Below the pieces are notes generated by a model. That model worked only from the letters and a program-made list of their open reading frames with translations. It was not told the DNA's origin and searched no databases. From Ruminococcus sp. (GTDB lineage: Bacteria > Bacillota > Clostridia > Oscillospirales > Ruminococcaceae), in assembly GCA_017450925.1 (NCBI GenBank), contig JAFSSS010000066.1, positions 1 through 37,781 on the forward strand: 37,781 bases of DNA, written 5' to 3'. The position numbers and the translations under genes were made by a program. This document shows, one piece after another, positions 1 through 37,781 of this stretch. The stretch's first letter is position 1. Every line of letters begins with the position of its first letter.

Positions 1-138
1 CATCTGCTTGCCAGCTTTCCGTCATATTACCCAAATTCTCCTTGACTTGCGTCAGCAAGCCTGCGTCGAATTTAGGCAATCTGACGAAAAGCTGGACGGC
101 GCATCTGATGCACAGGGGTCGTGCGGTGTTGCCTTAAA
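1..138 (-). repeat. Dispersed inverted-repeat element, copy A (truncated by window start)
   Basis: This matches the reverse complement of the complete copy at 8436-8615 and keeps the terminal sequence GTCGTGCGGTGTTGCCTT at its right end. About 40 bases of the element lie beyond the left edge of the window. Compared with the complete copy, this one restores a C-G pair in the long internal stem (CCAGCTTT in element sense, where the other copy has CCAGATTT). That is what a structure under selection would show. The short reading frame across it (8-229) is not a gene. Confidence 0.9.
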
Positions 139-145
139 TAACAGC

Positions 146-184
146 AAGCTGTGCGGAGCCCTTCGGAGCCGCACAGCTTTTATG
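146..184 (+). terminator. Rho-independent terminator of a gene left of the window
   Basis: An 11-bp perfect stem (AAGCTGTGCGG / CCGCACAGCTT) with a 12-nt loop is followed by TTTAT. It sits directly after repeat copy A and before the promoter of the ABC operon, so it would insulate that operon from upstream transcription. Confidence 0.75.
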
Positions 185-265
185 CTTTCATTTTATACAA
201 TGTTGAAATATTGCCCCAAAGCGGCGTGAGTATAGGATATGTTAAAACAATAATAGCATTTACTA

Positions 266-294
266 TTTAAACCGATGCGTATTTGTGTTATAAT
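266..294 (+). promoter_or_regulatory. Sigma-A promoter of the ABC exporter operon
   Basis: The -35-like TTTAAA (266-271, 4/6) is followed by a 17-nt spacer and a perfect -10 TATAAT (289-294). The -10 carries an extended TGT just upstream. The predicted start lies about 30 nt before the GTG start codon at 332. Confidence 0.7.
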
Positions 295-331
295 CGCCTT
301 TGTAAAGTATTTTGAGTAAGGAGGCGGTGTT

Positions 332-2107
332 GTGTTTCAGTTAAAATGGCTGATGCAGAACATGAAGGGCAGCAAAGCGGCATACATCACGGCGCTGGTG
401 CTTTCGGTGGTCTGCAACGGGCTGCATATCGCATCGCCCTTTTTCCAGTCGGAAATAATCGACACCTTTATTTCAAATGAAAATGCCCTCGAGAACCTGA
501 AAACACAGCGTTCGCTGTTCATCTGGCTGCTTGTTGGAATGATAGGCTTCACGCTGCTGCGGACGGTGCTGCAGTATTCCTGCAATATGTACTACGAAAA
601 GGCCTCGCAGGGAATGATCTACCGCATAAGGACGTTCCTGTTCCGTAAGATCGAGATACAGGATGCAGCCTTTTACAACCGCTACCGCACCGGCGATCTG
701 ATGACAAGGCTTGCCGGCGACCTTGATATGGTAAGGCACATGGTGTCGTGGGTCATCAAGAGCTGCGTTGAATCGCTGTCGCTGTTCGTGGCATCGGTGA
801 CCTATTTCTTCATCATCGACTACGCCACGGCTCTGTGTATCCTTGCGATGACACCTGTTATCTTCTTCGTTACAAGACTCTTCTCAAAAAAGGCCGGCGC
901 TGCCCACAGAAAGGTGCGAGAGGCATCGGCCGCCATGAGCACCGCAGCGCAGGAGAATATCTCGGGCAACCGCGTGGTAAAGGCGTTTGCAAGAGAGAAT
1001 TATGAAAAGGATAAATTCCGTGAAACCGACGAGGAATACCGCAGCTCAAATATAAACGCCGCTATGGTATGGCTGAAATATCACCCGCTTATCGAGATCG
1101 CCGCGGGCGGACTGTCGGTAGTCCTGCTGCTCTGCGGAGGCGTTTTCATCATCAACCGCCACCTTACACTGGGACAGTATTTCGCTATCTCCGGCCTGCT
1201 GTGGGCGGTAAGCAACCCTATGCGCAACCTCGGCAACCTTGTAAACGACTGGTTCCGCTTCATGGCCTCGGCAGCGAAGATCATAGAGGTGTATTATGAG
1301 GAGCCGCAGATCGTTGACCCCGAGGAGCCTGTGGAAGCACCCGAGCGCTTCGAGGGCAGCATCGCATTCGATAATGTTTCCTTCTCTATCGAGGGAAAGC
1401 CGATACTCAAAAACGTGAGCTTTGAGATAGAGCCCGGAGAAACAGTGGTCATCATGGGACCCACCGGCTCGGGAAAGACCTCGCTCATAAATCTTATAGC
1501 CCGCTTTGCCGACTGCACCGAGGGCAGCGTTTCGGTGGACGGCACCGATGTGCGCAGCTACCGGCTGAATGACCTGAGAGGCGGTATCAGCATGGCAACA
1601 CAGGAGGTGCTGCTCTATTCCGATACCATAGACTCAAATATCGCCTTCGGCAACAGCAGCCTAAGCGAAGAGGAGGTCATTCGCTATGCACGCCTTGCAG
1701 ATGCCGATGAGTTCATACGCAAGCTGCCGCAGGGCTATGCAACTATCGTCGGCGAACGGGGCGTGGGTCTCTCCGGCGGACAGAAGCAGCGCATCTCGCT
1801 GGCAAGGGCGCTGGCAGTAAAGCCGGCAGTGCTGATTCTTGACGACACCACCTCTGCCGTCGATATGGAGACCGAGAACCATATCCGCACCTCGCTGAAC
1901 GAGGGGCTTGATTTCCCCTGCACCAAGATAATCATAGCACAGCGCATCTCGACCTCGCGCACCGCAGATAAGATCGTGATACTCGAAAACGGCAGGGTCA
2001 CTGCCGTCGGCACTCACGACGAGCTCAAATCCCGCGAGGGCTACTACAGGCAGATCTATGAGCTGCAAAGCGGCATAAACGCCTCTGAAAGCGAGGTGAG
2101 GGCATAA
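332..2107 (+). CDS. Heterodimeric ABC exporter, subunit with degenerate ATPase site
   Basis: This is a half-transporter of 591 residues: six membrane helices in the first ~310 residues, then one nucleotide-binding domain. Visible motifs are Walker A GPTGSGKTS (376-384), signature LSGGQ (480-484) and Walker B VLILDD (500-505). Aspartate 505 stands where the catalytic glutamate is expected. Heterodimeric exporters such as TM287/288 and BmrCD have one subunit of this type, and its partner is encoded next. The start is GTG at 332, because AAGGAGG ends 7 nt upstream. The stop overlaps the next start by one base (TAATG), so translation is likely coupled. The substrate is probably a drug, peptide or lipid, but cannot be read from the sequence. 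Confidence 0.93.
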   Translation: MFQLKWLMQNMKGSKAAYITALVLSVVCNGLHIASPFFQSEIIDTFISNENALENLKTQRSLFIWLLVGMIGFTLLRTVLQYSCNMYYEKASQGMIYRIRTFLFRKIEIQDAAFYNRYRTGDLMTRLAGDLDMVRHMVSWVIKSCVESLSLFVASVTYFFIIDYATALCILAMTPVIFFVTRLFSKKAGAAHRKVREASAAMSTAAQENISGNRVVKAFARENYEKDKFRETDEEYRSSNINAAMVWLKYHPLIEIAAGGLSVVLLLCGGVFIINRHLTLGQYFAISGLLWAVSNPMRNLGNLVNDWFRFMASAAKIIEVYYEEPQIVDPEEPVEAPERFEGSIAFDNVSFSIEGKPILKNVSFEIEPGETVVIMGPTGSGKTSLINLIARFADCTEGSVSVDGTDVRSYRLNDLRGGISMATQEVLLYSDTIDSNIAFGNSSLSEEEVIRYARLADADEFIRKLPQGYATIVGERGVGLSGGQKQRISLARALAVKPAVLILDDTTSAVDMETENHIRTSLNEGLDFPCTKIIIAQRISTSRTADKIVILENGRVTAVGTHDELKSREGYYRQIYELQSGINASESEVRA

Positions 2108-3876
2108 TGGCAAGGAACAAATTCGATATCGACGAGAACCTTGATACCCCGTTTAACATCGCACACTTCAAGCGCTCGTTCGTTTATATCAAAAGGTACC
2201 GCGGGAAGATGATAGCAGCCTTCCTCATAAGCGTACTCTCGGCCGTGACCGGGCTGTTTGCCCCGCTGATAACCAAGCACGCGCTGGACGTTACCGTTCC
2301 CGAGGGAGATGTTCCCGGGCTGATACTGCTGGCGCTGCTGCTGCTGGGGAGCATCGTGCTTTCCTCGGTGCTCGGAAACATCAGAGGGCGCATCATGACC
2401 CGCGTGGGACAGAATATAATCTACGATATAAGAGAGGACGTATTCGCCCATTTGCAGAAGCTGCCCTTTTCCTACTACGACAGCCGCCCTCACGGCAAAA
2501 TACTTATCCGTGTGATAAACTACGTCAACTCGGTGTCAGACATTCTCTCAAACGGCATCATCAATTTCATCATGGAGATACTGAACATGATCTTCATTCT
2601 GGTGTTCATGTTCATCGTAGATGTGAAGCTGACGCTGGTGGCGATCTCGGGTCTGCCGATCTTCTTCGGAGTGCTGTTTTTCATCAAGCAGCGGCAGCGT
2701 GCCTCGTGGCAGGCAGTTTCAAACAAAAGCTCGAACATGACGGCCTATCTTCAGGAGAATATCGCCGGAGCAAGGGTAACGCAGATCTTCACCCGTGAGG
2801 AAGAGAATGCCGCTATCTATGACAAGCTGAACACTGAATACCGCAGCGCTTGGATGAGAGCGGTAAAATACTCCAACCTTGTGTGGCCGGCAACCGACAA
2901 CATTTCGGTCTGCATAAGGGCTGCAATGTTCGCAACGGGTCTGCTGGTCTTCGGGCCGGAGGCCGTTTCGCTCGGAACGCTGGCGGCTATGACTGGCTAT
3001 GCGGCCCGCTTCTGGCAGCCGATAATGAACCTCTCGAACGTGATAAACAGCTTTATCAACAACATTGCCTATATCGAGCGTATCTTCGAGCTGCTTGATG
3101 AGCCCGTTACCGTTGACGACAAAGAGGGCGCGGCCGAGATCGGTGAGATCACCGGTCAGGTGTCCTTCAACGATGTGACCTTCGCATACGAGGAGGGTCA
3201 GAACGTTATCGAGCATATCTCGTTCGACGTGCGCTCCGGCGAAAGCGTTGCACTCGTGGGGCCTACGGGTGCAGGAAAATCCACCATTGTCTCACTTATC
3301 TCCCGGTTCTACAACGTGGAACAGGGCAGCATCACCATTGACGGAAAGAACATATCCGATGTCACTCTGAACTCACTGCGGTCGCAAATGGGCATCATGC
3401 TGCAGGACAGCTTTATTTTCAGCGGCACCATACTCGACAATATCCGCTACGGAAAGCTCGATGCCACCGATGAAGAGGTAGTCAGAGCGGCAAGAGCCGT
3501 CTGTGCCGACAGCTTTATCGACCGGCTTGACAAGGGCTACGACACCGCTGTTACTGAACGCGGCGGCGGACTTTCGAGCGGTGAAAAGCAGCTTATCTCC
3601 TTTGCAAGGACACTGCTTTCCGACCCGAAGATACTTGTGCTGGACGAGGCGACCTCCTCTATCGACGCGCGCACCGAGGCGCTTCTGCAAAAGGGCATCT
3701 CCGAGCTGCTGAAGGGGCGCACCTCCTTCATCATCGCACACCGCCTCTCCACCATTCGCGGCTGCGACAGGATAATGTATGTTGACGACCACCGCATCGT
3801 GGAAAGCGGCACGCATGACGAGCTTATGGCCAAAAAAGGCGCCTACTACAAGCTCTACACCTCGCAGTCGGCATAG
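2107..3876 (+). CDS. Heterodimeric ABC exporter, catalytic subunit
   Basis: This is the second half-transporter, 589 residues, with an N-terminal six-helix membrane domain and a C-terminal ATPase domain. Walker A is GPTGAGKST (385-393). The signature is the non-canonical LSSGE (489-493). Walker B is ILVLDE (509-514), with the catalytic glutamate 514 intact. Its Walker motifs pair with the partner's normal LSGGQ to make one working ATP site. The partner's aspartate site faces this protein's altered signature, making the degenerate site. The two deviations are therefore complementary, which supports an obligate heterodimer. The gene starts in a one-base overlap with its neighbour and ends before a bidirectional terminator region. 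Confidence 0.93.
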   Translation: MARNKFDIDENLDTPFNIAHFKRSFVYIKRYRGKMIAAFLISVLSAVTGLFAPLITKHALDVTVPEGDVPGLILLALLLLGSIVLSSVLGNIRGRIMTRVGQNIIYDIREDVFAHLQKLPFSYYDSRPHGKILIRVINYVNSVSDILSNGIINFIMEILNMIFILVFMFIVDVKLTLVAISGLPIFFGVLFFIKQRQRASWQAVSNKSSNMTAYLQENIAGARVTQIFTREEENAAIYDKLNTEYRSAWMRAVKYSNLVWPATDNISVCIRAAMFATGLLVFGPEAVSLGTLAAMTGYAARFWQPIMNLSNVINSFINNIAYIERIFELLDEPVTVDDKEGAAEIGEITGQVSFNDVTFAYEEGQNVIEHISFDVRSGESVALVGPTGAGKSTIVSLISRFYNVEQGSITIDGKNISDVTLNSLRSQMGIMLQDSFIFSGTILDNIRYGKLDATDEEVVRAARAVCADSFIDRLDKGYDTAVTERGGGLSSGEKQLISFARTLLSDPKILVLDEATSSIDARTEALLQKGISELLKGRTSFIIAHRLSTIRGCDRIMYVDDHRIVESGTHDELMAKKGAYYKLYTSQSA

Positions 3877-3892
3877 TGAATAATCGTATAGT

Positions 3893-4008
3893 GAATAAAT
3901 AATAAAGAAGAAAGAATAAACAAGGTGTCCGCTTTGCGGACAATTCAAAAATTATTGCCGCAGGCAATACCTTCATTTTTCTTTCTTCTTTTTTCTTTAT
4001 TATTTATT
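3893..4008. terminator. Bidirectional terminator region built on a long AT-rich inverted repeat
   Basis: Purine-rich AATAAATAATAAAGAAG (about 3893-3918) and pyrimidine-rich CTTCTT...TTTATTATTTATT (about 3979-4008) are near-complementary arms. Between them sit two perfect hairpins: TGTCCGC-TTT-GCGGACA (3926-3942) and TATTGCC-GCA-GGCAATA (3953-3969). The region lies between the convergent ABC operon and the GH9 gene and gives a T-rich tract on both strands. The right arm overlaps the last codons of the GH9 gene. Confidence 0.65.
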
Positions 4009-6733
4009 TTTTGCTGCTTTTGTTCAGCTTGACCATTTCAAAGACGAATACCTCTACAGAGATAAGAACTATAACTCCGGCGACCACGATCAGCACGATT
4101 ATCCACGGCTTCATGCCGCCCTCATCTTCAGCATCCTTGGCGCTGTTATCGGAGGCGGCTTTTTTGCTGTCGGACTTGCCGGAGGTCTTGGCTTCGTCAG
4201 CGCTGCGCTTAGCCTCGGATTCGTCGTAGGTCTTGTCCTCGTTGGACTTGCCCTCGCCGCCGTTGTTTTCCACTCCCGCCGAGGAGCCGGTGCTGCCGGG
4301 CTTTATCTCCGAGGCCGTGCCGGTAACGAACATCGAGAGCCACGCCAGCGAGGCGTTCCAGTTTATGGTACACTCGTTGACCGACCACGCCTCGACATTG
4401 TCAAGATAGCACTTCATCGGCGCGATGCTGCCCTTTTTCCAGCCCATGCCCTGTACCCATGGATCCTGCATACCGGAGTTGGGGCCGCCGGACATAACGC
4501 CGCAGGGCGCCTTGGGAAAGCTCTTGTCGATCTGATACGACCAGTAGCGGTGGTGCGGATATTCGGTGGTGTGAGTGCCGTAGCCGGTAACGTAGGAGTA
4601 ATCCATAGCGTTGCGGCCGAGCAGATAGTCCAGTCCGCCGATAGCGCCGTCAAGGTATTTCTCGTCCTTGGTCATCAGATAGCCGTAGGCAAGCACGATA
4701 GCATTGTCCGCCACAAAGGAGTTCGAGCCCCAGATATAGCCCTTGTCGCTGTCGTTGTAGCTAAGGGTGGACTGGCCGTAGGGCTGGCCGTAGCCCTGTC
4801 CCTCCTCCAGCTTGAGAAAATGGTCTGCCGCCTTGGTTATCGCATCGGTGACGATCTCCTTGTCCTCGCCGTCAAAGCGGTCGAGGTTGAGCGCCGCGCT
4901 TAAAGTAGCCAGTGCGCCCACGTTGCCCCAGTCAAAGGAGCCGACAGTGTCAACGCTCTCGCCGCCGCCCAAGGAGGTGGGAACGGACAGGAAGAACTTG
5001 TTTTCCGTCGTCTCGTCGAAATAGTCCTCGTCGCCGGTGGTGATGAAAAGCTCCATTGCCGCCCAGCAGAACTCGTCCTCAACGTTATTGTCGCCGTAAG
5101 CGCCGCCGCCCACAGATTCGTCCAGCGGAGCGAACATCTCGGGGTGCTTCTTCGCGGCCTCGTAGGTCAGCTTTGCTTTTTCAAGACACTCCTCGGCAAA
5201 GGCATCGTCAATGCCCTTCCAAAGCCTTGCCGCTTGTGCCGCGCAGGCCGAAAGGTTAAGCGTTGCCGCTGTTGTGGGGGGCTTGATTATACGCTTTTTG
5301 TCATCGTCGGCAGGGGCAACTCCAAGGCCTGTCCAGGTCTCGTCGTGAGCCTTGTGATAAGCCATGCCCGCATATTCGCCGGAGCTGACGATCATTTTGA
5401 ACATCCACTCCATTTCGTAGCGTGCCTCGTCAAGCAGATCGGGATAGCCGTTTGAGTTCTCCGGCAGAGCCATTGTGCCGTCAGCAAAGGCCTTTTCAAG
5501 CCCGAGAGCCTTGGCTGTCTCATACTCATTCTGCATGAGCCAGAGTGAGAAGCCGCCGTTGACCACATACTTGCCGTGGTCGCCGGCATCGTACCAGCCG
5601 CCGGTAACGTCCACCGAGCCGGAGGAGCCGCTGTAGCCCCAGGTCTGCTGTATCTCTGCATTGTCAGAGGGGTGACCCGCCGCCCGGGCGAGGGCGTTCC
5701 TGTCGCCGGAGGTGATGTACTCGCTCTTTATCTCGATCCCGGAGCGGTTCTGATAGAAATAGTTCAGCGAGTCATACACCAGCGATGACCATATCTCGCT
5801 GTCGCCCACCGTGAACTCCCGGCTCTTGGCGCCGTTGGCGGCCTCAAGGTGAAGCTTGCCCCTGCCGTCGAAGCCGGTGAAGTCGATGATATGCACCGTA
5901 TCGCCTGAGTCTTCATCAAAGCCGAAATACTCGCTCTTGCCCTCCCATACGGACTTGCCGCTTTCGTCGATAAGCTCGACATCCACGCTGTCCTTGTCGG
6001 TGCAGAGCATGGTGGCCTTCTTAACGCGGCCGTCGAAATAGCCCACCTGGTCGGTGAGTATCTCGGCACGGCTCCACTCCTCGGGAGCGACATAGTCGTT
6101 CTCGTCCGAGGTAAGGTCGATAAGTGAAAGATTGTCAAAGGTGATGACAGTCCCCTCCGGGAAGCAGTCGCCCTGGGTGTACTGCCCGTCGCCGCCCAGG
6201 TGGAAGGCCCACTCGGCAACATCCACATTCTGTCCGGCGGTAAAGGTCAGATCAACGGTCTTGGTCTCGTTGGCGCCTATGGGGATAAGATCCCAGTGAG
6301 AGTCGAGGTCATAGCCGTTTGACATATTGTGCCACACCTCGACGGTGCCCTCAAGGTTGCCTATCTTGGTGTAATACTTTCCGGCATTTGAGGGGGTTAT
6401 CTGATACTGCACCCGGTACTGATGCCCGGATACTATCTTCAGTCCCCTGTGGCGGAACTGACAGTCCCACCTGTCCTCGCCGCCGCGCGAGGCACCTCCC
6501 GGGCTGACGATCTTTACCTTGTAAACGCCGTCGGCTATCTCAAACTCCATTTTTCCGGCGGTGGATTCAACGATATGCCAGGGCAGGCCAACGCCGTTTT
6601 CAAAATCCGTCTGACCCAGCTGCTGACCCGCATATGCCGTCAGCGGCTGCAGGAGCTGTGCAGGCAGCGCCGTGACGGTCATCAGCAGTGCTGCCCCCGC
6701 CGCGGTCATTCGTCTTATCAGTTTATGCTTCAT
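4004..6733 (-). CDS. Membrane-anchored CBM4/9-GH9 endoglucanase
   Basis: This is a predicted secreted beta-1,4-glucanase of 909 residues. In order: a signal peptide (residues 1 to ~36); a CBM4/9-like carbohydrate-binding module (~38-210); an Ig-like domain typical of GH9 enzymes (~222-305, starting near EILTDQVGYF); the GH9 catalytic domain (~310-805); a charged Ser/Glu/Lys linker; and a C-terminal membrane helix (~877-898) ending in a basic tail KLNKSSKK. Catalytic residues are visible: the aspartates of WYDAGDHGKY (D382, D385), the YPHHRYW motif, and glutamate 787 in VNECTINWN. There is no dockerin or LPXTG motif, so surface attachment is through the C-terminal helix. The start is ATG at 6733, with GGAGGA 7 nt upstream; the in-frame ATG at 6751 lies upstream of this ribosome binding site. 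The gene stands alone with its own promoter. Confidence 0.93.
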   Translation of the reverse strand: MKHKLIRRMTAAGAALLMTVTALPAQLLQPLTAYAGQQLGQTDFENGVGLPWHIVESTAGKMEFEIADGVYKVKIVSPGGASRGGEDRWDCQFRHRGLKIVSGHQYRVQYQITPSNAGKYYTKIGNLEGTVEVWHNMSNGYDLDSHWDLIPIGANETKTVDLTFTAGQNVDVAEWAFHLGGDGQYTQGDCFPEGTVITFDNLSLIDLTSDENDYVAPEEWSRAEILTDQVGYFDGRVKKATMLCTDKDSVDVELIDESGKSVWEGKSEYFGFDEDSGDTVHIIDFTGFDGRGKLHLEAANGAKSREFTVGDSEIWSSLVYDSLNYFYQNRSGIEIKSEYITSGDRNALARAAGHPSDNAEIQQTWGYSGSSGSVDVTGGWYDAGDHGKYVVNGGFSLWLMQNEYETAKALGLEKAFADGTMALPENSNGYPDLLDEARYEMEWMFKMIVSSGEYAGMAYHKAHDETWTGLGVAPADDDKKRIIKPPTTAATLNLSACAAQAARLWKGIDDAFAEECLEKAKLTYEAAKKHPEMFAPLDESVGGGAYGDNNVEDEFCWAAMELFITTGDEDYFDETTENKFFLSVPTSLGGGESVDTVGSFDWGNVGALATLSAALNLDRFDGEDKEIVTDAITKAADHFLKLEEGQGYGQPYGQSTLSYNDSDKGYIWGSNSFVADNAIVLAYGYLMTKDEKYLDGAIGGLDYLLGRNAMDYSYVTGYGTHTTEYPHHRYWSYQIDKSFPKAPCGVMSGGPNSGMQDPWVQGMGWKKGSIAPMKCYLDNVEAWSVNECTINWNASLAWLSMFVTGTASEIKPGSTGSSAGVENNGGEGKSNEDKTYDESEAKRSADEAKTSGKSDSKKAASDNSAKDAEDEGGMKPWIIVLIVVAGVIVLISVEVFVFEMVKLNKSSKK

Positions 6734-6765
6734 AATACTTCCTCCGAACAAAAATATACAGATAT

Positions 6766-6794
6766 ATTATAACACAGCTGTGAACGGATTTCAA
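6766..6794 (-). promoter_or_regulatory. Promoter of the GH9 gene with palindrome in the spacer
   Basis: On the minus strand, TTGAAA (6789-6794) is followed by a 17-nt spacer and TATAAT (6766-6771) with an extended TGT. A perfect 10-bp palindrome CACAGCTGTG (6773-6782) lies in the spacer directly upstream of the -10 box and could be a repressor site. Confidence 0.75.
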
Positions 6795-6879
6795 TACCCT
6801 GCCCTTACTGCCCGCAGAAAAAGGATCTGCGCCGGATGTCTACATAATAGATTTTTAATATATAATTTATCTTCTGCTG

Positions 6880-6908
6880 TTGACAAGAGGGGCGAAATAG
6901 TGTAGAAT
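6880..6908 (+). promoter_or_regulatory. Promoter of guaB
   Basis: A perfect -35 TTGACA (6880-6885) is followed by a 17-nt spacer and TAGAAT (6903-6908). The leader to the ATG at 6960 is only about 45 nt, too short to hold a purine riboswitch. Confidence 0.8.
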
Positions 6909-6926
6909 AGAATGAATAACAGATGA

Positions 6927-8435
<1,509 letters not shown>

Positions 8436-8615
8436 TTAAGGCAACACCGCACGACCACTGTGCATCAGATGCGCTGTCCAGATTTTCGTCAGATTGCCTA
8501 AATTCGACGCAGGCTTGCTGACGCAAGTCAAGGAGAATTTGGGTAATATGACGGAAAGCTGGCAAGCAGATGATGTGCAGAGGCGTTAGCCGCGGGTCGT
8601 GCGGTGTTGCCTTAA
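8436..8615 (+). repeat. Dispersed inverted-repeat element, copy B (complete, 180 bp)
   Basis: Perfect 21-bp terminal inverted repeats lie at 8436-8456 and 8595-8615 (TTAAGGCAACACCGC... and its complement). Inside are 28-nt arms at 8478-8505 and 8535-8562. They pair at 23 positions, three more are G-U wobbles when read as + strand RNA, and two are mismatches. An apical hairpin CTTGC-TGAC-GCAAG lies at 8514-8527. The element carries no reading frame of note. It sits between the guaB stop codon and the guaB terminator. It resembles a MITE or a structured intergenic RNA repeat; I do not recognise a named family. Confidence 0.92.
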
Positions 8616-8635
8616 CGGCTTGGCAAAGAATAAAT

Positions 8636-8675
8636 ACCCCTCTGCGGAAATGCTCCGCAGAGGGGTCTGTTTTTT
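8636..8675 (+). terminator. Rho-independent terminator of guaB
   Basis: A 13-bp perfect stem (ACCCCTCTGCGGA / TCCGCAGAGGGGT, loop AATGC) is followed by six T (8670-8675). The repeat element separates it from the guaB stop codon. Its T tract touches the end of the convergent transglutaminase gene. Confidence 0.9.
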
Positions 8676-10869
8676 ATACGGGAGTCTGTGCCGGAGCTGC
8701 CTGCGGCTTTGCCTTCGGCCTCCTTCTAAGATATTTGTAGATGCCTTTGTAATGGGCATAGGCCTTGGAATAGCTTTCGTCCTCCAGCGGGACGCTGCCG
8801 AAGCAGGTGCGCTCAAAGAGATGTGCTATGGGCGCGATATCCGCCTTGTTATGCCGGGCGGCATAGTCCGTCAGCATAGCTGCGGTGTAGGAGCGCAGGT
8901 CGTCGCCGCCGGAAAGCTCCAGCAGCTTCTTCACTCTTGCATACAGCCGTATGATGCGGTCATCGCCCTTAACAAAGCGCTGCCTTATCCTAAAGACCAG
9001 CTCCAGTATGCGGTCGAACATCATAACTATCATCACGAAGATGACCACGCCTATCAGCACGAAGAGCCGGCTAAAATACTGGGTGATAGAGGAAATGCTG
9101 AACCCGCCGCCGCTGCCGGTGGTTTCGACCATATAGCCGGGGATAGTGGGGTCAAAGACCAGCCAGCCGGCACCGGCAATAAACACCTCAACATAGGCGT
9201 GAGCGTGAGAGTCACGGACGGCTATGCTGCCGTCCTCGGCACGTTCATAGGCCGAAAAGCCCTCGACGTACCTTGCGGGCAGGCCGACTATCCTTGCCAT
9301 AATAGCCATAGTCGTGGCAAAGCTGGTGCAGGAGCCTGTCTTGTGGTCGAAGAGGAAGGCCTCCAGCGAGGTATCCTCCGGCTCAAAATCCGCATCGTAG
9401 GTGAAGCCGCCGGTCTCGTAGTAAAGCTCCAGTGCCTTGGCCTTCTGATAATCCGTGGTCTTGCCGGCTATGATGCTTTGGGCAAGCTCTGCGATACGCG
9501 GAGAGTATTCAACGGCGCCGGTATAGTATTCAGCGGCCATTTCATACTGCGAAATCAGGGCGTAGTCGGTAAGGTCGCCGTTCTCCTCGGCGGCCTTGAG
9601 CATGGAGTAGTATTTATCCCCGTCCATGTTCAGCCGTGAGGCGAAATCTATATATGCATCCGTTTCCGGATAATAGCGGACGGTATAGTCATAATCAGCA
9701 TCCACATTCTTGACCATTATCTCGCCGTCGCCGTACATATAATACTTGTCGTTCAGCGACTCGCTGAAGGTCTTGGCGATAACGCCGGAGGGAGTAGGCA
9801 CATACACGCCCTTGAACTTATCGTCGAACACCCGGAAGGAGCTTTCGGTCATCTGCGGCAGAGTGAAATACGCAGGGTCAAGGCCGTATTTGGTATATTT
9901 CCCCGTATCTGCCAGCGCCTTGAGGTCGTTATAATAGCGGCTGCGGTTGATATTCACGCTGGCATAGTAATCGAAGGTGGTATATTTTTCCGCATTTCTG
10001 TCGTTGTGCCAGGTGTCGTCATAAAAGCTGTCGTAAGCCTGTCGCTTGAGATAATATACCTGCTGCGGATCATCCGACTCGCAGTAGAACAGTATCTCTC
10101 CCGTAAAGCTGCCGCCGTATCTTGCCGAGGAGGTCGAGCTGTAGCGGGAGTAGGTGTTTTGAGAGTTGTTTAGGGGGGTGATGTCAAAGGCGTGGGAGTC
10201 CCTTTCCAGCACCGACCTGACCTCCGGCTTGGGTATCAGCATAGCAAAGGCTCCCGCCGCGGAAACGAACAGCGCCACGGTGACGATATAAGCGATATCG
10301 TTCACCGACCTTACCTCGACGGACTTGTTCTCCTTCAGCCTGTTATGGACAACGATAGCCAAAAACAAGGTGAACATCAGCGTTACCTCATAGCCGCTCA
10401 TGATGTCTGCACGCTTGGCATAGATCACAAACGGGAACAGCATACAGAGCATAAGTCCCATGCTTCTGAAACGCACCTGCGTGAAGTAGTAGATGATCGA
10501 GATAAGAAAGAACCCTCCCGACAGATAGACCATAAGGAAGTAATAGATGTTGAAGCCGGCGGTGTCACGGTTAAGGTAGAACCAGTCAGTGAAGATAACA
10601 AAAGTGTTATACCAGCCGGCGCTCATCAGCCGCGAGCCTGCGAACATAATGCCTGCGAACATCGCCGTATAAAGCAGCATACCCAGAAAGCGGCGCTTCC
10701 TGATAACATCAAACAGCACAAACAGCCCCACCGATGCAGCTGCGAAAAGCAGCGTGAACAGTGTGGTCTGCTCATAATAATAGCACTTGATGACCATGCG
10801 GGCGATAACCGTGCCCAGCAGGATCGGAAGAGCGCTTTGGCTGATAAAATCTATAGCTTTCTGTTTCAT
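8674..10869 (-). CDS. TgpA-like membrane transglutaminase
   Basis: The protein has about 730 residues: several N-terminal membrane helices, a large loop domain, a transglutaminase-like domain, one more membrane helix (~605-630) and a C-terminal cytoplasmic tail with a DUF4129-like position. The papain-type triad is visible: C514 in GSCTSFATT, H557 in HAHAYVEV and D573 in LVFDPTIPG. It is the last gene of a MoxR-DUF58-transglutaminase operon, a widespread trio thought to act on the cell envelope. Its substrate is unknown. I chose ATG at 10869, preceded by AAAGG about 13 nt upstream. A GTG at 10884, two bases after the DUF58 stop, is an alternative that adds five residues but lacks a spaced ribosome binding site. 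Confidence 0.88.
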   Translation of the reverse strand: MKQKAIDFISQSALPILLGTVIARMVIKCYYYEQTTLFTLLFAAASVGLFVLFDVIRKRRFLGMLLYTAMFAGIMFAGSRLMSAGWYNTFVIFTDWFYLNRDTAGFNIYYFLMVYLSGGFFLISIIYYFTQVRFRSMGLMLCMLFPFVIYAKRADIMSGYEVTLMFTLFLAIVVHNRLKENKSVEVRSVNDIAYIVTVALFVSAAGAFAMLIPKPEVRSVLERDSHAFDITPLNNSQNTYSRYSSTSSARYGGSFTGEILFYCESDDPQQVYYLKRQAYDSFYDDTWHNDRNAEKYTTFDYYASVNINRSRYYNDLKALADTGKYTKYGLDPAYFTLPQMTESSFRVFDDKFKGVYVPTPSGVIAKTFSESLNDKYYMYGDGEIMVKNVDADYDYTVRYYPETDAYIDFASRLNMDGDKYYSMLKAAEENGDLTDYALISQYEMAAEYYTGAVEYSPRIAELAQSIIAGKTTDYQKAKALELYYETGGFTYDADFEPEDTSLEAFLFDHKTGSCTSFATTMAIMARIVGLPARYVEGFSAYERAEDGSIAVRDSHAHAYVEVFIAGAGWLVFDPTIPGYMVETTGSGGGFSISSITQYFSRLFVLIGVVIFVMIVMMFDRILELVFRIRQRFVKGDDRIIRLYARVKKLLELSGGDDLRSYTAAMLTDYAARHNKADIAPIAHLFERTCFGSVPLEDESYSKAYAHYKGIYKYLRRRPKAKPQAAPAQTPV

Positions 10870-10886
10870 TGCTGTATTATGCACCT

Positions 10887-12038
10887 TTAATTCAGATGTT
10901 TGAATTCAAAATCCTCCGAGCAGGTCCAGATATCTCCGGCACCGGCGGTAAAGCCGGCGCTGACATCTGCCACCACGGTAACGTTCTTGTATGAAAACAG
11001 CTCCTCTGCCAGCTTGACATCGCTGCTGCTGATAACGGTAAAGCAGATGTTCATCCCCGTCCGCAGAGCCTCGTCCGGGAGCCTGTCGGTCTGGCTGTAG
11101 GGCACCATATCCGACAGCGCCTCGGCAAGCAGATACACGTCTCCCAGCGACTTGACCGAGAGCATATTCCACTTTTCTATATAGTAATAAAAATCAGTTT
11201 CGAGCCCCTGCTGCGCCAGCATCGAGAGCATTGCCAGCGCACCCTCGATGATAACGTCTGCCCGCCTGCAGCTGTAGTTCTCGACACCCTCGGGCAGATC
11301 GAGCACGAACACCTGACTTGTCACCGACAGCTTTTCGTCCAGACGCACCATATATATCCCGCGCTTTGAGGAGAGCTTCCAGTTGATCTTTTTAAGCGGG
11401 TCGCCGGGAGAATAGGCACGATGCTCGTAGCCGGGAGTACCGGTGGAGCCCATAGCGGTCTCGGAGGTCTCGTCCTCGGAGTCGTCAAAGCCCACATTGT
11501 CGGTGGCAGTTCTGATAACGTCCATTTGCGTTCCCGTATCGGGAACGTTGGGCATTATCCGCAGGCCGATAAAGCCTGCCTCCTCCTCCACGGGGATAGA
11601 GCTTCTTGAAAGCCCGAGGAAATCCACCGCTTCAAAGGCGGCCACCTTTATATACGACCGCCCGGAGTAGTTCGCCTTGAATTCGAGCTTGACTGTCTGC
11701 GCCTGGCGGTTGGGGAGCATTGAGAACCTTATGCCCGACTCTGCCTTTGCCGCAAGCTGCGCCCCCGACTCCAGCCTTATCTCGATGACCGGCGAGGGCA
11801 GACGGCTGTGCTTTTCCACCTTTATAAGCACCTCGACGATATCGCCCTTTGCCAGCAGCTTATGCTTGCAGTCGATCGACACTGTCAGCTTTCGGCTTAG
11901 GCGCTTTGTCAACAGCAGTGATGCGATCAGCGCCGTCAAAAGAATGACCGCGATCAGCACGCCGCCGGTGCCGTCGATCATCACCGCCATTACCACGGCA
12001 ACGGCGATGCAGAACAGATATCCTATCAGACTTTTCAT
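10887..12038 (-). CDS. DUF58 family protein
   Basis: This 383-residue protein has two N-terminal membrane helices (~5-45), a beta-rich segment, and the DUF58 core around residues 195-250 (YEHRAYSPGDPLKKINWK), where the conserved R-x-Y-x-x-G-D pattern and the tryptophan are present. The C-terminal part resembles a von Willebrand-like fold. DUF58 proteins usually partner MoxR ATPases and are thought to be the effectors or targets of that chaperone-like ATPase. The ATG lies one base after the MoxR stop (TGATATG), so translation is probably coupled. Confidence 0.9.
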   Translation of the reverse strand: MKSLIGYLFCIAVAVVMAVMIDGTGGVLIAVILLTALIASLLLTKRLSRKLTVSIDCKHKLLAKGDIVEVLIKVEKHSRLPSPVIEIRLESGAQLAAKAESGIRFSMLPNRQAQTVKLEFKANYSGRSYIKVAAFEAVDFLGLSRSSIPVEEEAGFIGLRIMPNVPDTGTQMDVIRTATDNVGFDDSEDETSETAMGSTGTPGYEHRAYSPGDPLKKINWKLSSKRGIYMVRLDEKLSVTSQVFVLDLPEGVENYSCRRADVIIEGALAMLSMLAQQGLETDFYYYIEKWNMLSVKSLGDVYLLAEALSDMVPYSQTDRLPDEALRTGMNICFTVISSSDVKLAEELFSYKNVTVVADVSAGFTAGAGDIWTCSEDFEFKHLN

Positions 12039-12039
12039 A

Positions 12040-12981
12040 TCAGTTACCGCCGTCGGCAGGAGCCGTGACTGTCAGGGCGATCTGCTTCAGCGCGTCCTCA
12101 TTTGACTCAAAGGCGCTCTTGCCCTTGGGCGAGAGCATCAGCCTGTGAGCGAGAACATCAGTCATTATATCCTTGACATCGTCCGGGACCACATAATCCC
12201 TGCCCTGAACATAGGCATAGGCCTTCGAGGCCTTCAGCAGAGCGATGCTGCCGCGGGGCGAAACACCCAGCTTGACATAGTCGGAATTTCTTGTAGCGGT
12301 GACGAGGTCGATTATATACTTCTTGATAGCGGGGACAGCCCTCACCTTTGCGGCCTCGGCGATCATCTCCCGCACGTCCTCAACGGTCATGACCGAGTCG
12401 ATAGAGGTCACCTGCTCCCTGCCGTCCTCGGCACGGTCGATGATCTCCAGCTCCTCCTGCTCGGTGGGATAGCCCATGGATATCTTCATAAGGAATCTGT
12501 CCATTTGAGCCTCCGGCAGATGATAGGTGCCGTAGGTCTCCACCGGGTTCTGTGTAGCCAGCACCATAAAGGGCGAGGGCAGGTCAAAGGTCTTGCCGTC
12601 GAGGGATATCTGATGCTCCTCCATGACCTCCAGCAGGCTGGACTGGGATTTAGGCGAGGCGCGGTTGATCTCGTCCGCGAGCATAAAGTTGCACATGGCA
12701 GCGCCCTGCTTGTATTCAAGCTCTCTTGTATCGGGATTTATCATCGAAAAGCCGACGATGTCCGAGGGCATGATATCGGGAGTCAGCTGGATGCGGTTGA
12801 ACCTGCCGTCCACCGATTTTGCCAGTGCGGAAACAAGGCGGGTCTTCCCCACGCCGGGAACGTCCTCGATAAGGATATGTCCCCCGCAGAGCATAGCGGC
12901 AAGCACTCTCTCGATCGAGGGCCTTTTGCCGACGATGATCTTCTCGATATTGTCAATAAGGAGCTTTGTCTTGTTGCTCAT
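12040..12981 (-). CDS. MoxR family AAA+ ATPase
   Basis: A 313-residue MoxR-type ATPase of normal family length. Walker A is GVGKT (43-47), Walker B is FMLADE (acidic pair 103-104), and the following INRASPKSQ segment and the ATQNP sensor motif are typical. MoxR proteins are thought to help fold, load metal into, or activate partner proteins, often those with von Willebrand-like domains; here the DUF58 product is the likely partner. It is the first gene of the three-gene operon. GGAGAG lies 8 nt before the ATG, and a perfect consensus promoter lies about 60-85 nt upstream. Confidence 0.94.
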   Translation of the reverse strand: MSNKTKLLIDNIEKIIVGKRPSIERVLAAMLCGGHILIEDVPGVGKTRLVSALAKSVDGRFNRIQLTPDIMPSDIVGFSMINPDTRELEYKQGAAMCNFMLADEINRASPKSQSSLLEVMEEHQISLDGKTFDLPSPFMVLATQNPVETYGTYHLPEAQMDRFLMKISMGYPTEQEELEIIDRAEDGREQVTSIDSVMTVEDVREMIAEAAKVRAVPAIKKYIIDLVTATRNSDYVKLGVSPRGSIALLKASKAYAYVQGRDYVVPDDVKDIMTDVLAHRLMLSPKGKSAFESNEDALKQIALTVTAPADGGN

Positions 12982-13037
12982 AAGCTATCTCTCCTGTCAG
13001 TTTTATATGATAGTGTGCCTATACTGCCTCTGATACA

Positions 13038-13066
13038 ATTATACCTTATTTGTCCTATAATGTCAA
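13038..13066 (-). promoter_or_regulatory. Perfect consensus promoter of the MoxR-DUF58-transglutaminase operon
   Basis: On the minus strand TTGACA (13061-13066), a 17-nt spacer and TATAAT (13038-13043) match the sigma-A consensus at all 12 positions. This suggests strong constitutive transcription. Confidence 0.88.
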
Positions 13067-13103
13067 ATACTATTTACTGATAGAGCTATAACCACAGGTA
13101 ATA

Positions 13104-13134
13104 CAAAAATCCCCCGGCCATAAAGACCGGGGGA
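13104..13134 (-). terminator. Terminator of the LRR-dockerin gene
   Basis: On the minus strand a CCCCCGG / CCGGGGG stem with a 9-nt loop is followed by ATTTTTG. It lies between the dockerin gene and the MoxR promoter. Confidence 0.85.
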
Positions 13135-13160
13135 GTGCAGGGATCGGGTAATTACCGGGC

Positions 13161-14933
13161 TCAGCTTTTCCAGCCGTTTATCCTTTTCTGAAGAGAGGTG
13201 ATATCCTTCATACCGACCTCTCCGTCGCCGTTGACATCAAGAGCAGGCTCGCAGACCTTAACATTCCAGCCGTTGATATAGCGCTGGTAAGCGGTTATGT
13301 CCTTCATATTCACCTCTCCGTCATTGTTGAGGTCGCCGGGAATAAGATCATCGATCAGCTCATAGTCAAAGCCGTTGTCTTTGGCATACTGCTCGCCAGC
13401 GGTATCCTTGAAGCAATAGATCCTAAAGTCATTGTCCTTGTAATATTCTTCGCGATCCTCTTCATAGATGTAGCCGAATGCTTCAGCACCGATCTTTGTA
13501 ACAGCTTTGGGGATAGTTACGCTTTTAAGATCCGAGCAGTCAAAGAAGGCTCTGAAGCCTATATTTGTAACACTGTCCGGGATAGCTATTTTTTTTAGGC
13601 TTATGCAGTCGAAGAAAGCGCCGTCGCCTATACTTGTAACGCTGTCCGGGATAGTTACGTTTTCAAGGCTTAGGTCAAAGTAGAAAGCTCCTTGGCTTAT
13701 GCTTGTAAAAGTATCCGGTATAGTTACGTCTGTAAGGCTTGTGCATTCTAAAAAAACAAAAACGCCGAAGTGTGTAACGCTGTCCGGGATAGTTATGCCT
13801 GTAAGGCTTACACAGCCGTCAAAGGCACGATCGCCGATGTAAGCGACACTGTCAGGGATAGTTACGTCTGCAAGGTTTTCACAGCCTGCAAAGGCAGCAT
13901 GGTCGATGAAAGTAACACCGTCCGGGATAGCTATGCCTGTAAGGCCTGTGCAGTCGCAAAAAGCACTGTCGCCGATGCGTGTAACACTGTCCGGGATAGT
14001 TATGCCTGTAAGGTCCTCACAGTATTCAAAGGCAGAATCGGTGATGATCGTAACACCGTCCGGGATAACCACCTCACCCTCGCAGTTCTGACCGTCAATA
14101 AGAAGACTGCCCACGATCACAAGCGGAGATTTTTCCTTTAGCGCATCGAGCCAGGGAGTATTCCAAAAGGCATCGGTGCCGATGCTGGTAACGCTTTCCG
14201 GGATAGCTACGCTCGCAAGACTTGTGCAGTCGCAAAAGGCATCAGAGCCGATGCTGGTAACACCGTTCGGAATAGTTATGTCCGTAAGACCTGTGCAGCC
14301 GCAAAAGGCTAAATTACCGATGCTTGTAACGCTGTCCGGGATAGTTATGTTCGTAAGACCCGCGCAGTCGATAAAGGCTGAACGTCCGATGCTTGTAACG
14401 CTGTTTGGGATAGTTATGCTTGTTTTAGTGGCTGGGCAGTGTAAAAACTCTGTTTTATCCTTATTGTAAAGCACTCCGTCAAGTGAGCAGTACACAGTAT
14501 TATCTGTATCGACATTTATGCTTTCAAGGCTTGTGCAGCCGGAAAAAGCAGAGGCATCAACGTCCGTAGCGCTGCTTGGGATAGTTATGCTCGTAAGGCC
14601 TGTGCAGTTGCAAAAGGCACTATAGCTGATCCACTCAACGGTGTTTGGTATTGTTACGCTCGTAAGGCTTGCGCAGTCTAAAAAGGCTGCAGTTCCGATG
14701 CCTCTGACGGTATATCCGTCGAGCTCCGAAGGTATCGTTATTTCAGTATCACTGCCTGTATAGCCGTGGATGGATATCTCTCCGTCGCCGCAAGGGCTGT
14801 ACTCCCAGTCGCCGGAGGTCTCAGCGCTTGCCTGCACTGTCGTTCCAAAGTCAAATTCGCCCTCCGGCAGAGCCGCCGCTGCGCCGAATATCACGGCAAA
14901 TGCGCAGGCTGCCGCCAAAAGTCTCTTTATCAT
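13161..14933 (-). CDS. Secreted BspA-like leucine-rich-repeat protein with C-terminal dockerin
   Basis: The protein has 590 residues. It carries a signal peptide (~1-37), then about sixteen BspA-type repeats of roughly 23 residues with the pattern SVTSIG-xx-AF-xx-C-xx-L-xx-ITIPD, broken by two short islands, and a type I dockerin at 534-590. The dockerin has two calcium-loop repeats, DLNNDGEVNMKD and DVNGDGEVGMKD, each followed by a helix ending in INGW. BspA repeats are usually linked to adhesion. The dockerin implies non-covalent docking onto a cohesin scaffold, but no cohesin is encoded here. GGAGG lies 7 nt before the ATG. No promoter is obvious in the 74-nt gap after glgA, so partial read-through of the glgA terminator is possible. 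Confidence 0.92.
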   Translation of the reverse strand: MIKRLLAAACAFAVIFGAAAALPEGEFDFGTTVQASAETSGDWEYSPCGDGEISIHGYTGSDTEITIPSELDGYTVRGIGTAAFLDCASLTSVTIPNTVEWISYSAFCNCTGLTSITIPSSATDVDASAFSGCTSLESINVDTDNTVYCSLDGVLYNKDKTEFLHCPATKTSITIPNSVTSIGRSAFIDCAGLTNITIPDSVTSIGNLAFCGCTGLTDITIPNGVTSIGSDAFCDCTSLASVAIPESVTSIGTDAFWNTPWLDALKEKSPLVIVGSLLIDGQNCEGEVVIPDGVTIITDSAFEYCEDLTGITIPDSVTRIGDSAFCDCTGLTGIAIPDGVTFIDHAAFAGCENLADVTIPDSVAYIGDRAFDGCVSLTGITIPDSVTHFGVFVFLECTSLTDVTIPDTFTSISQGAFYFDLSLENVTIPDSVTSIGDGAFFDCISLKKIAIPDSVTNIGFRAFFDCSDLKSVTIPKAVTKIGAEAFGYIYEEDREEYYKDNDFRIYCFKDTAGEQYAKDNGFDYELIDDLIPGDLNNDGEVNMKDITAYQRYINGWNVKVCEPALDVNGDGEVGMKDITSLQKRINGWKS

Positions 14934-14953
14934 TTCATTTCCTCCGTTCTGCT

Positions 14954-14981
14954 AAAACGGCTGCCTGAACAGCAGCCGTTT
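14954..14981 (-). terminator. Terminator of the glycogen operon
   Basis: On the minus strand a 10-bp stem AAACGGCTGC / GCAGCCGTTT with a 7-nt loop is followed by TAGC after the T run. The T tract is short, so termination may be partial toward the downstream dockerin gene. Confidence 0.7.
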
Positions 14982-15006
14982 GATCTTTTGGTTTTTAACG
15001 TCAGGC

Positions 15007-16419
15007 TTAGTGGATATCCTTATAAAGCCCTATATAGAGCTGAGCTGATCTCTTCCAGCTGAAATCCTGCTTCATAGCAAGATCAACCAGCTTCTTCCAG
15101 CGCTTCTTGTCGTCATAATACACTCTTGCCCTTGTGCAGGCATCCAGCATATCGTGAGCGTTATAGGTCTTGAAGGTAAAGCCGTTGCCGCCCTCGTCGC
15201 CGGCATCGTGGATAGAGTCCCTCAAGCCGCCGGTCTCTCTTACTATGGGGATAGTGCCGTATCTCAAGGCGATCATCTGTGCCAAGCCGCAGGGCTCTGA
15301 CTGCGAGGGCATAAGGAACATATCCGCGCCCGCGTAGATGCGCTTTGAAAGCTCGGGAACAAAGCCAAGTGTAAGGCCGACTCTGTCGGGATAGCGGTAG
15401 TGCATTTCAGAGAAGAAATCCTCATAGATCTTCTCGCCGGAGCCAAGGATAGCGAACTTATAGCCCAGCCTTATGATATCCTCAAAGACATACTTGATAA
15501 GGTCAAGACCCTTATGGGAAACAAACCTTGTAACAATGCCGATGATCGGCTCGTCGCCGGGAGCCATGCCCAGCTCCTCGAGCAGCTTCTGCTTGCAGAC
15601 TGCCTTGCCCGCCTTGCTCTTTACCGAATAGTGCTTCGGGATGTTCGGGTCGGTGGAGGGGTCATAAACATTCTGGTCGATGCCGTTTAGGAAGCCGCAA
15701 AGCTTGTACTGCTTATGCACAAGTATCCTGTCCAGACCGTGGGAATACCAAGGGTCAAGTATCTCCCAGGCATAAGAGGGTGAAACTGTAGTGATCTTAT
15801 CCGACACCTCGATAGCCGCCTTCATGAAGTTCACGTCGCCGTCATAGGAGAGCAGGTCGGTATGATAGAGCGGGATGCCCATAAGGTCGTTGATGATCTC
15901 AAGCCCATACTGGCCTTGATACTGGATGTTATGGATAGTGAACACCGTCTTGATATCCTCATAGCCCGACTGATAGCGGTAGAAAATATCGTAATACACA
16001 GGAACGAGAGCGGTCTGCCAGTCGTTGGCGTTGATAACATCCGGCTTGAAGTCGATGTAATGCAGCAGCTCCAGCACAGCGCGTGAGAAGAAGATATATC
16101 TCTCTGCGTCGTCATAGAAGCCGTAGAGGCCGTTTCTGGCGAAGTAGTATTCATTATCCAGCAGATAATAAGTAACGCCGTTCTGATGACCCACAAAAAC
16201 TCCGCAGTACTGATTTCTCCATGCAACGGGAACTGTGAAATTGGTCAGATAGGTGAGTTCATCCTTCAGCTCTTGTCTGATCTGGCTGTAGTAAGGGATA
16301 ACGACCCGGCAGTCATGTCCCTCGGCATTTATAGCCGCCGGCAGTGAACCTGCAACATCGGCAAGTCCTCCCGATGCGATATAAGGCAGAGCCTCACTTG
16401 CAGTATAAAGTATATTCAT
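15007..16419 (-). CDS. glgA: Glycogen synthase
   Basis: This GT5 enzyme transfers glucose from ADP-glucose to the growing alpha-1,4-glucan. It has 470 residues, close to the usual ~480. The N-terminal nucleotide-sugar loop reads ASGGLADV, so alanine and serine (15, 16) replace the Lys-Thr of the E. coli KTGGL motif. The C-terminal SQSEPCGLAQM and RETGGLRD segments are intact. The start is ATG at 16419, because GAGGG ends 7 nt upstream; the upstream in-frame start at 16464 has no such site. It is the last gene of the operon, separated from glgD by 69 nt that contain a stem-loop. Confidence 0.96.
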   Translation of the reverse strand: MNILYTASEALPYIASGGLADVAGSLPAAINAEGHDCRVVIPYYSQIRQELKDELTYLTNFTVPVAWRNQYCGVFVGHQNGVTYYLLDNEYYFARNGLYGFYDDAERYIFFSRAVLELLHYIDFKPDVINANDWQTALVPVYYDIFYRYQSGYEDIKTVFTIHNIQYQGQYGLEIINDLMGIPLYHTDLLSYDGDVNFMKAAIEVSDKITTVSPSYAWEILDPWYSHGLDRILVHKQYKLCGFLNGIDQNVYDPSTDPNIPKHYSVKSKAGKAVCKQKLLEELGMAPGDEPIIGIVTRFVSHKGLDLIKYVFEDIIRLGYKFAILGSGEKIYEDFFSEMHYRYPDRVGLTLGFVPELSKRIYAGADMFLMPSQSEPCGLAQMIALRYGTIPIVRETGGLRDSIHDAGDEGGNGFTFKTYNAHDMLDACTRARVYYDDKKRWKKLVDLAMKQDFSWKRSAQLYIGLYKDIH

Positions 16420-16449
16420 TCTCAAACCCTCTTTCGTTATAGGATATAA

Positions 16450-16475
16450 GGGAAACTGCCGCAATGGCAGTTCCC
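16450..16475 (-). other. Stem-loop between glgD and glgA
   Basis: On the minus strand GGGAACTGCC / GGCAGTTTCCC encloses ATTGC and is followed by TTATATCC. The weak T tract suggests an attenuator or mRNA-end hairpin rather than a full terminator. It lies entirely in the spacer between the two genes. Confidence 0.55.
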
Positions 16476-16488
16476 CTGCAATTCAAGC

Positions 16489-17616
16489 TTAGACCGATGC
16501 TCCCTTGCCTACATACATAGGATAGCTGGGTGCGCCGTTGAGGATGTGGTTATCGCCGATGACAACGTTCTTGTCAGTGATGACATAGTTGACATCCGAC
16601 TTAGCGCCGACGCTTGTTCCCTGCATCAGAATGCAGTTCTTGACCTTAGCGCCCTTGGCCACCTTAACGCCTCTGAACAGAACGGAGTTCTCGACCTCGC
16701 CCTCGATGATGCAGCCGTCGGCTACCAAAGAGTTTGTCACCTTGCTGTCAAGATCGTACTTAACGGGAGCGTTGTCGCTTACCTTTGTATAGATAGCCCT
16801 CTTGGGCAGGAACAGCTTTCTTGCGTTCTCGGGATCGAGCAGCTCCTGATTTGCCTTCAGGTAGGTAGCCACGCTGGAGATCTTGCTGAAATAGTTATCG
16901 TACTCATAGACCATGATATTCAGCTCATCGCATCTTGCCTGAAGAATATCAGTCTCGAAGCTGACCATTCCTCTTGCAATAGCATCGGATACCATGTCGA
17001 TAAGGAACTGCTTGTTCATCACGAAGAAATTCAAGCTGAGGGTGCAGGTGCCGCTGATATCCGGGTGGATAAGCACGCTTCTCACCCTTCCGTCAGCATC
17101 GGTGCTTAAAACGGTCGAGCCGTTGATGATCTCGGTATCGTAAACGCCGGTATGAGCCACTACTGTAATATCCGCACCGCTCTCAACGTGTCTTGCCACG
17201 ATAGGCTTGAAGTCCATATTGGTAACGGTGTCGCAGTCAGCCAGCACCACATAGTCAGCCAGTGCGTGCTTGATGAAGCTCATAGCGCCGTAAAGCGCCT
17301 CGATGCGGCCTCTGTAGAGATTGGTGGTAACATTTCCGAACGGCGGCAGGATATAAAGGCCGCCCTTTTTCCTTGAAAGGTCCCACTCACGGCCGGAGCC
17401 GAGATGATCGAGCAGCGACTGATAGTTGCTCTTGGTGATAACGCCGACATTTGTTATGCCGCTGTTCACCATATTCGACAGGGGGAAGTCGATAAGGCGG
17501 TAGCGTCCGCCGAAGAGTATCGAGCCCATAGTCCTGTTCTTTGTAAGATCGCCCACGGTCATATCGTGCATATTAGCGAACACGAGACCGAGTACATTTC
17601 CCATATTTACGTCCAT
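16489..17616 (-). CDS. glgD: GlgD, non-catalytic ADP-glucose pyrophosphorylase-like subunit
   Basis: A 375-residue nucleotidyltransferase-fold protein with a C-terminal left-handed beta-helix. The usual GGQGSRL phosphate loop is replaced by FANMHDMTVGDL, while RYRLIDFPLSNM is retained. This is the pattern of Bacillota GlgD, thought to be a regulatory partner of GlgC in a mixed tetramer. It starts 18 nt after the glgC stop, so the two subunits are co-expressed. AAAGGAG lies about 10 nt before the ATG; a second in-frame ATG four codons later is possible. Confidence 0.94.
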   Translation of the reverse strand: MDVNMGNVLGLVFANMHDMTVGDLTKNRTMGSILFGGRYRLIDFPLSNMVNSGITNVGVITKSNYQSLLDHLGSGREWDLSRKKGGLYILPPFGNVTTNLYRGRIEALYGAMSFIKHALADYVVLADCDTVTNMDFKPIVARHVESGADITVVAHTGVYDTEIINGSTVLSTDADGRVRSVLIHPDISGTCTLSLNFFVMNKQFLIDMVSDAIARGMVSFETDILQARCDELNIMVYEYDNYFSKISSVATYLKANQELLDPENARKLFLPKRAIYTKVSDNAPVKYDLDSKVTNSLVADGCIIEGEVENSVLFRGVKVAKGAKVKNCILMQGTSVGAKSDVNYVITDKNVVIGDNHILNGAPSYPMYVGKGASV

Positions 17617-17634
17617 TTCAGGCTTGCTCCTTTC

Positions 17635-18837
17635 TTACATATCTTCCGAGACGATCGCCTTGGGAGCGACTGTTGCGCCTGCGGAGATATTGATATTGTG
17701 GCCTACGACTGCAACGCCCCAGCTGTCCTTGTCGGTGATGTTCTCGGGGCTCATGCCGATCTGTGCGCCTTCACCGATAACGGAGTTCTCGCCGACTATG
17801 GAATATTCAACTCTTGCGCCCTTCTTTACAACGCAGCCGGGCATCAGGATAGAGTCGATGATAACAGCGCCCTCCTCAACGGTAACGCCGTCAGAGATCA
17901 TCGAGAACTCGATCGAGCCGTCGATATAGCAGCCCTCGGTCACCATTGAATTCTGCACCATTGCGTTCTTGCCGATATACTGCGGAGCCATTACCGGATT
18001 GCGGGAATAGATCTTCCACGCAGGATCGTAAAGGTCGATAGGGATATTCGGATTGATAAGATCCATGTTCGCCTCCCACAGCGAATCAATGGTGCCTACG
18101 TCCTTCCAGTAGCCGTCAAAGCGCCATGCCACCAGCTTTTCGCCGGCCTCTCTCATATCGGGGATGATATTCTTTCCGAAGTCCTTGCTGGCCTCCTTAT
18201 CATTCTCGTTGGCGATCAGATAGGCCTTCAGCTTAGACCAGGTGAAGATATAGATACCCATTGATGCGAGAGTGGAGCGGGGGTTCTTGGGCTTCTCCTC
18301 AAAGTCGATGATATTGTCGTTCTCGTCGGTGATCATGATGCCGAAGCGCGAGGCCTCCTCCTTGGGAACGTCCAGCACCGCGATAGTTGCGGCAGCCTCC
18401 TTCTGCTTATGGTATGTAAGCATCTTGTTGTAATCCATTTTATAGATATGGTCGCCGGAGAGTACTACAACATACTCGGGGTCATATCTGTCGATGAAGT
18501 TGATATTCTGATAGATAGCATTGGCTGTGCCGGAATACCAGCTTGCGCCCGAGGCCTTCTCATAAGGCGGCAGCACATGAACGCCGCCGTGGATCCTGTC
18601 AAGATCCCAGGGCTGGCCGTTGCCGATGTACTCATTGAGCACCAGCGGCTGATACTGTGTCAAAACGCCCACGGTGTCGATACCCGAATTTATGCAGTTC
18701 GACAGAGGGAAATCAATGATCCTGTACTTTGCGCCGAATGGCACTGCGGGCTTGGCCACTGTCTGGGTAAGGGCATACAAACGGCTGCCCTGGCCGCCTG
18801 CAAGCAGCATAGCCACACATTCTTTTTTGTTGAACAT
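17635..18837 (-). CDS. glgC: Glucose-1-phosphate adenylyltransferase
   Basis: This enzyme makes ADP-glucose from glucose-1-phosphate and ATP, the committed step of glycogen synthesis. The 400-residue protein begins with the intact catalytic loop [13 protein letters not shown], followed by [11 protein letters not shown] and [13 protein letters not shown] and DVGT motifs and a C-terminal beta-helix follow. It is the second gene of the operon; the ribosome binding site is weak (GGTGGG), 8 nt before the ATG. The gap from glgB is about 70 nt and contains a GC-rich stem-loop. Confidence 0.96.
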
Positions 18838-18882
18838 AATAATTCACCCACCATATTTAATTATTTTTAACCTTTTATCACA

Positions 18883-18900
18883 CCGCCCGCTGCCGGGCGG
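18883..18900 (-). other. GC-rich stem-loop between glgB and glgC
   Basis: On the minus strand CCGCCCG-GCAG-CGGGCGG forms a 7-bp all-GC stem. The next bases are TGTGATAAAA, with no T tract, so it is not a normal terminator. It may stabilise the glgB transcript end or tune expression of glgC relative to glgB. Confidence 0.55.
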
Positions 18901-18908
18901 CTGCTTGC

Positions 18909-20933
18909 TTATTTTTTGGCGTCCGCCTTCTTTGCAGCAGACTTTCCTGCCGCCGGCTTTTTGGCAGCGGCTTTCTTTGCTGTGGTCTTCTTTTCCGCCT
19001 TTGAGGCTGCAGCTTTGGGCTCTGCCTTCCTGCGTACCGCCTTTTTCTTCACCTTGAAATACATCACCGAGAAGGGCGGGATGTCGATGCATATCGAATG
19101 CTCAAGTCCGTGCATACCAATATTCTGCGACTTGACGGAGCCGTTTGTCATCGGAGAGCCGTCGGGCGAGGTGGAATTGAACACCTCGGTATATGTCCCC
19201 TCATAAGGAACGCCGAAGCAGTAGCCCGTTCTTCCCACCGGCACGAAGTTGCAGACCGCAATGACCTCATTGCCCTTTCTGTCGAAGCGGCGGAAAATGA
19301 TGATCGACTGCTTGTAGTCGTCATTCGAGATCCAGCTGAAGCCCTCCCACGAGAAGTCGTTCTGCCACATCGGGGGATTTTCAACATAGAACTTATTGAG
19401 GTTCTTGACGAACTTCTGATAATTGCGGTGGTTCTCATATTCCTCCACCATGAACCACTCCAGTCCGTTCTCGTAATCCCACTCTCTGAACTGAGCGAAC
19501 TCCGAGCCCATAAAGAGCAGCTTCTTTCCGGGGTGAGCCATCATATAGGCCATGAACAGCCTTGCCTGAGCGAATTTCTGATCCACGTCGCCGCCGTACA
19601 TCTTATTGACGAGCGAGGCCTTTCCGTGAACGACCTCATCGTGCGAGATAGGCAGTATGAAGTTTTCGGAGAAGGCATAGAAGAACGAGAAGGTCAGCAT
19701 ATCGTGGTGGAACGCTCTGTGGATCGGATCCATCGCCATATATTTGAGCATATCGTTCATCCAGCCCATGTTCCACTTGAAGTTGAAGCCGAGGCCGCCG
19801 TCCGAGGTCGGCTTGGTGACCATAGGCCATGCGGTGGATTCCTCTGCGATCATCAGCGTCTGGGGATTTCTCTTGAAGACTGTTTCATTCAGTTTTTTGA
19901 AGAAGTCGATAGCCTCAAGGTTCTCATGGCCGCCGAAAACATTGGGCGTCCACTCGCCGTCACGCCTGTCATAGTCAAGGTAGAGCATTGAGGCCACTGC
20001 ATCGACTCTAAGACCGTCGATATGATATTTCTCTATCCAGTAGAGGGCGTTGGAGATCAAAAAGCTCCTTACCTCTCCCCTGCCGTAGTCGAACACTCTG
20101 GTGCCCCAGGCAAGGTGGTCGCGCTTTTTGGGATCGGCATACTCATAGGAGGGGCCGCCGTCGAACTCGAAAAGTCCCGCCGCATCTCTCGGGAAGTGAG
20201 CAGGCACCCAGTCGAGGATTATGGATATCCCTGCCTGGTGGAACATATCCACCATAGCCATAAACTCGGCGGGTGTGCCGAAGCGGGATGTGGGGGCATA
20301 ATAGCCTATGCCTTGATAGCCCCAGGAGCCGTCAAAGGGGAACTCGGCCAGCGGCATAAGCTCGATATGTGTATAATTCATCTCCTTGAGATAGGGGATG
20401 ATCTCGCTGGCGAAGCCGGTATAGCTGTAATACTTGCCGGTAGTACAGCTTTTCCACGAATTGAGGTGTACCTCATAGATATTCATGGGAGAATTATAGA
20501 TATCCTTTTTGGCCTTGGCCTTGAGCCATTCGCCGTCTTTCCACTTATACTCGTCGATATCGAAGATCTTCGAGCCTGTTCCGGGAGTGACCTCCATGTG
20601 AGTGCCATATGGGTCGGCCTTTAGTCTTGTAACGCCGTCGCACCCTGTAATTGCGAACTTATAGGTATCAAAGGTCTTGAGTCCCTCAACAAACGCCTCC
20701 CAGATGCCGGAGTCTGCCAGCATCTCGCAGGGGGTCGCGCCGGTGTTCCAGTCATTAAAATCACCTACCAGAGCCACGGCCTTGGCATTCTGGGCCCACA
20801 CTCTGAAATAGTAGCCCTGTCTGCCGTCCTTTTCGCCCTTGTGGCATCCAAGGAAATCATAGGCCATGAAGTTCGTGCCTTGGTGAAACAGGTAGATCGG
20901 AGTACTGTAAGTTTCGGGAATATCATTTATCAT
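18909..20933 (-). CDS. glgB: 1,4-alpha-glucan branching enzyme with Lys/Ala-rich tail
   Basis: This GH13 enzyme introduces alpha-1,6 branches into glycogen. It has 674 residues: an N-terminal CBM48-like domain (~30-130), the GH13 barrel, and a C-terminal beta domain ending near MYFKVK. Catalytic residues are visible: nucleophile D311 in GLRVDAV, acid/base E364 in MIAEEST, and the ISHDEVVHG motif. Residues 629-674 are an unusual tail made almost only of lysine, alanine and serine, resembling the C-terminus of histone H1. Such a tail is not part of the catalytic family. GGAGGA lies 7 nt before the ATG. It is the first gene of the glg operon. Confidence 0.95.
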   Translation of the reverse strand: MINDIPETYSTPIYLFHQGTNFMAYDFLGCHKGEKDGRQGYYFRVWAQNAKAVALVGDFNDWNTGATPCEMLADSGIWEAFVEGLKTFDTYKFAITGCDGVTRLKADPYGTHMEVTPGTGSKIFDIDEYKWKDGEWLKAKAKKDIYNSPMNIYEVHLNSWKSCTTGKYYSYTGFASEIIPYLKEMNYTHIELMPLAEFPFDGSWGYQGIGYYAPTSRFGTPAEFMAMVDMFHQAGISIILDWVPAHFPRDAAGLFEFDGGPSYEYADPKKRDHLAWGTRVFDYGRGEVRSFLISNALYWIEKYHIDGLRVDAVASMLYLDYDRRDGEWTPNVFGGHENLEAIDFFKKLNETVFKRNPQTLMIAEESTAWPMVTKPTSDGGLGFNFKWNMGWMNDMLKYMAMDPIHRAFHHDMLTFSFFYAFSENFILPISHDEVVHGKASLVNKMYGGDVDQKFAQARLFMAYMMAHPGKKLLFMGSEFAQFREWDYENGLEWFMVEEYENHRNYQKFVKNLNKFYVENPPMWQNDFSWEGFSWISNDDYKQSIIIFRRFDRKGNEVIAVCNFVPVGRTGYCFGVPYEGTYTEVFNSTSPDGSPMTNGSVKSQNIGMHGLEHSICIDIPPFSVMYFKVKKKAVRRKAEPKAAASKAEKKTTAKKAAAKKPAAGKSAAKKADAKK

Positions 20934-21008
20934 TTAACTGTCCTCCTATGTATTTATATAGCTGCGGTCGGAGACAATTTCCCCGTTAGCATAGTTTTCC
21001 ACAATTAT

Positions 21009-21037
21009 ATTTTATACTATTTTGAATATTTTTGCAA
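21009..21037 (-). promoter_or_regulatory. Possible promoter of the glg operon
   Basis: On the minus strand TTGCAA (21032-21037, 4/6), a 17-nt spacer and TAAAAT (21009-21014, 5/6) stand in a very AT-rich stretch. This would give a leader of about 70 nt before glgB. Other AT-rich pairings nearby are possible. Confidence 0.4.
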
Positions 21038-21070
21038 GAGTTTTAGTTATTATTTTCGGTTTATCACATA

Positions 21071-21084
21071 TTTCAACGTTTTCA
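21071..21084. promoter_or_regulatory. LacI/CcpA-type operator-like site 1 upstream of glgB
   Basis: The minus strand reads TGAAAACGTTGAAA, matching the catabolite-responsive element consensus TGWNANCGNTNWCA at all but one position. It lies 137-151 nt upstream of the glgB start. Confidence 0.5.
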
Positions 21085-21114
21085 CTTGTGCATTTTGACT
21101 AACATTTCAAAACA

Positions 21115-21128
21115 CGAAAACGTTTTCT
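21115..21128. promoter_or_regulatory. LacI/CcpA-type operator-like site 2 upstream of glgB
   Basis: GAAAACGTTTTC (21116-21127) is a perfect 12-bp palindrome with the central CG of LacI-family operators. Its centre is 44 bp, about four helical turns, from the centre of the site at 21071-21084, so two bound dimers would sit on the same face of the DNA. Confidence 0.55.
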
Positions 21129-21139
21129 AAGCACAAGCT

Positions 21140-23416
21140 TCAGCGCCCCCGATATTTTACGGCAAAGGCGGCCGCTGAAATGTCGTCGCGGCGGCCGTTT
21201 TTTGCCTGCTCCATAGCCATTTCGCCGAGGGACTGGGCGAAGGCTGCGGGGTCGATATCCCGTTCTCCTGCCTGTTCAAAGGCGGCGCGGACTGTCTCCT
21301 CGCTGACCCCGTCCGAGACCATAAGCAGCAGGTCGCCGTCGAAGAGCTTGCAGGAAAATTCATCGGGCGGGCAGCGGTCGAGGATGCCTGCGGGAAAGGC
21401 CTGTCCGCCGAAGCGCTTCAGCACGCCGTCCCGGCAGAGATAGGCAGGGGCGGCTCCGGCCTTCAGCAGCTCGGCCGTACCGGCGCAGAGGTCAAAGCGG
21501 ATGATATCCAGCGTTGCAAAGGACTCGTCCCAGCCCTTTACCCGCAGGATGTTATTGATAAGCTTCAGTGCCGAGCGCATGGAAACTCCCGCCCCCAGCA
21601 TTCTTGACGCAAGGCTGACCGCAAACATCGAATCCAGCTTTGCTCTTCTGCCTGTCCCCATGCCGTCCGACAGGATAGCATAGCACTCGCACGAGGACAC
21701 CTCCGTCATCCCGAAGGTATCGCCGGAATAGCCGTTATCGCTGGAGGATGCCGAGAAGGTGCCCCGGGTCAGCTCGTAGGCGGGAGCCTCGGACAGAGCG
21801 ATACGGGTCAGCTCCTCGGCTCTGGTTATCACGGGAAGTCCGAACATACAGTCGGCAATATCCGACACCTGCAGAGCCAGCTCCATGCGGTCGCCGACGA
21901 ACTCTCCGGCAATGAAAAATTCAGCGTGCCGAAAGCCCGCCTCGTCCAGATAGAGGCAGGCTCTGGCGTTCCTGTAGCCCAGCCGCAGCAGATACTCCCC
22001 TGCCCGCTCCGACAGCTCCTTATCCACCGACCGTATCCGCCCGATGCGCCCCGACAGGTCGGAGAGGATCTCCTCCATGACTGCAAGCTGCTCCGAGACA
22101 AGTGTGCGTAGCTCCCCTATGCGGAGCCTTGCTGCACGGCTGTCGATGCGGCTCTTGTAGGCGTAGTTGAAGCTGTCGGACATCAGCTCCGGGGTACGGC
22201 AGGTGCGGAGGTATCGGCGGATAGTATCCGCCGAGACACCCTCATAGCTCATAGCCGCCTTTTCAAGCTCGGCAAACCTCTTTGCCGAGGCCGCCGTATC
22301 TCTGTGACAGACGCTCCTCAGCTCGCAGCCTCGGCACATCTCGTCGAACACCACCTCGGCAAGGCTCTGCTCCTTGATCTTCCTGTCCATAGCATCCGAG
22401 ACCAACGCCAGCTGGGAGCGTATCTCTCCCAAAGAGGACGAAACGAATCCTATGCGCGAGGCCGCCGCTCTCCCCACCGTGTCGGCAGCCGATGTCCCGC
22501 CGAAGAGCAGAGCTGCAGCTTTGGCCGTAAGTCCCGAGGGCAGCGCCGCAAAGAGCAGCGCCCCTCCCGCGGCATCGAAAAACAGGCTCCACCCGCCTGC
22601 TCCCGAGCTGACCGTTGCCGCTCCCACCGCGCATACCGCGATGAAGGAAACGGATATTGCCAAAACTCCCAGCTCGGCAAAGGCTCCGCATATAAGCCCC
22701 GCCGAGGCCAGCAAAAGCGTGTCTGCCGCAAATGCGGGCTTGCCGATAAAAACTGCCAAAGCCGTCAGCGCACCCACGGCCGCCCCGCCGGTCATGCGAA
22801 AACGCTTTGCCATGCACAAAAGCACCCCGCAGCCTATAAGCCTCCCGAGGTCAAATATCACCGCCGTCACCGAGGACAAGGCCGATATGACCGCTACAAA
22901 GACCGTTCCCGCCAAAAGCCCTCTCGCTCCCACGAGAGACAGCCTCTTCGTCAGACGGTATTCATGTATCAGCGTCTTTGAGGAATACACAAAGGCTCCC
23001 GCTGTCACAGACGCGATAAACCGTCCCGCAGCCGCCGTACCGCCCGAATCCGTCACCGCTGACACCGTAAAGGACAAAAGCAGCAGTACTCCCGTACACA
23101 GCGCCGCCGACATGATCGGGCTGTCCCGGTCGGTGCCGTGAAAAAAAGCAGCCGTTAGGACTGCCGTGATAAGTATTCCCGAAAGCTGTATCACTCCCGC
23201 CGCCATTCCCCCGATAAGCAGATAGTAAAGCGTGCTTGCCGCGAATATCGGCGCTGCATAGGCCGGAAACACCGCTGCCAGCGCTGCGTTCAGCATCGCC
23301 GGGCTCCCTCCCGCATAGCCCGCCGACAGGGCAAAGCCCGCCGCCGCTGCCGCAGCCGTCCGAAGAAGTGTCACTCCCTCTCGCTTACGAAGTATGCCTG
23401 CTGTTCTCACATTCAT
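21140..23416 (-). CDS. spoIIE: Stage II sporulation protein E-like membrane phosphatase
   Basis: The protein has 758 residues: an N-terminal membrane domain of about ten helices (~15-320), a regulatory segment with a cysteine cluster (MCRGCELRSVCH, ~355-370), and a C-terminal PP2C-type phosphatase. The metal-binding aspartates are present, D584 in ILSDGMGTG and D702 in MVSDGVSEE. In Bacillus, SpoIIE at the division septum dephosphorylates SpoIIAA and so activates sigma-F in the forespore. The layout and length match that family. The start is ATG at 23416, with AAGGGAG 8 nt upstream. It implies at least an ancestral sporulation pathway; other sporulation genes are not in this window. Confidence 0.93.
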   Translation of the reverse strand: MNVRTAGILRKREGVTLLRTAAAAAAGFALSAGYAGGSPAMLNAALAAVFPAYAAPIFAASTLYYLLIGGMAAGVIQLSGILITAVLTAAFFHGTDRDSPIMSAALCTGVLLLLSFTVSAVTDSGGTAAAGRFIASVTAGAFVYSSKTLIHEYRLTKRLSLVGARGLLAGTVFVAVISALSSVTAVIFDLGRLIGCGVLLCMAKRFRMTGGAAVGALTALAVFIGKPAFAADTLLLASAGLICGAFAELGVLAISVSFIAVCAVGAATVSSGAGGWSLFFDAAGGALLFAALPSGLTAKAAALLFGGTSAADTVGRAAASRIGFVSSSLGEIRSQLALVSDAMDRKIKEQSLAEVVFDEMCRGCELRSVCHRDTAASAKRFAELEKAAMSYEGVSADTIRRYLRTCRTPELMSDSFNYAYKSRIDSRAARLRIGELRTLVSEQLAVMEEILSDLSGRIGRIRSVDKELSERAGEYLLRLGYRNARACLYLDEAGFRHAEFFIAGEFVGDRMELALQVSDIADCMFGLPVITRAEELTRIALSEAPAYELTRGTFSASSSDNGYSGDTFGMTEVSSCECYAILSDGMGTGRRAKLDSMFAVSLASRMLGAGVSMRSALKLINNILRVKGWDESFATLDIIRFDLCAGTAELLKAGAAPAYLCRDGVLKRFGGQAFPAGILDRCPPDEFSCKLFDGDLLLMVSDGVSEETVRAAFEQAGERDIDPAAFAQSLGEMAMEQAKNGRRDDISAAAFAVKYRGR

Positions 23417-23463
23417 TTTTAACGCTCCCTTGCCGTGAAAATTTCTTCACTCTAATCATAGCA

Positions 23464-23498
23464 GGAACAGGACAAGTTTTATGTCGGAACAGGACGAG
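23464..23498. promoter_or_regulatory. Two direct repeats upstream of spoIIE
   Basis: GGAACAGGACAAG (23464-23476) and GGAACAGGACGAG (23486-23498) are 22 bp apart start to start, two helical turns. They lie about 50-80 nt upstream of the spoIIE start. A TATGAT-like -10 sits nearby on the minus strand but I see no convincing -35, so an activator-dependent promoter is possible. Confidence 0.4.
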
Positions 23499-23523
23499 GC
23501 CAAGTCCGTAAAACCAACTGCCG

Positions 23524-23562
23524 ATAATAAAAAGAGCGCCGCAGCGGCGCTCTTTTTATTAT
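23524..23562 (-). terminator. Terminator of ilvE
   Basis: A perfect 17-bp inverted repeat (AGAGCGCC / GGCGCTCT core extended by A/T runs, loop GCAGC) ends in TTTTTATTAT. It is symmetric and could act on both strands; in context it terminates ilvE. Confidence 0.9.
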
Positions 23563-23576
23563 CCGTTATTCAATGT

Positions 23577-24644
23577 TCAGCAAACGGGAACGATCCAGCC
23601 GAAGGTGTCCTCGATCTTGCCCCACTGGATGCCGGTCATGGTGTCGTAAAGCATCTGTGAGATAGGTCCGATCTCGTTGTTGTTTATGGTCATGATCTTG
23701 TCGCCCCACTTCAGATGACCTACAGGCGAGATAACAGCAGCGGTGCCGGTGCCGAATACCTCGTCCAGCTTGCCGTTGTCATATGCCTCTGCGACCTCTT
23801 GAATGGTGATGCGTCTTTCGGTAGCCTTGATGCCCTTGGCCTTGCAGACCTCAAGCGCCGACTTTCTTGTGATGCCCGGGAGCACCGAGCCCTGAAGTTC
23901 GGGAGTGATGACCTCGCCGTCGATAACGAAGAAGATGTTCATGGAGCCGACTTCCTCGATGTACTTTCTCTCAACGCCGTCCAGCCAAAGTACCTGCTCG
24001 TAATCCTGCTCGTGAGCCTCCTCTTGACCCTTCAGAGAGATCGCATAGTTCGCAGCAGTCTTTGCAAAGCCTGTACCGCCGCGGACAGCTCTTACATAGT
24101 TGTTCTCAACATAGATCTTGACGGGATTAAGTCCGGTGGAATAGTAAGCGCCGGAGGGCGAAAGGATTATCAGGAACAGATAATGATCCGCAGGACGAAC
24201 GCCCACAAAGGGATCGGTAGCAAAGATGAACGGTCTGATATAAAGCGCCGCGCCGTCAGTGTGAGGCACCCAGTCCTTCTCGAGCTCTACCAGCTTCTTG
24301 GTGGCCTCGATCATGAATTCCTCGTCGATCTCGGGGATGACCATTCTCCTTGCGGAGTTGTTCAGTCTTTTGTAGTTCTCGTCGGGTCTGAAAAGCTGTA
24401 CGCCGCCGTCAGCGCGTCTGTATGCCTTGAGACCCTCGAAGATCTCCTGTCCGTAGTGCAGGCACATAGCCGCAGGGGAAAGCGAGATCTCGCCGTAGGG
24501 GATGATGCGTGCATCATGCCAGCCCTTGCCGGTGTCATAGTTCATTGCAAACATATGGTCGGTGAAGATGTGGCCGAAACCGAGCTTGGTCTCGTCCTGA
24601 GGCTTCGGCTTGGGAGTTTTTGTAAGTTCAACTCTGATGTCCAT
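23577..24644 (-). CDS. ilvE: Branched-chain amino acid aminotransferase
   Basis: This PLP enzyme performs the last step of leucine, isoleucine and valine synthesis. It is a 355-residue class IV aminotransferase of the longer, eukaryote-like BCAT subgroup: [15 protein letters not shown] near the N-terminus, the catalytic lysine K195 in [10 protein letters not shown], and QVLWLDG and [10 protein letters not shown] after it. The start is ATG at 24644, preceded by GAAGGTC; a start at 24665 would add seven residues that cover the ribosome binding site. It stands alone between its own promoter and terminator, close to the leucine operon. Confidence 0.96.
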
Positions 24645-24682
24645 AGTAAAATGACCTTCTTTCAAAAAAATAATACAGTTTG

Positions 24683-24711
24683 ATTATATCACCTTTTCCC
24701 GCACAAATCAA
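24683..24711 (-). promoter_or_regulatory. Promoter of ilvE
   Basis: On the minus strand TTGATT (24706-24711), a 17-nt spacer and a perfect TATAAT (24683-24688). The leader to the ATG is about 35 nt, too short for a T-box. Confidence 0.8.
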
Positions 24712-24764
24712 GAGCTTTGCAGGATTTTTTCAAAAAATTGCACAGCTGCTCCGCTCCTCACCGC

Positions 24765-24787
24765 AAAAGCGGGAGTATCCTCCCCGC
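24765..24787 (-). terminator. Probable terminator of the zinc-ribbon gene
   Basis: On the minus strand GCGGGGAG-GATA-CTCCCGC, with one bulged G, is followed by TTTTG. It lies between the zinc-ribbon gene stop and the ilvE promoter. Confidence 0.6.
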
Positions 24788-24822
24788 GGATTGCAATTTC
24801 AGCGCCGTGAAAATTCAGCCTC

Positions 24823-25572
24823 TCACTCCGGGGCTAAGATGCCAGGGTCGAACTCCATGTTGAGTATCTTCCACTTCCAGCCGGTCTTGGCGATGTAGCA
24901 GTTATACCTTACCGTCTCGGTGAGCAGGGTGCCGGAATAGGTCACATCCACATAGACGATATAGGCCTCGCTTATAGAGGGTGCCGAGCCGTAGCGCTCC
25001 TTGAAAGCGGTCATGTCAAAGACCTCAGGCTCCTTTTCCTTATCCAGCTTTTCCTCGCTGCCGAGGGTGAATTTCAGACTTAGGCCGCTGCCGTAAACCG
25101 TTTCCAGCGGCTCCTTGAAGCGGCGCATATAGTCCTCGCCGCTTAAGCCCTCCTTTTCCCGCTCGTCCTCGTAGGCATTCTTTATCTCCTTGGGAAGGGT
25201 ATCGACGAACTTATCGAAGTCGTTGTTATCCAGCGCCGTGAAATACTGTGAGATAACGTCCTCCTTCTTGTTCGAGAACAGCACTCCCCTGCTTATCAAC
25301 ACATACACGACCACGCCAACCGTCACCAGCAGCACCACTATCAGCAGGTTGCGCCTGGCGTTGGGGTCTGCCTTTGGTCTGGCGGTTTTTTCCTTCGGAG
25401 AGGTCTTTACTGCCGCCTTTTCCTCCTCGGTCATGAACCGAACGGGCTTTTTCGGCGTAGCCTTTTTGAACCTCTCCAGCTCCTTTGACTTGCTGTCCGG
25501 CTTTCCATAGCCGCATTTATCGCACCAGCTGCCCTTATAGTAGCTGCCGCAGGACTTACATATCTTAGCCAT
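24823..25572 (-). CDS. Zinc-ribbon single-pass membrane protein, function unknown
   Basis: A 249-residue protein with an N-terminal zinc ribbon (Cys 5, 8, 17 and 20 in two CxxC pairs), a charged lysine-rich linker (~25-72), one membrane helix (~73-95) and an extracellular C-terminal domain (~100-249). The outer domain resembles the small helical/beta NTF2-like folds found in other zinc-ribbon membrane proteins of Bacillota, starting with a DVISQYFTALDNNDF motif. GAAAGGTC precedes the ATG. It follows the leuD terminator and is probably its own transcription unit. I do not recognise a specific function. Confidence 0.85.
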   Translation of the reverse strand: MAKICKSCGSYYKGSWCDKCGYGKPDSKSKELERFKKATPKKPVRFMTEEEKAAVKTSPKEKTARPKADPNARRNLLIVVLLVTVGVVVYVLISRGVLFSNKKEDVISQYFTALDNNDFDKFVDTLPKEIKNAYEDEREKEGLSGEDYMRRFKEPLETVYGSGLSLKFTLGSEEKLDKEKEPEVFDMTAFKERYGSAPSISEAYIVYVDVTYSGTLLTETVRYNCYIAKTGWKWKILNMEFDPGILAPE

Positions 25573-25591
25573 ACTGTTGACCTTTCATTAT

Positions 25592-25621
25592 CAAAAACGG
25601 CCCCGCCTCTGACGGAGCCGT
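25592..25621 (-). terminator. Terminator of the leucine operon
   Basis: On the minus strand ACGGCTCCG / CGGGGCCGT (with a T-G pair, loop TCAGAGG) is followed by TTTTTG. It lies just after leuD and before the zinc-ribbon gene. Confidence 0.8.
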
Positions 25622-25635
25622 ACCGGGAACGATCC

Positions 25636-26115
25636 TTATTTCAGCGAATTGAGCAGTCCGTTGGAATTGATGATATTTATCAAAAACTCGGGGAAGGACT
25701 GACCCTGATAGCTTTCGCCCTTTGTGATATCTTTAATAACGCCGGTGTCGAAGTCGATCTCGACCTCATCGCCGGCCTCGATCTTCTCGGCGGCTTCATC
25801 GCATTCGATGATAGGCAGGCCGATATTTATAGCGTTGCGGTAGAATATCCTTGCAAAGCTCTTGGCGATAACGCAACTTATGCCGCTGGCCTTGATAGAT
25901 GCCGGAGCGTGTTCTCTTGACGAGCCGCAGCCGAAGTTAGCCTTTGCCACCATGATATCACCCGTCTTGACTCTCGACGCGAACTCGGTGTCGATATCCT
26001 CCATGCAGTGCTTTGCCAGCTCCTGCATATCGGCGGTATTCAGATATCTTGCGGGAATGATAACATCCGTATCAACATTATCTCCGTACTTATGAACGGT
26101 ACCGTGTGCTTTCAT
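25636..26115 (-). CDS. leuD: 3-isopropylmalate dehydratase small subunit
   Basis: With LeuC it isomerises 2-isopropylmalate to 3-isopropylmalate in leucine synthesis. The 159-residue length is that of the short LeuD/homoaconitase-like class. Visible motifs are the N-terminal [14 protein letters not shown], the substrate-binding loop [12 protein letters not shown], and [24 protein letters not shown] lies 8 nt before the ATG. It is the fourth gene of the operon and is separated from leuC by two small genes. Confidence 0.95.
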
Positions 26116-26139
26116 ATCAAAAATTCCTTTCTGCCGGTT

Positions 26140-26529
26140 TTACTTATTCACATAATCGGGCGAACCGAACACGTTCTCGCCGTTGGCCTGACGGTTCAGC
26201 TCGTCATATATCTTTTCCAGATAAGGCCCGTCGATAGCGTCCTTGTTTCTGGTGATGAAGTAGCATATCTTGGCCTTTCCGAAAAGGCCTGTCTTAGCCA
26301 GCTTGAACACAGACTGCCCCTTGACGCTGGCGTTCTCAAAGTAGTTCAGACCCTTCTTGTCGATGATCGACTGGGTCATATCCACAGTGAAGCCGTACAT
26401 CGCCTTCAGCTCGGCGATGATATCCTCTGCCTTGGCCTCACGTTGAGAGTCGCTAAGCGTCGTGCCGTATTTCCTTGTGATTATACTAAGAAGTGTATCC
26501 CATAAAACATCCCTTAAATAGTCTTTCAT
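26140..26529 (-). CDS. Hypothetical protein within the leucine operon
   Basis: A 129-residue soluble protein, predicted mostly helical, with no signal peptide, no membrane helix and no cysteine pair motif. Recognisable stretches are an acidic helical N-terminus (KDYLRDVLWDTLLSIITRKYG) and a central NYFENASVKGQSVFKLAKTG. The coding reading is convincing: an AAAGGGGAA ribosome binding site before the ATG, codon use like its neighbours, and tight packing (about 24 nt to leuD and 37 nt from the Dabb gene). I do not recognise the family. Its position suggests co-expression with leucine synthesis. Confidence 0.8.
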   Translation of the reverse strand: MKDYLRDVLWDTLLSIITRKYGTTLSDSQREAKAEDIIAELKAMYGFTVDMTQSIIDKKGLNYFENASVKGQSVFKLAKTGLFGKAKICYFITRNKDAIDGPYLEKIYDELNRQANGENVFGSPDYVNK

Positions 26530-26566
26530 AGGTACATTCCCCTTTCATGCGTACTAAAGCTCCTTA

Positions 26567-26866
26567 TCAGATCTCAAAATCGGCGCAGCTGCGGTGAACG
26601 GCAACGCTCCTCACTATCGCAGCGGCCTTCAGATGTGCGGGGTGGGTCTGATATCCCGCCAGAGCCTCTCTGCTTTCAAAAACTGAATCAAGCATCAGGT
26701 CGCCCTTTGAGCTGTCCAGCAGGTCGGTATAAACGTGTATCTCCGTCAGCCCGGGAACAACGCCCGCAAGCGCCTCGAGCTTTTCCTTTATCTCTGCCTT
26801 TTTGCTCTGCTTTTCCGCAGCGCTAAGGCTTTCATCCAGATCCCAGATTATAACGTGTCTTACCAT
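26567..26866 (-). CDS. Dabb (stress-responsive alpha/beta barrel) protein
   Basis: A 99-residue dimeric ferredoxin-like fold protein. It starts MVRHVIIWDLDE and contains the typical GVVPGLTEIHVYTDLL and HPAHLKAAAIVRS segments. Members of this family are small soluble proteins of mostly unknown role, some acting on small phenolic or polyketide substrates. The start is ATG at 26866, because GAGGTG ends 6 nt upstream; a TTG at 26884 overlaps the leuC stop and lacks a ribosome binding site. It lies 10 nt after leuC, so it is co-transcribed with it. Confidence 0.88.
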   Translation of the reverse strand: MVRHVIIWDLDESLSAAEKQSKKAEIKEKLEALAGVVPGLTEIHVYTDLLDSSKGDLMLDSVFESREALAGYQTHPAHLKAAAIVRSVAVHRSCADFEI

Positions 26867-26876
26867 ATCCCGCACC

Positions 26877-28139
26877 TCACACAAGCTCAGAGGGCTGCGA
26901 GATTCTTCCCGTTACTGCCGAGGCAGCCGCCACATAGGGCGAGGCAAGATATACCTCCGACTCGGGGTGACCCATTCTTCCCACGAAGTTGCGGTTCGTG
27001 GTCGCCACGGCTCTTTCGCCCTTGGCAAGGATACCCATGTGTCCGCCGAGGCAGGGGCCGCAGGTAGGAGTTGAAACGGCACAGCCGGCGTTGATGAATA
27101 TTTCAAGCAGGCCCTCCTTCATAGCTGTCAGATAGACCTTCTGCGTGGCGGGTATGATTATGCAGCGGACGCCGTCGGCAATATGTCTGCCCCTGAGTAT
27201 CTCGGCAGCCGCCCGGATGTCCTCAATGCGCCCGTTGGTGCAGGAGCCGATGACCACTTGATCTATCTTCACCTCACCGATCTCGTCAAACGTCCTTGCA
27301 TTCTCCGGCAGATGCGGGAAGGCCACGGTGGGCTTTATCTGCGAGAGGTCGATGTCATAGACCGCATCGTACTCGGCATCGGGGTCGGCCTCATAGACCT
27401 TGTATTCCTTTGTGACCTTATCCTTTATATAGTCGAGCGTCACCTCATCTACAGCAAAGATGCCGTTCTTTGCGCCGGCCTCGATCGCCATATTAGCCAT
27501 ACAGAGCCTATCCTCCATAGTGAGGTTCTTCAGTCCCTCGCCGGAGAACTCCATGCTCTTGTAGAGGGCGCCGTCAACGCCGATCATGCCGATGATGTGC
27601 AGGATAACGTCCTTGGCTGCGGAATATTTCGGCAGCCTGCCGGTGATGTTGAACTTGATAGCCGAGGGCACTCTGAACCAGTCCTTGCCCTTTGCCATGC
27701 CGGCGCACATATCGGTGGAGCCCACGCCTGTGGAGAATGCTCCCAACGCGCCGTAGGTGCAGGTATGGCTGTCTGCGCCGATGACGCAGTCGCCGGGAGC
27801 CACCAATCCCTTTTCCGGCAGCAGCGCGTGCTCGATGCCCATATCGCCCACATCGAAGTAATTCTTTATGCCGTACTTCCCTGCGAACTCGCGGCACTGC
27901 TTGCACTGTGCAGCGGCCTTTATATCCTTATTCGGTGTGAAATGATCCATGACCATTGTGATCTTATCCTGACTGAATATAGAATCGAAGCCCGCCTTGT
28001 TGAATTCGTTGATAGCAACGGGCGAGGTAACGTCGTTTCCGAGGACGAGATCGAGATCAGCCATGATAAGCTGTCCTGCCTTTACCTCTTCAAGCCCCGC
28101 ATGGGCGGCCAGTATCTTCTGTGTCATTGTCATTCCCAT
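26877..28139 (-). CDS. leuC: 3-isopropylmalate dehydratase large subunit
   Basis: This is the aconitase-type [4Fe-4S] subunit of isopropylmalate isomerase. At 420 residues it belongs to the shorter LeuC class common in clostridia and archaea rather than the ~465-residue enterobacterial class. The cluster ligands are visible: C300 in GSCTNGR, and C360 and C363 in CGPCLGG. The N-terminal QKILAAHAG and the [13 protein letters not shown] motif are also present. AAGGAG ends 8 nt before the ATG. First gene of the operon leuC, Dabb, unknown, leuD. Confidence 0.96.
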
Positions 28140-28178
28140 AGTAAAAACTCCTTAAAATTTAAAGATTACACCAATGAT

Positions 28179-28207
28179 ATTATAACACAATGCACAACAA
28201 TTGTAAA
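28179..28207 (-). promoter_or_regulatory. Promoter of the leucine operon
   Basis: On the minus strand TTTACA (28202-28207, 5/6), a 17-nt spacer and TATAAT (28179-28184) with extended TGT. The leader is about 35 nt, leaving no room for a T-box or leader-peptide attenuator. Confidence 0.8.
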
Positions 28208-28336
28208 GTGCTATCGCCAAAATAACTATGAACAAACCGTAAAATAATAAAGTCCAGCTACAAATTAACATATTGCATAAGGCAATATTTGATGTTATGC
28301 AAATAAAAATATGGCATCCTGTTTCGCATTTTCAGA
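28208..28336. other. AT-rich intergenic stretch between divergent promoters
   Basis: This is the middle of the 312-nt gap between leuC and the esterase gene. I see no reading frame, strong hairpin or repeat in it; the gap's content is the two divergent promoters. Confidence 0.5.
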
Positions 28337-28365
28337 TTGACAACCGCCCTGCACTATGATAAAAT
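28337..28365 (+). promoter_or_regulatory. Promoter of the SGNH lipoprotein gene
   Basis: A perfect -35 TTGACA (28337-28342), a 17-nt spacer and TAAAAT (28360-28365). The leader is about 80 nt. Confidence 0.8.
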
Positions 28366-28451
28366 ACTTTTATACAAGCAACGTGCCCCGTTCATAAGCG
28401 GCAAATGCGCTTTGGGGCTTCGGACAATATTTTAATAAGGAGAGATATCGT

Positions 28452-29423
28452 ATGAAAAAAGCAAGGATCGCCGCTGCCGCTCTGCTTGCGGCAGTAATGC
28501 TGACCGCCTGCGGCAGCACCGACAGCTCCTCTGCCTCTGAAGCATCCTCGACGGCTGTGTCGGAGGTCACCACCACCGCCGCGGAAAGCGTTTCGGAGAG
28601 CGTCGCCGAAAACGCCGCTGAAAGCGTATCCGAAAGCACATCGGACGGTGCAGCCGAAAGCGTATCTGAAAGCGCTCCCGAAAGCACAGCCGACAGCACC
28701 GAGGAGAGCGAAGCCGAAAGCACCGCAGAGGCCAAGTCCTACAAGAGCATAAAGCTGATGACAATGGGAGACTCCATAACCGACGGCTTCTGGCGCGAGG
28801 GCGGCTACCGTGTTTTCCTCTGCGACAAGCTGGAGGAAAACGGCCTTTCCCAGTACGTTGATTTTGTCGGCAGCCAAAAGAGCGGCAGCTGCTATGACAA
28901 CGAACACGAGGGCTACACCGCATATGCTATCGAGGGCTTCACCGTAAGAGGCATCGGCTCCCGCTCCGGCATCGCCAAGTTTGCCCCCGACAAGATCAAG
29001 GAGTTCCAGCCGGACGTTCTGACGCTGATGATCGGAACCAATGATATCCTCTCCCAGTACGACCTTGACAACGCCGGCAACCGTCTTGAAGCACTTGTGG
29101 ACTCCTGCCTTGAGGCTCTTCCCGAGGGGGGAAAGCTCTACCTTGCCTCCATTCCTGATATGGACGCTGACAATCACACCTATATAAACGAAAAGAAATT
29201 CACTGTTGAGTCTATGGACGAAATGGTGGCATCCTACAACGAAAAGGTTAAGGCTCTGGTGGAGAAGAAGCAGGGCGAGGGCAGGAACATCGAGTTCTGC
29301 GACATCCACGGTGTTATGACCAAGGACGACCTTTACGACGGCGTTCATCCCACCACCGACGGCTACAGGAAGATCGCCAATTTCTGGTACGACATCATCA
29401 CAAGCTGTATCTCCGAAAGCTGA
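28452..29423 (+). CDS. SGNH/GDSL esterase lipoprotein (CE3-like)
   Basis: A 323-residue surface lipoprotein. The signal peptide ends in the lipobox LTAC (C20). Residues ~22-96 are a low-complexity linker rich in Ser, Glu and Ala. The SGNH hydrolase domain follows: nucleophile S108 in MGDSITDGFW, the block III asparagine in MIGTND, and D296/H299 in YDGVHPTTDGY. The spacing and sequence resemble CE3 acetylxylan esterases, so deacetylation of plant polysaccharide is the likely role, but other acyl substrates are possible. AAGGAGAG precedes the ATG. Monocistronic, with its own promoter and terminator. Confidence 0.9.
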   Translation: MKKARIAAAALLAAVMLTACGSTDSSSASEASSTAVSEVTTTAAESVSESVAENAAESVSESTSDGAAESVSESAPESTADSTEESEAESTAEAKSYKSIKLMTMGDSITDGFWREGGYRVFLCDKLEENGLSQYVDFVGSQKSGSCYDNEHEGYTAYAIEGFTVRGIGSRSGIAKFAPDKIKEFQPDVLTLMIGTNDILSQYDLDNAGNRLEALVDSCLEALPEGGKLYLASIPDMDADNHTYINEKKFTVESMDEMVASYNEKVKALVEKKQGEGRNIEFCDIHGVMTKDDLYDGVHPTTDGYRKIANFWYDIITSCISES

Positions 29424-29440
29424 TACATGATACAAAGCTC

Positions 29441-29481
29441 AAAGGCATCCCGGCAGGAATGAACGCCGGGATGCCTTTTTT
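29441..29481 (+). terminator. Terminator of the esterase gene
   Basis: A 14-bp stem AAAGGCATCCCGGC / GCCGGGATGCCTTT with a 10-nt loop, followed by T. It lies between convergent genes and may also serve the metallophosphoesterase gene on the other strand. Confidence 0.9.
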
Positions 29482-29524
29482 CAATTCAGCTATACATTGT
29501 ACATTGAAGACACTAAGTCAGAGC

Positions 29525-30712
29525 TTATTCAAAGTGTATCTTCACATTGCATATCTCCGCATCGGTGCCTACCCGCATGAAGGGGCCGAACACTCCGACT
29601 CCCGAGGTCACCACCGAATACATACCGTTCTTTTCAAGTACACCGCAGGGGTTCTCCCAGACGATATCCGTGATTACGGTAAGCGGGAAAAGCTGGCCGT
29701 CATGGGTGTGGCCGGAGAAGTCAACGTCAGCTCCTGCCTCTGCCGTTTCCTCAAGCTCGTTCGGCTCGTGAGCTATAAACAGGACAGGCTTGCTCTTGTC
29801 CAGACCCGCGGTAAGCTCTGCCGGAGTCTTGCGGGCGCCGTCCTCGGTGCCGGGCTTCATGCCGTCCCGGCGTCCCACGAGATAAAAGCTGTCGCCGATA
29901 AGCACGCTCTCGTCACAGAGAAGGTTTATCCCCGCCTTTTCGCAGAATGCCCGCATACTGCTGTCGTTTGGGGGAGAGCCTCCCCAGTTGAAGGTAAAGC
30001 CCATAAGTATCTGCTCGTTGATATCATGGTTGCCGTAGGTCGCCCAAATGCCGTATTTCGTTTCTATTTTCCGGTAAAGCTCCGCCAGCTCGTCGGGATA
30101 GTCAAGCCCTTCGGTGGAGTTGTCGAATATATCCCCCGCGAAGATGACGATGTCGGGATGACAGGCATTTATCTTCTCTACCATTTGCGCGATATGGTCA
30201 CGTCCGATAGCATAGCCCATGTGAGTGTCGGCAATAAGGACGGCGTTAAGCTCTTTAAGCTCCCCCGCCTGCTTGCTGACGGTCAGCTCATAGTCGGTGG
30301 TCTTTATCTGCCTTGCGTGATATGCGCCGTAAAAGCAAAGCACACCGGCGCAGACGAAGACCGCCCCGCCTACGGAAATGGTGCCTATGCGCGAAAAGAG
30401 GCGGGTATCCTTGAGGCGGGTCTTCCTTATTATAAGACGCACCGCATCTGCGATAAGGAGCATCGCCAGAAAATACAGGAGTATGCCCATCCAGTAGGTG
30501 GAGAGCCTTCGCACCGCGATAGCGAACCCCGACCGGGGCAGGACAAAGGCCAGTATGGGCGAAAGCGCCAGCACAAAATAAAGCACCGTCACCGTTACCG
30601 AGAAGATGCGCCCCTCCAGCTTTTTCCAAAGGTTTCGGAACCAGTGGAGCAGGCGGAAGGAAATATAAAGGTTAACGAGCAGATAGCCCGGAAGAAGTAT
30701 CAGAAACAGCAT
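29525..30712 (-). CDS. Membrane-anchored metallophosphoesterase (YkuE-like)
   Basis: A 395-residue protein with about four or five membrane helices in the first ~145 residues and a C-terminal calcineurin-type phosphoesterase domain. Metal-binding motifs are in order: IADTH (D162, H164), FAGDIFDN, YGNHDIN, an AHEP histidine and SGHTHDGQ. The family includes YkuE-like envelope phosphoesterases; the substrate is unknown. The start is ATG at 30712, with GGAGGG 7 nt upstream. That ribosome binding site is also the 3' arm of a terminator-like hairpin whose loop contains the -10 box. Confidence 0.92.
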   Translation of the reverse strand: MLFLILLPGYLLVNLYISFRLLHWFRNLWKKLEGRIFSVTVTVLYFVLALSPILAFVLPRSGFAIAVRRLSTYWMGILLYFLAMLLIADAVRLIIRKTRLKDTRLFSRIGTISVGGAVFVCAGVLCFYGAYHARQIKTTDYELTVSKQAGELKELNAVLIADTHMGYAIGRDHIAQMVEKINACHPDIVIFAGDIFDNSTEGLDYPDELAELYRKIETKYGIWATYGNHDINEQILMGFTFNWGGSPPNDSSMRAFCEKAGINLLCDESVLIGDSFYLVGRRDGMKPGTEDGARKTPAELTAGLDKSKPVLFIAHEPNELEETAEAGADVDFSGHTHDGQLFPLTVITDIVWENPCGVLEKNGMYSVVTSGVGVFGPFMRVGTDAEICNVKIHFE

Positions 30713-30714
30713 AT

Positions 30715-30752
30715 AAAAACCCTCCGTATCCGATTATAACGCATACGGAGGG
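30715..30752 (-). terminator. Terminator of the heptad-repeat gene, overlapping the next promoter and RBS
   Basis: On the minus strand CCCTCCGTAT (30743-30752) and ATACGGAGGG (30720-30729) form a 10-bp perfect stem with a 13-nt loop, followed by five T (30715-30719). The loop contains the TATAAT of the metallophosphoesterase promoter. The 3' arm contains its GGAGGG ribosome binding site, and the T tract is the spacer to its ATG. Confidence 0.75.
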
Positions 30753-30761
30753 AAATGTCAA
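30733..30761 (-). promoter_or_regulatory. Perfect consensus promoter of the metallophosphoesterase gene
   Basis: On the minus strand TTGACA (30756-30761), a 17-nt spacer and TATAAT (30733-30738). It is embedded in the terminator hairpin of the upstream gene, so transcription from it starts inside the hairpin and carries only the 3' arm. Confidence 0.88.
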
Positions 30762-30772
30762 ATTTTTATGGT

Positions 30773-33700
30773 TCAGTCCTTCTTCTTATCTTCGGCCTTC
30801 TTGACGCCGTCGGTGGTGTAGATGAACTTGACCTTACCCTTCATGCCCTCCTGCTTGCCGGAGAAGCTTGAATAGTCTTTGGAGGCGTTCACCATAGCCG
30901 TGATGCGGTTGACCAGCTCCTTTGCGTCGCCGCCGAGAGCGTCAACGATCTTGTCGATGCCCTCCTTCTTGAATTTCTCCATGCCCTCCTTAAGGGTCTT
31001 GGAGCCTTCCTCCAGCTGGCCTGCGCCGTCAGAGAGCTTATCCGCGCCGTCCTTCAGCTGACCGAGGCCGCTGTCAAGATCATTGCAGCCCTTGGAGAGG
31101 TCAGCCGCACCGGAAGCCAGTGTCCCGGTGGAGTCGGATATGGTCTTTAGGCCGCCCTTGAGATCGTTTGCGCCGGTGGAAAGCTGTGCAAGGCCGCCGT
31201 CCAGTTGAGTACCGCCTGCGCTTAGCTTGCCTATGCCTGCGTCGAGGGCTGCAATGCCGTCGATAAGAGCGCCGCTCTTTGAAGCAAGCTGACCGATGCC
31301 GCCGCTTAATGTCCCGGCGCCGTCAGTTACCTGCTTTGCGCCGTTTGCAAGCTCAACGGAGGAGCCGGAGAGCTTTGAGGTCCCCTCTGCCAGCTGTGAA
31401 GCGCCGGAAGAGATCTGTCCCAAAGCTGTCTCGAGGTCGCCGGAGCCTGTTACCAGTGCAGACATTCCCGTGTCAAGCTTTGTGATGCCGGTGATAAGTG
31501 CGCCGCTCTTGGCCGCCAGCTCGTCAATGCCGCCGCTAAGAGTGCCGGCACCGTCAGACACCTGCTTTGCGCCGCCTGCAAGCTGTCCCGCCGAGTCGGA
31601 GAGCTGGGTCGTTCCGCCCGCCAGCTGGGCGGCTCCGCCGGAGATCTGTCCGAGAGCCGTATCAAGCTGTCCTGCACCGTCTGCCAGCTTGGTAAGACCG
31701 GTGTTAAGGCCGATTATGCCAGCGATGATATCGCCGCTCTTTTCGGCAAGGGAGTTGATGCCGGTGCTAAGTGTGACAGAGCCCTGTGATACCGAGGATG
31801 CACCTGCCGCAAGAGTCTTTGCCGACTCGGAAAGCGTGCCTGTACCCTCTGCAAGAGCCGCCGCACCCTCCGATACGGTCTTTGTTCCTTGAGCCGCCTC
31901 GGCAGCACCCTGTGAAAGTGCGGCTGTACCGCTCTTCAGTGTGCCGCCCTCCTTCATCGAGGCCGCTACCTGCTGCTGACCCGCGATCGTCTGACGCAGG
32001 GTCTCTATCATAACGCCCAGCTGGGTCTTCTTTGTCTCGTCGGTCTCGGCGGCGTAAAGCCCCTCAAGGCCTGTGAGTATCTGCTGATTGGCGCCTACTG
32101 TGGTATCAAGCGCCGAGGCTGCTTGATCCACGCCTTGATCCACGGCCGCCGCACCCTGCGAAAGGGTACCCATGCTGTCGCTAAGCTGCGAAGCGCCTGC
32201 GGAAAGCGCCTTGGTGTTGGTGTCGAGAGTGTCGGCACCCTGCGAAAGCGCCGCTGCTCCGTCAGAGACCTGCTTGGCACCGTCAGATACCTGCTTGCCG
32301 CCGGCAGCCAGCGTGCTGACGCCTCCCGAAAGTACAGGCGCCGCCTCTGCGATCTTTGCCGTGCCGGCCTGTGCCTCTTTAAGACCCTTGCTAAGATCTG
32401 CCGAGCCGCTCTTTGCCTGTGCGGCGCCGCCGGCAAGGGTCTGCATATTGCTGTTGATAGTCTTTGCGCCCTCGGAAAGCTGTCCCGAACCGTCAGCCAC
32501 CTGCTTAGCGCCGTCGGCTACCTGCCTGCCGCCCTCGGAAAGCTTGCCGATGCCCTCCTTCAGCTCGGGCGATGCAGCGTTCAGCTGCTCGGTGCCGGCT
32601 TTAGCCTCCTTGAGGCCCGCTGTCAGCTTGCCTGCGCCCTCGGCTGCCTGTGCAGCACCAGAGAAGAGCTTCTGCATATTTTCATCCAAAGTCTTTGCTC
32701 CCTCGGAGAGAAGTGCAGCACCGTCAGAGACCTGCTTTGAGCCGCCGAACAGCTGCGAAGCGCCTATGTTCAGCTCACCGATGCCCTCTGCCAGTGCGGG
32801 AGCGCCGCCTGCCAGCTGGCCGGAGCCGTTCTTGGCATCGGCAAGACCCGCCGCCAGCTCGGCCGAACCGCTCTTTGCAGAGGCAAGACCGTCAGCCAGC
32901 TTTGCAGAGCCGTCATAGGCAGTCTTAGTGCCTTCAGAGAGCTGGGATGCACCGTCGGCCAGCTTTTTGCCGCCGTCGGACAGCTTTCCCGAGCCGTCCT
33001 TGGCATCGGCTGCACCCTTGGCAAGCTCCTTGCTGCCGGTATTCAGCTCCTTGATGCCGTCATAGAGCTTAGCTGTGCCTTCTACAAGCTGGTCTGCCGC
33101 ATCGGTGAGTTCATCCAGCTTCTCTCGCAGCTCCTCGATCTTGTCAGTATGCTCCAGCTCCAGATCGGAGAAAAACTGGTTGGTGGCCAACGTCATAGAG
33201 GTCGTGGTCTCAAAATCGGTAACGTCCGCGGTGATCTCGAAATACTCGGGAAGCTCGATATCCAGCTTTTCGGTGCTGATGCCGAGGCTGTCGCCGAGGC
33301 CGGGCATCGCAACGCCCACCGCGATAAGTCTCGATCCGTCGGAGATCACCTTTCCGTTGGTAACGGTGACGTTCTGGAACTTCTGCGAATCAAGGATCGT
33401 TCCGCTTGCCATAAGGAAGGGCACGCAGACCTCGTATTCCTTGCCGTCAACCGTCTGCTTTGAGGTAAGGGTGTTGGTGTAGTCGTAGCGGATAGTGACC
33501 TTTCCGCTCTTGCCCGCGATCTCCTCTGCGGACATCTCCCTGCCGTCAAGGAAATATGTGACCTTAACGGTTACGGGCAGCTCCTTATCGGTCTTGCCTT
33601 GATAGTAGATATCGTTTCCCTTGGCAGCCCAGGTAAGGCTGTCGCCGCTTTGGGCGAACTCCTCGTAGCCCTTGACGTTCTCGATGTCCTTCAGCTCGGA

Positions 33701-33970
33701 AATATCGCCGATGCTGTCCAGAGCGCCGGTGTTTTTAAGCCAGTCGCTGACGATGATCTCCTTTACGTCGTTCCCGCTGGAATAGAGTACATAGACGGTC
33801 TCGTCCTTTTCGGGGTCGCCCTCGCCAGCCTTGCGCTCAACCGTTACGGCAGCCTTTGTTGATACCGGCTTGGTATCCTCCTCGTTATCTTGATTTACGG
33901 CATAAGCCACGGTAGCACCTGCCGAGATAAGTATCGCCAGAACTGCCGCCATTACCTTTGTATATTTCAT
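30773..33970 (-). CDS. Giant XXXLXXG heptad-repeat envelope protein
   Basis: A 1065-residue exported protein. It has an N-terminal membrane anchor or signal (~1-25), a beta-rich domain (~40-270), then about 100 heptads of the form x-x-x-Leu-x-x-Gly (~287-995), and a short lysine-rich C-terminus. The repeats show a second-order period of exactly 11 heptads (77 residues): units start at K412, K489 and K566 (KQVSDGA or KQVADGS) and again at G746, G823 and G900. A segment near residues 640-690 with few glycines interrupts them. YhgE/Pip-type proteins share these heptads but also have C-terminal membrane helices, which are absent here. The start is ATG at 33970 after GGGAGG; it overlaps the MMPL stop (ATGA), so the two are translationally coupled. 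Confidence 0.9.
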   Translation of the reverse strand: MKYTKVMAAVLAILISAGATVAYAVNQDNEEDTKPVSTKAAVTVERKAGEGDPEKDETVYVLYSSGNDVKEIIVSDWLKNTGALDSIGDISELKDIENVKGYEEFAQSGDSLTWAAKGNDIYYQGKTDKELPVTVKVTYFLDGREMSAEEIAGKSGKVTIRYDYTNTLTSKQTVDGKEYEVCVPFLMASGTILDSQKFQNVTVTNGKVISDGSRLIAVGVAMPGLGDSLGISTEKLDIELPEYFEITADVTDFETTTSMTLATNQFFSDLELEHTDKIEELREKLDELTDAADQLVEGTAKLYDGIKELNTGSKELAKGAADAKDGSGKLSDGGKKLADGASQLSEGTKTAYDGSAKLADGLASAKSGSAELAAGLADAKNGSGQLAGGAPALAEGIGELNIGASQLFGGSKQVSDGAALLSEGAKTLDENMQKLFSGAAQAAEGAGKLTAGLKEAKAGTEQLNAASPELKEGIGKLSEGGRQVADGAKQVADGSGQLSEGAKTINSNMQTLAGGAAQAKSGSADLSKGLKEAQAGTAKIAEAAPVLSGGVSTLAAGGKQVSDGAKQVSDGAAALSQGADTLDTNTKALSAGASQLSDSMGTLSQGAAAVDQGVDQAASALDTTVGANQQILTGLEGLYAAETDETKKTQLGVMIETLRQTIAGQQQVAASMKEGGTLKSGTAALSQGAAEAAQGTKTVSEGAAALAEGTGTLSESAKTLAAGASSVSQGSVTLSTGINSLAEKSGDIIAGIIGLNTGLTKLADGAGQLDTALGQISGGAAQLAGGTTQLSDSAGQLAGGAKQVSDGAGTLSGGIDELAAKSGALITGITKLDTGMSALVTGSGDLETALGQISSGASQLAEGTSKLSGSSVELANGAKQVTDGAGTLSGGIGQLASKSGALIDGIAALDAGIGKLSAGGTQLDGGLAQLSTGANDLKGGLKTISDSTGTLASGAADLSKGCNDLDSGLGQLKDGADKLSDGAGQLEEGSKTLKEGMEKFKKEGIDKIVDALGGDAKELVNRITAMVNASKDYSSFSGKQEGMKGKVKFIYTTDGVKKAEDKKKD

Positions 33971-36099
33971 GATCTTGCCTCCCATGTATTATCGTTCATA
34001 TATGTTGTTCTGCTCCCGCGGAGATATCTCTTCGGCTTGATGCCCATTGTAGTGGCGCAGATGATCTTGTCAAGCGCCATAAGGAAGGAGGGCAGCGCGA
34101 AGATGACCGTGAACATTGAGATTATCGCGCCCCGTGCCAGAAGTATGCACAGCTCCGAGATAAGTCCTATCTCCGAATAGAGGCCTACGCCGAAGGTGGC
34201 GGCGAAAAAGCCGAGAGCCGATACCATTACCGACTTGATAGATGCCGCCAGCGCCGTTGTCACTGCCTGATGCTTTTCTGCACCGAGGCTCCGCTCCAGC
34301 TTGTAGCGGGTGGTCATCAGTATCGCGTAATCCACCGTTGCGCCCAGCTGTATGGTGCCGATAACGATAGATGCTATGAACGCCACCTTTGAGCCGGTGT
34401 AGGTGGGTATCGCCATATTCACGAAGATAGCGAACTCGATGACCGATACCAGTATGACCGGCAGCGAGATGCTCTTCAGCACGAACAGGATTATTATGAA
34501 TATCGCACCGATCGACATGAAATTGACCACCTTAAAGTCACGGTTGGTGATGTCGATCAGATCCTTGGTGGCAGGCGCCTCGCCTATCAGCATAGCCTTG
34601 TCGCTGTACTTGGCGATGATGTCCTGTATCTCTTCACACTGCTCGTTCACCGCATCCGAGGCCACCTCGTATTCCGAGCCTACCATGATAAGCTTCCAGT
34701 CCTCGCTTTCCAGCAGGTCGGTTATCTTGTCGGGGATAACATCTACAGGTATCTTTGAGCCTATCAGCGAATCCAGACCCATTACCATTTTGACTCCGTC
34801 CACCGCCTCGACCTTTTCACACATCTGCCGTGTTTCCTTCGGCGAGAGGTCTGTGGGCACCAGCAGCATATGGGTCGAGTTCATGCCGTACTCCTCTGCC
34901 AGCTTGGTGTTGGCTACCACGCTGGCGAGATCCTTGGGCATGGTGGCGTCCAGCTTGTAGTAAAGCTTGTTGTTGAAGTTGCCGTATATCGCCGGCGAAA
35001 GCAGGATGAAGAACACGGTAACGAAAACCCCCGCGTGCTTGGTTATGAACCTTGCAGCGCCGTCCATTGAGGGAAGTATATCTCTGTGACGGGTCTTGGT
35101 GATCGCTCTGTCGAAGAAGAGTATCATCGAGGGCAGCACTGTGATGCAGCAGATAACTCCGAACACAACGCCCTTTGCCATTACGATGCCGATGTCAAGT
35201 CCCAGCTTGTAGCTCATGAAGCACATTGCAAGGAAGCCCGCCACCGTAGTGATCGAGCTGCCGACCACCGAAACTATCGTTCCGGCTATTGCCTGCCCCA
35301 TTGCCTTTTCGTTGTCGCCGGGGAACTTCTCCTTGTTTTCTTGATAGCTGTGATAGAGGAAAATGGAGTAGTCCATGGTAACGCCCAGCTGCAGCACCGC
35401 CGCCAGCGCCTTGGTAAGGAAGGATATCTCGCCGGCGATGAAATTCGTGCCCAAGTTATAGACTACCGCCATACCCACGCTTATCATGAAGAACACGGGG
35501 ATAAGGAAGGAGTCCATTGTTACCGCCAGCACCAGCGATACCAGCGCCACGGCGATTATGATATACATCAGCGTTTCGCTTTCGGCAAGTATCTTCATAT
35601 CGTCCGAAATAGCGCTCATGCCGCTGACAAAGCACTGCTCTCTTGATATCTCCCTGATCTCATCTACCGCAGCAAGGGTGCTGTCGGCAGCGGTGGTGTC
35701 CTTGAAGAATACGATCAGCAGTGTTGAGTTGCCGTTGTCGGCATTGAAGAAGTCGTAGAGCTTCTGGGGAAGGATCTCCTTCGGGAGGGTTATGTCTGCG
35801 ATAGTGTCGTACCACAGCACGCTTGCCACGCCCTCAACGGCCTCGATCTTCTTTTTGGTCTCGACCACCTGCTTATCCTTCATGCCGTCCAGCATCACCA
35901 TTGAGAAGCCGGCCTTGCCGAAATCCTCACTAAGGATATCCTGTCCCTTCATGGTCTCGATATCCTTGGGTAGGTATGAAAGGATATCGTAATTGGTTCG
36001 GGTGGATATATAGCCTATTGCACAGGGGATCAGCAGCAGCACGCTAAGTATAAGTATGATGACCCTGTGCCGGACTATGAAGTTTCCGAACTTCACCAT
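33967..36099 (-). CDS. MMPL/RND family transporter
   Basis: A 710-residue membrane protein with 12 predicted helices in two homologous halves, each with one helix followed by a large extracellular loop and then five helices. The conserved helix-4 aspartates of the two halves are D243 (MDYSIFLYHSY) and D590 (VDYAILMTTRYK). MMPL proteins export lipids, siderophores or drugs using the proton gradient. In many Bacillota the extracellular loops or a partner carry XXXLXXG heptads; here they are a separate protein encoded downstream with a 4-nt overlap. A divergent TetR gene and four palindromes upstream suggest repression lifted by a ligand, perhaps the exported compound. Confidence 0.92.
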   Translation of the reverse strand: MVKFGNFIVRHRVIILILSVLLLIPCAIGYISTRTNYDILSYLPKDIETMKGQDILSEDFGKAGFSMVMLDGMKDKQVVETKKKIEAVEGVASVLWYDTIADITLPKEILPQKLYDFFNADNGNSTLLIVFFKDTTAADSTLAAVDEIREISREQCFVSGMSAISDDMKILAESETLMYIIIAVALVSLVLAVTMDSFLIPVFFMISVGMAVVYNLGTNFIAGEISFLTKALAAVLQLGVTMDYSIFLYHSYQENKEKFPGDNEKAMGQAIAGTIVSVVGSSITTVAGFLAMCFMSYKLGLDIGIVMAKGVVFGVICCITVLPSMILFFDRAITKTRHRDILPSMDGAARFITKHAGVFVTVFFILLSPAIYGNFNNKLYYKLDATMPKDLASVVANTKLAEEYGMNSTHMLLVPTDLSPKETRQMCEKVEAVDGVKMVMGLDSLIGSKIPVDVIPDKITDLLESEDWKLIMVGSEYEVASDAVNEQCEEIQDIIAKYSDKAMLIGEAPATKDLIDITNRDFKVVNFMSIGAIFIIILFVLKSISLPVILVSVIEFAIFVNMAIPTYTGSKVAFIASIVIGTIQLGATVDYAILMTTRYKLERSLGAEKHQAVTTALAASIKSVMVSALGFFAATFGVGLYSEIGLISELCILLARGAIISMFTVIFALPSFLMALDKIICATTMGIKPKRYLRGSRTTYMNDNTWEARS

Positions 36100-36134
36100 T
36101 TATATATCAGTCCTTTCCTGCCGCCCGTCATTTC

Positions 36135-36147
36135 TGACCGGTGGTCA
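36135..36147. promoter_or_regulatory. TetR operator-like site 1
   Basis: TGACC-GGTG-GTCA, one of four TGACC-N4-GTCA palindromes in the tetR-MMPL gap. It lies just downstream of the predicted MMPL transcription start. Confidence 0.75.
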
Positions 36148-36167
36148 TTTTTATGCTTACATTATCT

Positions 36168-36195
36168 ATTATACTCAAAACTGACCGATAGTCAA
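36168..36195 (-). promoter_or_regulatory. Promoter of the MMPL-heptad protein operon
   Basis: On the minus strand TTGACT (36190-36195), a 16-nt spacer and TATAAT (36168-36173). Operator site 2 overlaps the -35 box and the spacer, as expected for direct repression. Confidence 0.75.
36182..36194. promoter_or_regulatory. TetR operator-like site 2
   Basis: TGACC-GATA-GTCA. It overlaps the -35 box of the MMPL promoter. Confidence 0.8.
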
Positions 36196-36213
36196 TAGTA
36201 AAAAACGAAAAAC

Positions 36214-36226
36214 TGACCGTCAGTCA
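36214..36226. promoter_or_regulatory. TetR operator-like site 3
   Basis: TGACC-GTCA-GTCA, flanked by C and G so that the full palindrome is 15 bp. It lies upstream of the MMPL -35 box. Confidence 0.75.
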
Positions 36227-36251
36227 GAAATTTTGTCAGCTTTCACAAAAC

Positions 36252-36264
36252 TGACCAACGGTCA
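36252..36264. promoter_or_regulatory. TetR operator-like site 4
   Basis: TGACC-AACG-GTCA, also a 15-bp palindrome with its flanking bases. A further half-site TTGGTCAGT (36274-36282) lies between it and the tetR promoter. Confidence 0.75.
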
Positions 36265-36290
36265 GTATTGCTATTGGTCAGTTTTGCGTA

Positions 36291-36320
36291 TTGACTATTT
36301 GGTGAAATATGGTATATAAT
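36291..36320 (+). promoter_or_regulatory. Promoter of the tetR gene
   Basis: TTGACT (36291-36296), an 18-nt spacer and TATAAT (36315-36320); an overlapping TATATA gives a 16-nt spacing. The -35 box is 26 bp from operator site 4. Confidence 0.65.
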
Positions 36321-36388
36321 AAAAAGGAAGAATAAGGCAGAGCCTGTCCCCTGCCGATGACGACACAGGGCGCATAAGCATAGAAAGG

Positions 36389-36997
36389 ATGAGCATCTTG
36401 ACCAAGGTCGATATGAAAAAGAAGAACAAGGAAAGCTCGCTGCTGAACACAGCCTTTGAATACTTCACCACCAAGGGCTTCAGCAAGACCTCTATCACCG
36501 ACATTGCCAGCAAGGCAGGTGTGGGCAAGGGCACCTTCTATCTTTACTTCAAGGACAAGTATGACATCCGCAACAGGCTGATCGCCCGCAAGAGCGCACA
36601 GGTGCTGACCATAGCCGCCTATGCGCTGGAGACTCACAGCGAGGAGATGTCCTTTGAGGACAAGTTCATTTTTCTGATAGACAACATCGTCAACCAGCTG
36701 AACGAGAACCAGTCCCTGCTGAATTTTATTTCCAAAAACCTTAGCTGGGGAGTTTTCATGGCAGCACTGACAGCCCCCGCTGAAAACGACATGGATTTCA
36801 GAGATGCCTATCTCAAGCTTATCTCCGAATCCGAACATCCCGTCCGCGACCCGGAGATGATGCTGTTTATGATCGTGGAGCTGGTATCTGCCACCTGCTA
36901 TTCCGCGATACTCTACAAGGAGCCCTGCAGCCTTGAGGATTTTAAGCCCGAACTCTACCGGGCTATCCGCGGTATGATCCGGCAGTTCTCTGCATGA
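36389..36997 (+). CDS. TetR family transcriptional regulator
   Basis: The protein has about 200 residues: an N-terminal helix-turn-helix of the TetR type (TTKGFSKTSITDIASKAGV then GKGTFYLYFKDK) and a helical ligand-binding domain of the AcrR-like length. It is divergent from the MMPL-heptad operon and most likely represses both, through the four palindromes in between. The start is uncertain. The first ATG (36389) touches AAAGG and has no spacing. A TTG at 36398 has AAAGGA 8 nt upstream and fits best. An ATG at 36413 has AAGG 5 nt upstream. The longest form is given. Confidence 0.9.
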   Translation: MSILTKVDMKKKNKESSLLNTAFEYFTTKGFSKTSITDIASKAGVGKGTFYLYFKDKYDIRNRLIARKSAQVLTIAAYALETHSEEMSFEDKFIFLIDNIVNQLNENQSLLNFISKNLSWGVFMAALTAPAENDMDFRDAYLKLISESEHPVRDPEMMLFMIVELVSATCYSAILYKEPCSLEDFKPELYRAIRGMIRQFSA

Positions 36998-37005
36998 CCG
37001 ACCGA

Positions 37006-37095
37006 CTGACAGCTGGCAGCTGATAATGAAAGGAGCCCCGGAGGGGAATCGCCGCCTTCCGACGGCACCTTGGTCATCAGCTGTCAACTGTTTTT
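37006..37095 (+). terminator. Branched hairpin element at the end of tetR
   Basis: Outer arms CAGCTGGCAGCTGAT (about 37010-37024) and ATCAGCTGTCAACTG (about 37076-37090) are near-complementary. They enclose two smaller hairpins (CCCC-GGA-GGGG and a GCCG...CGGC stem) and are followed by TTTTTG. It can act as the tetR terminator, but it is much larger than needed, so it may be a repeat family of its own. Confidence 0.5.
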
Positions 37096-37182
37096 GTTAT
37101 ATTTGTATTTGTTAAATGTAATAATTATTTGTACGTTTGGGGGTCTTTGTTTTAATTTTGTGCAAAAAGGGCGTTTTGTATG

Positions 37183-37211
37183 TTTATTTTTTTATATCAG
37201 TGTAGTATAAT
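37183..37211 (+). promoter_or_regulatory. Possible promoter of the acyl carrier protein gene
   Basis: A perfect TATAAT (37206-37211) lies in an AT-rich stretch. The -35 position 17 nt upstream reads TTTATT and is weak. Confidence 0.4.
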
Positions 37212-37275
37212 GATACAGTGATATAACAGGTTTTGAATGTCACACAGCAAAATATAGAAGGAGTATGGAAAGAAA

Positions 37276-37521
37276 ATGGCAAACACAGAACTCAAAGCAA
37301 AGCTTAAGGATTTTATCTGCTCGACCCTCGGAGTTGAGGCAGATGTACTGGAATACGACACCGAGCTTTTCGGTGACAGCACTATCGGTCTTGACTCGGT
37401 GGATTCGCTGGAGATAATCTCGTTTGTTGACGGCGAATACGGCGTTGACATGACCGGTGTAGGCAAGGAGCATTTTGTAAGCATCGACACTATCGCTGCA
37501 TACATTGAGGCCAACAAGTGA
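37276..37521 (+). CDS. Acyl carrier protein, stand-alone
   Basis: An 81-residue acidic four-helix protein. The phosphopantetheine attachment serine is S41 in GLDSVDSLEI, and the surrounding LFGDSTIGLDSV and FVDGEYGVDM patterns are those of carrier proteins. It differs from a typical housekeeping AcpP (D-S-L-D core) in having D-S-V-D, and no fatty acid synthesis gene is adjacent within the window. It is monocistronic, with a terminator directly after it. It could serve fatty acid synthesis or a dedicated acyl transfer pathway. AAGGAG lies 12 nt before the ATG, a longer spacing than in neighbouring genes. Confidence 0.88.
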   Translation: MANTELKAKLKDFICSTLGVEADVLEYDTELFGDSTIGLDSVDSLEIISFVDGEYGVDMTGVGKEHFVSIDTIAAYIEANK

Positions 37522-37538
37522 TCTGAAAGCATAACACA

Positions 37539-37572
37539 AGCCCTTCCTGTTTTCGGGAAAGGGCTTTGTTGA
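37539..37572 (+). terminator. Terminator of the acyl carrier protein gene
   Basis: AAGCCCTTCC / GGAAAGGGCTT with one bulge, followed by TTGTT. A repeat element begins a few bases after it. Confidence 0.8.
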
Positions 37573-37575
37573 TGT

Positions 37576-37781
37576 TTAGGCAACACCGCACGACCCCTGT
37601 GCATCAGTATGCGCAACCTCAACTGGCGTTGAGGCACAGATTTTCGTCAGATTGCCTAAATTCGACGCAGGCTTGCGAGCGAAGTGTGCTTCGCTTTGCG
37701 CAACGTCAAGGAGAATTTGGGTAATATGACGGAAAGCTGGCAAGCAGATGATGTGCAGAGGCGTTAGCCGCGGGTCGTGCG
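37576..37781 (+). repeat. Dispersed inverted-repeat element, copy C (cut by window end)
   Basis: Same orientation as the copy at 8436-8615 and longer. The extra sequence forms two perfect hairpins: CCTCAAC-TGGC-GTTGAGG (37617-37634) and AGCGAAG-TGTG-CTTCGCT (37678-37695). The second extends the apical stem of the element, with TTGCG/CGCAA below it. The rest is nearly identical to the other copies. About 11 bases of the right terminal repeat lie beyond the window. Confidence 0.92.

Follow-up and report, generated by a model that had tools for sequence, protein, structure and literature searches.

ERIC repeats have a palindromic hairpin form. Together with Correia, RUP and CIR, they are among the kindred small repeats reviewed in PMC2229807 and PMC10969869, the relevant sections of which are drawn on here. 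In these sections, ERIC/IRU (127 bp), found between genes in many enterobacteria, is a short MITE-like repeat, and its RNA, when co-transcribed, reportedly influences mRNA stability in an orientation-dependent manner (PMC2229807), and the Correia/NEMIS repeats of Neisseria are small elements whose RNA stem-loops are proposed RNase III substrates (PMC2229807, PMC10969869). RUP of pneumococcus is short and intergenic and has terminal inverted repeats (TIRs) and a TA target in common with the resident IS630-Spn1, with no other signature of structure or function reported in the section concerned (PMC2229807). For CIR of alpha-proteobacteria, which has two arms, a linker, a GANTC motif and uncertain mobility, a phylogenetically conserved RNA structure has been proposed (PMC2229807, same scope).

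The repeat analyzed here comes from a Ruminococcus genome of 2,028,882 bases in 83 contigs, and the window, i.e., the whole stretch of DNA analyzed, is one entire contig (C41; 37,781 nucleotides). By description, it is set apart from ERIC by its host, length and sequence, and it further differs in that an IS with similar TIRs was found, its target repeat is 4 bp long, its TIRs vary between families, its covariation was measured to be strand-specific, and its orientation is random whereas the mRNA effect of ERIC depends on orientation. Correia/NEMIS is likewise set apart by other hosts and sizes, RUP by IS630 and a TA target as opposed to the IS5 group and TTAA, and CIR by its two-armed build in contrast to one long hairpin with target duplications. 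With IS5-group IS (NF033581), the element shares the TIR type and the TTAA/TTAG-type 4-bp target repeats; however, it has no transposase gene, and its core is, by eye, no apparent internal deletion of such an IS, the ends alone being alike. A preliminary description of the window knew of no name for the repeat, and this still stands, as Rfam gave no match and full-text searches of the open literature, which mostly excludes subscription journals, yielded nothing on it. In the window, Rfam 15 gave no match at gathering scores, and at six loci it gave four weak hits (E 2.5-3.6), none over an element. A word count of the main text of PMC10969869 found no occurrence of 'Ruminococc', 'Clostridi' or 'covariation'. 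By anatomy, the element is a MITE, unusual in its conserved, strand-specific core and its exchangeable ends.

Anatomy of the complete element and its copies

The hairpin-forming repeat was found at 8436-8615 and reads as previously described, with one correction. Its perfect inverted repeat had been taken for a 21-bp TIR, but it actually consists of a 17-bp TIR and a 4-bp target duplication, the TTAA having been counted in because it is self-complementary; other copies have TCAA, GTAA, TTGA, TATG or CATA on both sides. The remaining element is short (172 bp), non-coding and bounded by 17-bp TIRs, as a MITE should be (Table 1).

Table 1. Positions of the complete element, its parts and neighbors, and the two partial copies in the window. 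A1 is the alignment of 172-bp copies described in the text.
Feature	Position	Strand	Remarks
Copy A, partial, inverted	1..133	-	Cut by contig start; TTAA follows at 134-137
guaB (IMP dehydrogenase)	6927..8435	+	ORF, named by eye and from the preliminary description; stop codon abuts the insertion
Left target-site duplication, TTAA	8436..8439	.	Exact 4-bp direct repeats in 84/115 two-flank copies
Complete element (MITE), 172 bp	8440..8611	+	+ is the better-folding strand; one of 42 A1 rows
Left TIR, 17 bp, GGCAACACCGCACGACC	8440..8456	+	Direct reading; ends of IS5-group element L238 closely similar
Structured core (A1 columns 19-153)	8458..8592	+	Long stem interrupted by internal loops, plus an apical and a small side hairpin
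Right TIR, 17 bp	8595..8611	+	Direct reading
Right target-site duplication, TTAA	8612..8615	.	As for the left duplication
Probable guaB intrinsic terminator	8636..8675	+	Now 3' of the insertion; stem 8636-8666 with T-run
Copy C, longer variant with extra hairpins	37579..37781	+	Cut by contig end; TTTA precedes at 37575-37578

The three copies previously counted in 37.8 kb are all present, but copies A and C are truncated by the contig ends and the total is far higher. At least 40 places of at least 137 bp occur in the same genome (40 of 111 candidates scored), and by our own count 34 of these 40 touch a contig end. Such breaks are expected where assembly fails at a repeat, and this also accounts for both ends of the window lying inside copies. 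Copy C had been said to be lengthened by two extra perfect hairpins rather than by random insertions. The hairpins can be seen by eye. In 31 longer complete copies, a set that omits copy C since its end is missing, insertions cluster at few positions, mostly in loops, and only some of the inserted pieces fold on themselves, in part as hairpins.

Shorter forms with target repeats also occur, down to 33 bp. Three elements of that length, each composed of two TIRs placed head to head and flanked by 4-bp target repeats (L090, 11203-11235; L228, 1875-1907; L237, 1503-1535), are among the smallest candidates for a transposon. At another locus (L353), copies at 804-975, 1152-1323 and 1501-1672 have the same orientation, lie ~348 bp apart and have near-identical flanks; this is a tandem array that includes flanking sequence.

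Elsewhere in the window, several genes were identified by eye. The product of 13161-14933 (-) is a BspA-like leucine-rich-repeat protein with a dockerin-like C-terminus of two repeats, which suggests a cellulosome-type organism, and that of 4004-6751 (-) is a large, secreted, GH9-like glycosidase whose C-terminus bears a membrane anchor rather than a dockerin. A 1070-aa protein with many short glycine/alanine-rich repeats (30773-33985, -) is encoded next to an MMPL-like transporter (33967-36099) and a TetR-like regulator (36389-36997).

Insertion sites, partner transposase and exchange of ends

The proposal that the repeat is a non-autonomous mobile element is supported by target duplications of 4 bp, one copy nested in another, an empty site in a paralogous sequence and an IS5-group IS with closely similar TIRs in the same genome. 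We examined the flanks of 118 TIR-bounded copies, no two of which are alike in both flank and sequence; 60 have a length of exactly 172 bp. Target-site duplication, as expected of a MITE, was evident among the 115 copies with two flanks: 84 have exact 4-bp repeats, 17 match at three of four positions and 14 at two or fewer. TTAA accounts for 63 of the 84 exact repeats, the rest being TATA, TTTA, TCAA, TTAG, CTAA, TATG, GTAA, CATA and TTGA, and exact 5-bp direct repeats were found in only 2 of 111 copies. At L226 one copy is nested inside another, each with its own target repeat (TTAG outer, CTAA inner). The filled site L231 has a paralogous empty counterpart (L223) that is 84% identical over 121 bases and carries a single TTAA. 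In 12 other genomes of the genus, the end of guaB could be located. Eleven of these relatives have at least 280 bases behind the stop codon, and in them no TIR occurs in the next 400 bases or before the locus runs out; the twelfth has only 4 bases there.

DDE transposases (PF01609) were sought in 16 genomes of the genus, four of which had matches. In the genome of the window, an intact ORF of 322 aa lies between TIRs in an element of 1107 bp overall with TTAG on both sides (L238), and these TIRs differ from those of the MITE at one to three of 16 positions. The L238 transposase has a DDE domain and belongs to the IS5 group (NF033581, E=1.6e-86, 290 bits vs. a cut-off of 140). Transposases of IS5_4 type with similar TIRs occur in two genomes, and a deleted IS copy of 660 bp (L239, in genome G012) has TTAA on both sides. 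When the L238 protein was used as query, any match at all was obtained in 6 of 18 genomes, and an intact ORF only in its own; a two-contig genome (G128) with 184 first-look element candidates, two of them scored, had no match to it. An autonomous partner with TIRs alike, although not identical, was thereby found in L238, and a second type in L423 (see below), both having IS5-group transposases between TIRs (NF033581, 290 and 292 bits; cut-off 140). Since an IS5-group IS with closely similar TIRs resides in the same genome, the element is most likely a MITE that has been moved in trans, as judged from these sequence comparisons.

Other candidate partners were rejected. PF13546 transposases, considered under an IS701 hypothesis, were found in none of 16 genomes. 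Among 14 copy-bearing genome entries, two of which (G016 and G324) look like one genome, YE71, six had PF01609 matches and none of these was flanked by a TIR pair of the 17-bp type; G359 has a single degenerate end. A composite of two elements around a transposase (L332) was set aside, as the transposase seems, by eye, to have separate ends of its own. Plasmid records gave no DNA match to the element. In genome G372, two contig ends (L316, L319) have an IS5-type gene start behind a TIR, 79% identical over 28 residues; these may stem from an IS present in several copies that dropped out of the assembly.

In other families, the core is retained while the TIRs are of unrelated types. In 72 order-level rows (12 antisense self-matches having been removed, some rows being from the element's own family and L403 being the same as L404), the core is kept and the TIRs include GGCAACACCGCAC, GGAAGCACTGATTAAATC, GGAACCTCTGAATAAAT, GGTTCAGGTGTCARAAG, GGCGTGTTCACATAAGC, GCCTATCCCGAAATAAG and GGGTACCTCTAAAAACCC, among others. 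Exact 4-bp repeats flank 23 of the 72, the ends being approximate as the rows were trimmed by the model. In the search concerning alternative TIRs, PF01609 matches were obtained in 13 of 22 genomes (G408 having been included inadvertently), and when the TIRs of the resident elements were sought around transposases in 12 of these 13, a clear pair was found only in G633. There the elements carry TIRs of the GGAACCACTGATTAAAT type, and an IS (L423) has ends of that type with at most three mismatches; its transposase (NF033581, E=4.2e-87) is 41% identical to that of L238, and its two flanks, TTAA and TTAG, make an inexact target repeat. A single matching end was found in G685, and the other genomes gave chance-like matches, neighboring elements or nothing. 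The core would outlive any one transposase by gaining new TIRs.

Fold and covariation of the core

The fold from end to end, described previously for the complete copy, was confirmed: the + strand reaches -111.7 kcal/mol (z -14.2), with none of 200 shuffles as good, and the complement, at -83.4 kcal/mol (z -9.5), also beats all 200 of its shuffles. Of 137 complete copies, 93 are exactly 172 bp long, and 42 representatives of these with less than 93% identity were aligned (A1). The alignment has 172 columns and a mean identity of 75%, and it is free of gaps partly by choice since only 172-bp copies were taken. Changes on both sides occurred in 46 of the 68 predicted pairs of A1 and in 65 of 68 in an order-level set of 65 rows found with the model. 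Pairing holds in 96.8% of 2856 cells in A1 (shuffles, 83.7%; partners slid, 34-46%) and in 91.4% of 4210 cells in the order-level set (shuffles, 65.4%), although pairing is favored in both, since A1 was restricted to 172-bp copies and the order-level rows were aligned to the model.

Since kinship can produce spurious counts of pair changes, columns were simulated along a tree built with FastTree in a home-made, R-scape-like test that used 60 null alignments and a threshold of E 0.05 across the full set of 14,196 column pairs. For the 42-sequence set, this gave 11 hits, i.e., 8 of the 68 structure pairs and 3 adjoining them. With 93 sequences, comprising family and order copies (107 rows, reduced to 93 by filtering on gaps and identity), there were 38 hits, of which 30 are among the 68 structure pairs, 8 adjoin them and none lies elsewhere. 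The check on covariation proposed earlier was thus answered by significant covariation beyond phylogeny in 30 of 68 pairs, as is expected of a conserved structured RNA, in a home-made test in the spirit of R-scape.

The earlier claim that wobbles confined to one strand point to a selected structure was also upheld, by this covariation and by a strong bias in A1, in which 291 cells are wobbles on the + strand and 28 on the - strand. In the order-level set the counts are 402 and 63, or 336 and 52 in the core alone. Such a one-strand bias indicates selection for a single-stranded fold of the + strand, most simply as RNA. G-T pairs form in single-stranded DNA too, and folded as DNA the + strand, the only one so folded, reaches -58.2 kcal/mol (z -11), so RNA is the simpler reading and is unproven. 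Considering that cells are not independent events, substitutions private to single copies within near-identical clusters of at least four were also counted, 9 at sites unpaired in the consensus being set aside. Although numbers are small, 15 private transitions made wobbles while 4 broke pairs (p=0.019), and 18 of 42 private substitutions fell in loops against 21% expected (p=0.0017). A1 contains the internal loop 5'-CGCAG/5'-CAAG twice. Of these two loops, the apical one has unpaired bases GCA that are 86-97% conserved in the order-level set, and the other is less conserved. Mean conservation in that set is 0.67 in paired and 0.68 in unpaired columns, so that conservation alone does not mark helices.

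Distribution, gene context and possible roles

A search for further copies in the source genome and its relatives, as advised in the preliminary description, revealed many beyond the three. In the genus, 9 of 16 genomes had matches, the source genome included. Among the matches listed, the records comprise MAGs of Ruminococcus (for the most part from ruminants) and of uncultured Clostridia, together with an isolate, Ruminococcus sp. YE71, whose recorded lineage is Oscillospiraceae. At the family level, matches were found in at least 67 of 396 genomes and at least 24 of 126 genera. With the covariance model, matches were found in at least 68 of 394 genomes and at least 41 of 169 genera at the order level, and in at least 5 of 398 genomes at the phylum level, two of them outside the order. 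All of these are lower bounds, as two candidates per genome were scored in the family search and seven, with strict filters, in the order and phylum searches. The two matches outside the order have modest scores (46.1 and 39.6 bits), a different TIR and, by eye, the same apical motif. Copies were also present in five records filed as phage (L286-L290, human faeces) and two contigs filed as virus (L412, L413, IMG/VR), which may be bacterial DNA.

For gene context, 276 of 345 elements were kept after removal of duplicates, and 6 of these 276 overlap a gene as called by our own simple caller, which may miss broken genes. Orientation relative to neighboring genes is random: among the 117 elements that have a gene within 600 bp on each side, 35 are co-directional with both, 35 are opposed to both, 25 lie between divergent and 22 between convergent genes. 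Nor does the quality of the structure differ between sense and antisense contexts (27 vs. 28 copies, p=0.88). All copies had been said to lie next to terminators; this is not special, terminator-like hairpins being found within 90 bp of 81 of 137 copies and of 163 of 411 random positions, which were not matched for being intergenic.

In our view, the comparisons above make it very probable that this repeat is a MITE, a non-autonomous transposon of the IS5 group, and that it carries a conserved RNA fold. The resident IS transposase would bind its TIRs in trans, and the element would insert at TTAA-like sites, mostly intergenic. Where transcribed, its + strand would fold into a hairpin of ~170 nt whose internal loops are conserved; this would probably be a protein-binding RNA of benefit to the lineage of the element and not to the neighboring gene. 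An ordinary MITE might conceivably show covariation with no role for RNA, through upkeep of its palindrome at the DNA level by hairpin-templated correction, cruciforms or the needs of the transposase. In long palindromes, one arm can serve to correct the other, a transposase requires matching terminal pairs, and both strands do fold better than shuffles. However, such upkeep is blind to strand, while wobbles stand at 291 to 28 (336 to 52 in the order-level core), recent private transitions show the same tendency (15 to 4), and the GCA of the apical loop is conserved although unpaired; this explanation is therefore quite improbable. We regard as very improbable a hairpin of one strand of single-stranded DNA acting in replication-linked transposition, as in IS200/IS605. 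G-T pairing in DNA and the DNA fold of the + strand would fit it. IS200/IS605 elements, however, use a Y1 transposase and are not known to leave target duplications, while true 4-bp duplications and a DDE-type transposase with similar TIRs, neither of them a trait of IS200/IS605 or REP/RAYT, were found here; random gene orientation, a weak proxy for the direction of replication, also argues against it.

The preliminary description had proposed a stabilizer of RNA 3' ends, and more generally the element could be a stabilizer, processing site or terminator of the gene upstream, comparable to ERIC and Correia, RNAs of which are reported, in the section of PMC2229807 concerned, to alter mRNA or mark it for processing. 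The complete copy does sit in the sense direction between the guaB stop codon and its probable terminator. Random orientation of the flanking genes (35/35/25/22 of 117) and equal pairing in sense and antisense contexts nevertheless argue against an RNA that acts on its own mRNA; the stabilizer is thus not supported, since integrity of pairs is independent of the direction of read-through, and we consider action in cis unlikely. Moreover, full-length + RNA needs transcription from outside, yet orientation is random, which would be unexpected if the RNA acted at each site. There are two possible readings: selection on those copies that give rise to new ones, or action in trans by a few transcribed copies. 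The latter, a small RNA from few copies that controls transposition or a host process while the rest are passengers, is a possibility that we entertain with some reserve. It would explain why selection is strand-specific although insertion orientation is random, and how the core has persisted while its TIRs changed; however, recent private changes also look constrained, albeit in small numbers, and a scan of one region, 8380-8700, found no sigma-70-like promoter. A bolder and rather speculative proposal, which we hold only tentatively, is that the core represents a new class of mobile noncoding RNA gene in an order of gut clostridia and beyond, which would act in trans, hop between IS5-group transposases and swap TIRs.

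Bacterial MITEs are usually viewed as decaying IS debris. That one strand-specific fold has been kept across many genera and through changes of TIR suggests that it is worth something to the element or to its host. The MITE is frequent in rumen and gut bacteria, whose assemblies it breaks, and it is a manageable system in which to ask why structured RNA is carried by mobile elements.
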